Below are positions 1 through 64,000 of a stretch of DNA of 64,000 nt, piece by piece (position 1 is the stretch's first letter; every line of letters starts with the position of its first letter). The notes beneath the pieces are model-generated. The model was not told the origin of the DNA, did not search any database, and saw nothing but the letters and a program-made list of their open reading frames with translations. The DNA comes from Trichocoleus sp. (GTDB lineage Bacteria; Cyanobacteriota; Cyanobacteriia; Elainellales; Elainellaceae). Location of the stretch: NCBI GenBank assembly GCA_036702865.1, contig DATNQD010000042.1:124001-188000 (forward strand), written 5' to 3'. The translations under genes were made by a program, and so were the position numbers.

Positions 1-1
1 G

Positions 2-937
2 TCTAACATTCTGCTGATTGGTCCGACGGGCTGTGGTAAAACCTTGCTGGCTCAAACTCTGGCGGAAATGCTGGATGTTCCCTTTGCAGTTGCAGATGCC
101 ACGACCCTGACTGAGGCAGGCTATGTAGGCGAGGACGTGGAAAACATCCTGTTGCGCCTGCTGCAAGTCGCGGATCTAGATGTAGAGGCGGCTCAACGCG
201 GCATCATCTACATTGATGAGATCGACAAGATTGCCCGCAAGAGCGAAAACCCTTCGATTACGCGAGATGTTTCTGGAGAAGGGGTACAGCAAGCTTTGCT
301 GAAGATGCTGGAAGGAACGGTCGCCAATGTGCCGCCTCAGGGTGGACGGAAGCACCCCTATCAAGACTGCATCCAAATCGACACCAGCAATATTCTGTTT
401 ATCTGCGGTGGTGCCTTTGTCGGGTTGGAAAAAGCGGTTGAGCAACGTATCGGCAAGAAAACGATGGGCTTTATCCAACCCGGAGAAGGTCAGTCGAAAG
501 AAAAGCGAGCTTCAGATATCTTGAAGCATATGGAGCCGGATGACCTGGTGAAATTTGGCATGATCCCGGAGTTTATCGGTCGGGTTCCTGTGATGGCGGT
601 GGTAGAGCCGCTGGATGAGGATGCTCTGGCTGAGATTCTGACTGAGCCGCACAATGCTCTGGTGAAGCAGTATCAGAAACTGATGCGGATGGACAATGTA
701 CAGCTTGAGTTTAAGCCGGAAGCGGTGCGAGCCATTGCCAAAGAGGCATACCGTCGCAAAACTGGTGCTAGGGCACTCCGCAGTATTGTGGAAGAACTGA
801 TGCTGGATGTGATGTATGAACTCCCATCACGGAAAGATGTCACTCGCTGTGCCATTACCCCTGAAATGGTAGAGAAGCGATCGACTGCCGAGCTATTAGT
901 GCATCCATCATCGCTGCCGAAGCCGGAGTCCGCATAA
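2..937 (+). CDS. clpX: ClpX, ATPase subunit of the Clp protease (5' end outside window)
   Basis: AAA+ unfoldase that recognises substrates and threads them into the ClpP peptidase in the cytosol. The frame is open from base 2, where the Walker A motif GPTGCGKT is already being read, so the start codon and the N-terminal zinc-binding domain lie to the left. Visible motifs are the pore loop GYVGED, Walker B IIYIDEID, the block [15 protein letters not shown] and the small C-terminal domain with the sensor-2 region [11 protein letters not shown]. The IGF-loop position that docks ClpP reads MGF. The ATG at 44 is an internal codon, not the start. Identity is secure; only the N-terminus is missing. 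Confidence 0.97.
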
Positions 938-960
938 CGTCTGTTTGCGTCTAGGAAATT

Positions 961-1005
961 GAGCCCCCTAAATCCCCCAATTCTTTTTGGGGGACTTTAA
1001 GTTTT
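961..1005. repeat. Dispersed hairpin repeat, copy 1
   Basis: A short element with the core GCCCCCTAAATCCCCC followed by a 7-bp hairpin, CCCCCAA at 974-980 pairing with TTGGGGG at 987-993. A related element lies in the opposite orientation at 30385-30421. Hairpins of this type are scattered in many filamentous cyanobacterial genomes (family knowledge). It lies just 3' of clpX and could also act as a weak terminator, but the T-run after it is poor. Confidence 0.6.
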
Positions 1006-1135
1006 TAGAAAACAGGCTGTTTGACTGGCCCCTTTCCCGGCTCTGGGTGAGGGGAATTTTGATGAGGCAAAATGAGTTGGACAGCGGGGACAGATAGCGT
1101 TACTTTAAAGCTCGATATTCGAATTTGTTTGCAGA

Positions 1136-2005
1136 ATGCCTTATTTAGAAATTTTTGGAGTAAATCACTACTACGAGTGGATTGGTCAACCGGAAGTTGC
1201 TTTACAGGAGAAGAAGCCGAATCCTGATAAGCCGACGATGGTATTTCTTCATGGTTGGGCAGGCTCCGATCGCTATTGGGAGACAACCGCCTTTTCGCTA
1301 GTCGATCGGTTTGACTGTTTGCTGTTTGATATGCGAGGTTTTGGTCGATCGCCTTTTCCACGTCCCTTACCGCAAGCAGTGGCAGAGCGAGGTTATGAAT
1401 TGGATACTTATGCAGATGACCTGGCAGCATTACTCGATCAGCTGGGGCTACAGCGAGTTTATTTGAACGCTCATTCTACCGGTTCTTCAGTCGCCGTTTT
1501 ATTTCTCAATCGCTATGCTGAGCGGGTGGAGCGGGCAATTTTGACCTGTAGTGGTGTGTTTGAATACAATGAGTTTGCCTTCAAGAGCTTTCACAAAGTG
1601 GGCGGCTATGTCGTGAAATTCCGTCCGGGCTGGTTTCGTAAAATTCCTTGGCTGGATTTAATGTTTATGCAGCGGTTTTTGCGGCGCTCAATTCCGCGTT
1701 ATGCGAGTCAGGCGTTTCTAGAAGACTTTTTGATTGCAGATGCAGAGGCAGCAGAGGGCACAATTTACACGGCAGTCAGCAAGAGAGCGGCTGAAGAGAT
1801 GCCCCAGGAATTTGCTCAAATCAAAGTGCCAACGCTATTAGTTTCTGGTGAGTACGACCAAATTATCCCACCTGAGTTAGGACGCGCGGCAGCGCAGCTT
1901 AATCCCTGCATTCGGCATATTGTCCTACCTGAAACAGCCCACTTTCCGATGCTGGAAGACCCAACCGCATATCTCCAGAACGTGAAAGGATTTTTGCAGG
2001 TTTAG
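1136..2005 (+). CDS. Alpha/beta-fold hydrolase
   Basis: A 289-residue alpha/beta hydrolase of the general esterase/lipase-like superfamily; the substrate cannot be read from the sequence. The oxyanion region is FLHGWAGSD (about 37-45). The nucleophile elbow is NAHSTGS with Ser114, so the usual first Gly of G-x-S-x-G is Ala. The acid is probably Asp241 (GEYDQIIPP) and the base His269 (ETAHFPMLEDP), giving a complete triad. There is no signal peptide, so it is likely cytosolic. It starts at the first ATG after a 198-base gap from clpX and ends 28 bases before the convergent GntR gene. Confidence 0.9.
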   Translation: MPYLEIFGVNHYYEWIGQPEVALQEKKPNPDKPTMVFLHGWAGSDRYWETTAFSLVDRFDCLLFDMRGFGRSPFPRPLPQAVAERGYELDTYADDLAALLDQLGLQRVYLNAHSTGSSVAVLFLNRYAERVERAILTCSGVFEYNEFAFKSFHKVGGYVVKFRPGWFRKIPWLDLMFMQRFLRRSIPRYASQAFLEDFLIADAEAAEGTIYTAVSKRAAEEMPQEFAQIKVPTLLVSGEYDQIIPPELGRAAAQLNPCIRHIVLPETAHFPMLEDPTAYLQNVKGFLQV

Positions 2006-2033
2006 GGGGTAAGGAGCAGGAGATCGGGAAAGG

Positions 2034-3026
2034 CTATTCTAAGCCCAGTTCGCGTTTCAGCAGATGAATCGATTTTGTGCCGATATAGTTTTCGCAGCAG
2101 ACCAGAAGCGGGGCACGAATTAAATCGTCTCTGGAAGAATTAACTGCGGCTTTGACTGCCGTACAGCTTGCCTGATCAAAGCTAAAAATGGTTTGGGCAC
2201 TGCGAACGATCGCATTTAGCTTGTAGGCGTCGCTGGGCTGGGTGGTCATAATCAATAAATCATCACCTCGGAGGCTATTGACAATTACCTCAGATGCGCG
2301 AAGGATGCCCGAACTGAGGCTGACCAGTCCTAAGCAGTTATCTTTGGGTAAGTTCAGCAGCTTTTGGATCTCCTGCCCGTAATCGTAAATGTCTACGGGA
2401 ATGACGCGCACTGCTTTAGGAGAGGCGATCGCTTCAGCTTCTCCAATAAAATAACGACTGGTGACCACAGTGCCCGATCGGGTCTGATCCAGCACGCGTG
2501 CGAGTTCTTCCATTGGGACAAGCTGCACTGGAATTTGCAGGGCTTTCTCTAGCTCATGCACCATCAACTCGCCTGCACCGATATCTTGCTTGGGTGCAGT
2601 GACTAGTACTCTCGCACTACAGCGCAACCGCCAATCAATTTCTGATAAAAACAGCTCTCTAGCCTGCGTGAGCGAACAGCCGTGATTCAGCAGGTCATCC
2701 AGGCTTCTTTGCACCAGTTTGTAGGCCTGGGGATATTGGTCAACCAGAGGGGAACGTCCCTTAGCGCTATTGCCCCCTTCGTCTCCTTGTGCCCTGACAT
2801 AGATTCCGGCTCCGGCACGGGCATCAACAATGCCATCTTCCTCAAGCTGACGATAAACCTTACTAATCGTGTTGCGGTGCAGCCCCGTTTGCATGGCAAG
2901 TTGGCGCGTACTGGGTAGCCGATGCCCTGGGGGAAACTGCCGGGATGCAATGGCAAAGCGAATCTGATTATAAAGCTGGCTTGAGGCTGGAATTTCGCTA
3001 TCGGGTTGAATCCGAAACTGAACCAT
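2034..3026 (-). CDS. GntR-family transcriptional regulator
   Basis: DNA-binding regulator with an N-terminal GntR winged helix (about residues 10-75 of 330), recognisable from SSQLYNQIRFAIASRQFPPG, LPSTRQLA, HRNTISKVYRQLEEDGI and the wing GAGIYV. The C-terminal two thirds is not an aminotransferase domain and I do not recognise its ligand. A TTG at 3038 is in frame, but I choose the ATG at 3026 because GGAG lies six bases before it. The gene is divergent from the ring-opening amidohydrolase across about 190 bases, which makes that gene and itself the obvious regulatory targets (inference). Confidence 0.9.
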   Translation of the reverse strand: MVQFRIQPDSEIPASSQLYNQIRFAIASRQFPPGHRLPSTRQLAMQTGLHRNTISKVYRQLEEDGIVDARAGAGIYVRAQGDEGGNSAKGRSPLVDQYPQAYKLVQRSLDDLLNHGCSLTQARELFLSEIDWRLRCSARVLVTAPKQDIGAGELMVHELEKALQIPVQLVPMEELARVLDQTRSGTVVTSRYFIGEAEAIASPKAVRVIPVDIYDYGQEIQKLLNLPKDNCLGLVSLSSGILRASEVIVNSLRGDDLLIMTTQPSDAYKLNAIVRSAQTIFSFDQASCTAVKAAVNSSRDDLIRAPLLVCCENYIGTKSIHLLKRELGLE

Positions 3027-3032
3027 AGCGGT

Positions 3033-3036
3033 CTCC
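3033..3036 (-). promoter_or_regulatory. Ribosome binding site that decides the GntR start
   Basis: GGAG on the minus strand, six bases upstream of the ATG at 3024-3026. It overlaps the alternative upstream TTG codon, which has no such site of its own. Confidence 0.6.
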
Positions 3037-3215
3037 AAGAGGTAGAGCGTTTAACAGGGATGAGACTGGTAGATACAGCGGGGGGAGGTAGGATTCCAGG
3101 GGAAGTCAGAAGCGGAGAGCGGGAAATAAGGGGATGTGGGTCGAGAGCAAAAGAGAAGGGGGAATCGGTTTAGAATCTAGACTTTGGATTTTTGAGTGAG
3201 GAGTGGCTGAAGAAA

Positions 3216-4283
3216 ATGAAGATTGGTGTGTTTAAGGTGCCGCTGGGTAGCCCAAATGATTTGACGGGCTTGCAGCAATTGGTGAATGAAGGACAGCTTG
3301 ATCCAGCGACGATCGTTGCAATCTTGGGTAAGACGGAGGGAAACGGCTGTGTTAATGATTTTACACGGGGTTTTGCGGTTCAGACGTTGAAGGCTTACCT
3401 GAGCGATCGAGTCAGCCCCTCTGTCGCTGAAAATATGATTTACATTATGTCAGGTGGTACAGAAGGGGTATTGAGTCCCCATCTCACCATCTTTACCCGT
3501 GAAGCGATTGCCCCGGAAACAGCACGGCATTGGGGATTGGTATTGGGGATCAGTCGGACTAGGGATTTTTTGCCAGAAGAAATTGGTACCTTGGCAATGG
3601 TACAGGAAGTAGCAGCAGCAGTGAAAGGGGCGATCGAGTCAGCTGGGCTGGCAATTCCTGACGTGCATTTTGTCCAGATTAAATGTCCGCTGATTACCTC
3701 TCAGCAGGCGCGATCGGATCAACCCATGCGGACAAACAACAGCTATCAATCAATGGCTTATTCTCGGGGAGCTTCAGCGTTGGGGGTGGCGGTGGCAATG
3801 GGAGAAGTTGCGCTGGCTGAACTGGCTGAGTCAGATATTTGTACAAATTATCAACATTTCTCTTCTGTTGCTTCCACGTCAGCAGGGGTTGAACTCCGAA
3901 ACTGCGAAATTATTCTGATGGGGAATGCGGCTCATTCTGCCAGCGACTTTGTGATTGGGCATCGGGTGATGCGTCATGCTTTAGATCAAGAAGCAGTGCA
4001 ACAGGCGATCGAGAGTACTGGACAGCCGATCGAACAGGTTGTCAATGTGTTTGCTAAGGCAGAAGCCGATCCCTCTGGCTATATTCTGGGACAGCGGCAT
4101 ACGATGCTTGATGATTCGGACATTAACCATACCCGGATGGCAAGAGCGGTCGTGGGTGCAGTGGTGGCGGCAGCAGTGCAAGATCCAATGGTTTATGTGT
4201 CGGGTGGCAGTGAGCATCAGGGGATGCCAGGCGGTGGCCCTGTAGCGGTGATTGCAAAAAGGAGAGAGCCAGATGACAGGTGA
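3216..4283 (+). CDS. Ring-opening amidohydrolase, cyanuric acid hydrolase/barbiturase family
   Basis: Member of the small AtzD/TrzD/barbiturase family, which hydrolyses cyclic amides such as cyanuric acid or barbituric acid. The fold has three repeats, each giving a Lys and a Ser to the active site. All three pairs appear present, counted from this ATG: Lys39 (GKTEGNGCVND) with Ser79 (MSGGTEGVLSPH), Lys156 (QIKCPL) with Ser222 (STSAGVEL), and Lys280 (FAKAEADPSG) with Ser328 (VSGGSEHQG). At 355 residues the length fits the family. An in-frame TTG at 3192 follows no better signal; the ATG at 3216 gives the usual short N-terminus. The next gene starts 67 bases downstream on the same strand. Which ring it opens cannot be told from the sequence. 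Confidence 0.9.
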   Translation: MKIGVFKVPLGSPNDLTGLQQLVNEGQLDPATIVAILGKTEGNGCVNDFTRGFAVQTLKAYLSDRVSPSVAENMIYIMSGGTEGVLSPHLTIFTREAIAPETARHWGLVLGISRTRDFLPEEIGTLAMVQEVAAAVKGAIESAGLAIPDVHFVQIKCPLITSQQARSDQPMRTNNSYQSMAYSRGASALGVAVAMGEVALAELAESDICTNYQHFSSVASTSAGVELRNCEIILMGNAAHSASDFVIGHRVMRHALDQEAVQQAIESTGQPIEQVVNVFAKAEADPSGYILGQRHTMLDDSDINHTRMARAVVGAVVAAAVQDPMVYVSGGSEHQGMPGGGPVAVIAKRREPDDR

Positions 4284-4350
4284 AAGGACAGGTGAAAAGA
4301 GGGAGAAACTGAAACGGTACAATTGGGGCGGATGATATGGGAACAGGAGT

Positions 4351-5091
4351 ATGGCATCTCAGATTCAGACGCGATCGATCCGCATCTCCAATGGCAACTT
4401 ACAAATTGAGGCTTATTTAGCAGAGCCAGCCGGAGCAGGCCCATTTCCGGCAGTGATTGTGATTCAAGAAATCTTTGGCGTAAATTCTCATATTCGAGCA
4501 GTGACAGAGCGATTTGCCCAAGCGGGATATGTGGCGATCGCTCCAGCGATTTATCAGCGACAGGCTCCCGGCTTTGAGACGGGCTATACCCCCGAAAGCG
4601 TGCAGCTTGGACGCAAATATAAAGAACAGACTCAAGTGGATGAACTCTTAAGCGACATTCGCAGCACCATTGCTTATTTGCAAGCCCAGCCAAATGTTAA
4701 GCCTGAGGCGATCGGCTGTATTGGATTCTGCTTTGGGGGGCATGTGGCATATTTAGCGGCAACTTTGCCTGGCATCAAAGCCACTGCTTCGTTCTATGGT
4801 GCAGGCATTACTAATTGGTGTCCGGGCAACGGCAGACCCACCATCACTTACACACCAGAAATACAAGGCACAATTCACGCTTTTTTTGGCATGCAAGATG
4901 CGAGCATTCCCGCCGAGCAGGTCGAACAAATCGAGTCAGAATTGCAAAAGTATCAGATTCCTCACAAAATCTACCGCTACGCGAACGCTGAACATGGCTT
5001 TTTTTGTGACCAGCGATCGAGCTACAACGCTGAAGCCGCCGCAGATGCCTGGAACCGGGTACAGGAGTTGTTTCAGCAGACGATCGGATGA
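4351..5091 (+). CDS. Dienelactone hydrolase family protein
   Basis: A 246-residue alpha/beta hydrolase of the dienelactone hydrolase type. The catalytic triad is Cys127 (GFCFGGH), Asp183 (MQDASIP) and His215 (AEHGFFCD), and the conserved QEIFGVN at 39-45 is present. Characterised members hydrolyse dienelactones from aromatic degradation, but cyanobacterial relatives are numerous and mostly uncharacterised, so the substrate is open. It probably shares a transcript with the ring-opening amidohydrolase just upstream. Confidence 0.93.
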   Translation: MASQIQTRSIRISNGNLQIEAYLAEPAGAGPFPAVIVIQEIFGVNSHIRAVTERFAQAGYVAIAPAIYQRQAPGFETGYTPESVQLGRKYKEQTQVDELLSDIRSTIAYLQAQPNVKPEAIGCIGFCFGGHVAYLAATLPGIKATASFYGAGITNWCPGNGRPTITYTPEIQGTIHAFFGMQDASIPAEQVEQIESELQKYQIPHKIYRYANAEHGFFCDQRSSYNAEAAADAWNRVQELFQQTIG

Positions 5092-5193
5092 TTAATGGTT
5101 GATTACTGAATTCCGAAATCCCGCTTCCTACGACTTCCCACGACCCAAACTTCAGTTTTCATTAAGCTCAGAACTGCTCCTGAAACCAATGGC

Positions 5194-5199
5194 TATAAT
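5194..5199 (+). promoter_or_regulatory. Candidate -10 element of the Nif11-like gene
   Basis: A perfect TATAAT at 5194-5199, about 42 bases before the likely GTG start at 5241. I see no good -35 hexamer at the right distance. A start near 5206 would leave almost no leader for the TTG at 5214, which favours the GTG start. Confidence 0.4.
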
Positions 5200-5240
5200 T
5201 CGGATGTCCTTAATTGGTGACAGACGACAGGGTTTGTGAT

Positions 5241-5618
5241 GTGGCGACAACAACAGTCCTGAAATTCATGCAAAAGACAGCAGAAGATGTAGCCCTGCGG
5301 CAGCAGTTGGAAAGCTTGCTGGGCGTGGGGGATGGTAATATTAGCAGCGAGACTGAACTGGATACAGCGGAGTCAGAGGCATTGAAAGGAGAGCGTGCCC
5401 CGGTTGTCGCTGAGTTTGCGGCGCAGAAAGGGTTTCAGTTCTCAGTGGATGAGCTGATTGCCGTTGTGGACGCATTTCAGAAGCACCAAACCGGAGAAAT
5501 TAGCGACCATGCCTTTGCCGATGTGTTGGGAGTGCCGATCGCCGCAGATATGGCTAGTAAGGTCAATCCGCTGAAGCGGTTATCGAAGTATCTCACCAAG
5601 ACTTACTTTGGATATTAA
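5241..5618 (+). CDS. Nif11-like domain protein
   Basis: A small soluble protein (125 residues from the GTG at 5241; a TTG at 5214 would add nine). The segment FMQKTAEDVALRQQLESLL followed by AEFAAQKGFQFSVDEL matches the Nif11 pattern, a short helical domain found in nitrogen-fixation-associated proteins and in the leaders of cyanobacterial peptide natural products. Here the protein is longer than a precursor peptide, has no Gly-Gly cleavage site or core, and has no modifying enzyme beside it, so a precursor role is unlikely. Its stop codon overlaps that of the convergent dioxygenase-like gene. Confidence 0.7.
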   Translation: MATTTVLKFMQKTAEDVALRQQLESLLGVGDGNISSETELDTAESEALKGERAPVVAEFAAQKGFQFSVDELIAVVDAFQKHQTGEISDHAFADVLGVPIAADMASKVNPLKRLSKYLTKTYFGY

Positions 5619-6397
5619 GCAAAAGCATAGGCAGCCATGCTAATTGCCCCATAGGTAAAGCTGCTGTGGAGTTGGGTGACTTGCGGAGTCGTTCCACCTG
5701 CACCAAGCGCCACAAACAGCGGCAAAAAGTGTTCGTCAGTTGGGTGATTCTGGACAGCGTAGGGAGCCTGCTGACGATAGTTTAAGAGTGCTTCAATGTT
5801 GGGCTGGGCGATCGTTTCTGCTAACCACTGATCAAATTGCACAGCCCATTCTAGAGATTCGGCATCAAATTTACTGCCACCAAAAGATTGCAGGTTGTGG
5901 GTAATGGAGCCGCTTGCCAAAATCAGAACCCCTGCTTCGCGTAAAGGGGCAAGTGCTCGTCCAAGTTTCAAGTGATGTTCTGGGTCTGAGTAAGGCTGGA
6001 TTGACAGCTGAGTCACGGGAATATTTGCTTCAGGATACATCAACAGCAGCGGTGACCAGGCTCCATGATCGAGCCCTCGATCGGGATTCACTTCAACCGG
6101 AAACCCTGCCTTTTCCAACTGTTGTTTGACCTGGGCAGCCAGCGCAGGCGCACCGGGAGCAGAATACTGCATCTCATAGAGTTCAGCCGGGAAGCCGCCA
6201 AAGTCATGGATAGTGCGAGGCTGAACTGCTGCACTGACAACTGGACGCTGAGACAGCCAATGTGCTGAAATCACTAAAATTGCTTCTGGTCTGCCAAACT
6301 TGGACTCAAATTGCTTGAAAAAGTCAGTTGCTCGGCTGGGATGCAGCAGTAAGTCGGGTGCACCATGAGAAATGAAGACGCTGGGAAAGGAGTTCAT
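5615..6397 (-). CDS. DODA-type extradiol aromatic ring-opening dioxygenase family protein
   Basis: A 260-residue member of the class III extradiol dioxygenase family that includes E. coli YgiD and plant/fungal DOPA 4,5-dioxygenase. Candidate metal ligands are His11 (FISHGAPD), His46 (ISAHWLSQ) and possibly His167 (GSITHNLQ); His111 (GLDHGAW) is the conserved catalytic His. The frame stays open upstream to 6535, but that part runs into the NDH-2 gene; the ATG at 6397 begins exactly at the conserved MNSFPSVFISHG. Related cyanobacterial enzymes can make betalamic acid from L-DOPA, so that is possible but unproven. The NDH-2 gene ends 40 bases upstream. Confidence 0.88.
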   Translation of the reverse strand: MNSFPSVFISHGAPDLLLHPSRATDFFKQFESKFGRPEAILVISAHWLSQRPVVSAAVQPRTIHDFGGFPAELYEMQYSAPGAPALAAQVKQQLEKAGFPVEVNPDRGLDHGAWSPLLLMYPEANIPVTQLSIQPYSDPEHHLKLGRALAPLREAGVLILASGSITHNLQSFGGSKFDAESLEWAVQFDQWLAETIAQPNIEALLNYRQQAPYAVQNHPTDEHFLPLFVALGAGGTTPQVTQLHSSFTYGAISMAAYAFA

Positions 6398-6437
6398 TGC
6401 TTTCAAGAAGGACGACTCAAGAAGGGTTGTGACGGGT

Positions 6438-7712
6438 TTAAAGACTGGGTTCAGAGTCAGAAGACTGATGGCTGGAGCTGAGTACAGAACAGGCAACTCG
6501 ATCGCGCTGAACATAATTGCCCAACCAATGAACAAGCGTGATCAGTCGCTGCTTGATGCTGGGGAGGAGCAGCCAGTGAAAGCCGAGCCACAGCAACCAG
6601 GCTGGAAAGCCAGTCATGGTAAATTTGCCGCGTTGGACGACTGCCCGATGACGGCTCAAAATTGCCATCTGTCCCCGATCAACATGCTGATACGGTAAAG
6701 CAGCCTGTCCTCTGAGCTGGCGCAAAATGTTGTGGGCTGCTGTTTCACCCTGAGCCACTGCCACTGGAGCCAGCATTGGTAGCGTCATGCCGTTTTGCTG
6801 TACGTTTGCCAGATCGCCAATCACGTAAACCTGGGGTAAATCACTGAGATTAAGACAAGATGTGACGTTCACTCGACCCTCGTGATTGACTGGTAGCTTC
6901 CAGTGATCGGGCACAGCAACCTGCATTCCTGCTGCCCAAACGATCGTCTTTGCCACGAATCGATCGCCAGATTTGAGGTGAACAGTATCAGCAGTAATTT
7001 GTACGACAGGGCTTTGAAGCCAAACCTCGACTCCAAGACGTTGCAGTTGAGCCTGAGTGTAGCGGCTGAGTGGAGGAGCCAAGCAATTGACGAGTCGATC
7101 GCTGCTGTGCAGCAAAACCAAGCGCGTCTCTGTGGGGTGAATCTGGGGATAGTCCTTCGTCAGACTTTCTTGAATCCATTCTGCCCAAGATCCGGCAAGT
7201 TCGACTCCCGTTGTCCCACCCCCAATAATGATAAAAGTGAGCCAGCTCTGACGCTCGACTGGGTCTGCGGTAAGCATTGCCTGCTCAAAGCAGTGCAGAA
7301 CATGATTGCGTAGCTTGATCGCTTGAGGCAGGGTCTTGAGGGACAGGGTATGCTGGGCGGCTCCGCTAACGCTGCTCAAGTGGGGGCTGCTGCCAGTTGC
7401 CAGAATCAGAAAATCAAAAGGAATCTGAGTCTGATCGGTAATCAAAACCTGTTCTCCCCAGTTGATTCCTGTCACTTCAGCCAGACAAAACTGAGCCTGG
7501 GGAGTCGATCGCAGCAACCGTCGAATTGGAAAAGCGATTTGACTGGGTTCAAGTTCAGCGGTAGCGACCTGATGCAACAGCGGGGTAAAGAGATGATAGG
7601 GTTGGCGATCGACCAAAACGACATCAGCCTCTCGCTTACCAAGAATTTGGGCTGCTTGTAAACCGCCAAACCCTGCTCCCACGATCACAACTCGCGGATG
7701 ATTCCGACCCAT
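6438..7712 (-). CDS. Type II NAD(P)H dehydrogenase (NDH-2)
   Basis: Single-subunit flavoprotein that oxidises NAD(P)H and reduces quinone at the membrane without pumping protons. The N-terminal FAD site VVIVGAGFGGLQAA starts about residue 7, and the second dinucleotide site FIIIGGGTTGVELAG lies mid-protein. The C-terminal segment FPAWLLWLGFHWLLLP is hydrophobic, as in membrane-attached NDH-2. I take the ATG at 7712 (424 residues) because the FAD motif follows directly and a G-rich stretch precedes it; a GTG at 7754 would add 14 residues. Cyanobacteria carry several NDH-2 copies (NdbA/B/C) and I cannot tell which this is. The dioxygenase-like gene follows on the same strand. Confidence 0.92.
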   Translation of the reverse strand: MGRNHPRVVIVGAGFGGLQAAQILGKREADVVLVDRQPYHLFTPLLHQVATAELEPSQIAFPIRRLLRSTPQAQFCLAEVTGINWGEQVLITDQTQIPFDFLILATGSSPHLSSVSGAAQHTLSLKTLPQAIKLRNHVLHCFEQAMLTADPVERQSWLTFIIIGGGTTGVELAGSWAEWIQESLTKDYPQIHPTETRLVLLHSSDRLVNCLAPPLSRYTQAQLQRLGVEVWLQSPVVQITADTVHLKSGDRFVAKTIVWAAGMQVAVPDHWKLPVNHEGRVNVTSCLNLSDLPQVYVIGDLANVQQNGMTLPMLAPVAVAQGETAAHNILRQLRGQAALPYQHVDRGQMAILSRHRAVVQRGKFTMTGFPAWLLWLGFHWLLLPSIKQRLITLVHWLGNYVQRDRVACSVLSSSHQSSDSEPSL

Positions 7713-7867
7713 GACACCCCCGGTGAGCTGGAATTCTAGATAGGCGACTGACACATTCTGAGAGCAGCCACCCCTAATCTAGCCCGAATCTGGCGATCGA
7801 AGGGGTGGTTTAAGACGCAAAATTCCGTTCTGTTGCCATCTAAAATTCAAGCTTTGTCTGCAACCCT

Positions 7868-8059
7868 TTAGCCTTGAATTGCGAATTCACCAGGAGCAGG
7901 GATGTTAACAGTCTCAGGGGCAGCAAGCTCTAACGGATTGGGCTGAAATTCAGTCCCTTTATGAGAGCCGTTACACAGCGGGTAGTTTGCGGAAAGTCCG
8001 CAGGTGCAAAGCCAGTGAGTGCCTGCATCCATTTGTACTGTTAGGGGTGGTTGAGACAT
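7868..8059 (-). CDS. CDGSH iron-sulfur domain protein
   Basis: A 63-residue protein made almost entirely of one CDGSH domain, which holds a redox-active 2Fe-2S cluster with three Cys and one His. Ligands are Cys18, Cys20, Cys29 and His33 in the run CTCGLSANYPLCNGSH. The Asp of the name-giving motif is Asn here, which is seen in other bacterial members. There is no membrane anchor, unlike mitoNEET. Role in the cell unknown, probably redox sensing or cluster transfer. Confidence 0.9.
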   Translation of the reverse strand: MSQPPLTVQMDAGTHWLCTCGLSANYPLCNGSHKGTEFQPNPLELAAPETVNIPAPGEFAIQG

Positions 8060-8345
8060 AAATGAATTCTCCTGTTATTTACAGAATCTTTGCTCTTAGA
8101 CTGTAAGAACTTGAACAATCTGAGCCATTTAGGGAACCGAAGCAGAAATCTCAATCGTTCTTCGATCGCGAGGTGAGCGTCCTAGAACTGAGGACGAGCA
8201 AGAAGAATCTGGACATCTAACGATCGCTCTGTTTCCATCGGATGTAGCTTATTTTGGCAACAGGACAAACGCTTGTCTGATTCTTGTAAGTTTCGATGCA
8301 GCTTGAGCCAATTCATCGTGAACGACTCCTGAAAGTGGAATAGAA

Positions 8346-8597
8346 CTACTTATCTGTGGTACGGCGGTGAGCCTCTTCAAAGCGCTCAGTGAGCTTGTTT
8401 CGGGTTTGCTCGCGAGCTTTGTCAAAGCGATCGTTTCCTTTGTCCTTCGTGCTTCGTTGAGCGTCTTCAAAGCGTTCCGTCATTTTGTCTCTCGTGTTTT
8501 CCTGAGCCTCCCGGAATCGTTGATTGGCTGCCAGGGCAGGAACTTGGGTTGCGGCAAGCGTAGCGATTGATAGAACGGCAAGCATGATGCGTTTCAT
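8346..8597 (-). CDS. Small exported protein of four 15-residue repeats
   Basis: An 83-residue protein I do not recognise by family. Residues 1-23 form a Sec signal peptide (MKR, hydrophobic core, then VPALA-A cleavage), so the mature protein is periplasmic or outside. The rest is four tandem repeats, each beginning RF: RFREAQENTRDKMTE, RFEDAQRSTKDKGND, RFDKAREQTRNKLTE and RFEEAHRRTTDK. The pattern is RF-x-x-A-x3-T-x-(D/N)-K. The repeats are highly charged, alternate Lys/Arg with Glu/Asp, and should form an amphipathic helix. A candidate promoter lies at 8664-8691. An overlapping frame at 8249-8470 is a shadow. Confidence 0.75.
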   Translation of the reverse strand: MKRIMLAVLSIATLAATQVPALAANQRFREAQENTRDKMTERFEDAQRSTKDKGNDRFDKAREQTRNKLTERFEEAHRRTTDK

Positions 8598-8663
8598 TGT
8601 GAACTCTCCTAGAAATTTTAGTTTTGTTTTGGAATGTCCTAACTCGTACTTTCCATGTCTATA

Positions 8664-8691
8664 AATATAACATGATTTTGTTTTAATGCAA
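8664..8691 (-). promoter_or_regulatory. Candidate sigma-70-type promoter of the repeat protein
   Basis: Reading the minus strand, TTGCAT (8686-8691) and TATATT (8664-8669) are separated by 16 bases and lie about 70 bases before the ATG at 8597. Both hexamers are close to consensus. Confidence 0.5.
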
Positions 8692-8737
8692 ACTATCTCA
8701 CTAGAAAATTTTTTAAGTGGAGCAAAAAGGTAGAACC

Positions 8738-9226
8738 TTAAAAAACCGCCTGAAATTTCTGCAAGAGAATCCGCAAAAGCTCTAACTCAGCAGGCTCTAA
8801 GCGATCGAAGCGTTCCTTCAAATAAGCGATGTGAACGGGAAAGACTTGCCGGAACAGATCCTCGCCCTCAGGGGTCAACAAAATCGTAAAACAGCGCCGA
8901 TCGCCTTCTGGCACTTCTCGCCGGACTAGACCCTTTGCCTCCAGGCGGTCGATAATTCCAGTTAAAGTTCCCTTCGTCACCAGCGTTTTATCAGCAATTT
9001 CTCCCATCGTCATGCCTGCGGTATTCCCTAAAGTGGCAATGACATCAAACTGGCTAGGCGTTAGCTCTAGATCTCGAATATGGGCTTCAGCATAAGAGGC
9101 ATAGGCTTGATAGGCACGAACCAACGCCCGCATCGCTGGCAGAAAGGATTCGTTAGCAGCAGCGATCGTAGGATCAGAAGATGGATAGTTTGGAGGGGAA
9201 TTGGTTGGCACAGTGTTGTCAGGCAT
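8738..9226 (-). CDS. MarR-family transcriptional regulator
   Basis: A winged-helix regulator of about 162 residues. The MarR core is clear: LELTPSQFDVIATLGNTAGMTMGEIA, then TLVTKGTLTGIIDRLEAKGLV as recognition helix, then the wing REVPEGDRRCFTILLTPEG. MarR proteins usually act as dimeric repressors released by small phenolic or oxidising compounds. The chosen start MPDNTV at 9226 has no strong ribosome site; an upstream start at 9292 is also open, so the N-terminus is uncertain. The glycosyltransferase gene is divergent from it across about 230 bases. Confidence 0.9.
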   Translation of the reverse strand: MPDNTVPTNSPPNYPSSDPTIAAANESFLPAMRALVRAYQAYASYAEAHIRDLELTPSQFDVIATLGNTAGMTMGEIADKTLVTKGTLTGIIDRLEAKGLVRREVPEGDRRCFTILLTPEGEDLFRQVFPVHIAYLKERFDRLEPAELELLRILLQKFQAVF

Positions 9227-9458
9227 TGTCAGAAGGTTGGGGCAACCGCAGATAGTTTGAACACAAATAGTCTCAACTATCATTATGCCCAATTCAGCAA
9301 TCGCGCTTCAGGCAGCATCGCCCTTTTTCGCTTAAAGTCATTGAAGACATGCCATCCGCTCAGCAAAACCAGAAACCCAGCCGAAATGATTTCTACTCGC
9401 AGATTCTAGCCCCCTTTCATGCTTCATCCCTGCCCTCTACTCTCTGCCTCTGCTTCCC

Positions 9459-11090
9459 ATGAGCAAAAGACTTGAAGAATTTATCGACTGGCTGCAACGA
9501 GAAAAGCGACCGATCGATCGGGCTTGGAGCATCATTTTTCTAGTGGCAGCGCTTGTCTTATTTACGTTTAATTTGAATGGGCTACCATTACGTGATTGGG
9601 ATGAGGGGCTGGTCGCACAGGTGGCGCGGGAAATTTGGCAGGCTCCTTTTGACTCCTTGACCTGGCTTTATCCGACCCTCTGGGGTGAACCCTATCTCAA
9701 CAAACCTCCTTTAATACACGGGTTGATTGCCTTGAGCTATGCGATCGGGGGTGTCAATGAGTGGACGGCTCGGTTTCCAGGCGCGCTGCTAACTGCCATT
9801 TCTGTGCCCTTGTTCTACAGCATGAGCCGCGAAGTTTTCTACCGTCGAACTCCTGCGGTTTTTGCCACGCTGGTTTATCTGACCTCCCTGCCTGTTTTGC
9901 GGAATGGACGGCTTGCCATGCTCGATGGCGCTCTGCTTTGCTTTGCAGTGCTGATGATGCTGTGTCTGCTGCGATCGCGGCGTGATTTGCGCTATATGCT
10001 TGGTGTGGGAATTGGGCTGGGATTGATCTGCTTAACCAAAGGCATCATGGTGGGGCTGTTGCTCGGTACGATCGCCCTGCTTTTCCTGGTTGGTGACACT
10101 CCTCGGCTCTTAAAGTCTCCTTATACCTGGATTGGGCTGCTGTTTGGTTGTGTTCCAGTTGCGCTCTGGTATGGGGCACAGTGGGTTCATTATGGACAGG
10201 TGTTTTTAACAAACAATCTGGGGACGCAATCGTTTCAACGAATTTGGGCAGATGTGGAAAATAATCACGGTGCGCCCTGGTACTATCTGCTAGAAGTCCT
10301 CAAGTACGGTGCGCCTTGGGTGCTGTTTCTGCCGTTGGGCTATCGACTGGCGTGGCAAAACCGTAATTTAAGCTGGGCGAAGCTGGCTCTTGTCTGGGGC
10401 GTCGTTTATTTTCTGGCGATTTCGCTGATGGCGACAAAGCTTCCCTGGTATGTCTTGCCGCTCTATCCGGCGCTGGCGCTGGCGATCGGAGCACAGCTTG
10501 CGGAATTCTGGGAGCAGGGCAGGCATATTGGCGTCCTGCAATCTGAGCTATCCCCCTATCCTCGAATCTGGATTAGGCTGTTTGGTTTAATAGCTCTAGT
10601 TGCCTGGAGCGGTGTGCTGTTTTTTGGGCTGCAATATTCGCCTCCCGAAACCGATCTTCAGGCAGTTATGGCAGCCGTCGCCATCACGATGATGGTTGTA
10701 GTCGTTCTGTTAATTCAGCAGAATGCTCAATTCTTGACAGTTTTAGGGTGGGGAACCTATCTCTCGCTGCTGCTATTGATGGGGTCAGACCACTGGGTTT
10801 GGGAACTGGCGGAGGCATATCCCGTGGAACCTGTTGCTGCCCTGATTCGGGGATCTGCACCTGCAAGCCAAAAAATTTATACGTCCTATCCTTACAACCG
10901 CCCCTCTCTGAATTTCTATAGCAATCGCCCTGTTTTACCTGCCGATTTGCAAAACCTGCGGCGTGTCTGGCGTCAAGCATCGAATCCCTATCTCTTGCTG
11001 GATCAAAAAAGCCTTGAGGCGTTGCCACTGAAACGGCAGAAAATTGTGGGGCGGGCAGAGGGCTGGGTACTGGTTACAAAAATCAAGTAA
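9459..11090 (+). CDS. GT39-type membrane glycosyltransferase (ArnT/PMT-like)
   Basis: A 543-residue integral membrane protein of the GT-C fold, which moves sugars from lipid-phosphate donors to lipid or protein acceptors on the outer face of the membrane. After a first membrane segment (IIFLVAALVLFTFNL) the first loop carries LPLRDWDEGLVAQVAREI, the acidic Asp46/Asp48/Glu49 site typical of this group, and NKPPLIHGL follows. Roughly ten further hydrophobic segments precede a soluble C-terminal domain of about 80 residues. Donor and acceptor are not predictable. Confidence 0.88.
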   Translation: MSKRLEEFIDWLQREKRPIDRAWSIIFLVAALVLFTFNLNGLPLRDWDEGLVAQVAREIWQAPFDSLTWLYPTLWGEPYLNKPPLIHGLIALSYAIGGVNEWTARFPGALLTAISVPLFYSMSREVFYRRTPAVFATLVYLTSLPVLRNGRLAMLDGALLCFAVLMMLCLLRSRRDLRYMLGVGIGLGLICLTKGIMVGLLLGTIALLFLVGDTPRLLKSPYTWIGLLFGCVPVALWYGAQWVHYGQVFLTNNLGTQSFQRIWADVENNHGAPWYYLLEVLKYGAPWVLFLPLGYRLAWQNRNLSWAKLALVWGVVYFLAISLMATKLPWYVLPLYPALALAIGAQLAEFWEQGRHIGVLQSELSPYPRIWIRLFGLIALVAWSGVLFFGLQYSPPETDLQAVMAAVAITMMVVVVLLIQQNAQFLTVLGWGTYLSLLLLMGSDHWVWELAEAYPVEPVAALIRGSAPASQKIYTSYPYNRPSLNFYSNRPVLPADLQNLRRVWRQASNPYLLLDQKSLEALPLKRQKIVGRAEGWVLVTKIK

Positions 11091-11104
11091 AAATGAACCG
11101 CAGT

Positions 11105-11503
11105 TCAGCGGCTCGATCTGCGTCTGGAGCGATCGGCTTCCCAATCTAAGCAAACTTCCCCTGTCGCACCGTAAGGATGCATCGCACAAACAAACAGATT
11201 GCCGCTATAAACTCGCCCATGATAATGAGTACAGCCCCGACAAGCGATCGGCATCGTTGGCTTTGGGTTCGATCGCTGCTGATTCATCCGGCGCAAGTTC
11301 TCTAAATACGCCTCTGCATGGGCAATCCGGGCTTTCCGCTGCTGTCGTTCCCGTAGAATAATGCGCGTTACGATAAATCCAAACAGTCCAGATCCGACAA
11401 CTGCCCCCACGACTTGAACCACCACATTATTGACTTGGGCTGCGGCACAAATAATTAAACCTGCCCCGATCGCACTTAGCAAAATCTTCCCTAGCATTGC
11501 CAC
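11105..11503 (-). CDS. Small membrane protein with Cys-rich C-terminus
   Basis: A 132-residue protein of unknown function. Two hydrophobic segments (about 5-22 and 27-50) form a membrane hairpin, followed by a very basic stretch and a C-terminal module CRGCTHYHG, then NLFVCAMHPYG and EVCLDWE. Four Cys plus His could bind zinc or an iron-sulfur cluster (inference). I believe the Cys module recurs in other cyanobacterial hypothetical proteins, but I cannot check. It ends 14 bases from the convergent glycosyltransferase gene. Confidence 0.7.
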   Translation of the reverse strand: MAMLGKILLSAIGAGLIICAAAQVNNVVVQVVGAVVGSGLFGFIVTRIILRERQQRKARIAHAEAYLENLRRMNQQRSNPKPTMPIACRGCTHYHGRVYSGNLFVCAMHPYGATGEVCLDWEADRSRRRSSR

Positions 11504-11627
11504 TACAGGGGGAACACAAGATCTCTACTATGCTAGACCAGAAACTTAAGTGTGCCATCGGAATCAGATGAGTAGGAGTTAAGAATTAGGGGAGTAGAGG
11601 TCAGGCAGGAGATCCCTCCACGTCGCT

Positions 11628-12116
11628 TCATCCCTCATTCCATTCTCGAAACGGATGCTTCACTAAGTAGGCATTGAAATAGCGGGGGTCACCTGTCACT
11701 TCCTGCCCTGCCCAGTCGGGGATTCGGACGGGATGGTCGGCTTGGGGAAGTTCAACTTCTGCCATAATCAAGCCCTGATTTTCGCCGCTAAACTCATCCA
11801 CTTCCCAAACGAGATCATCGATCGGGATGCGATGCCGGACTTTTTCAATCAGGGGTCGATCGCACAGAGTATCTAGCATTTCTGTGGCATCTGTAACGGG
11901 AATGCTGTACTCATATTCAGCCCTGCCGATGCCGATCGCGCTGCCCTTAATCGTGATAAAGGCTTTGTCCCCGGCAATCCGGATTCGCACTGTTCTTTCC
12001 TGACTCGCTAAAATATAGCCCTGACGGTACACTGTTCCCAGGACAGAGTTGCCAAGTTCGTCTACGCGCCAACGGTCACTTTGTACTAAAAACTTTCGCT
12101 CAATTTCTAAGCCCAT
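11628..12116 (-). CDS. CYTH-domain protein (triphosphate tunnel metalloenzyme)
   Basis: A 162-residue CYTH enzyme. This family hydrolyses or cyclises triphosphates (inorganic tripolyphosphate, thiamine triphosphate or ATP) inside an eight-strand tunnel using Mg or Mn. The signature E-x-E-x-K is at the very N-terminus (MGLEIERKFLV), followed by tunnel residues in TVRIRIAGDKAFITIKG, EYEYSIPV and VWEVDEF. GGAGG lies just before the ATG at 12116 and decides it over an ATG 30 bases upstream. Bacterial single-domain members are most often tripolyphosphatases; that is an inference here. Confidence 0.9.
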   Translation of the reverse strand: MGLEIERKFLVQSDRWRVDELGNSVLGTVYRQGYILASQERTVRIRIAGDKAFITIKGSAIGIGRAEYEYSIPVTDATEMLDTLCDRPLIEKVRHRIPIDDLVWEVDEFSGENQGLIMAEVELPQADHPVRIPDWAGQEVTGDPRYFNAYLVKHPFREWNEG

Positions 12117-12163
12117 TGTCCTCCGTCTGGTGATGTTTTGTCGCATCCCACATTGCTTCAGGA

Positions 12164-12793
12164 ATGCTGCTCTCTGAACCCACCACTACGTTAACGGACT
12201 ATGCGATTGCGCTGGAAACAATTGGCTTTGCAGTTGCCTTAGTCAAAACAAATCATTGCAAACGGCAACAAGCGATCACATTTTGGGGACTTGCCTTTGT
12301 GTTTGTTGCGGTTGCCGCAATCCTGGGTGGAACCTGTCATGGCTTCGCGAATGTCTTAGGGTACGATCGCAGCGAAATCCTTTGGCACTTAATGAGCTAT
12401 GCCCTGGGCTTTTCCAGCTTTTTCATGCTGCTGGCATCGGTGATCAGTACATTACCGCGATCGGTTCGGCTCGGTATTCTGGGTGGTATTGGGCTAAAGT
12501 CGATCCTTTACTTTCACGTCATCGAATTTCAGGACGATTTCACCTATGTTGTCATCGATTATCTTTCCGCGATGGCAGTGGTCTTGATCCTGCAACTCCG
12601 TCAACTCATCACCCAGCCCAGCAGCGCCACCTGGATTATCATCGGTGTTGTTGTCTCAGGGCTTGCCGCTACCATTCACGCCAGCCGAGTCACGATCGCT
12701 CCTCAATTCAACCACAATGATATTTACCATTTGATCCAAATGATGGCGCTGTACTGTTTTTATAAAGGTGCAACTTTGCTCAAAGATCAGTAA
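12164..12793 (+). CDS. Seven-TM-like membrane protein, possible CREST-superfamily member
   Basis: A 209-residue membrane protein with about six or seven hydrophobic helices. Histidines sit in CHGFANVLG (about residue 60), in LWHLMSY and in the last helix region HNDIYHLIQM. The His-x4-His in the final segment recalls the CREST hydrolases (alkaline ceramidase, PAQR receptors), but the match is only by eye and the Ser/Asp partners are uncertain. It is divergent from the CYTH gene, 47 bases away. Function unknown. Its stop codon lies within a 16-bp tandem repeat. Confidence 0.7.
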   Translation: MLLSEPTTTLTDYAIALETIGFAVALVKTNHCKRQQAITFWGLAFVFVAVAAILGGTCHGFANVLGYDRSEILWHLMSYALGFSSFFMLLASVISTLPRSVRLGILGGIGLKSILYFHVIEFQDDFTYVVIDYLSAMAVVLILQLRQLITQPSSATWIIIGVVVSGLAATIHASRVTIAPQFNHNDIYHLIQMMALYCFYKGATLLKDQ

Positions 12794-12825
12794 GCTCAAA
12801 GATCAATAGGCTCGAAGATCAGCAG
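12778..12825. repeat. 16-bp tandem repeat, three copies
   Basis: Three head-to-tail units beginning GCT(C)(A/G)AAGATCA at 12778, 12794 and 12810. The first unit contains the last codons and the TAA of the membrane-protein gene. Confidence 0.75.
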
Positions 12826-12969
12826 GTGTTGAGGGTCAGGGGTTAGAGGTTAGAAATGACATTCTTTGCATCTCCTTGATTACCAATTACCAACGCCAAA
12901 ACCAGAACGCGAGTCTTTACAATAGAATGATGGACTCAAAGCAATATCGCTGCTGAAGATTAACGCCTT

Positions 12970-14439
12970 ATGTTTGAAGCCTTATCCGATCGCCTGGAAT
13001 CTGCCTGGAAGAAGCTGCGGGGACAGGACAAAATCTCTGAATCGAATATTCAGGAGGCATTGCGAGAAGTCAGACGCGCCTTACTGGAAGCAGATGTCAA
13101 CCTCCAGGTGGTGAAAGATTTCGTTGCAGATGTCCAGACGAAGGCACTGGGCGCAGAAGTGGTTGCGGGAGTGCGACCCGATCAACAGTTCATCAAGATT
13201 GTTTATGACGAGCTGGCTGACATTATGGGGGAAACGAACGTCCCCCTGGCAGAAGTTGAGCCTGCTCCAACGATCGTTTTGATGGCAGGTCTCCAGGGAA
13301 CGGGTAAAACCACCGCATCGGCAAAGCTGGCTCTACACCTCCGCAAACAAGACCGGACTGCGCTGCTGGTGGCAACTGACGTGTATCGTCCGGCGGCGAT
13401 CGATCAATTAATCACCCTGGGTAAGCAAATTAATGTCCCGGTCTTTGAGCTGGGTAAGGATGCCAACCCGGTAGAGATTGCGCGCCAGGGGATCGAAAAA
13501 GCCAAAGCCGATGGTATCAACACGGTCATTATTGATACAGCAGGTCGTCTGCAAATTGATGAGTCGATGATGGCGGAACTGGCGCAGATCAAGGAAACTG
13601 TGCAGCCGCATGAAGTCTTGCTGGTAGTGGACGCAATGACCGGGCAAGAAGCCGCCAATTTGGTGCGGACATTCCATGACCAGATTGGCATCACGGGCGC
13701 AATCTTGACCAAAATGGACGGTGATACCCGTGGGGGAGCGGCTCTTTCGGTTCGTCGGATCTCTGGACAGCCGATCAAGTTTATTGGGGTGGGCGAAAAA
13801 GTTGAAGCACTACAGCCCTTTTACCCCGATCGAATGGCACAGCGCATCCTGGGGATGGGAGATGTGCTGACGCTGGTGGAAAAAGCGCAGGAAGAAGTTG
13901 ATCTGGCAGAAGCCGAAAAACTTCAGGAAAAAATTCTTACTGCCAAGTTTGACTTCACCGACTTCCTCAAGCAGACCCGCCTGATGAAGAACATGGGGTC
14001 GCTGGCAGGTATCGTCAAGCTGATTCCGGGAATGGGGAATAAGCTCTCGGATGAACAATTGCGTCAGGGTGAAGAACAACTCAAGCGCGTGGAGGCAATG
14101 ATTAACTCCATGACGGTTGCCGAGCGACGTGATCCGGATCTGCTGGCAGGTTCTCCCAGCCGCCGCCGCCGTATCGCTCAAGGGGCTGGCTATAAGCTGG
14201 AAGATGTCAGCAAACTGGTGGCTGATTTTCAGAAGATGCGAACCCTGATGCAACAGATGGGACAGGGCAACTTCCCCGGAATGGGCGGGATGGGTATGCC
14301 TGGAATGGGAGATATGTTTGGCGGTGGTGCACCTGCGGGAATGGGCAGAACTCCTCCGGGATGGCGCGGCTACCAAACTCAAAATCCGGGTAAAAAGAAG
14401 AAAAAAGAGAAGAAAAAGAAGGGATTTGGCTCTCTATAA
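12970..14439 (+). CDS. ffh: Signal recognition particle protein Ffh (SRP54)
   Basis: GTPase of the signal recognition particle; it binds signal sequences on ribosomes and delivers them to FtsY at the membrane. The N domain is followed by the G domain with P-loop GLQGTGKTT (107-115), DTAGRL, TKMDGDTRGG and the closing motif GVGEKVEALQPF. The M domain contains the 4.5S RNA-binding region SRRRRIAQGAG. The 489-residue protein ends in a Met/Gly-rich segment (repeats of GMGG/GMPGMG) and a very Lys-rich tail. Identity is certain. Confidence 0.98.
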   Translation: MFEALSDRLESAWKKLRGQDKISESNIQEALREVRRALLEADVNLQVVKDFVADVQTKALGAEVVAGVRPDQQFIKIVYDELADIMGETNVPLAEVEPAPTIVLMAGLQGTGKTTASAKLALHLRKQDRTALLVATDVYRPAAIDQLITLGKQINVPVFELGKDANPVEIARQGIEKAKADGINTVIIDTAGRLQIDESMMAELAQIKETVQPHEVLLVVDAMTGQEAANLVRTFHDQIGITGAILTKMDGDTRGGAALSVRRISGQPIKFIGVGEKVEALQPFYPDRMAQRILGMGDVLTLVEKAQEEVDLAEAEKLQEKILTAKFDFTDFLKQTRLMKNMGSLAGIVKLIPGMGNKLSDEQLRQGEEQLKRVEAMINSMTVAERRDPDLLAGSPSRRRRIAQGAGYKLEDVSKLVADFQKMRTLMQQMGQGNFPGMGGMGMPGMGDMFGGGAPAGMGRTPPGWRGYQTQNPGKKKKKEKKKKGFGSL

Positions 14440-14589
14440 ACTGCCGCTAAATTCCTGAATAGGGTAGCGACATCTCATGATAGGCTCGTAGTTAAAGAGC
14501 TAATATTACCAGGTTGCTCGGCTCTTCTATACTTGGCAAGCCTGTCTACATAAAACTGGATTAAGGAAAAACTCAGGAGCGATCGGACT

Positions 14590-15057
14590 ATGGGGTTCAT
14601 TGGCAAGCTGATTGGTGGAATCTTCGCTTTCTTAGGCGGTATCTTTAAGACGATCGGTGGCGTATTTGGAATCGGTAAATCGAACTATTACATGGAGGCA
14701 GCTCCATCACCTCAAGCTGAATCTGCTGTGGTCAAAGTTGAGCCTCCCAAACCAGAAAAAACTGAAGCGGTGAAGCCTGCTCCTGCTGCAGCAGTGAAAA
14801 AGGCAACAGCATCGGCACCCTCTGAAGTGACAACTAATGGTTCTTCCCCGGCAAAGGCTGCGAAGCCCAAGGCAGAAAAACCAAAGGCGGCAAAAACCGA
14901 GGAAGCTCCTGCAAAACCTCGTGAAGTTGCACCTGCGCCTCAAGCAACTGTAAACTTTGCCACAAACTACTTTCTGTCCGGCAACCAAAACGGTCGTCGT
15001 CGTCCGGGTCCTAGCCTCGATTACTTCCGCGACATGGCGAAGCAAGTCAAAAGCTAG
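14590..15057 (+). CDS. Cyanobacterial small protein with Gly-rich hydrophobic N-terminus and Lys/Ala/Pro linker
   Basis: A 155-residue protein of unknown function. Residues 1-30 alternate Gly, Ile and Phe (MGFIGKLIGGIFAFLGGIF), a membrane-binding or amphipathic segment without a normal signal-peptide cleavage site. A low-complexity linker of Pro, Ala, Lys and Glu follows (about 37-120), then a short conserved-looking tail TVNFATNYFLSG and SLDYFRDMAKQ. I recall similar proteins in other cyanobacteria but know no role. It lies 150 bases after ffh and is closed by its own terminator. Confidence 0.75.
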   Translation: MGFIGKLIGGIFAFLGGIFKTIGGVFGIGKSNYYMEAAPSPQAESAVVKVEPPKPEKTEAVKPAPAAAVKKATASAPSEVTTNGSSPAKAAKPKAEKPKAAKTEEAPAKPREVAPAPQATVNFATNYFLSGNQNGRRRPGPSLDYFRDMAKQVKS

Positions 15058-15089
15058 TATTGGTTGGTTAGCTATCCATGTAAACGAGG

Positions 15090-15118
15090 TCGCCCTGCTT
15101 GAGGGGCGATTTTTTTTT
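15090..15118 (+). terminator. Rho-independent terminator after the Gly/Lys-rich protein gene
   Basis: Stem TCGCCC (15090-15095) with GGGCGA (15104-15109), followed by a run of nine T. Confidence 0.88.
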
Positions 15119-15328
15119 ACAGTTCTGCTAAGCCAGATTCGCCAGAATGTGATACCAACTGAAAGAGAGTGACAAATAGCTGCTTAAAGCCTGCGGTACG
15201 AAAGCTTCCGGCAATCCAAAATCGCAAATCTAAAATCCAAAATGATTTGGTATCACCAACTGTCTCTTAACCCTGTCCTCGCCACCAATCGATCGTTCTA
15301 TAACTGCAAGTTTTACGATTCCTTAAAC

Positions 15329-15356
15329 AAAAAACTCCCGATCGCATCAGGGAGTT
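15329..15356 (-). terminator. Rho-independent terminator of the DUF1232 gene
   Basis: On the minus strand, AACTCCC and GGGAGTT (15350-15356 and 15333-15339 in plus coordinates) form a perfect 7-bp stem followed by a T-run. Confidence 0.85.
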
Positions 15357-15395
15357 CCACAAATTCTATAAAAAAGTAATTGATCTTAACTGGAA

Positions 15396-15800
15396 TTAGT
15401 CGATCGCAATTTCGCGAATCGTATCTCCGCTTTGAGGTGAAGGTTGGTCGGTTGCCTCAGTTTTATTCCTTCTAAACCATTGATCTGCCTGACTTTTTGC
15501 CTGTGCCTGGATATCTGGCGTAATGCAAACAGCAATTGCCCCTAAAGCGGCAGCGATCGTGCCTAAATCATCGGCATAACCTGTGAGCGGAATAAAATCG
15601 GGTACAGCATCTACAGGCAGAATAAAATAAGCGAGTGCAGAATAAATCACCATTTTTGCCCAAACTGGAGTTTCGGGTCGCTGCGATGCATAAAACAGCG
15701 TCAGGGCTTTTTCCACCACTTCTCGTCCGGCATAACCCGCAAAGCTGCTAATTTTGTCCCAAAAGTTCTGCGCTGAAAACTGTCCCGTTCCGTCTGCCAT
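15396..15800 (-). CDS. YkvA/DUF1232-family membrane protein
   Basis: A 134-residue protein with the DUF1232 signature: KMVIYSALAYFILPVDAVPD, then FIPLTGYADDLGTIAAALGAI. The domain forms a short membrane hairpin; no function is established for the family. The C-terminus is hydrophilic. Its transcript ends at the hairpin 40 bases downstream. Confidence 0.88.
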   Translation of the reverse strand: MADGTGQFSAQNFWDKISSFAGYAGREVVEKALTLFYASQRPETPVWAKMVIYSALAYFILPVDAVPDFIPLTGYADDLGTIAAALGAIAVCITPDIQAQAKSQADQWFRRNKTEATDQPSPQSGDTIREIAID

Positions 15801-15913
15801 AGTAAGCTTGTCCTCACAGATTGTTTTTCAAATCTAGCGCGTGGATGAGCGATCGGGGTTGACTTACCGCACCTGAGAGAGTACGGATTTAACGCTATGC
15901 CTGATTGCCAAAA

Positions 15914-16117
15914 TCACGAATCTTCAATAACGAGATGTTCTACCATGTTGGGATTTTGGACAAAAGTTGATGCGCGGCTAATCTCCATTGCCACGATTCT
16001 GTCTTCTGCGTCGTAGTCAATTTTGATGTGGGGTAACTCCTCGTTATAGTCTTCAACTGGAACATCTTTAAAGACAATTCGCATGACATCCGTTGCGTTG
16101 TTATAGATAACTTTCAT
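15914..16117 (-). CDS. DUF2283 small protein
   Basis: A 67-residue protein matching the DUF2283 pattern: MKVIYNNATDVMRIVF, a central PHIKIDYDAEDRIVAMEI and a short tail. The family is widespread in bacteria, often near toxin-antitoxin genes, and has no known function. No toxin gene is next to it here. Confidence 0.85.
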   Translation of the reverse strand: MKVIYNNATDVMRIVFKDVPVEDYNEELPHIKIDYDAEDRIVAMEISRASTFVQNPNMVEHLVIEDS

Positions 16118-16252
16118 CGAAATTAAGTTTGATTGAAGGGATTGGAGGTCGATCGGGTCAGCATCATCATATAGCAGGTGACAGGTGATAGGGAGTTCGT
16201 ACAGGGATAGCAGAGATAGGGGACAGGGAGTAAGCTAAGCTGCCTGGAATAT

Positions 16253-17689
16253 TCAGGTGCTAGAGGCGGGGTTCCAGGTGCCGTGAAATCCGAGTGGAAT
16301 GACCATAGGTAGCGCCAGCCGACAAACGGGGGCATCATCCAGGCGATCGGCGTCAAAGATCCAAACTTCACTCTGGTTTTGGTTGCCGTCATAAACAACC
16401 GTTAGTATCCAACCCTGATTTGGGTCGATCGCATCTACGGCATAAAGTGGCTCACTGGGATAGCATCCTTCACCGAGGTTGGCTTCGGTCAGATTGGCTG
16501 TTTGGGAGTCGAAGCGGGCGATCGTGCCGTACAGATCTCCAGCAATATGGGCATTCTGACAGTGCATCGACAGGTAGGTATAGCGAGAAGGCTGTCCGGT
16601 TTCTCTGGGATCTACGATCGGGAACTCACAGCCACGCTGCAAAACTTCCTGCATCTCAATCACTTTCTGCCCTTTTGGATCAAGACGAAGCTGCCATAGG
16701 GTGCTCTCAGCAGCAGTTTGGGTTTGTCCAGAGGCAACTTCTTTTAAGCGCTGGTTGGTCTGAAAATCCTTGTAACGGACTATTTCAATCACCACTGAGC
16801 CATCCCCCAATTCATAGGCATTGCCAAAGTGCCACTGAAACCAGGGATCGATCGCAAAACGGCTGACCAGTTCCAAACTATTCCGATTGATCACAATGAT
16901 TTCGGTTCCTTGCTCAGGCTGCCACTGCAACGCCTCGCTGAAGCTCTGAAGCTGTGTCAGGAGGGGGAGGGCATTTAACCGGACAGGCGGCACGCAAAAA
17001 ATGAGATATTGACCCGCCAAAGCAAAATCGTGAATCAGCGGCAGACCCTTAAGTGGAACGGTGCCCTGCTGCTGAATTTTGCCAGTTCGATCGCTGCGAT
17101 AAATATGAAGCGTTCCGGCTGCACCAAAGCTAACCCCAAAGTTAAAAATTTGACCTGTTTTCGGATCGCATTTGGGATGAGCCGAATAGGTCAAGCCTTG
17201 CAAGCCTTCCAGATCATCTAGCCCGATCGTCTCTAAAGTTTCCAGGTTTAATGCGTGAGGTTGTCCGCCTTCCCAAAGGGCGAGTAGCTTGTCTGGTAAT
17301 GCCAGCACCGAAGTATTTGCCGCGTTTTTGACTCCTTTGCCAAATCGCTGCCACCATGCGCCCGGAGCCGTCATGCCATAGTTTGCCAGAAGATACTTTC
17401 CAGCTTGCTGCTCCTGCTGATAGCCTGCCGTTTGCACATAGCGATAAACGCCCGTTGCACCTCGATCGCTGAAATGAACGCCCAGAATTGCCCCATCGCC
17501 ATCAAACCAGTGCCCCACAGGTTGCCCGCCACGTTCTAACCGAGCCGGACCATTGCGGTACAACGAGCCTCTTAGCCCAACCGGAATTGCACCCGATCGC
17601 ACTTTTAGCAAAACCGGATCAAATTCTTGACCTGGCTGTAAGACCGCTTGTGACCATTTGGGCTGCTGCCGCGATCGTATCGTGACCAT
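16253..17689 (-). CDS. Carotenoid cleavage oxygenase (RPE65/ACO family)
   Basis: A 478-residue seven-bladed beta-propeller iron(II) enzyme that cleaves carotenoids or apocarotenoids with O2, giving for example retinal. The four iron-binding His are expected at SAHPKCDP, IHDFAL, SMHCQNAH and FHGTWNP near the C-terminus. The opening GSLYRNGPARLERGG and HWFDGDGAILG are family hallmarks. An ATG at 17710 is also open; I choose 17689 because AGGGAG sits nine bases before it. The cleavage position cannot be told from sequence alone. Confidence 0.93.
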   Translation of the reverse strand: MVTIRSRQQPKWSQAVLQPGQEFDPVLLKVRSGAIPVGLRGSLYRNGPARLERGGQPVGHWFDGDGAILGVHFSDRGATGVYRYVQTAGYQQEQQAGKYLLANYGMTAPGAWWQRFGKGVKNAANTSVLALPDKLLALWEGGQPHALNLETLETIGLDDLEGLQGLTYSAHPKCDPKTGQIFNFGVSFGAAGTLHIYRSDRTGKIQQQGTVPLKGLPLIHDFALAGQYLIFCVPPVRLNALPLLTQLQSFSEALQWQPEQGTEIIVINRNSLELVSRFAIDPWFQWHFGNAYELGDGSVVIEIVRYKDFQTNQRLKEVASGQTQTAAESTLWQLRLDPKGQKVIEMQEVLQRGCEFPIVDPRETGQPSRYTYLSMHCQNAHIAGDLYGTIARFDSQTANLTEANLGEGCYPSEPLYAVDAIDPNQGWILTVVYDGNQNQSEVWIFDADRLDDAPVCRLALPMVIPLGFHGTWNPASST

Positions 17690-17841
17690 TAGCGCTTTCT
17701 CCCTGAACATCCGGGTTGACCTGCTGATCAGTATAGCGATCGGGCTTTTTGAGTGCAGGCATCACACCACTCGAAAGAAAAGCCGATCGCTTATCACCGA
17801 CGTTCAGGCGAATGGTGGGCTTTACGATTTGGAGTGATTCA

Positions 17842-19224
17842 TTAAGGTCCAACGGGTTTTGGTTGCCCCCCACCCTGCAAGGTGTCTTTTGCAGAAACAC
17901 CATCAGCTTGAGAGCCAAAGTGCCATAGCACTGCTGCTGCCTCGGCTCGGCTCACGGGCTTTTTCGGCTGAAATAGCGTGGTATAAGCAAAGGCACGACG
18001 AATATTTGCCTGATCGCCATTCTGATAGTCTGCCAGGACAGCGCGTAATGCTTGTGGCTCAATGCGGGCAGCATCCTGAAAGCCCCAGGTTTTCTCGACG
18101 GCATCGATCGAGGCATTTGGCAAAGCACTGCGCAAATCGACTGGAACTTTCCAAAGAATCAAATCTTCTCGCGTCAGCGGCGCATCTGGGCGAAAGGTGA
18201 CGATCGTGCTTGCGCCTGAGAGAGGGCTGGGAATCAGCCCGGCATTTGCGAGTCCTTGAATTGCGCCAAAGTCAGGATCACTAGGCTTGATGTCTTGAAA
18301 GGCAGGCTGATCGGAACTACTGCCCAACCGAATCTGACGGGCAGGCTGGTTTGCAAAAATCAAATTATTTGCCGTGACCAACCATTGCGCATACTCGCGG
18401 CGCGTAATTTGCTGGTTTGGCTTAAACTCGTTCGGATTGCTCGACTTCCTGCCGTCCGATCGAATTGGCAAAGCTCCCAGTTGCGCTAAATCTGTGATGT
18501 ACGATCGCAGGGCTGCCGGAGCTTGATTGACATCGCTAAAGTTTGTTGGGGTTCCGGCAATTTGGGCAGGGCTACCAGAAGGGCTGGGTGATTGAGTGAC
18601 GCTATTTCCTGGCAGCACAGGTCCAACAAACTCCGAATCTCCGGGGTTCGGTGTGCTGCTCGATCCATTCGCTTGAGGTGATGCAGCAGTTGTGCTGTCG
18701 CTAAGCTGATAGGCGATCGTAAATTCAGTTGGGGTTGTCCCGCTTGTCCCAGTTGTCGGGCTTGGTGCAACAATCGGAGAACGCAGCGTCACAATTGCCC
18801 GCAAACCGTCTTTTTCTGCAGCGATCGGCTGATCTGGCGTGGGGTTAGAAGCGGGCTGCAAAATTTTCCAGCCATTCTCGTTTAGCTGCGACTGATAAAA
18901 TTGCCGGATCTGGTCTGCCGTGTCTGAAGTACTCCATCGCGTTAGCGTAGTCTGGTTTACGCCACCCGATGCCGATGCTGCATCTCCCGATGTCACCTCT
19001 AGCAGTTCAGCATTGGGATAACGGGGAATCTCGCTGGGAAAGTTTGCTGGAAGTTCAGCCGTACCTGTGGGCGTGGCAGAACCCTCCGCGTTTGTTTGCA
19101 GTTGCGGGTCAGCAGCGATCGATCGTTCCAGAGATTGTGCCCAAGGACTATTTGAGCAAGCGGCAAGTGGCAGTAAGCAAAAGACCGCCAAACTACTGAG
19201 AAGAACGGTACGTTTAGGAGACAA
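17842..19224 (-). CDS. SLH-domain lipoprotein
   Basis: A 460-residue exported lipoprotein. The signal peptide ends in the lipobox LAAC with Cys23. A middle domain (about 60-190) contains YPNAELLEVTSG and RWSTSDTADQIRQFYQSQL, a fold seen in other cyanobacterial surface proteins. Two S-layer-homology-like segments follow, marked by FSDVNQAPAALRSYITDL, ITRREYAQWL, AFQDIKPSDPDFGAIQGL and LTREDLILW. SLH domains attach proteins to cell-wall polymer. Pro/Ser/Thr-rich linkers join the parts. It starts with TTG, preceded by GGAG at a ten-base distance. Role probably structural in the envelope. Confidence 0.85.
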   Translation of the reverse strand: MSPKRTVLLSSLAVFCLLPLAACSNSPWAQSLERSIAADPQLQTNAEGSATPTGTAELPANFPSEIPRYPNAELLEVTSGDAASASGGVNQTTLTRWSTSDTADQIRQFYQSQLNENGWKILQPASNPTPDQPIAAEKDGLRAIVTLRSPIVAPSPTTGTSGTTPTEFTIAYQLSDSTTAASPQANGSSSTPNPGDSEFVGPVLPGNSVTQSPSPSGSPAQIAGTPTNFSDVNQAPAALRSYITDLAQLGALPIRSDGRKSSNPNEFKPNQQITRREYAQWLVTANNLIFANQPARQIRLGSSSDQPAFQDIKPSDPDFGAIQGLANAGLIPSPLSGASTIVTFRPDAPLTREDLILWKVPVDLRSALPNASIDAVEKTWGFQDAARIEPQALRAVLADYQNGDQANIRRAFAYTTLFQPKKPVSRAEAAAVLWHFGSQADGVSAKDTLQGGGQPKPVGP

Positions 19225-19388
19225 GGTTTTTTCTCCGGCAACACCACTACATCTTATACGCTAGCAGATTGGGATTTGGGGTGATGGGGAGGGTATCCGA
19301 ACCTGGGAGAGTAGGGATTGGATATGAGAGATTGAGCGTCAAGTTTGAGGAAGGGTTGCGGGAGGCTCGAAGGGCTTTATAAACCTGC

Positions 19389-20300
19389 TTAGTGATGAAT
19401 TGTGCCGTCAGGAAGGATGGTTTGGTGAAGGGTGGTGAGGGAAAGGGTGGTGTTGCTCAGGTCAGCTTGAGAGAGATTAGCGCCACTCAAGTCTGCTTTG
19501 GTCAGGTTGACGCCGCGCAGATTCGCTCCGGTGAGGTTTGCACCTTTGAGGTTGGTGCGGCTCAGGTTTGCTCCACGCAGATTAGCAGCTTGGAGACTCG
19601 CACCCGATAGATTAGCTTTGCTGAGGTTTGCCCAACTGAAGTCAGCTCGATCGCCGTTGATTTCAATCAGGGTTGTGCCAATCAGAACTGCCTGGACAAG
19701 GCGTGCTTCCGTTAACAGCGTTTTGTAGAGAGTGGCTTTCGTGAGGTAGGCGCGGTTCAGTTCAGCCTGGTAGCAATTGGCGCGGCTAAGGGTAGCACTG
19801 GTGAGATTGGACTGATTGAGGTTGATGCGGCTCAGTTCTGATCGCGTCAAGTTAGCATCGCTGAGGTCGGCGTAACGCAGAGTTGCTCCCCGCAAATCAG
19901 CTCCAATCAAGTCGGCAAGGCTAAAGTCTGCCTGAGTTCCGATCGCCTCCCGCAAGTCCGAGCCACGCAAGTTTGCGCCCTGTAAGTCTGCTCCTGTGAG
20001 CCGCACCCCAATTAAGTGAGCATCAACCAGTTCAGCTTCGCTCAAAGTTGCATGGGTCAGGGTTGCTTCAAACAGATTGGCACGACAGAGCCTCGCCCCG
20101 CGCAGATTCGCCTGTGTCAAATTTGCCTCAGCCAGATAAGCTCGTCGCAGATCGGCACTTCGCAGATCCAAACGGCTCAAATCAAATCCACGCAAATCTG
20201 CCTGCTGCAAATCCGGCTCTATCTGCGGGGTCTGCAACCGCCACTCATTCCACCCGATCGCCCCCCATTTTAGTAGCGCCAAATGCTCAAAACTTGCCAT
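19389..20300 (-). CDS. Pentapeptide-repeat protein
   Basis: A 303-residue protein that from about residue 35 on is a continuous run of A(N/D)LXX pentapeptides, which fold into a right-handed four-sided beta helix. The N-terminal 30 residues (LALLKWGAIGWNEWRLQ) are a separate cap. Cyanobacteria have many such proteins; most have no known role. It follows ccmP by 50 bases on the same strand and may share its transcript. The ATG at 20300 is preceded by AAAGG; the GTG just before it is less likely. Confidence 0.92.
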   Translation of the reverse strand: MASFEHLALLKWGAIGWNEWRLQTPQIEPDLQQADLRGFDLSRLDLRSADLRRAYLAEANLTQANLRGARLCRANLFEATLTHATLSEAELVDAHLIGVRLTGADLQGANLRGSDLREAIGTQADFSLADLIGADLRGATLRYADLSDANLTRSELSRINLNQSNLTSATLSRANCYQAELNRAYLTKATLYKTLLTEARLVQAVLIGTTLIEINGDRADFSWANLSKANLSGASLQAANLRGANLSRTNLKGANLTGANLRGVNLTKADLSGANLSQADLSNTTLSLTTLHQTILPDGTIHH

Positions 20301-20350
20301 CACCTTTCTGCCCTACACCAAACACCTGCCTTATTCCTACAGCCGTTACC

Positions 20351-21052
20351 CTATTCATTCCTTCCGCTAAGCTGCTCTCGTCCCGCCACAGACTCGATCG
20401 CCTCTAATGCTGCCTGCGATCCGGCAAGAATATCTCGTTCTTCACCGCCTAAGTAGAGCCGTCCAAAACTCCCCACTGCTGAGACATGCAGAATGTTGAT
20501 CAGGGCAGCTTTTTCGGCTTCATTAGCAGCCAGTGCTGCATAAGCAGCGGGTTCAACCTCTAACACATAGAGCGTTTGCCCTGCCAGGATCATGTTACCT
20601 TTTCGCGTGCGGTTGATCAGTTGCGTGTGGTGGGCGTCGATATTGCGAATGATTTGGCTGGAAATGATGCGAGGCTTGAGACAATCCCTACGATTAGCAC
20701 CGATCGACTCTAAAATGGCACGTCCAGCGGCGAGAGTATCGCTTTGCTTGCTGGCATGGATTTCGAGTAGCCCATAGAGTCGTTCAATCACCAGCACACC
20801 AGGACGAACCACTGCTGACTTGAGGGCAACGTCCATTAGCCGATTGATTTCAATGCCGGGAGAAATTTCGATCCACAGAGAAGAGTCGCCTGGAAGGGGC
20901 AAAAAGCCAAGTGCCTGTGTCCCTAAATAAGCGGCGTGCTGCGGCTGAAGATTGTCCAGGTAAACGTAGCTGCGAAGATCAATACCCAAAAACGAACACC
21001 CAACGCTAAACGGCTTTGCTGTTTGGATCGGGCTTTCGCTGTCGATCGTCAT
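20351..21052 (-). CDS. ccmP: Carboxysome shell protein CcmP (tandem BMC domains)
   Basis: A 233-residue protein with two bacterial-microcompartment domains in tandem; it forms trimers that stack into a gated nanocompartment in the beta-carboxysome shell and is thought to pass larger metabolites such as RuBP and 3PGA. Diagnostic segments are [70 protein letters not shown] and [15 protein letters not shown]. The N-terminus is some 20 residues longer than in Synechococcus elongatus as I recall it. As is usual, ccmP is away from the main ccmKLMN operon. Confidence 0.95.
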
Positions 21053-21243
21053 GCAGCAATAAGACCTATTATCGCCGACTTGTTAACAATTGTTGAGAGA
21101 AAAGGGAGACAGGCTTTAGACTAATCAGCAGATTCTGGTGCGGCAAATCACTGATGGGATGCCCAGAGAATCACAGAATAAGGGCGGAAATTGTGAGATA
21201 TCAATTTGAAGCTTGCCCTAGTAAACGTTTTGACCTGCCCCCC

Positions 21244-21594
21244 ATGACGAACCTGCATCTGCCTTGCTCACCCTCTGCTCCACTCTCCGATCTCTCCAGC
21301 ACTCCACCCAGGGTTGACTGGAAAAAACTTGCTACGCTTGGCGTTGACCCGACTGAAGCCCAATCGATCGCTCAAGTTCTGATGACGAAGCAGCTCATGG
21401 GAACCTACTGGCGCAAACTCATTCAGGCGGGTGTGCCGAAAGACGATGCCAAACGTATTGCTAGAGCCATTGCTAAATATGATGTAAGCCGTCGTCCGCC
21501 TCGCTCGTACCAGCGTTCCTTAATTCAACACTATTGTCCGTTTGTCTGTCGGTGTGGCTTATGGAGATCTGCGCTCTTGCTCAATCCATCCTAA
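21244..21594 (+). CDS. Small hypothetical protein
   Basis: A possible gene of 116 residues that I do not recognise. The central part (about 25-80) looks helical and has a twofold pattern, LGVDPTEAQSIA and AGVPKDDAKRIARAIAKYD, suggesting an internal duplication. The Cys-rich, basic end is less protein-like. It is divergent from ccmP and 79 bases before mtnB. An earlier ATG at 21154 is open but gives an unlikely N-terminus. May be real or chance. Confidence 0.4.
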   Translation: MTNLHLPCSPSAPLSDLSSTPPRVDWKKLATLGVDPTEAQSIAQVLMTKQLMGTYWRKLIQAGVPKDDAKRIARAIAKYDVSRRPPRSYQRSLIQHYCPFVCRCGLWRSALLLNPS

Positions 21595-21673
21595 TCAGTT
21601 ACGCTCAATAGTTTGCCACGGATCCCCAACTACGATATCGTGAATTTCCGATACGGTTGTCGGGTCGATCGCC

Positions 21674-22297
21674 ATGCTGAACTCTTCAAATCTGCGGGAA
21701 GCCCTTAGCTGGGTGATTCAGGATATTTATGATCAGGGCTGGGCACAAGGGACAGGCGGTAATTTTAGTGCAGTGAGTAGCCGCACGCCGCTGACGTTGC
21801 TGATGGCTCCGAGTGGAGTCGATAAAGGCATGGTTCAGCCAAAAGATTTAATCGAAGTGAACCAGCAGGGGGAGGTAGTTCAGGGCAAGGGGCGGGCTTC
21901 CGCAGAAACGTTGCTGCATTTGGCGATCGTTCAAACCACAGGCGCCGGAGCTGTTCTGCACACCCACTCTGTCTTTAACACGCTGCTCTCAGAGCATTTT
22001 GCCCCGCAGGAGAAGCTGATTCTGACAGGTTACGAAATGTTAAAAGGGCTAGAGGGAGTCCAAACGCATGAGGCGATCGTCAAGATCCCCATTTTGCCCA
22101 ACTCTCAAGACATGCAGTCTCTCAGCCAAACCATTCAACTGCTGCTCTCGGCGACCCCACTCACCTATGGTTTTCTGGTGACAGGGCATGGGTTATATAC
22201 TTGGGGAGATACGTTGTTTCAGGCAAGGCGACACCTGGAAATTCTAGAATTTCTGTTTGAGTTGACCTACCGCAAATTGACGCTGCAAGCGCACTAA
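21674..22297 (+). CDS. mtnB: Methylthioribulose-1-phosphate dehydratase MtnB
   Basis: Class II aldolase-fold zinc enzyme of the methionine salvage pathway, converting 5-methylthioribulose-1-phosphate to the diketone used by MtnC. Motifs are GWAQGTGGNFS, MAPSGVDKG, GRASAETLLHLAI, the zinc pair VLHTHSVFNT and a third His in VTGHGLYTWG. Length 207 residues fits. It is the first of three salvage genes in pathway clustering (mtnB-mtnD-mtnC), with 24 bases to mtnD. No SAM riboswitch is visible upstream. Confidence 0.95.
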   Translation: MLNSSNLREALSWVIQDIYDQGWAQGTGGNFSAVSSRTPLTLLMAPSGVDKGMVQPKDLIEVNQQGEVVQGKGRASAETLLHLAIVQTTGAGAVLHTHSVFNTLLSEHFAPQEKLILTGYEMLKGLEGVQTHEAIVKIPILPNSQDMQSLSQTIQLLLSATPLTYGFLVTGHGLYTWGDTLFQARRHLEILEFLFELTYRKLTLQAH

Positions 22298-22321
22298 ACC
22301 TGATCACTGAGCAAGACAATA

Positions 22322-22873
22322 ATGGCTGTCCTGACGATTCCTCAAGAAAATCGAAAAATTACTGACCCGGCAGAAATTAAGAGCTATCTGGAAGGTATTG
22401 GCATTGGCTATGACCAGTGGCAGCCCTCCCAGCCCCTAAGCGAAGATGCGACCAGCGAAGAAATCTTGGCGGCTTATGCTCCAGAAATTGATGCCCTGAA
22501 GCAGCAGGGTGGCTATGTGACTGCTGATGTGATTGATATCAAGCCTGACACGCCCAATTTAGATGCGATGCTGGCAAAGTTCAGCCGCGAACATACTCAT
22601 GCTGAAGATGAGGTGCGCTTTACGATCGAAGGGCAGGGGCTTTTTCACATCAATCCCCAAACTAGCCCAGTGGTTGGAATTACAGTTGAACCGGGGGATC
22701 TGCTCGTTGTCCCGCAAGATACGCTGCACTGGTTTGATTTATGCCAAAATCGCCGCATTCGTGCCATTCGACTGTTCCAAGACTCTACAGGTTGGGCACC
22801 TCACTATACTGACAGCGGCAAAGAACAAGCCTTTATGCCGCTCTGCTTTAGTCAAGAACTCGCCCCAGTTTAA
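22322..22873 (+). CDS. mtnD: Acireductone dioxygenase MtnD
   Basis: Cupin metal enzyme that cleaves the acireductone with O2 to give the keto acid precursor of methionine plus formate (Fe form). The metal ligands His-x-His-x-Glu lie in [12 protein letters not shown] and the last His in DTLHWFDL. 183 residues, standard length. The middle gene of the salvage operon. Confidence 0.95.
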
Positions 22874-22910
22874 CTCGCCCCAAGTTATATTCGTTCTGGT
22901 TTAACTGCCC

Positions 22911-23639
22911 ATGACTGATGCCACCGCAGTAGACGTAATTCTGCTGGACATCGAAGGCACGACAACCCCTGTGGATTATGTCTTCGGGGTCTTATTTCCC
23001 TTTGCGAAAGATCACGTCGCTGAATTTCTGCAAACCCAGGGTCACGAACCCGCTGTGCAGGCAGATCTCTCTCTGCTGCGGCAGGACTATGAAGCCGATC
23101 GCGCAGCAAATCTCCCGGTTCCTGAGTGGAATGCTCCTCAGCCCGAAGCGGCTATTTCTTATGTCCACTATTTGATTGCGGTCGATCGCAAATCCACTGG
23201 GCTTAAATCGTTGCAGGGCAAGATCTGGAATCAGGGCTATCAAGACGACACCCTCAAATCGCAAGTCTTCCCCGATGTCCAGCCTGCCTTTGAACGATGG
23301 ATAAACGCTGGAAAAAAACTCTATATTTTCTCATCGGGCAGTGTTCAGGCGCAAAAACTGCTGTTCCGCTACTCTAAAGCAGGCGATCTCACCGCTTTCC
23401 TGAGTGGCTATTTTGACACCCAAACCGGAGCTAAAAAAGAGCCATCCAGTTACCAAAAAATTGCGGCGACGATCGGCGTTTCTCCCCCACAAATTCTGTT
23501 TATTTCAGATATCGTTGCTGAACTTCAAGCAGCAAAAGCAGCCGGGATGCAGACCTTATTTTCGCTTCGTCCTGGTAATTCTTCCTCAAATTCAGAGGGG
23601 TTTGCAACAGTGCGATCGTTTGATGAAGTGCTGCAATGA
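22911..23639 (+). CDS. mtnC: Enolase-phosphatase MtnC
   Basis: Bifunctional HAD-superfamily enzyme that enolises and dephosphorylates the diketone in methionine salvage, upstream of MtnD. The HAD nucleophile motif reads LLDIEGTTTPVDYVF near the N-terminus; the Ser motif is FSSGSVQAQKLLF, and the C-terminal acidic motif is FISDIVAELQAAKAAGM. 242 residues. The last gene of the operon, with the ndh terminator hairpin 35 bases further on. mtnA and mtnN are not in this window. Confidence 0.95.
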   Translation: MTDATAVDVILLDIEGTTTPVDYVFGVLFPFAKDHVAEFLQTQGHEPAVQADLSLLRQDYEADRAANLPVPEWNAPQPEAAISYVHYLIAVDRKSTGLKSLQGKIWNQGYQDDTLKSQVFPDVQPAFERWINAGKKLYIFSSGSVQAQKLLFRYSKAGDLTAFLSGYFDTQTGAKKEPSSYQKIAATIGVSPPQILFISDIVAELQAAKAAGMQTLFSLRPGNSSSNSEGFATVRSFDEVLQ

Positions 23640-23666
23640 GCCGCTATAAACAAAATTTTATAAGCG

Positions 23667-23691
23667 ATAAAAAAGGTGGGATAGCCCACCT
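23667..23691 (-). terminator. Terminator of the ndhC-K-J operon, possibly bidirectional
   Basis: A perfect 7-bp stem AGGTGGG (23674-23680) / CCCACCT (23685-23691). Reading leftward it is followed by a T-run (AAAAAA at 23669-23674 in the plus strand), which makes it a good terminator for ndhJ. It also sits at the end of the mtn operon. Confidence 0.85.
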
Positions 23692-23727
23692 CTAAATTTA
23701 GCTTTCTGGAGCTTAGCCCTCTGAAGC

Positions 23728-24255
23728 TTAGTAAGCGTCTTGTAGTTCGTAGAAGTCGGGGGAAATGTAATCTTTGCGAAGGGGATAACCGACCCAATCT
23801 TCGGGCATCAGCAAACGCTTGAGATCGGGGTGTCCCTCATAGATGATGCCGTACATATCGTAGGCTTCTCGCTCTTGCCAGTCAGCAGACTTCCAGATCC
23901 AGTAAACCGACGGAACACGCGGATCTTCACGCGGCATGAAGACTTTCACTCGCACTTCTTCAGGGCGATCGGCATTGTCGCTTAACTTCGTCAGATCATA
24001 AAAGCTGACCAGATCCCCACCGGGCCCCATATCATATCCACCCTGGCAGCGGAGATAGTTGAACCCATAGGCATAAAGAGCAGTGCAGAAGGGAACCAGG
24101 AACTCCCGATCGACCTTCACCACCTCTACCCCTGAGTGGTCAGGTTCCATCACCTCATGCTCAAAGCCGTTTTCGGTGAGCCAGCGTGACGTTTTGCCTG
24201 CTTCAACAATTTGAGTTGTTTGTTCGGCTTGATTTGATTCCTCAGCCACGAGCAA
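23728..24255 (-). CDS. ndhJ: NDH-1 subunit J
   Basis: The 30-kDa-type hydrophilic subunit (NuoC family) of the thylakoid NAD(P)H dehydrogenase-like complex, which moves electrons from ferredoxin to plastoquinone in cyclic flow and CO2 uptake. Conserved blocks: [64 protein letters not shown]. 175 residues. Overlaps the end of ndhK by 14 bases. Confidence 0.97.
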
Positions 24256-24979
24256 CTTCCTCCTTCTGAACAGTTTCTTCCAGGGCAGCCGGAACAGGCA
24301 TTCCCATTGCTGCCATCAGTTCTCTCGGCGGTGCTTGACGGGTAGCAGCCTGGAGATATTTACCCGTATGAATTTCGGGTACGGGCTTCATTTTGTGAGC
24401 GGTGCTGTAGAACCGATGCGTTTGGTTTGCAATGGCGCGATCGACCAGCGACTCGTTAGAAATCTTCTTGCGAAGCTTGACGATTGCATCAATGATGGCT
24501 TCTGGACGGGGCGGGCAACCGGGAATATAGACATCCACCGGAATGAGTTTGTCAACGCCTCGAACTGCGCTAGGGGAATCACTGCTGAACATTCCACCTG
24601 TGATCGTGCAGGCTCCCATCGCAATCACATACTTGGGGTCGGGCATCTGTTCATAGAGGCGCACCAGAGCCGGAGCCATTTTCATGGTGATTGTGCCTGC
24701 GGTGATGATCAAATCTGCCTGCCGAGGGCTAGAACGGGGCACCAGACCAAAGCGATCGAAGTCAAAGCGGGAGCCAATCAGCGCCGCAAATTCGATGAAG
24801 CAGCAGGCAGTACCGTAGAGCATGGGCCACAGACTTGAAAGCCTTGCCCAGTTGTGCAAATCTTCAACCGTTGTCAGAATGATGTTCTCTGACAGAGCTT
24901 GTGTAACTTCAGAATTTCCAACCGGATTGAGCAAGTTGGCAGCAGAATTTTCGGGAGAGACCAGAGGATTCATGACCAT
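24242..24979 (-). CDS. ndhK: NDH-1 subunit K
   Basis: The NuoB-type subunit that carries the N2 4Fe-4S cluster next to the quinone site. Cluster ligands lie in [21 protein letters not shown] and [15 protein letters not shown]. 245 residues, the middle gene of the ndhC-K-J operon; it overlaps ndhC by 10 bases and ndhJ by 14, so translation of the three is probably coupled. Confidence 0.97.
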
Positions 24980-25332
24980 TCGAGGGCTCCTTTGCGCCAG
25001 GCATAGACGAGAGCAACAACCAGGATTGCAATAAAAATGAGGGCTTCGACGAATGCGAGGAGTCCTAGCTGGCTAAAGGCAACTGCCCAGGGATACAGGA
25101 AGACCGTTTCAACATCGAAGATCACGAAGATCAGCGCAAACATGTAGTAGCGAATGTTGAACTGAATCCAGGCTCCTCCGATCGGTTCCATGCCCGATTC
25201 ATAGGTGAGACGACGTTCAACGCCTTTCCGTTTCGGTGCAACGATGTAAGACGTACCAATTGCCAGGACGGGGACTAAACCGCAGATAAGCAGAAAGCCG
25301 AGGAAGTATTCGTAGCCGTGGAGGACAAACAC
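24970..25332 (-). CDS. ndhC: NDH-1 subunit C
   Basis: The NuoA-type membrane subunit with three hydrophobic helices ([53 protein letters not shown]). The loop [12 protein letters not shown] is diagnostic. 120 residues, starting with GTG. First gene of the operon. The ndhC-K-J order is conserved across cyanobacteria and plastids. Confidence 0.97.
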
Positions 25333-25811
25333 AATGAATTCTCGCCGCTTAAGCTAGGGGTAACTCACAATATGTTACCTGCTTTTTACATTGTAGAAAA
25401 TGAGCTGGACGTTGGGGAGCGATACAAACCCATTATTGTCAGCATTATGTTTTTCTTATTATGTTCAAATTGTGCGTAAATCCCCTGGCAGATGCGCCTT
25501 CTAAATCACGAATTGGAATGATTCTAAGCGAATAGAATCAGGATTTTGGTGCTGTTTTATGTGGAGAGCAATTGAGGCTTTGCTCAGGCGATCGATAGGC
25601 TCTGCTCTATCATTTGCTGCCCAAAGTTTAGATATCGGTAGCTCATCGGTAATGCAATAGAGTAAGTTCTCACCTTTTTTACCTGAATCGATCGCCCAAT
25701 AAGTTCGATCCCACTACATTCTGGCATTGCTGAATATGAGGGGTGAATGCTGCTAGACCCCAAACCTTCAATTCTGAGGAGCTTGAGCCTGTTCTAACTG
25801 CTTCCAGATCT
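25333..25811. other. Intergenic region upstream of ndhC
   Basis: 479 bases between trmD and ndhC on the same strand. It must hold the ndh promoter, but I could not find a convincing -35/-10 pair. Short frames around 25680-26015 overlap trmD in other frames and lack protein-like sequence. No RNA gene recognised. Confidence 0.5.
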
Positions 25812-26501
25812 CTATTCTTCCTGCTGCCATTTTTCCCACAGATCGGGACGACGATCGCGCGTTCGTTCGATTTGCTGCTGTTTGCGCCATTGGTCGATCG
25901 CCTGATGATTACCAGAGAGCAAGACTTCTGGGACTTTCCAACCCCGGAATTCGGCAGGGCGCGTGTATTGGGGGTAGTCGAGCAGTCCGGCTTCAAAGCT
26001 TTCGAGCTTCAGTGATTCTTCCTTGCCGACGGTTCCGGGCATGAGCCGAATCACGCCATTGAGGAGCGTCAGGGCAGGAATTTCGCCGCAGGTCAGGACA
26101 AAATCACCGAGCGACACTTCACGCGTTACCAGATTGAGTACTCGCTCATCAACCCCCTCATAATGTCCGCAGATCAAAACAAGCTGATCGTAGTTGGCGG
26201 CGAAGTCTTGAAACATGGGCTGATTCATCGTTTCCCCTTGGGGAGTCATCAAAATCACTTCTCGCCGGGGCAAGACGGGTAATGATTCGACTGCCGCAAA
26301 AATGGGTTCTGGCTTCATCAGCATTCCAACACCGCCGCCATAAGGCTCGTCATCGACTTTGTGATGTTTGTCGATCGTGAAGTCACGCGGATTGGTGAGA
26401 TGCACTGCGGCGATCTGTTTTGCAAAAGCTTTGCCTAACAACCCAGAGCTGAGCGGTGAGGTGAAGAAGTCGGGAAAGAGGGTGATGATATCGAAGCGCA
26501 C
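25812..26501 (-). CDS. trmD: tRNA (guanine-N1)-methyltransferase TrmD
   Basis: Makes m1G37 in tRNAs reading CNN codons, using SAM bound in a trefoil knot; needed to prevent +1 frameshifting. Recognised by MRFDIITLFPDFF, YGGGVGMLMKPEP, LICGHYEGVDERV and SLGDFVLTCGEIPAL, and by the ending GNHQAIDQWR. 229 residues, GTG start. Not in the usual rpsP-rimM-trmD-rplS cluster here. Confidence 0.97.
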   Translation of the reverse strand: MRFDIITLFPDFFTSPLSSGLLGKAFAKQIAAVHLTNPRDFTIDKHHKVDDEPYGGGVGMLMKPEPIFAAVESLPVLPRREVILMTPQGETMNQPMFQDFAANYDQLVLICGHYEGVDERVLNLVTREVSLGDFVLTCGEIPALTLLNGVIRLMPGTVGKEESLKLESFEAGLLDYPQYTRPAEFRGWKVPEVLLSGNHQAIDQWRKQQQIERTRDRRPDLWEKWQQEE

Positions 26502-26551
26502 AAGAGTTAGGTCGATCGCGTGAACTGCCTTACAAAGTGTAGCCTGTGGTG

Positions 26552-26818
26552 TTATGGGGTGGGTGATTGGCGTCTAGTTTTTGGGGTGAATGGTACATCT
26601 GCTGGAATCGATCGCGCTTGGGGAGGGTTGGCAGGCTGTGGGCTTGAAGCGGGGTCATCAAAAATCACCACGAATTTTGCTTGGGGAATGTGCTGCTGTA
26701 AAAAACGGAGGTGTCCATCTGCATCCGATCGATTCCGAAAGCGAGCAACAATCACGTTTTGCAGATTTGGCAGCAGGCGAACGATCGCCCAATGATTCAG
26801 GCGTTCACGATAGGTCAT
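26552..26818 (-). CDS. Small conserved cyanobacterial protein
   Basis: An 88-residue protein of unknown function. The compact N-terminal part, MTYRERLNHWAIVRLLPN, ARFRNRSDADGHLRFL and AKFVVIFD, looks like a complete small alpha/beta domain, and I recall close relatives in other cyanobacteria. A Pro-rich tail follows. I choose the ATG at 26818, with GGAG ten bases upstream, over an open start at 26857. It lies 50 bases upstream of trmD on the same strand. Confidence 0.75.
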   Translation of the reverse strand: MTYRERLNHWAIVRLLPNLQNVIVARFRNRSDADGHLRFLQQHIPQAKFVVIFDDPASSPQPANPPQARSIPADVPFTPKTRRQSPTP

Positions 26819-27001
26819 TGTTAAAAATCTCCATGATAAATGGGGAGCCAGTACCAAGAAGTCGATCGCTGCAAGGCTCTGGCTGGCTGATGTTGGATAT
26901 GTTTCTTATCCTCAACACCAATATACAGTATTGATTCTTATACGCAACATTTACGATGTGATCTGCCTCTGACAAAATTTCCCTAGCAGACAGGGCAACG
27001 C

Positions 27002-27229
27002 ATGGGACGAGCAGGCAAGGCACTCAAACAGGTTTTAGAGAGTTATGGCATCAGCCAAAATCAACTTGCAGTCGCAATGAAGATCGATCGCTCGAATGTG
27101 AGCCGTTGGGTTAAGGAAACAATGGATCCTTCTTCTGAGGCAGTTTATGAAATTAAAAAAGCCCTGGATGCGATCGATCCAGAAGCTTCAGAACGGTTTG
27201 TAATGCTGTATTTGTATGAGGCAGATTAG
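27002..27229 (+). CDS. XRE-type helix-turn-helix protein
   Basis: A 75-residue DNA-binding protein consisting of one Cro/CI-type domain. The HTH is YGISQNQLAVAMKIDRSNVSRWV with recognition helix RSNVSRWVKE. No ligand or sensor domain. It is convergent with the HNH-like gene, 34 bases away, at the edge of the A+T-rich island; it could regulate the island or be an unrelated neighbour. Confidence 0.85.
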   Translation: MGRAGKALKQVLESYGISQNQLAVAMKIDRSNVSRWVKETMDPSSEAVYEIKKALDAIDPEASERFVMLYLYEAD

Positions 27230-27263
27230 GGCGATCGGTTACTTACGACTGCGCTCCCATGCA

Positions 27264-28253
27264 TCAAGCAACCTTACGAAAACCAAACAACTGTTTAACA
27301 CGGTGCAGTTTTTGAAGAAGCTCGTCTAGATTAGGACATTTATCTTCGTCGGAATACTGCTCACTAACAAAACGAATGAACTCATCAACTGTACAAGGTT
27401 TATCAAAGCCACCATTCCAGTGATGAAATTCTTTATGTACATCATTTGTTAACGTAATCAAGTTATCCAAGCTTTCTGATAGATGAGGATACTCTTCCTT
27501 GGAGAAGATATGATGTGCAGCAAGCTCAACTTGATTAGACGGCTTCGGTTTTGAACCAGTAATCTGGCAACACTTATCTCTCTTTTTAGCAGTATTCTTT
27601 GCAGCAGTAATCCGTTTTTCTCTCTGTTCTTCTGCTGAGATGATCTGAGCTAGGGTCTTATTTCCAACGATATGAACTGCTTTACACCACTCACGCCGAT
27701 CTGGCTTCTTCAAATTATTAGAAAGTTCTCTACTTAACTTCTCAATACCTGAGAGTGAGTAAAATCGTTTTCCTTCGATATCAATGAAATGTTTTCCATT
27801 TTCCATTGGATCGCTCTTTTGAATAGTCTCGAATGCCTTATCAAGCCTTGCGTAACTTGTGCATAAAATGTTCACTACATCTTTGCGAGAGAGGAAAGAA
27901 AAGCTATTTCTATGAGTTAGAGAACTACAGTTTTCATAAACTCTTTGTCTAACGAAAGCGTTACGGAGTTTTTCCTTATGTCTAGTAATGAACTCAACAA
28001 GACGCCCCAAAAGAGTTTTTTTCTCAATTGTGTCCATGTACTTTGCAATTGCAAAAGCACCAATTTGTGAGAACAATCGTGTTCCTTTGTTCTTGCTCAG
28101 GAAGATAAAGTGTTCATTCTCAACTAAATCCCACTCATCTTTAGAATCTTTGTCGAAAAATTCAACAATCTCATAGAGACGATCGAGACTAATCTCTAGC
28201 GCCTTTGCTAAATCTTCAGCCTTGATAGTGAACTGCGAAGTGTTCTTAGCCAT
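27264..28253 (-). CDS. HNH-nuclease-like protein with duplicated DNA-binding-like module
   Basis: A 329-residue protein. The C-terminal HNH-like domain reads KRDKCCQITG (Cys228/229), VELAAHHIF (His247/248), NLITLTNDVHKEFHHW (Asn264, His273, His277). It has the two-His, Asn, His order of HNH nucleases and a possible zinc Cys pair, though the second Cys pair is missing. The N-terminal two thirds holds two similar modules (about 12-75 and 123-178), each with helices followed by (E/K)HFI, then RLFSQIGAFAI or RFYSLSGIEKL, resembling wHTH or phage-antirepressor N-domains; this is by eye. It sits 3 bases after the J-domain gene, in A+T-rich DNA unlike its neighbours. Likely horizontally acquired; target unknown. 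Confidence 0.75.
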   Translation of the reverse strand: MAKNTSQFTIKAEDLAKALEISLDRLYEIVEFFDKDSKDEWDLVENEHFIFLSKNKGTRLFSQIGAFAIAKYMDTIEKKTLLGRLVEFITRHKEKLRNAFVRQRVYENCSSLTHRNSFSFLSRKDVVNILCTSYARLDKAFETIQKSDPMENGKHFIDIEGKRFYSLSGIEKLSRELSNNLKKPDRREWCKAVHIVGNKTLAQIISAEEQREKRITAAKNTAKKRDKCCQITGSKPKPSNQVELAAHHIFSKEEYPHLSESLDNLITLTNDVHKEFHHWNGGFDKPCTVDEFIRFVSEQYSDEDKCPNLDELLQKLHRVKQLFGFRKVA

Positions 28254-28256
28254 TTT

Positions 28257-28910
28257 CTAAGCCTCCGCACTGATGCTTTTATACATCGTATTAATTCGGC
28301 TAAAGATCTCAGCATTCCCAGTCTCAGACACATCAGGATGATATATCTTACTCAAGTCACGATATGCCTGTTTAATATCATCAGGTGTTGCAAGTTGGGG
28401 ATCTAAACCAAACACTTTCCAGGGTTTGAAGTAACTAAAGATATTAATGCCATTAATACAGCCATAACCTTGTTGCTCCTCTTCTCCGGGTAAGATGCCA
28501 ACAAATTCTCGATACAGCATTTCCCAGGTTTCTTTAGATGTGAAGTCTAACTTATCCATCCCATCAGTTGCCATTTTGAAAGAACCCGACCGTTTGAGTT
28601 CTGTAGTGTTCTTGACTTCAAAACGCTTGTAGATTGCTTCCTTGATTTTTGTAATCGCTAAGGGTTTAACAACAAGGTTCTTTTTCTTAATCTCTTTTTT
28701 ACTAGGTTCTTTCTTTTTGTAGTTCTCAATAACAAATTGAGCAAAGTTTTCTAGTATAATTACATTGATTCCATGCTCTTTTACGATTTGGGTAATCTCA
28801 TCTTGAACGATCGTATTTAGCTGCTTTGAAGATTTAGAATCTTGTATCTCTCTTGCTTGAACAGAACTCTTTTTAGAAGATGTTTGTTTTGACTTTGTTG
28901 TTGTGACCAT
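28257..28910 (-). CDS. J-domain protein
   Basis: A 217-residue protein with a C-terminal J domain (about 163-215): VFGLDPQLATPDDIKQAYRD, then LSKIYHPDVSETG with HPD at 191-193. J domains stimulate Hsp70 ATPase, so DnaK is the expected partner. The N-terminal 160 residues are Lys/Ser-rich and then contain a block ATDGMDKLDFTSKETWEMLY followed by REFVGILPGEEE that I do not know. There is no Gly/Phe region or zinc-finger domain, so it is not a canonical DnaJ. First gene of a two-gene unit with the HNH-like gene. Confidence 0.85.
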   Translation of the reverse strand: MVTTTKSKQTSSKKSSVQAREIQDSKSSKQLNTIVQDEITQIVKEHGINVIILENFAQFVIENYKKKEPSKKEIKKKNLVVKPLAITKIKEAIYKRFEVKNTTELKRSGSFKMATDGMDKLDFTSKETWEMLYREFVGILPGEEEQQGYGCINGINIFSYFKPWKVFGLDPQLATPDDIKQAYRDLSKIYHPDVSETGNAEIFSRINTMYKSISAEA

Positions 28911-29272
28911 CCAGTTTTACCCAATCACTTGTAGAAATTTTATGGAGCTTGCTGGGCAAACGTAGCTAAACACCCGCAAGCAAACTTAAACATGACTCAA
29001 AAACCCTAGATTTCGAGCAGCTTTACAAGTTTCTTATCCAGCATTCCCAAAATCCGTCAGAATCACCACAAGAAGTAAGGAAGTTTTCAAACGATTAACG
29101 AGAAGCTTCTCTCTAATGAAGTTTTGATAGAGATAATCAATCGAAGGAACCTCAATTCAAGCGCGATCGAGCCATTCTTTTGCAGTAAATTTCTCAAAAA
29201 AATGTAATAAAAAAAGTGAGTACCCGATCGATTTGATACTCACCCAACTATTACTAATTGCAAATAAAATTT
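28911..29272. other. Intergenic region upstream of the J-domain/HNH pair
   Basis: 362 A+T-rich bases. It contains a perfect palindrome GAGAAGCTTCTC at 29100-29111 and the carbonic-anhydrase terminator at 29208-29243. The promoter of the pair must be here, but I cannot place it. No gene seen. Confidence 0.5.
29208..29243 (-). terminator. Rho-independent terminator of the carbonic anhydrase gene
   Basis: Stem GTGAGTA / TACTCAC (29237-29243 with 29216-29222), then a T-run on the minus strand. Confidence 0.85.
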
Positions 29273-30025
29273 CTAGCTCAACAACTGAACTGTGCCTGTA
29301 TCCAAATCATAATAAGCACCTACAACCTTCAGTTTTCCTGCCTTTACAGCATCCGCAATCAGCGCAGAATTCTGTAATCGCTTCACCTGAAGCCGCACAT
29401 TTTCTTGAACCGCATTCGTCAGCCGATCGCCCGGTTGTCCTGCTGATGCGTCGATCGCAGGTCGAATTGCAAAAACAAGGCTGCTAATCACACCTGGATA
29501 TGCCCCACCATCTATTGCCGCCTGAACCGCACCGCACCGTTCATGCCCCAACACCACAAGCAGCGGCGTTTTCAGCTGACCAACCGCAAACTCTTGGCTT
29601 GCAATATCCTCAATATTGGCAAGGTTTCCAGCAACCCGCACCACAAACAGAGAACCAATACCCTGATCAAACAGAATTTCGGGCACAACTCTTGAATCAG
29701 CACAGCTTAAAATTGCGGCAAAAGGAGCCTGAGACTGAGCAACCTCCGCAAGGCGAGACAGGGCTTGATCAGGAAGTTGCCGCTTCCCTTCAACAAATCG
29801 CTGATTTCCTGTCATCAGCTTTTCCAGTGCCTGGTCAGGAGTCAACGTAGGAGCAGCTTCACCCGCATTCGCAGTGAATAACTCACTTTGCACTAGAGGC
29901 GATCGTCCGACAGGTGCGGTTTGAGCAAAAACACCCTTACCAAACCAGGCAGTAATTGAGCCCGCTCCCAGAAAACCTGCTCCATACTGCAAAATGTTTC
30001 TTCTGGAAAGAGGGGAACGAGGCAT
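29273..30025 (-). CDS. Exported beta-carbonic anhydrase (EcaB-like)
   Basis: Zinc enzyme interconverting CO2 and bicarbonate. The 250-residue protein starts with a Tat signal: LSRRNILQYGAG, a hydrophobic stretch and a cut near VFAQTA, so it should fold in the cytosol and act in the periplasm or lumen. The beta-class site is complete: Cys108, Asp110 and Arg112 (SCADSRVVPE), His161 and Cys164 (GHERCGAVQAA). Exported beta-CAs of this type (EcaB in Synechocystis) are linked to inorganic-carbon supply. I choose the ATG at 30025 because GGAG lies six bases before it and the twin Arg is then eight residues in. Confidence 0.93.
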   Translation of the reverse strand: MPRSPLSRRNILQYGAGFLGAGSITAWFGKGVFAQTAPVGRSPLVQSELFTANAGEAAPTLTPDQALEKLMTGNQRFVEGKRQLPDQALSRLAEVAQSQAPFAAILSCADSRVVPEILFDQGIGSLFVVRVAGNLANIEDIASQEFAVGQLKTPLLVVLGHERCGAVQAAIDGGAYPGVISSLVFAIRPAIDASAGQPGDRLTNAVQENVRLQVKRLQNSALIADAVKAGKLKVVGAYYDLDTGTVQLLS

Positions 30026-30031
30026 TTTTTT

Positions 30032-30035
30032 CTCC
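30032..30035 (-). promoter_or_regulatory. Ribosome binding site that decides the carbonic anhydrase start
   Basis: GGAG on the minus strand, six bases before the ATG at 30023-30025. It overlaps the alternative upstream ATG (30037), which has no such site. Confidence 0.6.
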
Positions 30036-30102
30036 ATATCAATTCTTACTACAGATGAACTGAAAGTACCCAAATTAGAATCAATCATAGAGCAAGCTTA
30101 AA

Positions 30103-30295
30103 AAGTCTTATATCTTATCTTTCTATTGAAACCATCAAGATGAAAGCAAATTTTTCTAGCACTAATATCGCCAAAACAAAAGTCTTAACACGCTATTCTT
30201 TTCTATAGAAACGATTAGGAGCTACGACAAAATTCCTTTAAAACTGAAGTCTTAATATACTGTTTTTTCTATGGAAATCATTAGTAACTAAAGCA
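30103..30295. repeat. Three degenerate direct repeats upstream of the carbonic anhydrase gene
   Basis: Three copies of AGTCTTA followed by TTTCTAT(T/A/G)GAAA, with AGTCTTA near 30104, 30181 and 30248. The core is palindromic in the second copy (TTTCTATAGAAA). They lie 80-270 bases upstream of the start codon, within the 480-base gap 30026-30505. They could be operators for a carbon-responsive regulator or a plain tandem duplication. Confidence 0.55.
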
Positions 30296-30384
30296 ACCCT
30301 AGCTCTAGAACTGAGAGAATGCCCGAAAAGGAATGGACTGCCGCCAAAACAGCTCCCTCATTGCCGAATACTGAATCGTTCCCA

Positions 30385-30421
30385 ACTCAAAGTTCCCCAA
30401 TTTTGAGGGGTTTAGGGGGCG
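30385..30421. repeat. Dispersed hairpin repeat, copy 2
   Basis: Inverted relative to the element at 961-1005: read on the minus strand it gives GCCCCCTAAACCCC and a short CCCCTCAA / TTGGGG hairpin followed by AACTTTGAG. Sits 3' of the zinc-ribbon membrane protein gene. Confidence 0.6.
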
Positions 30422-30505
30422 AATCCAGTGTCTTTCATACTTCTCAGACATCCTCTAAAACAACAAATCGGGAACCTTAGCAACGTTTCAAATCAACCGA
30501 TACTA

Positions 30506-31753
30506 TTACCTCTGCTGTAAATTGACATCCTGAGACTCACCACACTGCTTACAGTAAGGCAGATATTTATAAGTCAAATGATGGCAATGCTGGCATTCCG
30601 TATATTGATAATAGCCACAGTGAGGACAGTGCTCATCATGCCGTCGAAGCTGCTTTGCACAACGAATACAGCATGATTTCTGGACTCGATTTGCTGCCTG
30701 AATCTTAGGATTGAAAACAACCCGCTGAAAGAACTTGATGATGCCAAATCCAAGCAGCGGAATTAGCAAAATGTAAATATAGCTGGCCAGGAAAAGCAGC
30801 CCGCCAAACAGAACACTCAGAATGTCAAACAGAAACTGAAAGAGTACCCCAACCTGGAGAAACTCAAAGACCTTGAGAATAAGTGGAATGAAAAAGATCA
30901 CCAGCAAATGCCAGCTCATCAACGAGATCAGCCCATATCCTTTTCGTTGAGCAAAGCGGTGAATTGATACAGCAACCAGGATCAGTGGCAGCAGAAAAAG
31001 CGACTGAAAGACAAGCTGAATGCTGGGATACCAGAACGACGATCGCTCATATCCCTGCTGAATCTCCCCAAACTTGCCGTCATCTTGCAGAAAACGAATA
31101 AAATTAACGCTCTCTGGCTGCTTCAGTAAACCGCTTTTGAGTGCAGCAACCTCATTCTTCAGCGTCGAAATCTTTTGGTTGTTTTGATCGATCGTCCGTC
31201 TTGCCTGTGCTGCACCGACTGAATTAATGGATTGCTCTCGCGGTTGTCCGGCAATTTCTTCTAGCAGCGTCGAGTCATATTGCGCCCGAATTTTCTGATT
31301 CGCTTGATTAAGAGCATCGATCTGGGCTTGCTGCTGGTCGATCGTTTTAGCAGTCTGCTGGTTTGCAGCATTGTTAATTTGATCTTTGTAGGTGGCGTAC
31401 TGCAAACAAGTCTGCGAAACCTTTCCTAAATGCCCAATCTCCGCCTGTTGATAACTTTGCTGAAATGGAGGTCGATTGGGTAAATTATCAGGCAGCGCCA
31501 GTTGGATCACATCATAATCTTTCGTTGGAACGGTCTGCGATCGATAGTTCTGCCACTCTCTATAACAGGGGTAAGCATCACCAGGGCTGATATACCACCG
31601 GCTAATATCATCTAAGCCCGAAAAAACATTAATTAAAATAAAGATATCAATCAAAATAATGACAATCAAACTGACTCGGTTCAGCGGTTCATTATTGATT
31701 GTTCTTGACCTTCTAAAAAACTGACTCAACAAACGACGCACTCTTGCAAACAT
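30506..31753 (-). CDS. Membrane protein with coiled coil and C-terminal double zinc ribbon
   Basis: A 415-residue protein of unknown function. Order: basic N-terminus, membrane helix (VSLIVIILIDIFILINVF), an exposed region with a coiled coil rich in Gln/Asn (QQTAKTIDQQQAQIDALNQ, DQNNQKISTLKNEVAALK), then three or four membrane helices, and a cytosolic tail with zinc-ribbon Cys pairs CIRCAKQL, CPHCGYY, CQHCHHL and CKQCGE. The tail looks like a double zinc ribbon. An in-frame TTG at 31873 is open; the ATG at 31753 is better because the extra residues are poorly protein-like. Confidence 0.75.
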   Translation of the reverse strand: MFARVRRLLSQFFRRSRTINNEPLNRVSLIVIILIDIFILINVFSGLDDISRWYISPGDAYPCYREWQNYRSQTVPTKDYDVIQLALPDNLPNRPPFQQSYQQAEIGHLGKVSQTCLQYATYKDQINNAANQQTAKTIDQQQAQIDALNQANQKIRAQYDSTLLEEIAGQPREQSINSVGAAQARRTIDQNNQKISTLKNEVAALKSGLLKQPESVNFIRFLQDDGKFGEIQQGYERSSFWYPSIQLVFQSLFLLPLILVAVSIHRFAQRKGYGLISLMSWHLLVIFFIPLILKVFEFLQVGVLFQFLFDILSVLFGGLLFLASYIYILLIPLLGFGIIKFFQRVVFNPKIQAANRVQKSCCIRCAKQLRRHDEHCPHCGYYQYTECQHCHHLTYKYLPYCKQCGESQDVNLQQR

Positions 31754-32364
31754 ATCTCTTGATTTCTTGTTTTCTTGAATTCTTGAGTAAGCTTCAATCT
31801 CTACTTCAACATCTACAAAGATTCCCGCCCCTGGCTTTCCCCTACCAATTGATGTGAGAGCTTTCCTGATCAAGCCCGATCAAGATTTGATCAAATTACA
31901 ATTCTCTTCGGCAAATACGCCTCTTCGATTACGGTTCACCCCAAATGCATCAAGCGTCATGCACCCTAAACTGAATTCATGACGAAAAATTAAGACCTGC
32001 AGCAGCGATCGAATGAACATTTCCTCTCAACTTGTAGGATCTCAATCTCCTAATTTTCTGAGTCGAATGTTTCAGGGCGATCGTTCCATATGCATCAGAC
32101 GAAACCTACAATCACCGAACCGTCCTACTCCTTGTTCGGTAAACCCGCCTTCAAGGAATGAACAAAGATACACAGTATATAGATAGTGCTGCGTCCTGCG
32201 TTGTGGCAGCGGTTGACTTGTAACAGCTTGACTGATAACAGCAAGAGGTGACCGGGGAAATGCCCCAGGAGCAGCCGAGGGACTACCACCCCCCAATCCA
32301 TTTGGTTTTGGTGATTGAGCAACCAGATCATCGAGAACTCTAGAACCGGAGCATCATAGGAAAT
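31754..32364. other. Intergenic region upstream of dnaK
   Basis: 611 bases between divergent genes. No CIRCE operator (TTAGCACTC-N9-GAGTGCTAA) is visible. An A+T-rich stretch with TATATAG near 32178 could be a -10 element for dnaK. Two short overlapping minus-strand frames at 32072-32331 look like chance. Confidence 0.5.
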
Positions 32365-34263
32365 ATGGCTAAAGTTGTTGGAATTGACTTAGGGACAACC
32401 AACTCATGTGTGGCAGTGATGGAAGGGGGTAAGCCCACCGTTATTGCGAACGCAGAAGGTTTCCGCACCACTCCCTCGGTTGTTGCCTATACCAAGAATG
32501 GCGATCGACTCGTTGGGCAAATTGCCAAGCGTCAGGCAGTGATGAACCCCGAAAACACCTTTTATTCGGTGAAGCGGTTCATTGGTCGTCGCTTTGATGA
32601 AGTCGGCAACGAAATGACCGAAGTCACATATAAAGTCCTTAACATTAATGGCAACGTTAAGATTGACTCTTCTGCCCAGGGCAAGCAGTTCGCTCCTGAA
32701 GAAATCTCTGCACAAGTGCTGCGGAAGCTGAAAGAAGATGCCAGTAAGTATCTGGGCGAAGACGTAACTCAGGCAGTTATCACGGTTCCCGCATACTTTA
32801 ACGACTCTCAGCGCCAAGCAACGAAAGACGCTGGAAAGATTGCCGGACTTGAAGTTCTACGAATTATTAACGAGCCAACTGCTGCATCACTAGCTTATGG
32901 CTTGGACAAAAAGACGAACGAAACGGTTCTCGTCTTTGACTTAGGCGGTGGTACGTTTGACGTATCCATCCTGGAAGTAGGCGATGGCGTATTTGAAGTG
33001 CGATCGACCTCTGGTGATACCCACCTGGGTGGTGACGACTTCGACAAGAAAATCGTAGACTTCTTGGCAGAAGAGTTCAAGCGCAACGAAGGCATTGAAC
33101 TCCGCAAAGATAAGCAGGCACTACAGCGTCTAACTGAAGCCGCTGAAAAAGCCAAAATCGAACTGTCCAGCGTGACCCAAACCGAGATCAACCTGCCCTT
33201 CATCACGGCAACTCAGGATGGTCCGAAGCACCTGGATGTGACGATGACCCGTGCCAAATTTGAAGAGCTTTGCGCTGATCTAATTGATCGCTGCCGCATC
33301 CCCGTTGAAAATGCGCTGCGGGATGCCAAACTCGACAAGAGCCAGATCGATGAGGTCGTACTGGTTGGTGGTTCCACCCGGATTCCTGCCGTTCAAGAAG
33401 TCGTGAAGCGCGTTCTGGGCAAAGACCCGAACCAGTCTGTTAACCCTGATGAAGTGGTTGCAGTAGGTGCAGCAATTCAGGCAGGTGTCCTGGCAGGCGA
33501 AGTGAAAGATATTCTGCTGCTAGATGTAACACCGCTCTCTTTGGGTGTGGAAACGCTGGGTGGCGTAATGACCCCCATCATCCCTCGCAATACTACGATT
33601 CCCACTAAGAAATCAGAAGTCTTCTCGACTGCTGCTGACGGACAAACCAACGTAGAGATTCACGTCCTGCAAGGCGAACGTCAGATGTCGAATGACAACA
33701 AGAGCCTGGGAACCTTCCGTCTGGATGGCATTCCTCCCGCACCTCGTGGCGTTCCTCAAATTGAAGTGACTTTTGACATCGACGCAAACGGCATCCTCAA
33801 TGTCAGCGCTAAGGACAAGGGAACTGGCAAAGAGCAGTCCATTAGCATTACTGGAGCTTCAACCCTACCTAAGGATGTTGTTGAGCAGATGGTGCGCGAT
33901 GCTGAAGTAAATGCCAACGCAGACCAAGAGCGTCGTGAAAAGATTGACCTGAAGAATCAGGCTGAATCGTTGGCTTATCAAACTGAGAAGCAACTCAAGG
34001 ATCTAGGCGACAAAATCCCTGATGCCGAGAAGACCAAATTGGAAGGCATGGTTGCTGAACTGCGCGAAGCCATCAACAAAGAAGACTACGACAAGATGAA
34101 GACCCTGCCAAATGAAATGCAGCAAGTGCTGTATAACATCAGCAGCAACCTCTATCAAGGTGCAGGTGGTGAGACTCCTCCGACTGGTGATGCGACAGGT
34201 GGTAGTGCGCCTTCCGGCGGCGGTGATGATGTTATTGATGCTGAATTCACCGAAGACAAGTAA
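32365..34263 (+). CDS. dnaK: Molecular chaperone DnaK (Hsp70)
   Basis: Hsp70 chaperone. ATPase domain with [34 protein letters not shown] and [10 protein letters not shown]; the linker [13 protein letters not shown] joins the substrate-binding domain, and the tail ends in [12 protein letters not shown]. 632 residues, like DnaK2-type cyanobacterial proteins, the main housekeeping Hsp70. No grpE or dnaJ beside it. The J-domain protein at 28.3-28.9 kb is a possible partner (inference). Confidence 0.98.
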
Positions 34264-34300
34264 GACTCTTGATTACCAGGTGCATCCTGGCTGATAACTG

Positions 34301-34325
34301 AGGCGGCAATGCCGCCTTTTTTGTT
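34301..34325 (+). terminator. Rho-independent terminator of dnaK
   Basis: GGCGGC / GCCGCC stem with a three-base loop, followed by six T. Confidence 0.88.
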
Positions 34326-34399
34326 TTAAACTCACCCAGCAGTGACCAGAACTCCAGAATAGTCCTGCCCTGTTCCCCTAATTCCTGCTAGATTGTTGC

Positions 34400-34831
34400 C
34401 TAACTTGTCGCGGAAGATAATTTCTTAATAATCAAAAGACAGTTGCGCTGATCGTCTGTGCGGAAATATTTGAGAACATCTGCCACCTTTTCCATCAGGT
34501 GTAAGCCGCGCCCGCCTTCGTCATATTCACCGGCATGAGGCTTCTTCTTCAAGAAGTTTTCCAGGTCAAAATCAGTCCCATAATCCCAAATGCGAATTTC
34601 AAGAGACTGATTCCCAACCGTCACTTCAATTTCGATCGGCGTTTCTTGAGGTTTGCCGCGATGAGCATAGCGAACTACGTTGGTAAATGCCTCTGCTAGA
34701 GCAATTTGGCACTGAAGCCAAACCGGATGAGGCACAATTGGACGATCGACCTGCTCAAACCAGGAGAGGACTTGCCCTAACGAAGTCAGGTCTGTTTTAA
34801 CTTGGGTACGAAGAGTTTGGAGGAACTTCAC
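34400..34831 (-). CDS. RsbW-like anti-sigma/serine kinase (HATPase)
   Basis: A single GHKL ATPase domain of the RsbW/SpoIIAB type, which binds and phosphorylates anti-sigma-factor antagonists in partner-switching systems. N-box IALAEAFTNVVRYAHRG, G1 IWDYGTDFD and G2 EGGRGLHLMEKVAD are present. No STAS-domain antagonist or PP2C phosphatase is next to it. The start is uncertain: I take the GTG at 34831 (144 residues), with an in-frame TTG at 34885; neither has a clear ribosome site. Confidence 0.85.
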   Translation of the reverse strand: MKFLQTLRTQVKTDLTSLGQVLSWFEQVDRPIVPHPVWLQCQIALAEAFTNVVRYAHRGKPQETPIEIEVTVGNQSLEIRIWDYGTDFDLENFLKKKPHAGEYDEGGRGLHLMEKVADVLKYFRTDDQRNCLLIIKKLSSATS

Positions 34832-35314
34832 TGGAGGAAAGAATCTGTTTTTAAGGGAATACAGAAGGAATATTGGCAGCAGCAACCAGCTTCAATTGAA
34901 TCTCACCTAAAGAGGGGAAGTAAATGAGCCAAGACCAATTCAAAAATTAAAGTTTAAGCAGACAAAAAACTTAGATAACTAACTATAAAGAGAGCCAGAA
35001 ACGCTTCACCAAACTTCCTGACCTAATAGATACTTTGTAAAGAAAAATTAACTCTTTTAGCTTGTTGCATCAACCTGTCGTCTAAGACACAGAATGAACC
35101 TTAGCAAAAATATAACGTAATGCGCAGTGCAATTCAATCTTGCTGTAATTTCATGTCTAAAAAGACAGAAGATTGACCCAACCAAGCCGAAATTGAACCA
35201 TCGATCGGTTCGCTAGACGAAGCGTTTCTACAAAAAATCCCCCGTTCGGTTGGAACAGAGGATATTGTCTAGCTCAACTTTATGTAAAGCGACTCATGTA
35301 AAGCGAGTTTTCGC
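34832..35314. other. Intergenic region between the RsbW-like and small membrane protein genes
   Basis: About 480 bases. Contains a small hairpin TGTCT-AAAA-AGACA at 35154-35167 and the terminator at 35231-35262. No gene seen; a plus-strand frame at 35250-35522 is the shadow of the membrane protein gene. Confidence 0.5.
35231..35262 (-). terminator. Rho-independent terminator of the small membrane protein gene
   Basis: On the minus strand a 10-bp stem TCCTCTGTTC / GAACGGGGGA (two G:U pairs), five-base loop, then TTTTTT. Confidence 0.82.
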
Positions 35315-35530
35315 TCATGTTGATTCAATCAACGACTTGGAAGCGGTTGCTTCTTGCACCAGCATTGTCTGCTTTCGCAAAATACAGGGCAGTGTAATAA
35401 CCCAAAAGACTGTAGCGACGATCAGGACAAGCCAGGAGGCAATATCTGTTTTGGCGGTGGAGTTGTCTTTTAGAAATGCATTGAGCAACAAGCCAGCAGT
35501 AAGAAAAGCGCCAGAAAAGTAAAATGCCAT
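35315..35530 (-). CDS. Small two-helix membrane protein
   Basis: A 71-residue protein with two hydrophobic helices (FSGAFLTAGLLLNAFL and SWLVLIVATVFWVITLP) joined by a short loop KDNSTAKTD, and a basic then acidic tail. I recall similar cyanobacterial proteins without known function. A clear terminator 52 bases downstream supports that it is expressed. Confidence 0.7.
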   Translation of the reverse strand: MAFYFSGAFLTAGLLLNAFLKDNSTAKTDIASWLVLIVATVFWVITLPCILRKQTMLVQEATASKSLIEST

Positions 35531-35759
35531 GTCTGCCTACTCCAAGGCTGAACGATCATGTTGTTATAAAACCATGTTTGACCCAAACATTTCTTGGCTG
35601 AAACCACGGATTTATTCTTTGCCTTTTCGGCAGAACTGCCTTGCTCCACCGTGATCCCACTTAAAAACAACACCGCTCGATCGCTCAAAGTGTAGACAGA
35701 CCTGTAGAGTGAAACCGCTATACTTTGCAATGGAGTTGACCAACTGCTGGAGTGGTTGA

Positions 35760-36236
35760 ATGGATAAACCCTTGAATGAAGCGCGATCGAAGGAAATTGC
35801 CCAAAAAATTAAGAGCAAAGCGCGAACCCCATTTGATAATGCTCACAAGGCAGCATTGATTACGCCTGATGCAAAGTATGTTCAGGGCTTTCTGGCAACC
35901 GTTGGCAAATCAGGTCAGCCAATCGAACATAGCTGGCTAGAGCTACCCGATTGTATTATCGATCCCACTTTGCCCCACCTAGAGCGAGAGCCAAAAGACC
36001 TGTTTTATTTCCCTGCCCAACGGATCAGCGTGAAGCAACTGAAAGCTGCTCTTGAGGAAGCCAAAGAAGACTATCCCGAAGATGACCCCCTGCCGATTTA
36101 TGGTTCGACTCCGTATGAGTATTACGGTGATGTCATGCTGGGCGGTAAGGAATATCAGGAGGCGTATCAAGCCGCAGTCGTGAAATGTCAGGAGATTAAC
36201 CCTACCAATAGTCAGAATGGTGGGAAGGCTCGTTAG
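35760..36236 (+). CDS. Hypothetical protein
   Basis: A 158-residue soluble protein that I do not recognise. A possible core is YVQGFLATVGKSGQPIEHSW followed by LELPDCIIDPTL, a pattern (conserved His, then DPT) that recalls uncharacterised domains with a transglutaminase-like strand order, but this is weak. The middle is rich in Glu/Asp (EEAKEDYPEDDPLP). It is divergent from the small membrane protein and stands alone. Confidence 0.6.
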   Translation: MDKPLNEARSKEIAQKIKSKARTPFDNAHKAALITPDAKYVQGFLATVGKSGQPIEHSWLELPDCIIDPTLPHLEREPKDLFYFPAQRISVKQLKAALEEAKEDYPEDDPLPIYGSTPYEYYGDVMLGGKEYQEAYQAAVVKCQEINPTNSQNGGKAR

Positions 36237-36386
36237 TAGGAGCCAGGAGCCAGGGCGAGAAAGCAAATGTCACCTTCAGCCTTAGAATGTGCTAGGACTG
36301 AACATGAGCTTGTCTGTCCCCTAATTTCTGTTTAAAGCATTCGGCTGCCTGTCCTCTGTCTCCCGCTTTCTGTCCCCTACCACCTG

Positions 36387-37466
36387 CTACCTGTCATCTG
36401 CTGATCCGTGAGAATCAACAACTTCACGCACTCGATAGATCGGGCGATTTTGGGACTCATGGTAAGTTCGCATCAGCAGCTCTGCGAGCAAACCAAAGCT
36501 GAATAGCTGGACGCCTGTCAAAAACAAGACGACTGCCAGGATTAGCAAAGGACGATCGCCAATTCGTTCGCCTAAGCCAAGCTTCAGAAACGTCAGATAT
36601 AGCCCAGTTGCTACGCCCAATAACATCGAGATTAAGCCAAACCAGCCAAACACATGCATTGGGCGGGTGAGAAACTTCTTCATGAAGAAGATCGTAAACA
36701 GATCCATGACAACGCGGAAGGTGCGCCCCAAGCCATATTTACTCTGCCCAAAGCGACGCGCATGATGACGTACCGGAATTTCGGCGATTCTAGCTCCTTC
36801 AATAAAGGCAAGCGCAGGTAAAAAGCGGTGCAGTTCCCCGTAGAGGTTCATATCTTCAACCAGTTCGGCACGATATGCCTTGAGAGAACAGCCGTAGTCA
36901 TGAATATTAACGCCTGTCACCCTGCCGATCAGCCAGTTTGCAATGCGAGAAGGAATGAGTCTTGTCACCATTGCATCCTGTCGCTGTTTTCGCCAGCCGC
37001 TTACCAGGTCATAGCCTTCATCAAGCTTTGCCATCAACAGAGGAATATCAGCTGGGTCGTTCTGCAAATCGCCATCCAGTGTAATGATGATCCGACCTTT
37101 TGCATGGTGAAACCCGGCAGACATGGCAGCCGTTTGTCCATAGTTGCGCCGCAGTAATACTGCTCGTAGATCGGTTCGTTCTTGGGCAAGCCGCCGCAGC
37201 AGATCGCCGGAACCATCTTTGGAACCATCATCAACGCAGACAATTTCGTAGGATATTTGATTCGCCTGTAGGGTTGAGGCGATCGATTCAATCAACGATG
37301 GCAAGCTCTCCACTTCGTTGTAAATGGGCACAACGGTAGAGACATCGGGCTGACCTTTGGGTAGCGCAACCGCACTTCTCGTTTCTCCTGGCAAGATCGA
37401 TGAACTCATAGCTCCGTTTGGCAACTCCTCACCCGTTTGGTATTCCATTTTCAGCTGAAATGGCAT
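36387..37466 (-). CDS. GT2 glycosyltransferase, polyprenyl-phosphate sugar transferase type
   Basis: A 359-residue DPM1/GtrB/ArnC-like enzyme that transfers a sugar from a nucleotide donor to a polyprenyl phosphate. The GT-A domain has VVPIYNEVESLPSLI, VCVDDGSKDGSGDLL, LDGDLQNDPADIP and YDLVSGWR. Two membrane helices follow (LISMLLGVATGLYLTFL and LLILAVVLFLTGVQLFSFG). Such enzymes supply the lipid-linked sugars used by GT-C enzymes such as that at 9.5-11.1 kb; a link is inference. Start may be six residues later, at the next ATG. Confidence 0.92.
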   Translation of the reverse strand: MPFQLKMEYQTGEELPNGAMSSSILPGETRSAVALPKGQPDVSTVVPIYNEVESLPSLIESIASTLQANQISYEIVCVDDGSKDGSGDLLRRLAQERTDLRAVLLRRNYGQTAAMSAGFHHAKGRIIITLDGDLQNDPADIPLLMAKLDEGYDLVSGWRKQRQDAMVTRLIPSRIANWLIGRVTGVNIHDYGCSLKAYRAELVEDMNLYGELHRFLPALAFIEGARIAEIPVRHHARRFGQSKYGLGRTFRVVMDLFTIFFMKKFLTRPMHVFGWFGLISMLLGVATGLYLTFLKLGLGERIGDRPLLILAVVLFLTGVQLFSFGLLAELLMRTYHESQNRPIYRVREVVDSHGSADDR

Positions 37467-37673
37467 AGAAAGAAGATCTCAGAAGTTGGAGACGAAAGCA
37501 AGCCTTTGGAGGTTGCGGCTCAAAAGGGCGATCGGTCGCTGTTTTAGTAAAACAAGTCTGTCGTTTCCAGGGATCTTGGCTTAGGCTAAGAGTAGCGAAT
37601 TGTTCAACTGTTCGCCTGGGTTGCTAGTTTAAGCGTTTCCAGAAGAGTAGAGTATGCTATTTGTCTGTTCTCC

Positions 37674-38333
37674 ATGCCATTGACTATTCTTGTGGCTGAC
37701 GATGATCCGGGGACTTGCCTTGCTGTCAGTGACTACCTTGAGCTTGCTGGCTACTCAGTTGTTACGGCTGAGAATGGACTGAAGGCTGTAGATTTAGTCG
37801 AGCGCCACAAACCCCATCTGATCGTCACTGATATTACGATGCCCCGGATGGATGGATATGAGCTGATACGGCGTGTCCGTCTTCAGCCTGAATTTCGGCT
37901 GCTTCCCGTCATTTTTCTCACTGCCCGCACCAATACCGAAGAGCGAATTCGGGGCTATCAGCTGGGTTGCGACGCCTATTTGCCAAAACCTTTTGAACTG
38001 GAAGAGCTTGGGGCAGTGGTGCGAAATTTGCTGGAACGATCGCAGCTCATCGCTTCAGAATGGTGGTCAAGAACGCCCGCTCTCAGTCCAGAAACTGCAC
38101 CTCTGAACCATACATCTCACCACAGCATTACCCCAATTCTCGACCTGACTACCCGTGAAGTAGAAGTTCTTTCGCTGCTGTCAGCAGGTCTATCCAACGT
38201 TCAGATTGGGGATCACCTCCACCTCAGCCCTCGTACGGTTGAGAAATATGTCAGTAGCCTACTGCGAAAAACTGATACGAGTAATCGGGCGGAGCTTGTC
38301 CGCTTTGTGATGGAGCATCATCTGGTTGAGTAG
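37674..38333 (+). CDS. NarL-type response regulator, probably Rre1/Ycf29-like
   Basis: A 219-residue response regulator with a receiver domain (DD at 9-11, phospho-acceptor Asp53 in VTDITMPRMDGYE, Lys105 in LPKPFELEELG) and a C-terminal LuxR-type HTH (LTTREVEVLSLLSAGLSNVQ, then LSPRTVEKYVSSLLRK). The opening PLTILVADDDPGTCLAVSDY and overall length resemble cyanobacterial Rre1 and plastid Ycf29, which control stress genes, including chaperones, with Hik34. No kinase gene adjoins it. The family is certain, the Rre1 assignment moderate. Confidence 0.9.
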   Translation: MPLTILVADDDPGTCLAVSDYLELAGYSVVTAENGLKAVDLVERHKPHLIVTDITMPRMDGYELIRRVRLQPEFRLLPVIFLTARTNTEERIRGYQLGCDAYLPKPFELEELGAVVRNLLERSQLIASEWWSRTPALSPETAPLNHTSHHSITPILDLTTREVEVLSLLSAGLSNVQIGDHLHLSPRTVEKYVSSLLRKTDTSNRAELVRFVMEHHLVE

Positions 38334-38432
38334 GTCATAGCAAAAGCAGGGATCAGGGGCAAGAATTCGTTTCCCAGAATTTTATCAGTTGCCCATTTCC
38401 TTTCTTTCGTCTCTGCTGCCTCTCTTCTTTTG

Positions 38433-39032
38433 CTAAGTTTTTACCTTTACATTCAGCTTGCCGGGTGTACGGCGTGCCATGCGAACCGAGTAGGGCAGAA
38501 CACCAACCATCATCGCGAAAACATCATCGGGAACCCGCGCGATCGTGCCCTGATCAAAATAGGTTTCAAATTGGGTCAGGATCATCTTGGCACGTTGGAG
38601 CGGTGCAGATTGATCGGTTGATTGTTGGGTGAGCTTAATCCACTGACGGCGGATGAGATAAGCATTTTGACGGTCTTTGTGGGCTTCAGGACGAATGAGG
38701 GACAAATCACCCACTGGAATGACGCGCAGACAGTCGAGGTCAAACACACTGCCTACCGCAGCGCCCGGACCCGCAAACTCAGCATGAAATTCTTTGCAAA
38801 GGATTAGCCCATTGCGCCGCTTGCCGTTTACAACCCACAATTGCCCACCGCGAATGCGCGCCAGGAGACGGTCGGGGTCTTCCCCTTGTAAGCTAGGAGG
38901 ATAGTCCATCGGAGCGCTTAGATGCACATCTAGCGGAGATTGCTCTCGATTACAGACTTTTGTTCCAGTAGAGTCAGCAGAGGTAAGCATCTCTAGAAAG
39001 AGAAATGGGTTATACCACTTGTCGCTGTCCAT
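38433..39032 (-). CDS. Hypothetical protein
   Basis: A 199-residue soluble protein that I do not recognise. The most ordered part is about 60-199: ARIRGGQLWVVNGKRRNGLIL, then FDLDCLRVIPVGDLSLIRP and VPDDVFAMMVGVLPYSVRMA. No signal peptide, membrane segment or catalytic motif stands out. It is convergent with the Rre1-like gene, 99 bases apart. Confidence 0.65.
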   Translation of the reverse strand: MDSDKWYNPFLFLEMLTSADSTGTKVCNREQSPLDVHLSAPMDYPPSLQGEDPDRLLARIRGGQLWVVNGKRRNGLILCKEFHAEFAGPGAAVGSVFDLDCLRVIPVGDLSLIRPEAHKDRQNAYLIRRQWIKLTQQSTDQSAPLQRAKMILTQFETYFDQGTIARVPDDVFAMMVGVLPYSVRMARRTPGKLNVKVKT

Positions 39033-39439
39033 CTCAACCTACTCCTAATCAGATAACTCGCGGGAAGAGGTCATTCAGGATATACAAAGCGTCAGCAATG
39101 GCATAAACCACTCTCAAGGTTTAGATATGCGGATGTTTGGATAAAACTGGATGGCACTCGCGTAATCGGATCTTAAGCACAGCCTGGACAACGTTAGCTT
39201 TAATTCTAGAATATCTGGACAAAGCGTAGACCGCAGGAATATCAAGAGATGTTGAAGTGGAGATGAAGATTACTGCCTTTTGGCTCCCGAAATAGGCTGA
39301 GAATTAGACCCAGACAAAGCCCAGATAAGGCGGCTCTTCTACGAAAGAGACTGAGAATTGTAGGAAAGGTGCTGCTCTGTTTCCTTACCCGCCTACAATT
39401 GTGGAGAGGAACTGTTGTTTGTTAAGAGAGTAATTGCCC
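39033..39439. other. Intergenic region upstream of hom
   Basis: 407 bases between divergent genes. It must hold both promoters but I cannot place them. No RNA or small gene recognised. Confidence 0.5.
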
Positions 39440-40774
39440 GTGACATTTAAGGTCGGTTTGTTGGGACTAGGAACTGTTGGTTCAGGAACCGCTGCAATTT
39501 TGTCAGATCCGGCGCAACGACATCCCCTACTACAAGAGATTGAGATTCATCGCGTGGGTGTTCGATCGCTCGATCGCGCTAGAGCCATTGACTTGCCTGC
39601 TGAACTGCTGACGACTGATTTGGAGTCGATCGTGACTGATCCGGCAGTGGATATCGTGGTTGAAGTGATTGGGGGGTTGGAACCCGCTCGATCATTGATT
39701 TTGCAGGCGATCGCGCATGGCAAGCATGTCGTGACAGCAAATAAGGCAGCAATTGCTCGCTATGGTGACGAGATTTTTACGGCAGCGAATGAGGCAGGCG
39801 TGTATGTCTTGATTGAAGCGGCTGTCGCTGGAGGAATTCCGGTCATTGAGCCGCTCAAGCAGTCGCTCTGTGCCAATCGCCTTCATGCTATCACCGGAAT
39901 TGTCAACGGCACGACCAACTATATCCTGACTCGAATGCAAAGCGAAGGCAGCGACTTTGAGGCTGTTTTAGCGGATGCTCAACAGCTTGGCTATGCCGAA
40001 GCCGACCCCACTGCTGATGTCGATGGGCTAGATGCTGCCGATAAGATTGCGATTTTGGCATCGCTGGCATTTGGGGGGCGAATCAAGCTCTCTGAAGTTC
40101 ACTGTGAGGGAATTCGTCAGGTGACTGCGGCTGACATTACCTATGCCGAGAAACTGGGCTTTGTCATTAAGCTGCTGGCAACTGCCAAGCGAGACACTGC
40201 AAAACAAGCAACATTGAACGATCTGGATCAGCTTCAGGTGCGAGTTCATCCCACATTGGTTGCTAAAACTCACCCACTTGCCAGTGTGAATGGGGTGTTT
40301 AATGCCATTTTGATTGAAGGAGAGCCGATCGGACAGGTGATGTTTTTTGGTCCGGGAGCGGGGTCGGGTCCAACTGCCAGTGCTGTCGTTTCGGACATTT
40401 TGAATATTGCTGCAATTTTGAAAGTGGGACGACAAGCCACAACTCAGCCCAACGGCAAACCACTACTTGACCCGCTGTTGGCTTGCTCTCATCAGCATTA
40501 CTGCACCATTACTCCGATCAGTGAACTGGAGACTCGCTTCTACGCGCGGGTTTTGACTGAAGACAGTCCTGGCATTATTGGTAAGCTGGGAACCTGCTTT
40601 GGCAATCACAATGTCAGCCTGGAGTCGGTTGTGCAAACGGGAATGCGAGACAATGCAGCCGAGATTGTTGTGATCACCCATAACGTGCGGGAAGGTAATT
40701 TCCGGCAGGCACTAACAGAAATTTCTGCTTTTGATGGAGTAAAGCAGATTGCGAGTGTGTTGAGAGTGCTGTAG
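39440..40774 (+). CDS. hom: Homoserine dehydrogenase
   Basis: NAD(P)H enzyme that reduces aspartate semialdehyde to homoserine, the branch to threonine and methionine. Rossmann motif GLLGLGTVGSGTA at the N-terminus, KHVVTANKAAIA, TGIVNGTTNYILTRM, the block QQLGYAEADPTADVDGLDAA and a C-terminal ACT domain (VLTEDSPGIIGKLGTCFGN) for feedback control by threonine. GTG at 39440 is preferred, with GAGAG nine bases before it; a TTG two codons earlier is possible. Single-domain, not fused to aspartokinase. Confidence 0.96.
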   Translation: MTFKVGLLGLGTVGSGTAAILSDPAQRHPLLQEIEIHRVGVRSLDRARAIDLPAELLTTDLESIVTDPAVDIVVEVIGGLEPARSLILQAIAHGKHVVTANKAAIARYGDEIFTAANEAGVYVLIEAAVAGGIPVIEPLKQSLCANRLHAITGIVNGTTNYILTRMQSEGSDFEAVLADAQQLGYAEADPTADVDGLDAADKIAILASLAFGGRIKLSEVHCEGIRQVTAADITYAEKLGFVIKLLATAKRDTAKQATLNDLDQLQVRVHPTLVAKTHPLASVNGVFNAILIEGEPIGQVMFFGPGAGSGPTASAVVSDILNIAAILKVGRQATTQPNGKPLLDPLLACSHQHYCTITPISELETRFYARVLTEDSPGIIGKLGTCFGNHNVSLESVVQTGMRDNAAEIVVITHNVREGNFRQALTEISAFDGVKQIASVLRVL

Positions 40775-40843
40775 ATCGTTTTTTGGGGTTGCCTTACAGC
40801 GGGGTGCAACAGAAAATTGTCGCTACCCCAGACCTGCGGCTGC

Positions 40844-43477
40844 CTACGACCCCTTTGCTTCTAAATTTTCGAGTCGGCTTTTCATCTCTTGATTGTCTTT
40901 TTTCAGCTGCTCCAATTCCTCCTGAAGCTTCTGCACTGCCTGATCTTTCCCCGCCGCTTTCTGGACTCGCTGGATTGCTTCTTCTGCCATGCGTTTGACT
41001 CGACCATCTGGAGTTTGCTCGGCGAGTGATTGCAGAATCCCGATCGCCTTGAGCGTTTCCATTTGTCCGAGCGCAGCGACCGTTGAAACTTGAGTCAGGA
41101 AAAATGACTCGGAAGCGAGTTCATCCAGGCGGTTCAGGATGCGCTCCAAATTAACGTTATTTTGCCCGGAAGATATTGCTCCGAGTGCTCGAATCGCTGA
41201 CAGACGAAGAGATTGGGGGATACCTGCAGTTGTATATTCCAGAATTAGATCCAGGGCAGCTTCTGAGGTTTTGAGTTTGCTGGCTCCCGCAATTGCCCCA
41301 CTTCGCACGGTTTCATTCCAGCCTGCCCGTTCTTCCAGCGCCGATCGCAGCAGCTTTAGAACTTTTTCTTCTTTCGATTTGCCGTCTAATTTCACCGAGG
41401 CAACATTGCCTAATCCTGACAAGGCAGCCGCCTCAACATAGTAGCTGGGGTCTCCTGCTGCCGCGATCGATTTCAGTGCTTTGTAACTTGCCTGAGTCTT
41501 AAGTTGGGACAGCGCCAAAACAATCGCTCTTCGCACGCGCGGCTCAGCATCTTCCAATCCTTTGACCAAACCCTCAAACGCTTGATCTAGCTTTACGGTT
41601 GCTAGGTGTCCGGCGACTTCTGCCCGTACTCCCCAGAAAGGATCATGCTGTAAGGCATGGGATAAAACTTTGACGACCTCTAAGCCGCCCTTTTTGGCTA
41701 AAGCTTCAGCCGCAACAATTCGCGACAGGGGATCAGGATCATGCTGCAACTGAGCCTTTAGTTCTGCGATCGGGTATTCCAGCGCAACTGTTTTAAGAAT
41801 ATGGTTTCCGACATCAAAGCAGACAAACTGCGGTTTTTCAGGCAATGGGAAATAGAAAGTCTGCTCTCGCTCATGAATCCGTACCGTAAATTTTGTCAGC
41901 TTTGGCTCGGATTTTTTCCCGTCTCCTGCTCCTGTTGTCTCTGCATCCTCTGGCACATAGCCAAACCCGATCGCCACCTTCAGATCAAACAAGCCACTCT
42001 TCAATCCTGTATTGCCTTCAGTTGCCTGAGTTTGAGTGACGGTGAGTTTTGCCAGATTGCTGTCACCATCCCAGGAATATGCCACTTGATAATCAGGATG
42101 TCCGCCCCGGAAGACATATTGATCAAACAGAAATTGCAGATTGCGTCCGGTGGTCTGCTCGATCGTTCTGAGCAAATCGACCGTTTCTACCGTTTTGTGA
42201 GCGTTGTTCTGGACAAAAGTTTGAATTGCTTTGAAGAACAGATCATCGCCTAGCTCAGTGCGAATCATGTGATAAACACAGGCTCCCTTCTCATAGAGGT
42301 GACGATCGTATAGCTCGATCGCTTCTCGGTAGATGTGGGTGACGATCGGACGACGATAGCGTGATGCATCTTCACTGAAATAGTTTCTTGCTGCTTCCAG
42401 ACGATAGTAGGCAGCTTCATCGGCACCATACTCATGATTTGTCCATAGCACCTCAGAATAGGTTGCCATTCCTTCTTTAATCCAGGCGTGTGACCAGTGT
42501 TTGATCACAACTAGATCACCAAACCACTGATGCGCCAGTTCATGCGCGACCAGAGATTCGGCATTGCGATTGTCTAATGCTGCGCGCTCATCTAGAAGGC
42601 ATCGATCGGTCAGCAGCGTGGTTGAAGTGTTCTCCATGCCGCCAAAAATGAAGTCTTCGACGCAGACCTGAGCATATTTGGGAAAGGCATAATCGTAGCC
42701 AAAGGTTTGACTGAAAAACTCGATCATTTGCGGCGTTTTGCCCATTGTTCGCCGCGCATCGGCTTCTCGCCCTTTTTCAACGTAATAAGTAACAGGTTTG
42801 CCGCGCCATTCATCGCGTAGTTCGGCAAAATCTCCAACGGCTAATGTCATCAAATAAGTCGGATGGATTTGCTTCTGATACCAGTGATAAAGTTTGTCAT
42901 TGCCCGCTTCTTGCGTTTCGATCAGTTCGCCATTTGAAAGCGCAATATAAGGCTTGGGGACACGCACCCGAATTTCGGAAGTTGAGAGTTGTCCGGGATA
43001 GTCGAAACAGGGAAACCAGAACCGTGAATCTTCGTCCTCACCCTGTGTCCAGACCTGAATTGACTTTTTTGGATAGTAAGGTGTTGGTGCAATAAAATAC
43101 AGCCCTCGCTGCGGTTTTTCCACCTGATAACCGATCGCCAATGTAATTGGTTGCCCGGCTTCTGTTGGCTGCTTTAGTTGAATTTTTAGCAGTTCTCCAT
43201 CGTAATCAAACGATTGATCGATCGCGTCAATTTGTACTGATTGAATTTGCAAATGAACTGCATCTAATGTCAGGCGATCGATGCCATCACGGATTGGATT
43301 TAGCCGAATATTGCATGTGCCCTGATAGCTTTGGTTGGGAATATCTAAAACCAGATCCAAAAAAATGTGCTCCACTTGACCAGGGCGATCGGGATTGTAG
43401 TGAGGCTTAGCTCCTGGTAGCTCAAACGATCGGTGTCCGTTAGAATCTGAATCGAAATAAGAATAGATGTTCAACAT
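40844..43477 (-). CDS. M1-family aminopeptidase with C-terminal HEAT repeats
   Basis: An 877-residue zinc aminopeptidase (PepN/ERAP-like). The substrate-binding motif GGMEN is at 279-283, the zinc site HELAH at 312-316 with the third ligand Glu335 (WIKEGMATY). Instead of the usual long helical ERAP1-type domain, residues from about 590 on form HEAT-type helical repeats (DPDPLSRIVAAEALAKKGG, DPFWGVRAEVAGHLATVK, DAEPRVRRAIVLALSQLK) and the last 40 residues form a coiled coil (AVQKLQEELEQLKKDNQEMK). Likely cytosolic, in peptide turnover. Confidence 0.93.
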   Translation of the reverse strand: MLNIYSYFDSDSNGHRSFELPGAKPHYNPDRPGQVEHIFLDLVLDIPNQSYQGTCNIRLNPIRDGIDRLTLDAVHLQIQSVQIDAIDQSFDYDGELLKIQLKQPTEAGQPITLAIGYQVEKPQRGLYFIAPTPYYPKKSIQVWTQGEDEDSRFWFPCFDYPGQLSTSEIRVRVPKPYIALSNGELIETQEAGNDKLYHWYQKQIHPTYLMTLAVGDFAELRDEWRGKPVTYYVEKGREADARRTMGKTPQMIEFFSQTFGYDYAFPKYAQVCVEDFIFGGMENTSTTLLTDRCLLDERAALDNRNAESLVAHELAHQWFGDLVVIKHWSHAWIKEGMATYSEVLWTNHEYGADEAAYYRLEAARNYFSEDASRYRRPIVTHIYREAIELYDRHLYEKGACVYHMIRTELGDDLFFKAIQTFVQNNAHKTVETVDLLRTIEQTTGRNLQFLFDQYVFRGGHPDYQVAYSWDGDSNLAKLTVTQTQATEGNTGLKSGLFDLKVAIGFGYVPEDAETTGAGDGKKSEPKLTKFTVRIHEREQTFYFPLPEKPQFVCFDVGNHILKTVALEYPIAELKAQLQHDPDPLSRIVAAEALAKKGGLEVVKVLSHALQHDPFWGVRAEVAGHLATVKLDQAFEGLVKGLEDAEPRVRRAIVLALSQLKTQASYKALKSIAAAGDPSYYVEAAALSGLGNVASVKLDGKSKEEKVLKLLRSALEERAGWNETVRSGAIAGASKLKTSEAALDLILEYTTAGIPQSLRLSAIRALGAISSGQNNVNLERILNRLDELASESFFLTQVSTVAALGQMETLKAIGILQSLAEQTPDGRVKRMAEEAIQRVQKAAGKDQAVQKLQEELEQLKKDNQEMKSRLENLEAKGS

Positions 43478-43633
43478 TAGAAGGTTGTTTTAGTAGACGA
43501 TTGAGTGTAGCTTTCGGCTTTATGAATCAGCCTGACTCTGCCTTAGATTAACAGATGAAACTCACATGATGGCAACAGAAAATATTAGGAAACAATTCAT
43601 CCTGCACCATTTTTTTTAGCTTTCCACCCCCGA

Positions 43634-45712
43634 TTAATCCATTAATACTTGCCAGTACCGAATTATCTCTGCCACCGACCAAGCCTGGGAAATTGCCCCT
43701 CTTGGTAAATGTGGGGGATCGCCATCAAATATTTCTGAAATGCCTCCTAATCCTGCTTCATCTTGAATGTGATGTAGGAGCGGTTGTGGATCAAAAGGAA
43801 TCGGTTTATCCGGGTAAAATCGCTGCCAGCCTCGCACAAATGCCCCAATCAACCAACTCCAAACTGTTCCCTGATGATAGGCTCGATCGCGCTGCCAGAT
43901 ACCACCTTCATATTGCCCCACATAATCGGGATCGTCTGGATCAAGAGAGCGCAGACCAAAGGGAGTGAGGAGCCGATCGCTCGCAGTTTTCATCACCACC
44001 TGACCCACTGGATCAGAAAAGGCGCAGTGACACAGCGAGAGGGCAATTACTGCATTGGGGCGAATTTGAGGACTGGGGCTATCATCTGGGGCGATCGTGT
44101 CGTACAGGTAATTCTGAGCAGGATTCCAGAACTTTTGCAGTGAGGCTTTCACTTGCTCTGCTTGCTGGCGATAGCGTCGGGCTTGATTACTCAAAGTGGC
44201 ACTATCTATGTCTGAATCGGGTATCTTCTGGAGGCGTTTTGTCCAATCTGCTGCCCAACAAAGTGCCGAGTACCATAAGGCATTGACCTCGATCGGCTTG
44301 CCTCGCCTTGCCGTTACTGGCTGATCTGCCACCATCGCATCCATCCAAGTCAGTGCCATATTGGGCGCATTCCAGGTGACTAACCCATCAAAGGCATCAA
44401 CGCGAATGTTGTACTTTGTCCCTGCCATCAGCCCTTTGTAAATCTTCCAAACAGTGGGATATTGCTCAACCAAAAACGCCCAGTCCTGCGTTGCTTCGAG
44501 GTATAGCCCTAATGTTTCGACCCACCATAAAGCAACATCCATGCTGTTGTAGAGCGGAATGCCGCTATCTGGAAAGATATTGGGGATGAGTCCCTGCTCG
44601 CAATAGTCACTGCATGTCCGCAGCAGCCCTTTTGCTAAATCAAATCGTTGGGTCGTCAGCGCTAATCCCGGGAGCGCAATGAGGATATCCCGTCCCCACT
44701 CATTAAACCAGGGATATCCCGCAATCATTGTCGGACGATTCTTTGCTGCTCGATGCACGATAAACCGATCGCCCATCCGCAATAGTCTTTCCCAAATTTG
44801 CTGATTCTGATTTTCTGCATCTTCCTCTTTCGGTCCTGTACACAAACCCGCAAACACTGCCGCCAACCGCTCCTGTTCGCTTGCAATTGCCTGATCAAAG
44901 GTTTGGTCATCTAAAGACAGACGAGTTTGGTATTGCTCGAAATCTCGTACTCTGGCTTCGAGGGTGATGGCGTCACCGGGCTGAAGCGAAACGACCAAAA
45001 CACCGGGACTGTAAAGGTCTTCTTGATCTGCGAGTCCCCGCTTCGTTTCTTCTGGATAACAATATCCCCAGTACCATGTGCCATTCTGATAATAGGTTCC
45101 TGCTGTCCAACTGAGCTGCCAGGATGTCCCGACCCAGGTTGAGGTTTTTGCCTGAATGAGCAGGCGATTTGACTCTAGCAATTCAGCAAAGTGTAGATCG
45201 GGCTGCTGGCGCTGCTGGTAGTGAAACTTTCGATCGCCAACTAACGGGCGGAGTCGCAAGACTGCATTTTGTTTGCCTTCGTAGCGGTAGTGGATCAGCG
45301 TCCGGTTGCGGAACCCAGGTGACTTATTGCTGGAAGACTCATTGCTGGAAGACTCATTGCTGGAAGAGGACAGCAACCCATTGGGCATGAAAAGACGGCG
45401 ACAGAGTTGCCAATGCGCTTGTCCCCAAATCCAGGTGGGCACAGGTTCGGGCTGAAAGGACTGGAGCAGTCGATCGCCCTGAGGTGAAATCGCTCCACTC
45501 GTCCAATAATTAACCCCTAACGGAAACTCTTGCCCGGCAATTTCAACGCTGGCATCTAAGCGAGACAGCAGCAGAGTGCGTTGTCTGGGTGGTTCTAAAG
45601 CAGCAATGAGCCAGCCGTGATAAGTCCGAGTATGGGCATCACAAATTGTGCCACTGGCAAAGCTCCCCAACCCATTTGTTAATAGCCACTCTCGCGTATC
45701 TCGCTGATTCAT
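43634..45712 (-). CDS. Glycogen debranching-type amylo-alpha-1,6-glucosidase
   Basis: A 692-residue enzyme of the GDE family (GH133-like), which removes alpha-1,6-linked glucose from limit dextrin. The N-terminal domain starts REWLLTNGLGSFASGTI and continues TRTYHGWLIAAL, typical of the family; the (alpha/alpha)6 catalytic part contains AGYPWFNEWGRDILIALPGL, DGLVTWNAPNMALTWMDA and YHQGTVWSWLIGAFVRG with acidic residues at the expected places. The ATG at 45712 (GGGAGA upstream) is preferred to a TTG at 45757. A Ser/Asn/Glu linker at about 120-135 is encoded by a 15-bp tandem repeat. Confidence 0.9.
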   Translation of the reverse strand: MNQRDTREWLLTNGLGSFASGTICDAHTRTYHGWLIAALEPPRQRTLLLSRLDASVEIAGQEFPLGVNYWTSGAISPQGDRLLQSFQPEPVPTWIWGQAHWQLCRRLFMPNGLLSSSSNESSSNESSSNKSPGFRNRTLIHYRYEGKQNAVLRLRPLVGDRKFHYQQRQQPDLHFAELLESNRLLIQAKTSTWVGTSWQLSWTAGTYYQNGTWYWGYCYPEETKRGLADQEDLYSPGVLVVSLQPGDAITLEARVRDFEQYQTRLSLDDQTFDQAIASEQERLAAVFAGLCTGPKEEDAENQNQQIWERLLRMGDRFIVHRAAKNRPTMIAGYPWFNEWGRDILIALPGLALTTQRFDLAKGLLRTCSDYCEQGLIPNIFPDSGIPLYNSMDVALWWVETLGLYLEATQDWAFLVEQYPTVWKIYKGLMAGTKYNIRVDAFDGLVTWNAPNMALTWMDAMVADQPVTARRGKPIEVNALWYSALCWAADWTKRLQKIPDSDIDSATLSNQARRYRQQAEQVKASLQKFWNPAQNYLYDTIAPDDSPSPQIRPNAVIALSLCHCAFSDPVGQVVMKTASDRLLTPFGLRSLDPDDPDYVGQYEGGIWQRDRAYHQGTVWSWLIGAFVRGWQRFYPDKPIPFDPQPLLHHIQDEAGLGGISEIFDGDPPHLPRGAISQAWSVAEIIRYWQVLMD
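45321..45365. repeat. 15-bp in-frame tandem repeat inside the debranching enzyme gene
   Basis: Three units of GACTCATTGCTGGAA (the first with one change) at 45321, 45336 and 45351. They encode SSNES-type repeats in a linker. Confidence 0.85.
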
Positions 45713-45871
45713 GCTTCGCTGTTCTCCCAGATTCCAGTCTCTGACATCTCTACTCAAAATCGTTATGACTATGATATAGTTGTAACAGATCGTAATCGAT
45801 CGCTCTAAAAGACTGGATTTCTGGGGAATCTCTCAGCACTCCCCTTTTTTTGAAGTTAAGCAGACGCAACC

Positions 45872-45879
45872 AAGGAGAG
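45872..45879 (+). promoter_or_regulatory. Ribosome binding site that decides the peroxiredoxin start
   Basis: AAGGAGAG six bases before the ATG at 45886; the earlier ATG at 45850 has none. Confidence 0.75.
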
Positions 45880-45885
45880 TATTTC

Positions 45886-46497
45886 ATGACCTTAACTTAC
45901 AGCCTTGAAGGATGCCTTCGTGTAGGTCAGGCTGCCCCTGATTTCACAGCAACTGCTGTATATGACCAGGAATTCAAAACGACTAAGCTATCTGACTATC
46001 GCGGCAAATATGTCGTGCTGTTTTTCTACCCGCTCGACTTTACCTTCGTTTGCCCTACTGAGATTACTGCATTCAGCGATCGTTACGAAGATTTCAAGAG
46101 CATCAACACTGAAATTCTGGGCGTCTCGGTAGACAGCGAATTCTCTCACCTGGCATGGACTCAGACCGATCGCAAGGCGGGTGGTGTCGGTGATCTGAAC
46201 TATCCGCTGGTATCTGACATTAAGAAAGAAATTAGTGCTGCATACAATGTCCTTGATCCTGAAGCAGGTGTGGCGCTGCGCGGTCTGTTCATCATTGACA
46301 AAGATGGTGTGATTCAGCACGCGACGATTAATAACCTGGCGTTCGGTCGTAGCGTTGACGAAACTCTGCGTACTCTGCAAGCGATCCAGCACGTGCAGTC
46401 TCACCCAGATGAGGTCTGCCCCGCAAACTGGCAGCCTGGTCAAGCAACGATGAATCCTGATCCAGTGAAGTCGAAGAACTACTTCGCAGCGGTGTAA
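45886..46497 (+). CDS. Typical 2-Cys peroxiredoxin
   Basis: Thiol peroxidase that reduces H2O2 and alkyl peroxides, recharged by thioredoxin or NTRC. Peroxidatic Cys56 in [14 protein letters not shown], resolving Cys178 in DEVCPANW, 203 residues. The GG(L/V)G motif (AGGVGDL) and a C-terminal YF (KNYFAAV) are both present, the pair that makes eukaryotic-type enzymes prone to over-oxidation. Close to plastid and Synechocystis 2-Cys Prx. Strong ribosome site and terminator suggest a well-expressed single-gene unit. Confidence 0.96.
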
Positions 46498-46557
46498 TTT
46501 GTCTCGTTTTTTACGCTTTATCAGTTGATTTTGTTAGTTGACCTAGATTGACGATTG

Positions 46558-46581
46558 GGTGGGCAATGTCCCACCTTTTTT
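46558..46581 (+). terminator. Rho-independent terminator of the peroxiredoxin gene
   Basis: GGTGGG (46558-46563) / CCCACC (46570-46575) stem with a six-base loop, then six T. Confidence 0.88.
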
Positions 46582-46761
46582 GTTGCTAATTTTGCCACAG
46601 CGAAGCTCTACTTAATTAACTATCTGCCCTGGAAAACGAGCGATCGGCTAACTGGCTTCTGAAGAAACTCCCTGATTCAGGACAAATGGTCTCAGCCTCA
46701 GCAAAATTCAGCCTAAGATCAGAGTAGATTAAGTTTTCTAACTTGAGGCACGAACTGGGGC

Positions 46762-49700
46762 ATGAAACGGATTGTCTTGATTGCAGGTTTTGAATCCTTC
46801 AACGCAGATCTGTATCGTCAGGCAGCAAAGCAAGCACAGGCCCGCTGTCCAGAATTAGAGATTCAGGTTTTTAGCGATCGAGATCTGACGGCTGATCCGG
46901 ATGCAGTAGCGCAAGCCCTCAAAGCAGCCAATGTTTTCTTTGGTAGCCTGCTGTTTGACTATGATCAGGTGATCTGGCTGCGCGATCGAGTCAAGCAGAT
47001 TCCCATTCGTTTGGTGTTTGAGTCTGCTCTAGAGTTAATGAGCCTGACGCAGATCGGCAAGTTTGCGATCGGGGATAAGCCCAAGGGTATGCCCAAACCC
47101 GTTCAGTTTATTTTGAGTAAGTTTGGAGGGAGCCAGCGAGAGGAGGACAAGCTTGCTGGATATCTGAGTTTTCTCAAGGCTGGACCAAAATTATTGAAAT
47201 TTGTGCCGATCGGTAAGGTTCAGGATCTCCGTAACTGGCTAATTATCTACGGTTACTGGAATGCAGGCGGCTCTGAAAATGTTGCTTCGCTGTTCTGGTT
47301 TTTGGGCGAGAAATATTTGGGCTTAAAGATCGGAGAGACTCCAGAGGCGATCGAAACGCCCAATATAGGATTACTGCATCCTGATTATTTGGGATATTTT
47401 ACATCACCAAAACAGTATCTTGACTGGTATCAAAAACATCATTTATCTACGAAAGATCCATTCCCCACAGTTGGCATCTTGCTATATCGCAAGCACGTTA
47501 TTACTAAACAACCTTATATTCCCCAACTGATTCGCTGCTTTGAGCAAGCTGGATTCATTCCGCTGCCAATTTTTATCAACGGTGTGGAGGGTCATGTTGC
47601 AGTACGCGATTGGATGACCACCGACTACGAGCAAGCCCAACGGCAGCAAGGTTCAGTGGAAACGCTGTCTCTCTCAGCGGAAGCCGTTAAGGTAGATGCG
47701 ATCGTTTCAACAATTGGGTTTCCGCTGGTGGGGGGTCCTGCCGGATCTATGGAAGCAGGGCGACAGGTTGAAGTGGCAAAACGGATTTTAAGCGCCAAAA
47801 ACGTTCCCTACTTTGTCTCGGCTCCGCTCCTCATTCAAGATATTCACTCCTGGACAAGACAAGGGATTGGTGGACTGCAAAGCGTTGTGCTGTATGCGTT
47901 GCCCGAATTAGACGGCGCGATCGATACCGTTCCTTTAGGCGGATTAGTCGGAGATGACATTTACCTGGTTCCAGAACGGGTGAAGCGTTTAACTGGGCGG
48001 GTGAAAAGCTGGATTACGCTACGTCAAAAACCAGCCGCCGATCGCAAGATTGCCATTATTTTGTATGGCTTTCCCCCAGGGTATGGCGCAGTCGGGACAG
48101 CCGCTCTACTGAATGTGCCCAAGTCTCTCATTAAGCTACTCCAGGCATTGCAGGCGCAGGGCTATACAATCGGCGAATTTCCAGAAGATGGGGAAGCATT
48201 AATCCGTCAGGTCAAGGCAGCAGACGAGGCATTGGGCCTGGATGGACAAGACGCTGATTCCACCAAAGTTGCAGCGAAAAAACTGGAGAAATGGTTAGGG
48301 TATTTACTCACTCATCGTGTGGAGCAGCAGTGGCAATCTTTGACGGAAAGCGGCATTAAAACGATCGGAGATGAATATCTGCTGGGGGGCGTGCAGTTGG
48401 GCAATGTCTGGATTGGAGTACAGCCGCCGCTGGGGTTGCAGGGTGATCCGATGCGCCTGATGTTTGAGCGCGATTTAACCCCACATCCGCAATATGCTGC
48501 TTTTTATCAGTGGCTACAACATGACTTTCAGGCAGACGCGATCGTTCATTTTGGGATGCATGGAACAGTGGAGTGGTTGCCAGGTTCGCCGTTGGGAAAT
48601 ACAGGCTATTCCTGGTCAGATATTCTGTTAGGAAATTTGCCTAATTTGTACCTCTATGCTGCCAATAATCCGTCGGAGTCAATGTTGGCAAAACGGCGCG
48701 GCTATGGCGTTCTCATCTCCTATAATGTGCCACCCTATGGTCGAGCTGGACTGTACAAAGAACTCGTTACCTTGCGCGACTTAATAACAGAATATCGAGA
48801 AGATCCAGACAAAAACTATGCGCTCAAAGAAGCCATTTGTAAGAAGATTTTAGATGCTGGACTTGATGCAGACTGTCCTTTTCCAGAAGCAAAGCGATCG
48901 GGGATTGAATTCACTCCTGAAAACGTCCGTTTATTTAGCCAACATGCCTTTGATGATTATTTGATTCACCTTTATGACTATCTGCAAGTTCTGGAAAGTC
49001 GGCTTTTCTCTTCCGGATTGCATGTTTTGGGACAAGCTCCTGATCCAGATGAGTTGCAGGGCTATCTTCAGGCATATTTCGGGGATTCCTGGGCAGAAGC
49101 AGCGATCGATGCAGCAGATCCCAGGCTGGAGGAAGCGAACCAGATTCGAGATTTATTGCACCAAACCACCGACGAACTGACCAATCTCCTGCGCGGCTTA
49201 AACGGCGAGTATATTCCGCCTGCTCCAGGTGGAGACTTATTGCGAGATGGCACTGGCGTTTTGCCGACCGGACGCAATATTCATGCCCTTGACCCCTACC
49301 GAATGCCCTCTGCGGCTGCCTATGAACGAGGACGATCGATTGCCCAAAAAATCATTGCTCAACATCTCCAAGAACAAGGAACCTATCCCGAAACGGTTGC
49401 TGTCATGCTCTGGGGATTAGACGCCATTAAAACAAAAGGCGAATCGCTGGGAATTTTATTAGAACTGGTGGGGGCGGAACCCGTCAAAGAAGGAACAGGG
49501 CGCATTGTGCGCTACGAACTTAAGCCTTTGTCTGAGTTAGATCATCCTCGTATTGATGTACTGGGTAATCTCTCCGGTATCTTCCGCGATAGCTTCGTCA
49601 ACATCATCGAACTCTTAGATGATCTGTTTCAGCGGGCGTCTACGATTGATGAACCGATCGAGCAAAATTTCATTCGCAAACATACGCTCGAACTTCAGGC

Positions 49701-50442
49701 TCAGGGCATTGAAAATGGTTCTGCCCGACTGTTCTCCAATCCATCCGGTGATTTTGGTTCTCTCGTCAACGATCGCGTAACGGACTCTAACTGGGAATCT
49801 GGTGATGAGTTGGGGCAAACCTGGCAGGGACGAAACACCTTCAGCTATGGACGCAAAGACAAAGGACAAGCCCGCCCGGAAGTGCTGAATACGTTACTGA
49901 AGAGCACCGATCGCATTGTTCAGCAAATTGACTCGGTAGAGTATGGCTTAACTGACATTCAGGAATACTACGCCAACACAGGCGGACTGAAAAAAGCGGC
50001 AGAGCTGCAAGGGGGCAAAAAAGTGACTGCGAGCTTTGTGGAAAGCTTCTCGAATGACACGACGCCACGCAAACTTGAAGACCTGCTGCGGCTGGAATAT
50101 CGGAGTAAATTACTCAATCCCAAGTGGGCGACTGCAATGGCAGATCAGGGTTCTGGCGGTGCCTACGAAATTTCCCAGCGGATGACCGCTCTGATTGGCT
50201 GGGCAGGAACCGCTGACTTCAAAGAAAACTGGGTCTACGATCAGGCGGCTGATACCTACGCCCTCGATGCCGCGATGGTTGCCAAACTCCAACAAGCGAA
50301 CCCTGAAGCCTTCCGAAATATTGTTGGGCGAATGTTGGAAGCACAGGGACGCGGATTCTGGAGCCCTGAGACAGAAAAATTGGCAAAGCTGCGCCAACTC
50401 TATGAACAAACCGACGAGGCACTAGAAGGCATAACCGAATAA
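46762..50442 (+). CDS. chlH: Magnesium chelatase subunit H family protein (short ChlH-type)
   Basis: Large porphyrin-binding subunit of the CobN/ChlH family, which inserts a metal into a tetrapyrrole with the ATPase subunits ChlI and ChlD. The core block HFGMHGTVEWLPGSPLGN, then GYSWSDILLGNLPNLYLYA, NPSESMLAKRRGYG and PPYGRAGLYKELVTLRDLI, matches ChlH rather than CobN. At 1226 residues it is some 100 shorter than standard cyanobacterial ChlH, and its N-terminal 150 residues (KRIVLIAGFESFNADLYRQA) are distinct. Many cyanobacteria carry a second, shorter ChlH paralogue; this may be that one, and its true metal is open. ChlI and ChlD are not in the window. Confidence 0.85.
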   Translation: MKRIVLIAGFESFNADLYRQAAKQAQARCPELEIQVFSDRDLTADPDAVAQALKAANVFFGSLLFDYDQVIWLRDRVKQIPIRLVFESALELMSLTQIGKFAIGDKPKGMPKPVQFILSKFGGSQREEDKLAGYLSFLKAGPKLLKFVPIGKVQDLRNWLIIYGYWNAGGSENVASLFWFLGEKYLGLKIGETPEAIETPNIGLLHPDYLGYFTSPKQYLDWYQKHHLSTKDPFPTVGILLYRKHVITKQPYIPQLIRCFEQAGFIPLPIFINGVEGHVAVRDWMTTDYEQAQRQQGSVETLSLSAEAVKVDAIVSTIGFPLVGGPAGSMEAGRQVEVAKRILSAKNVPYFVSAPLLIQDIHSWTRQGIGGLQSVVLYALPELDGAIDTVPLGGLVGDDIYLVPERVKRLTGRVKSWITLRQKPAADRKIAIILYGFPPGYGAVGTAALLNVPKSLIKLLQALQAQGYTIGEFPEDGEALIRQVKAADEALGLDGQDADSTKVAAKKLEKWLGYLLTHRVEQQWQSLTESGIKTIGDEYLLGGVQLGNVWIGVQPPLGLQGDPMRLMFERDLTPHPQYAAFYQWLQHDFQADAIVHFGMHGTVEWLPGSPLGNTGYSWSDILLGNLPNLYLYAANNPSESMLAKRRGYGVLISYNVPPYGRAGLYKELVTLRDLITEYREDPDKNYALKEAICKKILDAGLDADCPFPEAKRSGIEFTPENVRLFSQHAFDDYLIHLYDYLQVLESRLFSSGLHVLGQAPDPDELQGYLQAYFGDSWAEAAIDAADPRLEEANQIRDLLHQTTDELTNLLRGLNGEYIPPAPGGDLLRDGTGVLPTGRNIHALDPYRMPSAAAYERGRSIAQKIIAQHLQEQGTYPETVAVMLWGLDAIKTKGESLGILLELVGAEPVKEGTGRIVRYELKPLSELDHPRIDVLGNLSGIFRDSFVNIIELLDDLFQRASTIDEPIEQNFIRKHTLELQAQGIENGSARLFSNPSGDFGSLVNDRVTDSNWESGDELGQTWQGRNTFSYGRKDKGQARPEVLNTLLKSTDRIVQQIDSVEYGLTDIQEYYANTGGLKKAAELQGGKKVTASFVESFSNDTTPRKLEDLLRLEYRSKLLNPKWATAMADQGSGGAYEISQRMTALIGWAGTADFKENWVYDQAADTYALDAAMVAKLQQANPEAFRNIVGRMLEAQGRGFWSPETEKLAKLRQLYEQTDEALEGITE

Positions 50443-50500
50443 AAATCCCGATCGCGCCTGACTCCACTCCTTACGGCTAAAAGCTTTATCTCTCTATCCC

Positions 50501-52591
50501 CTAAAACGGCACATCATTATCCGGATCAGAATCGACTGCTTCTAATTCCGCCGGAACGATCGCTGCATCACTCGTTGAGCCGATCGCCACTTCACTTTCC
50601 CAACTGACTATCTCGCCGTTAAACAATTGCGCCAAGCTTTTTGCAGCTCGCGTGACATCATCCTCCGCGACCCAGGAAGCCGGGAGAACTGGCTCAGGCA
50701 GCACTTCAAGATGGGTTGGAGGCACAGGGGTTGAGCGTGGTTTTTGGGAAGCGGCGGTTGCGGGTGAGGCATCAAAAGGCGTTGTTTGTGCTGAGGGCTT
50801 GAGCTGGGGCGCAGATTCTCGCAGGGTTTGCGTGGGTTGGGGTGGCGTTGATGGATAAAGCGGCGGATTCACAGAAAGCTGAGGCTCTGTTTCAGTTTCC
50901 GATCGCACCAGCACTTCTAAACTCACCCTGATCTTCTGAGCATAGAGTTTGGCAAATGCTGCCTCGATATTTGGCATTCGATCTTTTGCCATCTTAAACA
51001 GCTTCTCCGATCGCGCCCCAATCCGAGCTTCCTGCTCCGTTAAACCAATAAGCTGGCACTGCTGCCGCAGCATAATTTGAGTCGAGTAGGGTTGTACCTG
51101 GCTTAACACCTGCTCCCAGATCTCCGTCAGGTCAAATTGAGGTTCGGGGGCGTCATGATGGGTTGTAGAAACTGGATGGGTTGTAGAAACTGGAGCCGCA
51201 GGCTCTAAAACAGGTTCAACTTGTTCTGGTACAGGCTGACTGACCGATTCTTCAACAGGTGGAGCAACTGACGCAGAAGAGCCATTTGGGGCGATCGGTT
51301 GGGCGATCTTGGTTTGAGGGGCAGGTTCTGGAACAGCTTCGACAGGCAACACAACAGGAATGGCTACTTCAGGCTTAGGCAAAACAGTCTCCGGACGCGA
51401 AACAGGCACAGGACGGCTCCCAAAAGCTTGCCCGCCAACACCTGCCCCTTGCCCTCGGATTCCCGAAACTTGCTGAATTGAAGCAGGCAATAGCCCCAAC
51501 AGCGTCACTTCTAGCCAGAGTCGCGGCTGCGTTGTATTTTTAACCTGAACCTCACTGGCACGGAGATGCTGCTGCCCATAGAGGATGACGCCCAGATCGA
51601 CGGGCTGCACAAAAGCACAAAGTTCTGTCCAGGTTGGAGCCGTGATGGCAACTAGATCACTGCGATCGGGGCTGGTTTTTGCAATCAGCAGATCTCGATA
51701 AAAGCTGGCGAGGTTTTGCAGCACAATCAGCGGTTCTCGACCCCGATCCATGAGATGACGAGCACAATCAAGAACTGCAATACCATCATCGGCAGCAATT
51801 GCCCGAACCAACGCCAGCAGATCTCGCTCTGGCACAGCCCCGACCAGATCCCAAACTCGCTCAACCGTAATCTGTCCTTCAAGCAGGCTCAACTGATCCA
51901 GCAAGCTTTCGGCATCGCGCAAGCCACCCTGCGAAATCTGGGCTACAAGCTGAAGTGCATCGGCGGCAATATCGATCGATTCTTTTTGGGCGATCGAACT
52001 CAAGTGCTTCACCATTGCCACAAGTTCAATCCGGCGGAAATCAAACCGCTGACAGCGAGAAATAATCGTGGAGAGTACCCGCTGTGGATCAGTCGTCGCT
52101 AGAACGAAAACAACGCGTGGTGGTGGTTCTTCTAACGTTTTCAATAAGGCATTGAATGCCTGACCCGTTAGCATATGGACTTCATCTAAAACATACACCT
52201 TGTAGCGGCATTGAACGGGGGCAAACTGAGCGCGCTCAATCAATTCACGAATATTATCAACCCCGGTATTGCTAGCTGCGTCGATTTCGATCACATCCAT
52301 CGCTGAGCCGTTGGCGATCGATCGACAAACCTCACAAACGCCGCAAGGTTGCTCTGTGGGGACATCGCTTTTCTGGCAGTTCAACGACTTTGCCAAAATT
52401 CGGGCGCTTGATGTTTTTCCTGTTCCCCTTGCTCCTGTGAACAAATAAGCAGGCGCAATTTTTTGTCGCCGCAAAGCATTCGTCAGCGTCGTAGCGATCG
52501 CCTCTTGCCCCACCAGTTCAGCGAAGGTTTGAGGGCGATATTTGTGGTGCAGCGGTTCGTAGGGCATAGGTACAGGGATACTCGTCACCAT
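50501..52591 (-). CDS. dnaX: DNA polymerase III subunits gamma and tau
   Basis: Clamp-loader ATPase. Walker A GARGTGKTSS (53-62), zinc site Cys...CGVCEVC, Walker B YVLDEVHML, the SRC motif TIISRCQRFDF and LRDAESLLDQLSLL. 696 residues; the C-terminal half is a Pro/Val/Glu-rich linker (about 390-490) and a tau-like tail. No intein interrupts it, unlike the dnaX of Synechocystis. An 18-bp tandem duplication lies in the linker (51157-51192). Start could also be the ATG eight codons downstream. Confidence 0.96.
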   Translation of the reverse strand: MVTSIPVPMPYEPLHHKYRPQTFAELVGQEAIATTLTNALRRQKIAPAYLFTGARGTGKTSSARILAKSLNCQKSDVPTEQPCGVCEVCRSIANGSAMDVIEIDAASNTGVDNIRELIERAQFAPVQCRYKVYVLDEVHMLTGQAFNALLKTLEEPPPRVVFVLATTDPQRVLSTIISRCQRFDFRRIELVAMVKHLSSIAQKESIDIAADALQLVAQISQGGLRDAESLLDQLSLLEGQITVERVWDLVGAVPERDLLALVRAIAADDGIAVLDCARHLMDRGREPLIVLQNLASFYRDLLIAKTSPDRSDLVAITAPTWTELCAFVQPVDLGVILYGQQHLRASEVQVKNTTQPRLWLEVTLLGLLPASIQQVSGIRGQGAGVGGQAFGSRPVPVSRPETVLPKPEVAIPVVLPVEAVPEPAPQTKIAQPIAPNGSSASVAPPVEESVSQPVPEQVEPVLEPAAPVSTTHPVSTTHHDAPEPQFDLTEIWEQVLSQVQPYSTQIMLRQQCQLIGLTEQEARIGARSEKLFKMAKDRMPNIEAAFAKLYAQKIRVSLEVLVRSETETEPQLSVNPPLYPSTPPQPTQTLRESAPQLKPSAQTTPFDASPATAASQKPRSTPVPPTHLEVLPEPVLPASWVAEDDVTRAAKSLAQLFNGEIVSWESEVAIGSTSDAAIVPAELEAVDSDPDNDVPF
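51157..51192. repeat. 18-bp in-frame tandem duplication in the dnaX linker
   Basis: Two perfect units of an 18-base sequence at 51157 and 51175, encoding repeated PVSTTH in the linker of DnaX. Confidence 0.85.
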
Positions 52592-52686
52592 TGTATCTGG
52601 TAGGAGCAGAAGAGAACGTCAAGACATCAAGATCAGAAGCCTGAGCAGACAAGCCTTCAGGTCGGGGTTTCCTACTTTACCTGAAG

Positions 52687-54012
52687 TTGGCTGTTAAGGT
52701 GGCTCTAGAGCCTGACCTCAAGTCTGACTCAGCGATGCAAAACATCGATTATATAGATTACGGGAGCGATCGATTGAGATCTAAAAACAAGTCGGAGGAG
52801 AATAATCTTCTGGAAACGGGAGGGCAGTCAGCGTTTGCCTGGATTGGCAAGATTTCCTACCGCTATCGCCGCTGGGTCATTGGGGCTTGGGTTGTGCTGT
52901 TCCTGATCAACCTGACGCTGATTCCGCAACTCGATCGAACCCTGAAAGGAACCGGGCTGATGTATGCCGGAGGAGAAGCCAAACAAACAGAACTTATCCT
53001 ACAGCAAGAACTCAAGATTGCACCCGACAGCCTGACTCTGGTGTTTCAGCAGCCCGACCAGCATCGCCTGATGCCCTATGAGCCGCAAATGGAGCGAGTT
53101 CTGGTGCAGATTGAAGCACTGCCGAATGTTCGATCGAGCGATCTCTGATCGCCCAGAATTTTGCAATCAAGACGGCTTAGTTGTCTACTCGCTGATTCAG
53201 GTTTAAGAGGGCAGCAACGCTACTGCCAGCCCGATCGCCTGCATGAAGCATGGGCAAAACAAGTATCGCAATTGAGCAGCCGATCGACCACATGAATTAG
53301 TGCCAATAGCCGGGCGGAAAGTAATGATCCGACATCTCGTGCCCTGGTACAAGACTTACGCTTACTTTCGCTAGAGGGGCTACAAATTAGGGTTGGAGGA
53401 CAAACCGCCCATCAACTCGACACAATGCAGATTATTGGCAGCCGTATCCCCATTGTATTCACTGCCATTATCAGCATTACGTTCATTGCTTTATGTATTT
53501 TGTTTCGCTCGATCGTATTACCCATCAAAGCAATTGTCTTAAATCTTCTGTCGATCGGGGCATCCTTCGGTGCTTTAGTTTTTGTCTTTCAGGAAGGACA
53601 TTTGCATCACTGGCTCCACTTTACGCCGCTCGGCTATCTGGATATTCTGCTGCCCGTCATTTTGTTTTGCGTTTTGTTTGGCTTAAGCATGGATTACGAA
53701 GTGTTTTTGCTGACCCGAATTAAGGAAGCATACGATCGCTCCGGCAAGAACTCACTGAGCGTTGTGGAAGGATTGGAGCGAACTGGACGAATTATCACCA
53801 GTGCTGCCCTATTAATGATTATCGTCACAGGTTCTTTTGCCTTAACCCGGATTATTTTCGTCAAGGCATTAGGTTTGGGAATTGCTCTAGCAGTTCTGAT
53901 CGATTCCACCCTAATTCGAGCCATTCTGCTGCCTGCTAGTATGCACCTGCTGGGCAAATGGAACTGGTGGATGCCCAAATTTTCTCGCTTCGGCTCAATT
54001 AAGCTGCGCTAA
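52687..54012 (+). pseudogene. Decayed MMPL/RND-type transporter
   Basis: The two ends of one MMPL-family membrane transporter remain. The first piece (52687-53148) gives the N-terminal region with KISYRYRRWVIGAWVVLFLI, then TLIPQLD, and a start of the exported domain, and stops at TGA 53146. The last piece is open from 53296 to 54012 and contains five helices and the motif LLPVILFCVLFGLSMDYEVF followed by LLTRI. Between them lie remnants in another frame (DGLVVYSLIQV) and a stop at 53293. A normal member has about 700 or more residues; the middle third to half, including the first helix bundle, is missing. So there is a large deletion plus a frameshift and stops. The C-terminal part could still be translated from the ATG at 53425, but it is unlikely to work alone. 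Confidence 0.85.
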
Positions 54013-54150
54013 ACTCACGGCGTACTTTCCTGCTTCTGTACTTTCCTGCTTCGACTGCGAAGATGTTAAAGGAATTTGAGAACCTGACACGATCGTCGGT
54101 AAAGCGAAGATGATAGAGAAATGGATTAAAGATCATTCACACGGCGATTC

Positions 54151-55047
54151 ATGACCTTAAAGTATGCCTATTTCCCCGGATGCGTGGCGCAAGGAGCCTG
54201 CCGGGAACTGTATATGTCCACTGATGCTTTGACAAAAGCACTGGGCATTGAGTTGATCGAGCTAAAGAAAGCGTCCTGTTGCGGTTCGGGGACGTTTAAA
54301 GAAGACTCGCAGCTGATGGAAGACACTGTCAATGCGCGGAATATTGCCCTGGCGGAGTCGCTCAATTTGCCGCTGCTGACGCACTGTAGTACCTGTCAAG
54401 GGGTGATTGGTCACGTCGATGAGCGCTTGAAGGAGGCACAAGAGAGTAACCCTGACTATCTGAATCAGGTAAACGGCTTGCTCAAGGCAGAGGGTTGTTC
54501 TCCCTACAAGGGCACGTCTGAAGTGACGCATTTGCTCTGGGCGTTGGTAGGCGATTATGGCTTAGAAGCACTAGCAGAGCGAGTCACCCGCAAACTATCC
54601 GGCTTAAAATGTGCGGCGTTCTATGGCTGCTATCTGCTGCGGGCACAGAAGCATTTACCTTTTGATGACCCATACAACCCCCAGTCGATGGAGCAAGTCT
54701 TTCAAACGATCGGCGCAACCCCCATCAACTACCGGGGCAGAACTCAGTGCTGCGGCTGGCCTCTTTCCAGCTATGCCACAGAGCAATCGTTCAAAATGGC
54801 AGGCGGACATATTCAAGAAGCGATCGATGCCGGAGCCGATTGTTTGGTGACCCCTTGTCCCTTATGTCACTTAAACCTGGATTCGCGACAGCCCGAAGTT
54901 GCAATGGTGGTGGGGCAGAAGCTTGGCTTACCCGTATTGCATTTGCCGCAGTTAATTGGACTCGCAGTAGGCATTAGTCCAAAGCAGCTTGGCTTGGAAC
55001 GGCACATTGTCTCAACGGAGCCAGTGCTGGAGAAGTTAGGGCTTTAA
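54151..55047 (+). CDS. HdrB-like Cys-rich (CCG-domain) protein
   Basis: A 298-residue protein with two CCG domains, as in heterodisulfide reductase subunit B and the SdhE-type succinate dehydrogenase subunit. Cys motifs: FPGCVAQGACRE, KKASCCGSGTF, HCSTCQGV, FYGCYLLR, QCCGWPLSSY and CPLCHLNL. In HdrB these hold non-cubane 4Fe-4S clusters at the catalytic site. Cyanobacteria have no methanogenic pathway, so the partner here is another redox enzyme, perhaps a succinate or thiol-disulfide system. No HdrA/C-like gene adjoins it. Confidence 0.9.
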   Translation: MTLKYAYFPGCVAQGACRELYMSTDALTKALGIELIELKKASCCGSGTFKEDSQLMEDTVNARNIALAESLNLPLLTHCSTCQGVIGHVDERLKEAQESNPDYLNQVNGLLKAEGCSPYKGTSEVTHLLWALVGDYGLEALAERVTRKLSGLKCAAFYGCYLLRAQKHLPFDDPYNPQSMEQVFQTIGATPINYRGRTQCCGWPLSSYATEQSFKMAGGHIQEAIDAGADCLVTPCPLCHLNLDSRQPEVAMVVGQKLGLPVLHLPQLIGLAVGISPKQLGLERHIVSTEPVLEKLGL

Positions 55048-55168
55048 TGCAGAAACTTAAATATCTGTAAAGGCACCGTGCAGCAGCAGCGGGTTGGGGA
55101 ATCCTGAAACTATATTACTCAGGAATCTGAGCCAGAAATGAGCCAGTCCAGAACCCAAGGTTGAATCT

Positions 55169-55564
55169 ATGTCTGCCCCTGAAGCCGATCGCCCAACTGT
55201 TTTAACGGTGGATGATAGTATCGTTATTCATCAGATGGTGAAGTGCGCTTTGGAACCAACCTATCGCGTGTTGATGGTGGACAATGCGGTCGAAGCGCTG
55301 TCGCTGATCTATCACGAAACGATCGCGGTGCTGCTGCTCGATGTGCTGATGCCTGGAGTGGATGGGCTGGAATTTTGCCGGACGCTGCGAAATCTGCCTC
55401 AGTTTCATCACCTGCCCGTCATTATGGTGACCTCCCAAGATCGCCCGTTCGATCGGGTTCAGGGACGCATGGCAGGCGCAACCGAATATTTAACCAAACC
55501 TTTTACCGCAGAACAACTCTGCGATTTGGTCAAAAAATTTACGCCGAGTTTGTCTTCTCATTGA
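55169..55564 (+). CDS. Stand-alone receiver-domain protein (CheY-like)
   Basis: A 131-residue single receiver domain: acidic pair in TVDDSIVIHQMV, phospho-acceptor Asp in VLLLDVLMPGVDGLEF, Lys in EYLTKPF. No output domain. It converges on the cheB gene of the chemosensory cluster, 61 bases apart, and is a candidate for its output protein (inference from position). Confidence 0.9.
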   Translation: MSAPEADRPTVLTVDDSIVIHQMVKCALEPTYRVLMVDNAVEALSLIYHETIAVLLLDVLMPGVDGLEFCRTLRNLPQFHHLPVIMVTSQDRPFDRVQGRMAGATEYLTKPFTAEQLCDLVKKFTPSLSSH

Positions 55565-55624
55565 ATCAAACAATCAGAATAGGGACACAATTGCTCTGTC
55601 CTAACCTGCCCTACCACCAAATAC

Positions 55625-56698
55625 CTAACTCGTGACACCTGATACCCGACGCAACAGCAGTGGTGCAATTTCTCCGATCGGCAGAATTTGCTGAGCCGCC
55701 CCCAGCGTAATTGCTTCTTTGGGCATGCCAAATACAATGCTCGTTGCTTCATCTTGCGCGATCGTCGTTCCACCTGCCTGAGCCATGCTGTAAAGCCCTT
55801 CTGCCCCATCCCGTCCCATTCCCGTGAGCAGAACGCCGATCGCACTTTGGCGATAGTAAGCCGAAACCGAGTTAAAGAGTACCGTGACTGAAGGACAGTG
55901 ACCCGATACAGGTGGCTTATCAGATAGCATCAGTCGTCCCTGGGCTGAAACTTCTAGATGACCTCGATCGGGAGCAAAATAGACGGTTCCAGGTTCGGGC
56001 AGAGTTTGTGGTTGGGCGATCGTCACTTTAAGGCTACATTCCGCAGCCAACCAACTGATGAAGCTTGGAAGAAAACCTTCGCTGATGTGCTGCACACAGA
56101 GAATTGGAACAGGAAAATGAGCCGGAAGTGCGCTAAGCAGGGTGTGAAGTGCTTGGGGTCCGCCTGTGGAAGCGCCGATCGTCACCACTTTGGGGGCACG
56201 GATATGCGGGGAAAAAGACGTGGGGATGCGGGGAGGGGGAGAAGAAGAGAGGAGGCTGAGGGAATGAGAACGGCGCTGGGTGAAGACGGAGACACCCGCC
56301 AGAATTTTGACTCGGTTGATCAGGTCTTGTTTCGCCTGCTCATATTCTGAGGCAAGCCCGGTGCGAGGTTTGGGAAATACGTCGATCGCGCCAGCTTTCA
56401 GCACTTGAAAAACGTTATGAGTATCTTCTACCTGAACGGAAGCACTGATGACCAGAATCGGGCAAGGATAAGCTGCCATGACCCGCTGAGTCAGTTCTAA
56501 CCCATCCATTTTGGGCATGTGCAAATCAGTACAAATAACGTGAGGCTGTACTTGGGGGATCAGTTGCAGTGCTTCAATGCCGTTATGCGCGATGCCAACA
56601 ATCTCAATATCAGGGGCACTGGTCAGAATTCGCTTGAGAATGGTGAGGGCAACTGGGGAGTCTTCAACAAGGAAGACGCGAATCTTATGAGCGGACAT
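55625..56698 (-). CDS. cheB: Chemotaxis methylesterase CheB
   Basis: Receiver-regulated enzyme that removes methyl groups from (and deamidates) chemoreceptors. Receiver domain 1-120 with VICTDLHMPKMDGLEL; a linker; catalytic domain with Ser in TIGASTGGPQAL, His in VQHISEGF and Asp in LLTGMGRDGAEG. 357 residues. The last gene of the leftward chemosensory cluster, 35 bases after the pentapeptide-protein gene. Confidence 0.96.
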   Translation of the reverse strand: MSAHKIRVFLVEDSPVALTILKRILTSAPDIEIVGIAHNGIEALQLIPQVQPHVICTDLHMPKMDGLELTQRVMAAYPCPILVISASVQVEDTHNVFQVLKAGAIDVFPKPRTGLASEYEQAKQDLINRVKILAGVSVFTQRRSHSLSLLSSSPPPRIPTSFSPHIRAPKVVTIGASTGGPQALHTLLSALPAHFPVPILCVQHISEGFLPSFISWLAAECSLKVTIAQPQTLPEPGTVYFAPDRGHLEVSAQGRLMLSDKPPVSGHCPSVTVLFNSVSAYYRQSAIGVLLTGMGRDGAEGLYSMAQAGGTTIAQDEATSIVFGMPKEAITLGAAQQILPIGEIAPLLLRRVSGVTS

Positions 56699-56732
56699 GA
56701 GCGGGGCATAGAAGAGGGGCGGTGGAAGGAGG

Positions 56733-57752
56733 TTAAGCGTAGTTGAGGTGCATAGGAGGCTGAAGCGGCAAAAAATCAGACGGGAAGCGGGTCTCTTCGT
56801 CGTAGTGAATGCCCTGAGTATCGACTTCTCGTAGGCTGGATCCCTGTAGTTTGGCTCCGTTCAGGTTGGCTCCATGCAGGCTTGCCATATCAAGCTTTGC
56901 AGCCCACAAATAGGCTCCAGTGAGATTTGCATGAGCTAAGTTGGCAGCATAGAGCTTGGCACCATTCAGGTTTGCCTGGGTCAGGTTGGCATGATGCAAA
57001 TCAGCTTCCATTAATTCACACTGGCTCAGGTCGGCTTCATGTAAATCGGTATGTACTAAAGATGTGCCATTGAGCGATGCTGCATGAAGATTTGCTCGCC
57101 CAAATTTGGCAACTTTCAGGCAAGCATCACTGAGGTTTGCCACCGATAGATTTGCTCCGGTAAAGTCTGCCCCATTGAGTTTAGACTCGCTTAAATCAAC
57201 GCCATCGAGGTCTGCACCACTCAGGTCAACCCCGTTTAAATAAGCCTGGTTGAGTTTAATATTATCTAGCTTGGCGCCGCTCAAGTTTGCACCACTCAGC
57301 CTGGCTCCGGTGAGGTTTGCCCAACTCAGATTGGCTTCGCTGAGATTGGTCGATCGCAAATTGATACCGCTCAGGTTTGCGCCACAGAAGTTCACACCAC
57401 TCAGGTTTGCTGAACGTAAATTGACTCCCTTGAGGATTGCACCGCTCAGCTTTGCGCGAGTCAAATTTGCTTTGGTTAAATGGGCACCAGTCAGATTAGA
57501 TTTGGTTAAGTCAGCACTGACAAAACTGGCTCCTGCCAGCCGTGCATAATTCATTGCTGCACCATATAAAAATGCGCCGTTCAGGTTGGCTCCTGTTAGG
57601 TTTGCCCGCTCCAAATTTGCAGAAGCCAGAAATGCCTGTGAGAGGTTTGCCCCACTCAGATCAATCCCGCTTAAATTGGCACCTGCGATATTAATTCCAG
57701 CAAAATCGCGTTCTCCAGATGCGTAGCGTTTTGACAATTCAGCCGCATTCAT
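56733..57752 (-). CDS. Pentapeptide-repeat protein inside the chemosensory cluster
   Basis: A 339-residue protein. The first 15 residues (MNAAELSKRYASGERDF) are a short cap found in many cyanobacterial homologues; from there to about residue 310 it is an unbroken series of A(N/D)LXX repeats that forms a beta helix. The C-terminus is non-repeat. The start at 57752 is chosen from the cap and a GGAAG upstream; an ATG at 57773 is also open. It lies between cheA and cheB on the same strand. A functional link is unproven. Confidence 0.92.
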   Translation of the reverse strand: MNAAELSKRYASGERDFAGINIAGANLSGIDLSGANLSQAFLASANLERANLTGANLNGAFLYGAAMNYARLAGASFVSADLTKSNLTGAHLTKANLTRAKLSGAILKGVNLRSANLSGVNFCGANLSGINLRSTNLSEANLSWANLTGARLSGANLSGAKLDNIKLNQAYLNGVDLSGADLDGVDLSESKLNGADFTGANLSVANLSDACLKVAKFGRANLHAASLNGTSLVHTDLHEADLSQCELMEADLHHANLTQANLNGAKLYAANLAHANLTGAYLWAAKLDMASLHGANLNGAKLQGSSLREVDTQGIHYDEETRFPSDFLPLQPPMHLNYA

Positions 57753-57977
57753 AAGATTTCTACTTCCAATCATGCACTTAGCGCTTAGTTATCCCTTTAT
57801 CTTCATCAGCCCTATCAGCGATCGACCGAAACGATAAGACTCTTACGAATTCGCAGTTTGTTGTTACATGAAAGAGCAGGGACAAGGAAAAAGGGAAAGA
57901 TGAGAGATTTAAAGAGAACTCGGCAGCAGCAACGATCGCAGTCCTATCTTTTGTTCTGATGCCTGATTTTCCGTTCT

Positions 57978-60275
57978 TTAAATCAATCGCTGTAATGTCT
58001 CAATCAGCAAGTCCTGGTTGAAATTACCTTTCGTGATGTAGGCATTGGCTCCCACTTCTGCCCCTCGGCGTTTGTCTTCGTCGCTAGAGAGGGAGGTTAC
58101 AAGAATAATGGGCAGATCGTCATATTCTTTGTGCTGCCGGATTCTTGCTGCTAAACCAAGTCCATCCAGGTTTGGCATTTGCACATCGGAGACGATCGCA
58201 TCCACTGAGCGAGATTGCAGTTTGTTAAAGCCATCCATACCGTCTACAGCAGTGATCACCTCAAATCCAGCGGTTTCTAAAATGCGTTTCTCCTGGGTGC
58301 GTGTGGCGATCGAATCTTCGACGAGCAGAATTGTTGTTTTTTGGGTGAGGGTTGGGGTTGAGGGGGCAGAAACGGTCGATCGGGTGCAGTGACGTGCAGA
58401 CTGGATAAGATCGGGCGGGTGAAGCACCATACAAACCTCGCCTGTTCCGAGTATGGTTGCGCCTGCCACATTGCGAACTCGCTGTAGCAACTTGCTTTGA
58501 GGCTTGATGACGACATCTTGTTCATCGATTAGTGCATCCACAAAGACGCCGAGATGCTCCTGCCCAACCTGTAAAATGACACAGGCAAGCTGACAAGATT
58601 TTTGAGCAGGTTTGACCCCAGGAGTGGCGGCTGGGCTTAGCTCTAGCAGATCAGAGAGCTTAACGACAGAAATTGGGCGATCGTCTCGTAGGATCGTGTC
58701 TTGTCCTTTGATGGGAAATGGCTCATCTGGGTCAACGAAACAGGCAGTTTTGACAAACCCAACTGGAATCGCGTAGGGCATTCCCTCAACCTGGACGATC
58801 AGCACATGTGCGGTTGCCAATGTAATGCCTAAACTAATGCGAAATAGGCAGCCTTTTCCAGGGGTTGACTCAATCTGGAGATTGCCTTTTAGCTTCTCAA
58901 CGTTGGTTTGCACAACATCTAACCCCACTCCCCGACCTGAAACTTCGGTGACGAGGGGAGCAGTCGAAAATCCGGGCGAAAAAATCAGCGATTGAATCTG
59001 ATTGGGGGTCATCGTTGCCAGGTCTTCTTCCCGACAAATGCCTCGCTTGATTGCCGTTTGCTTAATTTGGGCAAGGTCTAATCCACGTCCGTCATCCTGA
59101 ACTTCAATGACAACGCTGGTTGAGGTCTGATATCCGCGCAGGTGGATAGTGGCAGTTGGCGATTTCCCTTGCTGCACTCGGACATCCGGCGGCTCAATTC
59201 CATGATCGATCGCGTTTCGCAGCAGATGCATTAAGGGGTCTTTCATCTCTTCCAGAATCCGCTTATCGGCGCGAGTTTCTGCTCCTTCCACTACCAACTC
59301 GATCGCTTTGCCTTGCTGTCGGGATAGATCGCGTACCATGCGCGGAAACAGATTAAAAATTGTCGCTAATGGCAGCAGTCGTAATGTCCGAATTCCTCCT
59401 TCCAGTTCATTCCCAATCAGTTCAAGCCGAGTTGTGTCTTCATATAAAGCACCGCGTAGATCATTGAGCAAGTTGCCCAAACTTTCCAGGCGCTCCTCCG
59501 TCCGGCTATGAAATCCCTCCAGCCGATGCAGTGCCCCATTTCCCCGCCGCGCCTCTTCAAACACAAAACGATGATTAAACAGATCTCGCCCCCACTCCTC
59601 CCAGAGCAAAACGATCGACTCAACTTCTGCCAACCGATGCGCGATCCGAATCTTTGTCACCGTCAACTCACCTGCTTGAGTCATCAGGTTGTCCAAATTC
59701 TGGGTTGGCACCCGAATTGTATCAATGCGATAGGTGTCGGGAGTCAGGGAAGCGGCAGCAGGGGATAGCAGCGTAGTCATTGTTTCTGCCTGCTCCTCCT
59801 GTTCTTTCACGGTCTGCTCTGGTTCCACTTCCCGCTCTGGTTCCACTTTCCGCTCTGGTTCCACTTCCTTCCCTGCGTCTTCTCCCTCCGCATCTCCCTT
59901 CACTGCCATCAATCCCGCTAACACATGAAACGTATCAACGCCTGCGGCTTCTCCAGTGACAGCTTCATGAACCAGACGACGGATTGCAACAATCCCTTGC
60001 GCCAGCCGATCGCCCAAATGGAGTGACCAGGCCTGCTGATGCAGCTTCAATTGGCTGAGGATATGTTCAATTTGATGAGCCAGCGTGCCAATCTCTTTTA
60101 CCCCAAGCATATTGGCATCACCTTTCAGGGAATGCGCGTCGCGGAGGAGAGATTCTAGCAGTTGGGCATCGTCTGGTTGGGTCTCCAGGCGCAGCAGCCC
60201 ACTGTCAAGGTTGTGCAAGTGCTCTTCGCTGGCAGTTTTAAAGATGGTGCGTAGCTCGTCGTCTTGAATAAACAT
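57978..60275 (-). CDS. cheA: Hybrid chemotaxis histidine kinase CheA-REC
   Basis: A 765-residue kinase. Domains: HPt with His48 (RDAHSLKGDANMLG), acidic linker with VEPER repeats (about 138-156), dimer/catalytic region with N-box LLRNAIDHGIEPP (351-363) and G1 DDGRGLD (394-400), CheW-like domain (about 480-620), and a C-terminal receiver (about 648-765; Asp697, Lys749). CheA fused to a receiver is typical of Wsp-like, non-flagellar chemosensory systems. A 225-base gap separates it from the pentapeptide gene. Confidence 0.95.
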   Translation of the reverse strand: MFIQDDELRTIFKTASEEHLHNLDSGLLRLETQPDDAQLLESLLRDAHSLKGDANMLGVKEIGTLAHQIEHILSQLKLHQQAWSLHLGDRLAQGIVAIRRLVHEAVTGEAAGVDTFHVLAGLMAVKGDAEGEDAGKEVEPERKVEPEREVEPEQTVKEQEEQAETMTTLLSPAAASLTPDTYRIDTIRVPTQNLDNLMTQAGELTVTKIRIAHRLAEVESIVLLWEEWGRDLFNHRFVFEEARRGNGALHRLEGFHSRTEERLESLGNLLNDLRGALYEDTTRLELIGNELEGGIRTLRLLPLATIFNLFPRMVRDLSRQQGKAIELVVEGAETRADKRILEEMKDPLMHLLRNAIDHGIEPPDVRVQQGKSPTATIHLRGYQTSTSVVIEVQDDGRGLDLAQIKQTAIKRGICREEDLATMTPNQIQSLIFSPGFSTAPLVTEVSGRGVGLDVVQTNVEKLKGNLQIESTPGKGCLFRISLGITLATAHVLIVQVEGMPYAIPVGFVKTACFVDPDEPFPIKGQDTILRDDRPISVVKLSDLLELSPAATPGVKPAQKSCQLACVILQVGQEHLGVFVDALIDEQDVVIKPQSKLLQRVRNVAGATILGTGEVCMVLHPPDLIQSARHCTRSTVSAPSTPTLTQKTTILLVEDSIATRTQEKRILETAGFEVITAVDGMDGFNKLQSRSVDAIVSDVQMPNLDGLGLAARIRQHKEYDDLPIILVTSLSSDEDKRRGAEVGANAYITKGNFNQDLLIETLQRLI
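59816..59869. repeat. 18-bp in-frame tandem repeat in the cheA linker
   Basis: Three units beginning GCTCTGGTTCCACTT at 59816, 59834 and 59852, encoding VEPER-type repeats between HPt and kinase. Confidence 0.85.
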
Positions 60276-60281
60276 AGAGCA

Positions 60282-60315
60282 GGGGTTAGGGGTTAGGGGG
60301 GCAATGGGTTAGGGG
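60282..60315 (+). other. Five G-runs with TTA spacers, potential G-quadruplex
   Basis: GGGGTTAGGGGTTAGGGGGG followed closely by GGG and GGGG within 34 bases, upstream of cheA and on its template strand. It meets the usual four-run criterion. Confidence 0.6.
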
Positions 60316-60404
60316 ATAAGATCGTGATTAATTCGCGATTACCAATCCCACATTCCCGATTCTCAAGTCCATATTTCAGCCCATGGCTGGAATTGATTCA
60401 ACAA

Positions 60405-61907
60405 CTAAACAACTTCCTTCAGGTCGAGGGCTGCTTCGTTGAGACGTTGGGTGCCAACTTTAATTTGGCTGACGCCACTGGCGGTTTCTCTGGCAGCAAT
60501 GTTTAGAGCGTTCATCGCATCAACAACTTGTTGAACGGCGATCGATTGCTGTTTGACGTTCAGTGAGATTTGCTGGCTGTTCAGCACCACGTTATTGACA
60601 GCCTCGGTAACGCCATAGAACGAATCTGAGGTTTCTTGTGCCAGTTGTACGCCTTCATCAACCGTTTTTGTGCCTTCATCCGTAACCATGACGGTTGAAT
60701 TAATTGCATTTTGAATATCTGTCACCAGGGAACCAATGCGCTCAGCAGAACTGCGGCTCTGGTCTGCCAGTTTTCGAATTTCGCTCGCAACAACCGCAAA
60801 CCCTTTGCCATGTTCTCCGGCTCGAACTGCCTCTACAGCAGCGTTGAGCGCCAGCATATTTGTTTGATTTGCCAGGTCACTCACTAGATTCGAGATATTT
60901 CCAATCTGGCTTGTCTGTTCACTCAACCGGAGAATTTGATCGGCGATCGCCCCTACTTTTTGCTTCAAATGAGACATGCCATTAAGCGTGCGTTCTACTG
61001 TTTTTGTACCGCTACCTGCTAGTGAAAGAGCCTGTTTTGCACCCGATGCTGCTGCTTCCGCTTGTTCTGAAGATTGTCGAGAAGATGCTCCTAATTCATC
61101 CATTGTTGTTGTCGTTTCGCTGATGGAAGCAGCTTGTTGCATCGCAGTTCTTTCTTGCTGTTCAACCGTTGTGACGATTTCGGTTGTGGCAGTCGCGATC
61201 GAACTAGCAGCTTCGTTCATTTGGTTAGCTGTCCGGCTAATCACCCAATAGCCAATGATTGCTGAAACGAGCAGCGAAATTCCTGTAGCAAGGAGGACGA
61301 TCGTTTTGAGCGAAGTGAGCGCCTGTTGCTGCTGTTCGTTGCTGGTTGTCATGATTTGCAATTCCAGCGCTTGCATTGCTTTAATGAGTTGATTTGTTTT
61401 GTCAACTTGCTGAGTTCCCTCTCCTTCTTTCCATCGAGCGATCGACTCCTTTGATCGGTTTGCACTCACGAGATCGATGAGACCTCGAGTGCTCCTTCTT
61501 GCCTCATTCAATAACTGCCTTAAACGGTCGAAATTCTCTCTTTGATGAGTGTCTTGAATCAGCAGATCAAGCTGTTGAAGCTGTTGTGTTAAATTCTCTT
61601 CAGACTGTTCGTAGGCGTTTAAAAAGGCTAAATTTTTGTCGAGCAGGTAGCCTCTTGTGGCTCTGGAAAGGCTCTGAACATCGATCGCCAATTCATTAAT
61701 TTGATCTTTAACTGCTTGAGAGTGACTCACCCTGGCTGACTTTTCGTTGACCACAGCAATATTCAGTATCGTGACTGCGGCTGAAAGCAATAAACCGAGT
61801 AAAGGTGCAGCATAGCCAGCAATAATCCAATGTCTTAGTTTTAGGTTTTGGGCGCTTTTCATCTTACTTATGCTTGAGTCTATTGAATCTTGTTCTTGTA
61901 GAATCAC
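60405..61907 (-). CDS. Methyl-accepting chemotaxis protein with CHASE3-like sensor
   Basis: A 500-residue chemoreceptor. Helix 1 (IIAGYAAPLLGLLLSAAVTI), a periplasmic helical domain of about 150 residues resembling CHASE3 (HSQAVKDQINELAIDVQSLS and RATRGYLLD), helix 2 (TIVLLATGISLLVSAIIGYW), then the signalling domain with the tip ALNAAVEAVRAGEHGKGFAV followed by VASEIRKLADQS. I see no clear HAMP domain after helix 2. The start may be the ATG at 61862 rather than this GTG. It lies between double-cheW and cheA. Confidence 0.93.
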   Translation of the reverse strand: MILQEQDSIDSSISKMKSAQNLKLRHWIIAGYAAPLLGLLLSAAVTILNIAVVNEKSARVSHSQAVKDQINELAIDVQSLSRATRGYLLDKNLAFLNAYEQSEENLTQQLQQLDLLIQDTHQRENFDRLRQLLNEARRSTRGLIDLVSANRSKESIARWKEGEGTQQVDKTNQLIKAMQALELQIMTTSNEQQQQALTSLKTIVLLATGISLLVSAIIGYWVISRTANQMNEAASSIATATTEIVTTVEQQERTAMQQAASISETTTTMDELGASSRQSSEQAEAAASGAKQALSLAGSGTKTVERTLNGMSHLKQKVGAIADQILRLSEQTSQIGNISNLVSDLANQTNMLALNAAVEAVRAGEHGKGFAVVASEIRKLADQSRSSAERIGSLVTDIQNAINSTVMVTDEGTKTVDEGVQLAQETSDSFYGVTEAVNNVVLNSQQISLNVKQQSIAVQQVVDAMNALNIAARETASGVSQIKVGTQRLNEAALDLKEVV

Positions 61908-61962
61908 TAAGAATTAAAACTAGGGATTCACGGGCAGTTAAATTGAGAATATTTAGGGTTAC

Positions 61963-63021
61963 TTAAGTGACTGAAACGACTTCATTAACTACCAGCGCTT
62001 CCGAGGTAAGAATTTTAGAAAGGTGAATAATACTCATCGTTTTATCCTGATAAAATGCCACACCCTGAAGATATTCATCTTTGCTCGAATGAGCGGAAAC
62101 AGGAGTCGCCAAAACTTTTGTAGGGTGAACATAAACCACATCAAAGATTTCATCTGCGACAATGCCAGCAGTAATATCATTCAGCCGTACAACAATTGCT
62201 TTCTTTCTCAGCTTCTTTTCACTGGCTTTTAGATCAATTAAACTGCTGATATCAATCAGAGTGATGATCTCTCCACGCAGATTAATGTTGCCGATAATAT
62301 GTGATGGACAGCAGGGAATTGGCGTAACTTTATGAATATCAGTAAACTCATGAACTGCCTCTAGCCCAAAGCCGAAGCGCTCACCTTCCAACCCCATCAC
62401 TGCCATCGGTACTCGTTCGATCGCTTCCTGAACCTCGATCGTTTGGCGTAGATTTTCTGTCCGTTCGCGCAGTAGTGCTTGGGCTTTTTGATCGAGGTGA
62501 GCAATGCGGTTTTGATCAACATTAAAGGGGAGATGAGCTAAATTAACTTGCTCACAATCTGCAGGATTTAGGGTTCCCCGGATGCGGTCAATCTCATGAA
62601 CAATTCGTTCAGCACTGAGAAGCGAGATAAGCGTTTCTTCACTTTCAATGATTCCATCTACCAGACGAGTTTTCAGAGAATTATCGACTGGCTCTTTAAA
62701 CAAATGATTTGAGATTTTTTCAACTTCAACTGACCAAACATCACGCACTTGATTAGCCAGGATGCCGATCGATTGATCTTGCCATTGCACCACAATAATA
62801 CTATCGCTCAACGCAAAAGGCGGCAGGCGTAATCCTAACCGTTGATGTAGGTTCAGAATCGGTAAGATTTCATCGCGCCAATAGATTACACCCAGCAGAT
62901 CAGCAGAAAATTCTGCAAGTGGCATAATGAGCGGCATTGCAAAAATTGCCTGTACTGCAACTGCATCAATTCCATAACAGGAGTAACCTAACTCAAAAAC
63001 AACATAGGATTTAGATATCAT
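61963..63021 (-). CDS. cheW: CheW-type scaffold with two CheW domains
   Basis: A 352-residue coupling protein that links receptors to CheA. Domain 1 (1-135): YVVFELGYSCYGIDAVAV, DLLGVIYWRDEILPILNL, IGILANQVRDV. Domain 2 (about 200-345): ERFGFGLEAVHEFTD, HIIGNINLRGEIITLIDI, AGIVADEIFDVVYV. A helical linker joins them. Wsp systems have two separate CheW proteins, here seemingly in one chain. Overlaps cheR by four bases (ATGA), so translation is coupled. Confidence 0.95.
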   Translation of the reverse strand: MISKSYVVFELGYSCYGIDAVAVQAIFAMPLIMPLAEFSADLLGVIYWRDEILPILNLHQRLGLRLPPFALSDSIIVVQWQDQSIGILANQVRDVWSVEVEKISNHLFKEPVDNSLKTRLVDGIIESEETLISLLSAERIVHEIDRIRGTLNPADCEQVNLAHLPFNVDQNRIAHLDQKAQALLRERTENLRQTIEVQEAIERVPMAVMGLEGERFGFGLEAVHEFTDIHKVTPIPCCPSHIIGNINLRGEIITLIDISSLIDLKASEKKLRKKAIVVRLNDITAGIVADEIFDVVYVHPTKVLATPVSAHSSKDEYLQGVAFYQDKTMSIIHLSKILTSEALVVNEVVSVT

Positions 63022-64000
63022 GATTTCTGCTCCTGTAAGCTAAGATATTTTGTTAAACGAGCTTGCAATTCGCTAACGATTAAACCCTCATATATAGGTT
63101 CATTAACATTCAAGTTTTGTAGAAACGATAGTGCTGATTGCCAGTTTCTTCTTGCCCGTTCCAGGCTCCCTTCCTGGTAGTATAAAAATCCTAGCTCTGC
63201 GTAAGCATAAGCCGATGTTGGCATTAGATAAATTACCTTTTTTAGTAAAGCTTTTGCACGATCGACTTCGCCCTGTTCTTCAGCGATTTGAGCCATTAAA
63301 TAATAAGGATTAGCGGTAGAGATATCAATTTGAATTGATTGCTCACTATAAAAAACAGCTTGAGTATAATCGCCTAAATTTGCATAAGCTTGGGCAATTA
63401 AATAGTAAGCTAAAGCGTTTTTTGGAGTAGAACTTATAACTGCTCTTGCCTGCTCGATCGCAGCTAGATAAGCCTTTTGTTTTAGCAACTGTCTGATTTC
63501 GGCAAGCTCGTCTTCAACGCCTGGTTGTTTTTCTACTAGAGCAGTCAGAACAGCGGGCTTTTGGGGTAGAGGGACTGACGAAAAGGCAGATAAACAAATA
63601 GCTGGATCAAATGATGGGACTACTGGAATCTTTAAGAATGGCTTTTCCAATCGATTAGATTGATTAGAGCAAGATTCGACAGGCTGAAAATATTGTCTCC
63701 GCTGGTAAATTACTGATTCAGGGAAACTAAGTATTTCAAACTGCTGAAGATTTTGCCCCTGTAATTCAGCATGACCTGTGAGAAGATAGCCGCCTGGAAT
63801 AAGAGCAGAATAGAATTTTTTGATGACTCGATCGATCGCTTCAGGATTAAAGTAAATAAAAACATTACGACAGAGGATTAAATCGAAATTGTGAATATCA
63901 GAATCAGTATGAAAATATTCGTCATAAACGAGATTTTTAGGTTTAAATTTAACCATTGCCTGAATCGGTGCGGCAATCTTCCACTCATGACGATGAGCCT
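63018..64000 (-). CDS. cheR: CheR-type methyltransferase with TPR repeats (5' end outside window)
   Basis: Chemoreceptor methyltransferase, WspC-like. The frame continues off the right edge (HEWKIAAPIQ before the ATG at 63956), so the N-terminal SAM-binding part is missing. Visible are FDLILCRNVFIYFNP and SALIPGGYLLTGHAEL, the CheR C-terminal motifs, then a linker, then several TPR units (NALAYYLIAQAYANLGDYTQ; ANPYYLMAQIAEEQGEVDRA; SAYAYAELGFLYYQEGSLER). First gene of the leftward cluster. Confidence 0.93.
   Translation of the reverse strand, partial: AHRHEWKIAAPIQAMVKFKPKNLVYDEYFHTDSDIHNFDLILCRNVFIYFNPEAIDRVIKKFYSALIPGGYLLTGHAELQGQNLQQFEILSFPESVIYQRRQYFQPVESCSNQSNRLEKPFLKIPVVPSFDPAICLSAFSSVPLPQKPAVLTALVEKQPGVEDELAEIRQLLKQKAYLAAIEQARAVISSTPKNALAYYLIAQAYANLGDYTQAVFYSEQSIQIDISTANPYYLMAQIAEEQGEVDRAKALLKKVIYLMPTSAYAYAELGFLYYQEGSLERARRNWQSALSFLQNLNVNEPIYEGLIVSELQARLTKYLSLQEQKS

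Follow-up and report, generated by a model that had tools for sequence, protein, structure and literature searches.

Several bacterial systems for peptide secretion resemble parts of the system described here. The tandem Phr propeptides of Bacillota (PMC11343458) are likewise exported by a signal peptide with several peptide copies per propeptide, and the pheromone copies are more conserved than the intervening sequence, as is the case for the array units. They differ in that the pheromones are short (six residues, ERPVGT, in Phr105) and involve extracellular proteases and Rap receptors, and the sections of that account used here do not describe a second route through a C39 exporter. The PatX/PatP system of Nostoc (PMC12756182) is a cyanobacterial example of a Sec-exported small-peptide precursor that is processed outside the cytosol and acts along the filament, where the same target is also antagonised by PatS and HetN, which are produced along a different path. 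Unlike the arrays, PatX as described in the sections used gives a single HRGTGR peptide with HetR as target and has no tandem array, and the array units do not contain HRGTGR. In Synechococcus elongatus, the EbfG1-4 peptides (PMC4997328), which have a role in biofilm formation, are also made from Gly-Gly precursors that are cut and secreted by a C39 transporter, PteB. However, the mature EbfG products are 6-7 kDa in size and without homologues in other cyanobacteria, and matched Sec arrays are not reported in the relevant sections of that paper. Finally, the NHLP or group V bacteriocin clusters (PMC3140520; Wang et al. 2011) contain a C39-ABC transporter, a second ABC transporter, a CAP_ED protein and HlyD, the same operon content as in the precursor locus described below. 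That study, which described the group V cluster type and according to which cyanobacteria have Gly-Gly precursors in their hundreds, finds very little core conservation among the precursors near the clusters; in the sections used it describes neither the units nor matched exported arrays, and the word 'repeat' is absent from its main text.

As far as we found, the parts of the present system are of known kinds and their matched two-route arrangement is undescribed. No description of the arrays was found among the listed matches of searches in the open-licence PMC literature, and the unit strings RRENLDK, ERFEEARQ and DFDQLR were not found there.

The features of the array gene in the window, by which we mean the whole 64,000-nucleotide stretch of DNA analyzed, are given in Table 1. 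The predicted protein begins with a signal-peptide-like sequence (MKRIMLAVLSIATLAATQVPALA), the end of which was placed, here and in the related arrays, by the A-x-A rule of signal peptidase, and the mature 60 residues are occupied entirely by the units. With one unit repeated behind a signal peptide, the gene has the layout of a putative Sec-exported multi-copy propeptide. The sequence-only reading of an exported protein with four RF-x2-A-x3-T-x-(D/N)-K repeats of 15 residues is borne out, as all four units fit the pattern and none of 20,000 composition shuffles reached the best-lag periodicity of the protein (self-matches of 17/45 at lag 15 and 18/30 at lag 30, compared to 0-6 at the remaining lags from 5 to 29). 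The units are very hydrophilic (gravy -2.22 and 52% charged residues for the window protein), and the window copy has lost the leucine that is otherwise conserved at unit position 13. In pairwise comparison they share 33-67% identity in protein and just 49-67% in DNA, which indicates that the pattern was kept through DNA drift and that the repeats are old. The array is not reported by Tandem Repeats Finder.

The earlier end of the feature at 8691 includes the promoter whereas the coding part stops at 8597. This promoter was described as near-consensus, but sites of the same grade are no commoner than expected by chance (three in the 3-kb region, against 1.8 +/- 1.4 in shuffles) and the promoter is therefore plausible by position only. 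Its AT-rich stretch (TTTGCATTAAAACAAAA) recurs upstream of one array in another genome of the collection (G016). A sequence upstream of the MarR-family gene, ATAGTTGAGACTATTTGTGTTCAAACTAT (window 9220-9300), has a similar half, GATAGTTTG, in the array promoter; the MarR-family neighbour may thus control the window array and is a possible candidate regulator.

Table 1. Features of the array gene and its neighbours, numbered as in the window.
Feature	Position	Strand	Description or basis
Array protein CDS	8346..8597	(-)	83 aa plus stop, predicted export
Signal peptide, residues 1-23, ends P-A-L-A ahead of unit 1	8529..8597	(-)	Sequence; register matched in 28/31 related arrays
Unit 1, ANQRFREAQENTRDK	8484..8528	(-)	Sequence, periodicity
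Unit 2, MTERFEDAQRSTKDK	8439..8483	(-)	Sequence, periodicity
Unit 3, GNDRFDKAREQTRNK	8394..8438	(-)	Sequence, periodicity
Unit 4, LTERFEEAHRRTTDK, contains RFEEAH	8349..8393	(-)	Sequence
Ribosome-binding-like GGAGAG	8604..8609	(-)	Sequence
Promoter-like TTTGCA-17-TATATT with TG	8664..8692	(-)	Score 9/12
MarR-family regulator gene, directly upstream, same strand	8738..9226	(-)	Pfam PF12802, 61.2 bits, cut-off 27
Small CDGSH iron-sulfur protein gene, next downstream	7868-8059	(-)	PF09360

No family in Pfam or NCBIfam covers the arrays above its cut-off, only weak rows were obtained from PADLOC and PHROGs, and a PDB sequence search with the array protein returned nothing, in line with the sequence-only reading, which could not name the family. 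GvpQ, DUF2852 and similar weak matches were rejected as their scores are far under the cut-offs. The 95 pattern stretches found in viral contigs include no relative, and the plasmids searched with an array of the FD type (described below) gave no match.

A profile built from thirteen arrays found arrays in 18 of the 36 genomes of the window's family-level group; the repeat is therefore carried by 17 other genomes of this group, and the absence from close relatives that would have spoken against the sequence-only reading is not observed. The genes of the window family contain between one and ten RF-anchored units. In the window's genome (5.93 Mb, 90 contigs), a search with the window protein found, besides the window gene, a full paralogue (contig C86), a relative on contig C17 and a precursor gene on contig C25. 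The relative on C17 (G000, loci L003/L074) is diverged and of the exported type, with the 15-residue spacing still visible and RRFERAHEALLNK as its last unit. When 41 array and precursor loci of the window family were scanned, the hexamer RFEEAH was found only in the window array and in the second array and the Gly-Gly precursor of the same genome. No convincing conserved neighbours of the array genes were found, and these genes are dispersed and unlinked to the precursor locus. The window gene thus appears to be one copy of a dispersed family of putative Sec-exported tandem arrays.

In a sample of the phylum, any match was found in six of 386 genomes, the window's genome counted. One of the others (G263) belongs to a second group, f13, which proved rich in the array and precursor system. 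Candidate named records include Oculatella sp. LEGE 06141 (Oculatellaceae), FACHB-471, FACHB-502, CCP2 and RM1_2_2 for the window's group, and Nodosilinea (Nodosilineaceae), Halomicronema, Leptolyngbya, Tildeniella and Shackletoniella for the second.

The precursor gene on C25, outside the window in the same genome, encodes 72 residues that run from a leader (LSDEELNGVSGG) and a unit (INERFKEAHDAQLNK) through a spacer to another leader (LSDKQLETVEGG) and unit (VSSRFEEAHQEQLDK), so that each of the two double-glycine leaders is followed by exactly one 15-residue unit. The leader passes the bacteriocin-signal model TIGR01847 in two stretches (25.6 bits, cut-off 15.7), while the precursor is under the cut-off of the NHLP leader family TIGR03793 (18.5 against 50.9 bits) and of the CTB family bacteriocins NF038167 (30.2 against 32 bits, with 32.6 bits for the G016 relative), a family that the precursors resemble in the leader half. 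Divergent from the precursor is an operon for a cNMP-binding protein, HlyD, a C39-ABC transporter and a second ABC transporter, whose genes by their scores meet or nearly meet the models for NHLP bacteriocin export. The C39-ABC transporter scores 1123.8 bits with TIGR03796 (cut-off 853.3) and the second ABC transporter 992.6 bits with TIGR03797 (cut-off 709.4); a TIGR03896 match in the operon reaches 256.6 bits (cut-off 161.05), and the HlyD protein, which is short with 200 residues, has 155.8 bits against the 156.2 bits of TIGR03794. No LanM or radical-SAM gene was found among the annotated neighbours of the precursor, which are a part of its neighbours.

Clear homologues of the precursor (profile A2, E below 1e-29) were found in eight of the 36 genomes of the group, each of them beside a similar operon. 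In all eight precursors, three residues separate every Gly-Gly from an RF, which places the unit in register. Across both groups, 20 of 29 loci have precursor and cNMP gene in divergent orientation, with 209-668 nt from start to start; six of the other nine have HlyD but no cNMP match, and three, all short contig pieces, have neither. A protein of about 450 residues with an AAA_35 domain (PF14516) adjoins the RF precursor in five loci (L121, L122, L123, L124 and L127, by clustering, with two of the proteins scanned against Pfam) and is present twice in L124. In other NHLP loci (L243, L250, L257, L258, L259 and L082), the leader-core module is likewise repeated within the precursor, and one protein may carry as many as four or five leaders. 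The cores of these multi-module precursors are of the DGGF, DGGQY or DSGQY kind, and such unrelated cores occur within the window's group too.

Signal-peptide arrays of the matching unit are present in 27 of the 29 genomes that carry a precursor. For the RF type, which is that of the window's group, matching arrays were found in seven of eight precursor genomes. The FD type of group f13 combines precursors with the unit VDFDQLRRENLDKDA and Sec-type arrays of this same unit, with up to 46 matches in one genome, and here arrays occur in 13 of 14 precursor genomes (twelve were read, G456 is counted by a search match with E 4.6e-13, and G461 has none). In seven further f13 genomes the core of the precursor is a different one, RLEHLDNQSKSVKDIQAERLDQLDERTK or a close variant (RL..LD...K type). 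The existence of RL arrays was predicted beforehand from this core, and a core search of twelve genomes found between 8 and 28 matches in every one of the seven; in the loci that were read, all seven genomes have signal peptides that lead into 18-residue units, for example AVDNIQAARLDALDARTK. The pairing therefore recurs with three different units (RF, FD and RL).

The precursors and arrays co-vary between genomes. For the seven paired genomes of the window's group, which are related and not independent (two are of one genus), the own-genome pairing ranks first of 5,040 by mean similarity and second of 5,040 by best match. The similarity of a precursor core is 0.59 to the arrays of its own genome, 0.495 to the precursors of other genomes and 0.474 to the arrays of other genomes, whereas simple ancient paralogy would predict higher values for the other precursors than for the own arrays. 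Co-variation in the window's own genome is weak, as its precursor has mean similarities of 0.46 and 0.51 to the G016 and G026 arrays against 0.45 to its own, although its own arrays rank first in the best-match measure (0.56). The leaders do not track the units, with an identity of 0.68-0.74 between types and 0.70-0.78 within types; the corresponding values for the cores are 0.26-0.37 and 0.53-0.87. In addition, an A-x-A signal-peptidase-type site abuts residue 1 of the first unit exactly in 28 of the 31 readable arrays of the window's group (32 were tried and L016 was not parsed), and the predicted cleavage after Gly-Gly would leave the same first residue of the unit. Many FD arrays are in the same register (AYA, then VDFDQLR) or off by one, while the RL arrays start with about ten extra residues before the units.

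Some filamentous cyanobacteria thus appear to make one peptide in two forms that change together between lineages. We give a probability of about one half to a two-route system in which one lineage-specific peptide would be secreted singly by a C39 transporter and also exported through Sec as multi-copy arrays that share its partner. The precursor, divergent from the cNMP-HlyD-C39/ABC-ABC operon, would be cut after Gly-Gly to free the unit outside the cell. The array genes, often with their own shared promoter, would send many copies of the unit through Sec, and signal peptidase would leave the first residue of the unit as the N-terminus of the array. In the envelope, the arrays may supply or display the peptide in many copies, and they would share with the secreted form a partner or receptor, possibly for filament-to-filament or matrix communication like that of PatX or EbfG. 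No protease or receptor gene was identified. The weak own-genome fit in the window's genome, the lost leucine of the window copy and its lack of the shared promoter element, the differing promoters of arrays and precursors, and the unrelated cores at other NHLP loci of the window's group count against this reading. A further and more tentative step is to see here a peptide language spoken by filamentous cyanobacteria. Every lineage would have a single private peptide, released singly by C39 and stocked or displayed in Sec arrays from many dispersed, co-regulated genes; a lineage that switches peptide would replace both forms together, and the unit would thus serve as a tag of kin or strain.

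A functional coupling would make the system a bacterial counterpart of multi-copy pheromone precursors, with an independent second way of secretion, and mat-forming cyanobacteria could then be tested directly for kin signalling with synthetic peptides of 11 to 18 residues. To our knowledge, very few cyanobacterial Gly-Gly precursors have a known function; the matched Sec arrays indicate which residues matter, the position of the N-terminus, the genes that belong to one system and the strains to compare.

The lineage-matched pairs would also be expected of a toxin and its immunity. Here the secreted peptide would be a bacteriocin and the arrays would be periplasmic, multivalent sponges or decoys that protect kin through homotypic helix binding. 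Bacteriocins are the typical cargo of Gly-Gly leaders and C39 exporters, and the names of the NHLP models point in the same direction. Of the 18 array genomes in the window's group, eleven have no RF-type precursor that scores comparably, and three of these (G002, G013 and G018) also lack an NHLP transporter over the cut-off. Arrays can therefore persist alone, which counts against the two-route system and recalls orphan immunity genes where the precursor is lost or reduced. The modest group-wide association (Fisher p 0.04 for the precursor and likewise for the transporter, in a test that ignores phylogeny) is a further point against the two-route system. The very hydrophilic units are, however, unlike pore formers, the arrays are unlinked to the precursor locus, and many array genes are found per genome where few immunity genes would suffice. 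We regard this reading as rather unlikely.

A similarly low probability is given to an envelope or matrix scaffold, in which arrays and secreted units, both as helices, would together build a sheath or an adhesive layer. The array copy number is high and the candidate named carriers are Leptolyngbya-like or other cyanobacteria of filamentous type. EbfG offers a precedent in biofilm formation (PMC4997328). AlphaFold2 predicts one long helix for the window protein (pLDDT 76, five models 56 to 76; pTM 0.36; alignment of four rows), but short separate helices for an FD array (pLDDT 41; alignment of five rows), and both models are weak evidence. The spacing of the units is not constant either. A distance of 15 residues accounts for 87 of 111 in the window's group, whereas the 41 FD arrays range from 13 to 29 residues, most commonly 15 (120 cases) and 23 (47 cases), and the RL arrays have spacings of 16 and 18. 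In the arrays of the window family, 117 RF-anchored units were counted, and in 35% of them the residue directly ahead of RF is proline. The variable distances (13, 15, 16, 21-23 and more) together with the FD model led us to reject a continuous 15-residue (pentadecad) coiled coil as what the arrays have in common. The amphipathic charged helix proposed for the periplasm in the sequence-only reading is thus weakly supported: the long helix predicted for the window protein agrees with it, while the spacing, the prolines and the FD model do not. Among 251 FD units, the flanks vary far more than the 11-residue core, although part of this contrast is fixed by the search pattern itself. What is conserved is the unit, which also forms the core of the double-glycine precursors, and because the spacing varies, the core is steadier than its flanks and the FD model is not continuous, we take the unit rather than a continuous helix to be what is selected.

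It is less probable still that the two forms have no functional link and that the unit was shared by gene conversion, or because a convenient helical segment was fused repeatedly to two kinds of export signal. The promoters of the arrays differ from those of the precursors, arrays occur without precursors, and the own-genome fit is weak in the window's genome, all of which would suit such an origin. On the other hand, this reading does not account well for a pairing that recurs with three different units, for the co-variation, or for the conserved N-terminal register. Lastly, the protein may be what it was first taken for, a low-complexity, charged helical protein without a specific role. This reading has the charged composition and the lack of a known family in its favour but is now very unlikely, because the R-F and unit pattern is kept family-wide while the DNA diverged, the RL arrays matched the prediction and the precursors are paired and co-vary with their own arrays.

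Returning to the array genes of the two-route system, the FD arrays are preceded by a conserved block, CTCAGnTTTCTCAG, with more YTCAG-like repeats every ~11 bp and then a TATAGAACTCAAG-like box. This CTCAG-repeat block also precedes many arrays of the window's group (e.g. L176 and L194) despite their different units. In 12 of 20 genomes, a degenerate pattern of the block with one mismatch allowed matched at 41 sites, and the reversed pattern matched nowhere; the remaining eight genomes, including the window's, have no such block. Thirty block loci were read, of which 25 lead to an array gene at 118-160 nt, one to an array remnant and four to nothing array-like. The element was not found upstream of the precursor genes. 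The look of the block suggests a putative site for an OmpR/PhoB-type response regulator. The precursors of most genomes of the window's group (L054-L060) share repeated ATCCAACATTT-like boxes upstream, which are missing in the window's genome. Finally, the arrays of one genome (G001; L021, L085 and L089) alternate two kinds of unit, LTDRFxDSYRDNLNK and LSDRHQDxFNxGLYR, of which its precursor has the first kind only.

What the first reader, a model, noticed from the sequence alone, without database searches (positions are those of the whole stretch)
27002..28910. A+T-rich island: J-domain protein and HNH-nuclease-like protein as a coupled pair
Seen: a J-domain gene followed after 3 bases by an HNH-like gene, then a convergent XRE gene. 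Sampled 60-base lines count 14/60 G+C at 28681 and 22/60 at 27961, against 33/60 at 33001 in dnaK. Known: HNH domains cut nucleic acid, and J domains recruit Hsp70. Inference: the nuclease could be held, loaded or released by Hsp70 through its J-domain partner, as part of a defence or other conflict system. I know of no described system with this pairing.
Basis: partly seen in the sequence, partly recalled or inferred. Interest (0 to 1): 0.65.

Follow-up and report, generated by a model that had tools for sequence, protein, structure and literature searches.

The report
Conserved J-domain and HNH-nuclease gene pair
Patchily across the cyanobacteria, two neighbouring genes, one that should recruit the cell's Hsp70 chaperone and one that should cut DNA, are inherited together as a compact, A+T-rich, frequently relocating unit, which looks like an undescribed chaperone-linked nuclease system, possibly an anti-virus defence.

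Summary
In detail: a J-domain gene (28257-28910, -), 3 bases, an HNH gene (27264-28253, -), and a convergent XRE gene, in an A+T-rich patch (37.3% G+C against 49.0% for the window). In 386 cyanobacterial genomes all 29 with the full-length HNH protein also hold the J protein's own N-terminal domain (32 hold it; about 2.4 shared expected by chance). In 72 of 80 loci from a scan of 84,980 species one J ORF lies directly upstream of one HNH ORF; HPD is kept in 73/73 and the HNH core in nearly every untruncated copy. Both genes are under purifying selection, their trees agree, 67 loci have 61 and 65 different neighbours, and the unit is lower in G+C than its flanks in 63 of 67. A second, divergent J+HNH operon exists (L186). 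The XRE gene is not part of it. I propose a mobile two-gene nuclease system in which a dedicated J protein hands the nuclease, or its trigger, to DnaK.

The parts
28257..28910 (-). J protein, 217 aa: family-specific N-terminal domain plus C-terminal J domain
   Evidence: homologues in 32 of 386 cyanobacterial genomes
28431..28910 (-). N-terminal domain of the J protein (residues 1-160), no known family; core F97, L105, F111, W129, Y133-R134, E143, C-I-N-G-I 151-155
   Evidence: used alone as profile A6
28266..28421 (-). J domain (residues 164-215)
   Evidence: Pfam DnaJ 4.1e-9
28332..28340 (-). HPD motif (residues 191-193), invariant in 73 of 73 J proteins
27264..28253 (-). HNH protein, 329 aa
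   Evidence: full length in 29 of 386 genomes, all of which have the J protein
28023..28235 (-). first copy of a duplicated ~70-aa, HTH-like domain (residues about 7-77)
   Evidence: profile-profile match to the second copy, P=2.4e-6; HTH_17/HTH_31/DUF2316 hits in some members
27711..27902 (-). second copy of the duplicated domain (residues about 118-181)
27423..27569 (-). HNH nuclease domain (residues 229-277): C229, H247, H248, N264, H277 invariant where present, H273 in 64 of 68
28254..28256 (-). 3-base gap between the two genes; in other loci most often 2, -4 or -1 bases (translational coupling inferred)
27002..27229 (+). convergent XRE gene: neighbour, not part of the system

Best explanation
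A compact, horizontally moving two-gene nuclease system of cyanobacteria. The HNH protein is a nucleic-acid endonuclease: two copies of a small HTH-like domain for recognition, a helical linker, and an intact HNH site. The J protein is its dedicated partner: its N-terminal domain, found only with this nuclease apart from a few orphan copies, binds the nuclease or the trigger, and its J domain (HPD kept in every copy) recruits the cell's own DnaK and stimulates its ATPase. DnaK would thereby keep the nuclease soluble and restrained, or load or release it, so that cutting happens only under a cue such as phage infection. Shown: the coupling, motif conservation, purifying selection, changing genomic location and foreign composition. 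Inferred: physical contact, DnaK recruitment, nuclease activity, and the defence role.
For: Co-occurrence: 12 of 60 relatives have HNH and the same 12 have the J N-terminal region, adjacent on the same strand; phylum sample: 29 of 29 HNH genomes have J, 29 of 32 J genomes have full-length HNH. 72 of 80 genome-contig loci have one J ORF directly upstream of one HNH ORF; the other 8 are frameshifted, truncated, at contig ends or lack the HNH ORF. HPD 73/73; HNH core kept in untruncated copies. dN/dS 0.07-0.55 for both genes in 11 close pairs. J and HNH trees share their main clades, identity correlation r=0.88. Control: none of 30 other cyanobacterial HNH_2 loci has an adjacent J-domain gene. 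Second case: L186 carries a J-domain gene 10 bases before an HNH gene, with N-terminal domains that match neither family here. Mobility: 61 and 65 different neighbour families in 67 loci; near-identical units at unrelated sites in Microcystis and others, homology ending just before the promoter and at or within about 40 bases after the HNH stop; three diverged copies in one Prochloron bin; integrase-like, Prim-Pol or tRNA-Pro genes beside it in Prochlorococcus; lower G+C than flanks in 63 of 67, p=9e-12. Precedent: the antiphage protein bNACHT25 needs host DnaJ with intact H33 and D35 (PMC12169576).
Against: No function tested. No informative PADLOC or NCBIfam match, and no PDB sequence match, for the HNH protein. 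Neighbouring defence genes are only weakly enriched: C5 methyltransferase hits in 4 of 128 neighbour proteins against none seen among 132 control proteins, but at least two come from one locus. No copies of the pair in the phage, plasmid or viral-contig collections. Two genomes keep an intact J without HNH, so J may have another role.
Confidence: 0.45

Rival explanations
1. Toxin-antitoxin-like addiction pair: the HNH protein is a toxic nuclease and the J protein, translated first, is the chaperone-type antitoxin that keeps it bound or unfolded with DnaK.
For: J is always the first gene and often translationally coupled; intact HNH is never seen without J in 386 genomes, while intact J without HNH is seen twice, the asymmetry expected of an antitoxin; patchy and relocating.
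Against: Only two orphan J genes; most J remnants decay with the HNH gene. Not found in 72,556 plasmids, where addiction modules often occur. Needing J only for folding would give the same asymmetry.
Confidence: 0.25
2. A selfish mobile gene pair: the HNH enzyme cuts empty sites to spread its own unit, as homing endonucleases do, and J helps it fold.
For: Units of about 1.7-1.9 kb are shared between unrelated sites with sharp ends; the HNH domain is closest to phage HNH endonuclease profiles; no third gene recurs.
Against: Neighbours differ almost everywhere, unlike homing to one site; no consistent terminal repeats seen (one 43-base flanking direct repeat in L091 only); clean empty sites were not obtained.
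Confidence: 0.15
3. A housekeeping or stress-linked DNA repair pair with no conflict role.
For: Both genes under purifying selection; Nodosilinea copies keep their chromosomal place between species.
Against: Present in under 10% of the sampled genomes and 21-24 of 143 genera, G+C-poor, relocating, sometimes decayed.
Confidence: 0.1
4. The two genes are neighbours by chance in an A+T-rich island.
For: None found for the pair; the adjacent XRE gene is such a chance neighbour.
Against: 29 of 29 co-occurrence, 72 of 80 adjacency, 0 of 30 for other HNH_2 loci.
Confidence: 0.01

Closest known systems
bNACHT25 and host DnaJ (E. coli antiphage NLR-like protein, PMC12169576)
   Same: defence effector whose activation needs a J protein with an intact HPD motif
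   Different: There DnaJ is the general host chaperone, not encoded with the effector; the effector is a NACHT protein, not an HNH protein of this kind
GAP1-N2-type conflict systems with HSP70 and DnaJ-domain proteins (PMC7159879)
   Same: predicted conflict systems that include a DnaJ-domain component
   Different: multi-gene GTPase-centred systems with FNIII-repeat and HSP70 genes; the passage read names no HNH partner
Phage HNH endonucleases of phrog_119 / phrog_144 and Pfam HNH_2
   Same: same HNH domain, catalytic residues kept
   Different: the N-terminal duplicated domain is mostly outside the matches and there is no J partner; no phage record holds the pair
Chaperone-assisted toxin-antitoxin systems (SecB-like TAC; own knowledge, not tested)
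   Same: a dedicated chaperone-type gene controlling a toxic partner
   Different: SecB-like chaperone plus separate antitoxin; here a J domain and no third gene

Membership tests
J-domain proteins (DnaJ, PF00226) | J domain with invariant HPD | tested here: met
   Pfam 36.9 bits over cut-off 27.8; HPD 73/73
J-domain proteins (DnaJ, PF00226) | stimulates a DnaK ATPase | not testable with these tools
   needs biochemistry
Class A DnaJ chaperone | N-terminal J domain, G/F region, zinc fingers | tested here: not met
   J domain is C-terminal; only the J domain matches, far below the DnaJ equivalog cut-offs
HNH endonucleases (HNH_2, PF13391) | HH...N...H catalytic core | tested here: met
   24.2 bits over cut-off 21; H247, H248, N264, H277 invariant where present
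HNH endonucleases (HNH_2, PF13391) | cuts nucleic acid | not testable with these tools
   needs biochemistry
Known antiphage defence systems (PADLOC-DB 2.0.0) | proteins match the system's models | tested here: not met
   J protein none; HNH protein only weak matches (REase_II 1.1e-4 over 39 residues, PDC-M62B 0.004); the database is of 2023
Antiphage defence system (functional) | lowers phage plating | not testable with these tools
   no assay possible
Type II restriction-modification | cognate methyltransferase with the nuclease | tested here: not met
   no methyltransferase recurs; found within 8 kb in a few of 80 loci only
Homing endonuclease element | conserved insertion site | tested here: not met
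   61 upstream and 65 downstream neighbour families in 67 loci
Toxin-antitoxin | toxic gene neutralised by its partner | not testable with these tools
   only the gene order and the orphan-J asymmetry fit

The most novel reading that the evidence does not exclude
A guard of protein-folding capacity: DnaK, brought by the dedicated J protein, keeps the HNH nuclease inactive; when an infecting phage ties up DnaK/DnaJ, the nuclease is released and destroys DNA. This would be a self-contained immune system that senses chaperone occupancy.
Probability: 0.15. Interest if true: 0.85.

Novelty: new variant of a known kind. Interest (0 to 1): 0.62.

Why it matters
If true, a nuclease effector comes with its own J protein, so the cell's Hsp70 would be a working part of a defence or conflict system rather than a bystander. 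It would extend the DnaJ dependence reported for bNACHT25 to a genetically encoded, two-gene system that seems confined to one phylum and occurs in well-studied cyanobacteria (Prochlorococcus, Microcystis, Arthrospira), and both key motifs (HPD, HNH) are simple to test.

Tried and rejected
Empty-site tests: in Microcystis and in L091/L093 and L069/L070 no clean empty site was found; two earlier tries failed for lack of a genome handle. XRE as third gene: rejected. Proximity to dnaK: rejected, does not recur. Other HNH-only hits (G387, G106, G362, G219, G172, G129) have no J-domain neighbour and look unrelated. Viral contig scans found no relative apart from one HNH domain without J (L034). The only non-cyanobacterial hit, a Bifidobacterium MAG (L103), branches within the Synechococcus/Cyanobium copies and is taken as mis-binned. 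A PDB sequence search with the HNH profile gave nothing.

Full report
What is there. The window holds, on the minus strand, a 217-aa J-domain protein (28257-28910), a 3-base gap and a 329-aa HNH protein (27264-28253), with a 75-aa XRE gene (27002-27229, +) convergent to them. Pfam gives DnaJ at 4.1e-9 and HNH_2 at 3e-5. The pair is 37.3% G+C against 49.0% for the window, and only 0.24% of windows of its size are as low.

Coupling. Among 60 related genomes the HNH protein occurs in 12, and the J protein's own N-terminal region in the same 12, each time adjacent and on the same strand. In a sample of 386 cyanobacterial genomes, 29 hold the full-length HNH protein and every one holds the J N-terminal domain, which occurs in 32; independence would give about 2.4 shared genomes. 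A scan of 84,980 species with the J alignment returned 96 relatives, of which 80 were kept, all cyanobacterial but for one MAG labelled Bifidobacterium that branches inside the Synechococcus copies. In 72 of the 80 one J ORF lies directly upstream of one HNH ORF, most often with 2, -4 or -1 bases between; the other eight are frameshifted, truncated, at contig ends or lack the HNH ORF. As a control, 30 other HNH_2 loci of the phylum have no J-domain neighbour within the stretch read.

The proteins. HPD is invariant in 73 of 73 J proteins; the HNH core (H247, H248, N264, H277) is invariant in all copies that reach it and H273 is kept in 64 of 68. dN/dS is 0.07-0.55 in both genes across 11 close pairs. 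The two protein trees recover the same main clades, and pairwise identities correlate with r=0.88 (relatedness of the hosts is not removed from this number). The HNH protein's N-terminal half is a duplicated domain of about 70 residues (hhalign P=2.4e-6), with scattered helix-turn-helix hits; its HNH domain is closest to phage HNH profiles. The J protein's N-terminal domain matches no known family; apart from the J domain nothing in NCBIfam or Pfam describes it.

A second case. Genome G133 carries a J-domain gene (L186:3360-4028) followed after 10 bases by an HNH gene (L186:4039-5085). The HNH domain matches our profile (3.4e-16) and the J domain ours (1.2e-5; Pfam DnaJ 0.001, below its cut-off), but the N-terminal domain of the J protein does not match our profile and the HNH protein matches only over its C-terminal third. 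It was the only such pair in the sample.

Mobility. In 67 loci the nearest upstream genes fall in 61 and the nearest downstream in 65 families. Near-identical or similar units of about 1.7-1.9 kb sit at unrelated places in Microcystis and in several other groups; homology starts roughly 60-190 bases before J and stops at the HNH stop codon or within about 40 bases. Microcystis genomes are heavily rearranged, so this alone does not prove self-movement, and clean empty sites were not found. One Prochloron bin has three diverged copies (L050, L071, L077). In Prochlorococcus, copies stand beside tRNA-Pro, an integrase-like gene or Prim-Pol genes. The unit has lower G+C than its flanks in 63 of 67 loci (mean -7.0 points, p=9e-12).

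Defence? Changing location, patchiness, decay, foreign composition and a nuclease fit a conflict system. Direct neighbourhood evidence is weak: C5 methyltransferase hits in 4 of 128 neighbouring proteins from 20 loci and none seen among 132 control proteins, but at least two of the four come from one locus; HsdR lies next but one to a Cyanobium copy and a Schlafen-group helicase near one Synechococcus copy. PADLOC 2.0.0 (2023) has no good model for either protein and the paper searches found no description of the pair; many subscription papers are not in that library. The best precedent is bNACHT25, whose defence needs host DnaJ with intact H33 and D35 (PMC12169576).

Mechanism. I favour a nuclease with a dedicated J-protein adaptor that brings DnaK to it (45%). 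The orphan J genes (L183, L184) and the absence of orphan HNH genes also fit a toxin-antitoxin reading (25%). Which direction DnaK works in, restraint or loading, is not decided by these data.

Limits. Function was not tested. The XRE gene and dnaK look like coincidental neighbours.

Noticed in passing
L186:3360-5085 (genome G133): A divergent J-domain + HNH operon with different N-terminal domains, the only one of its kind in 386 genomes.
   Followed up: partly
L183:3775-4323 and L184:4383-4934: Intact J proteins of this family without any HNH gene or remnant nearby.
   Followed up: partly
L112, L113, L114 (Prochlorococcus): The pair lies beside tRNA-Pro(TGG), an integrase-like gene or Prim-Pol/AAA genes, like cargo of integrative (tycheposon- or satellite-like) elements.
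   Followed up: partly
L091:7797-7839 and 9731-9773: A 43-base imperfect direct repeat flanks the unit in this genome; its close copy L093 has only the left one.
   Followed up: no
L049, L054, L057, L058, L062 upstream of J: A CCACTTGACAAAGTGG-type palindrome overlapping the likely -35 box at the left edge of the Microcystis units; possible operator or element end.
   Followed up: no
window 27002-27229: The XRE gene belongs to a multicopy small HTH family, up to 13 copies in one cyanobacterial genome.
   Followed up: partly
L073:6631-7740 and 11258-11728: A C5 methyltransferase and a partial duplicate of it flank the J-HNH pair, hinting at insertion into or exchange with a restriction locus.
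   Followed up: no
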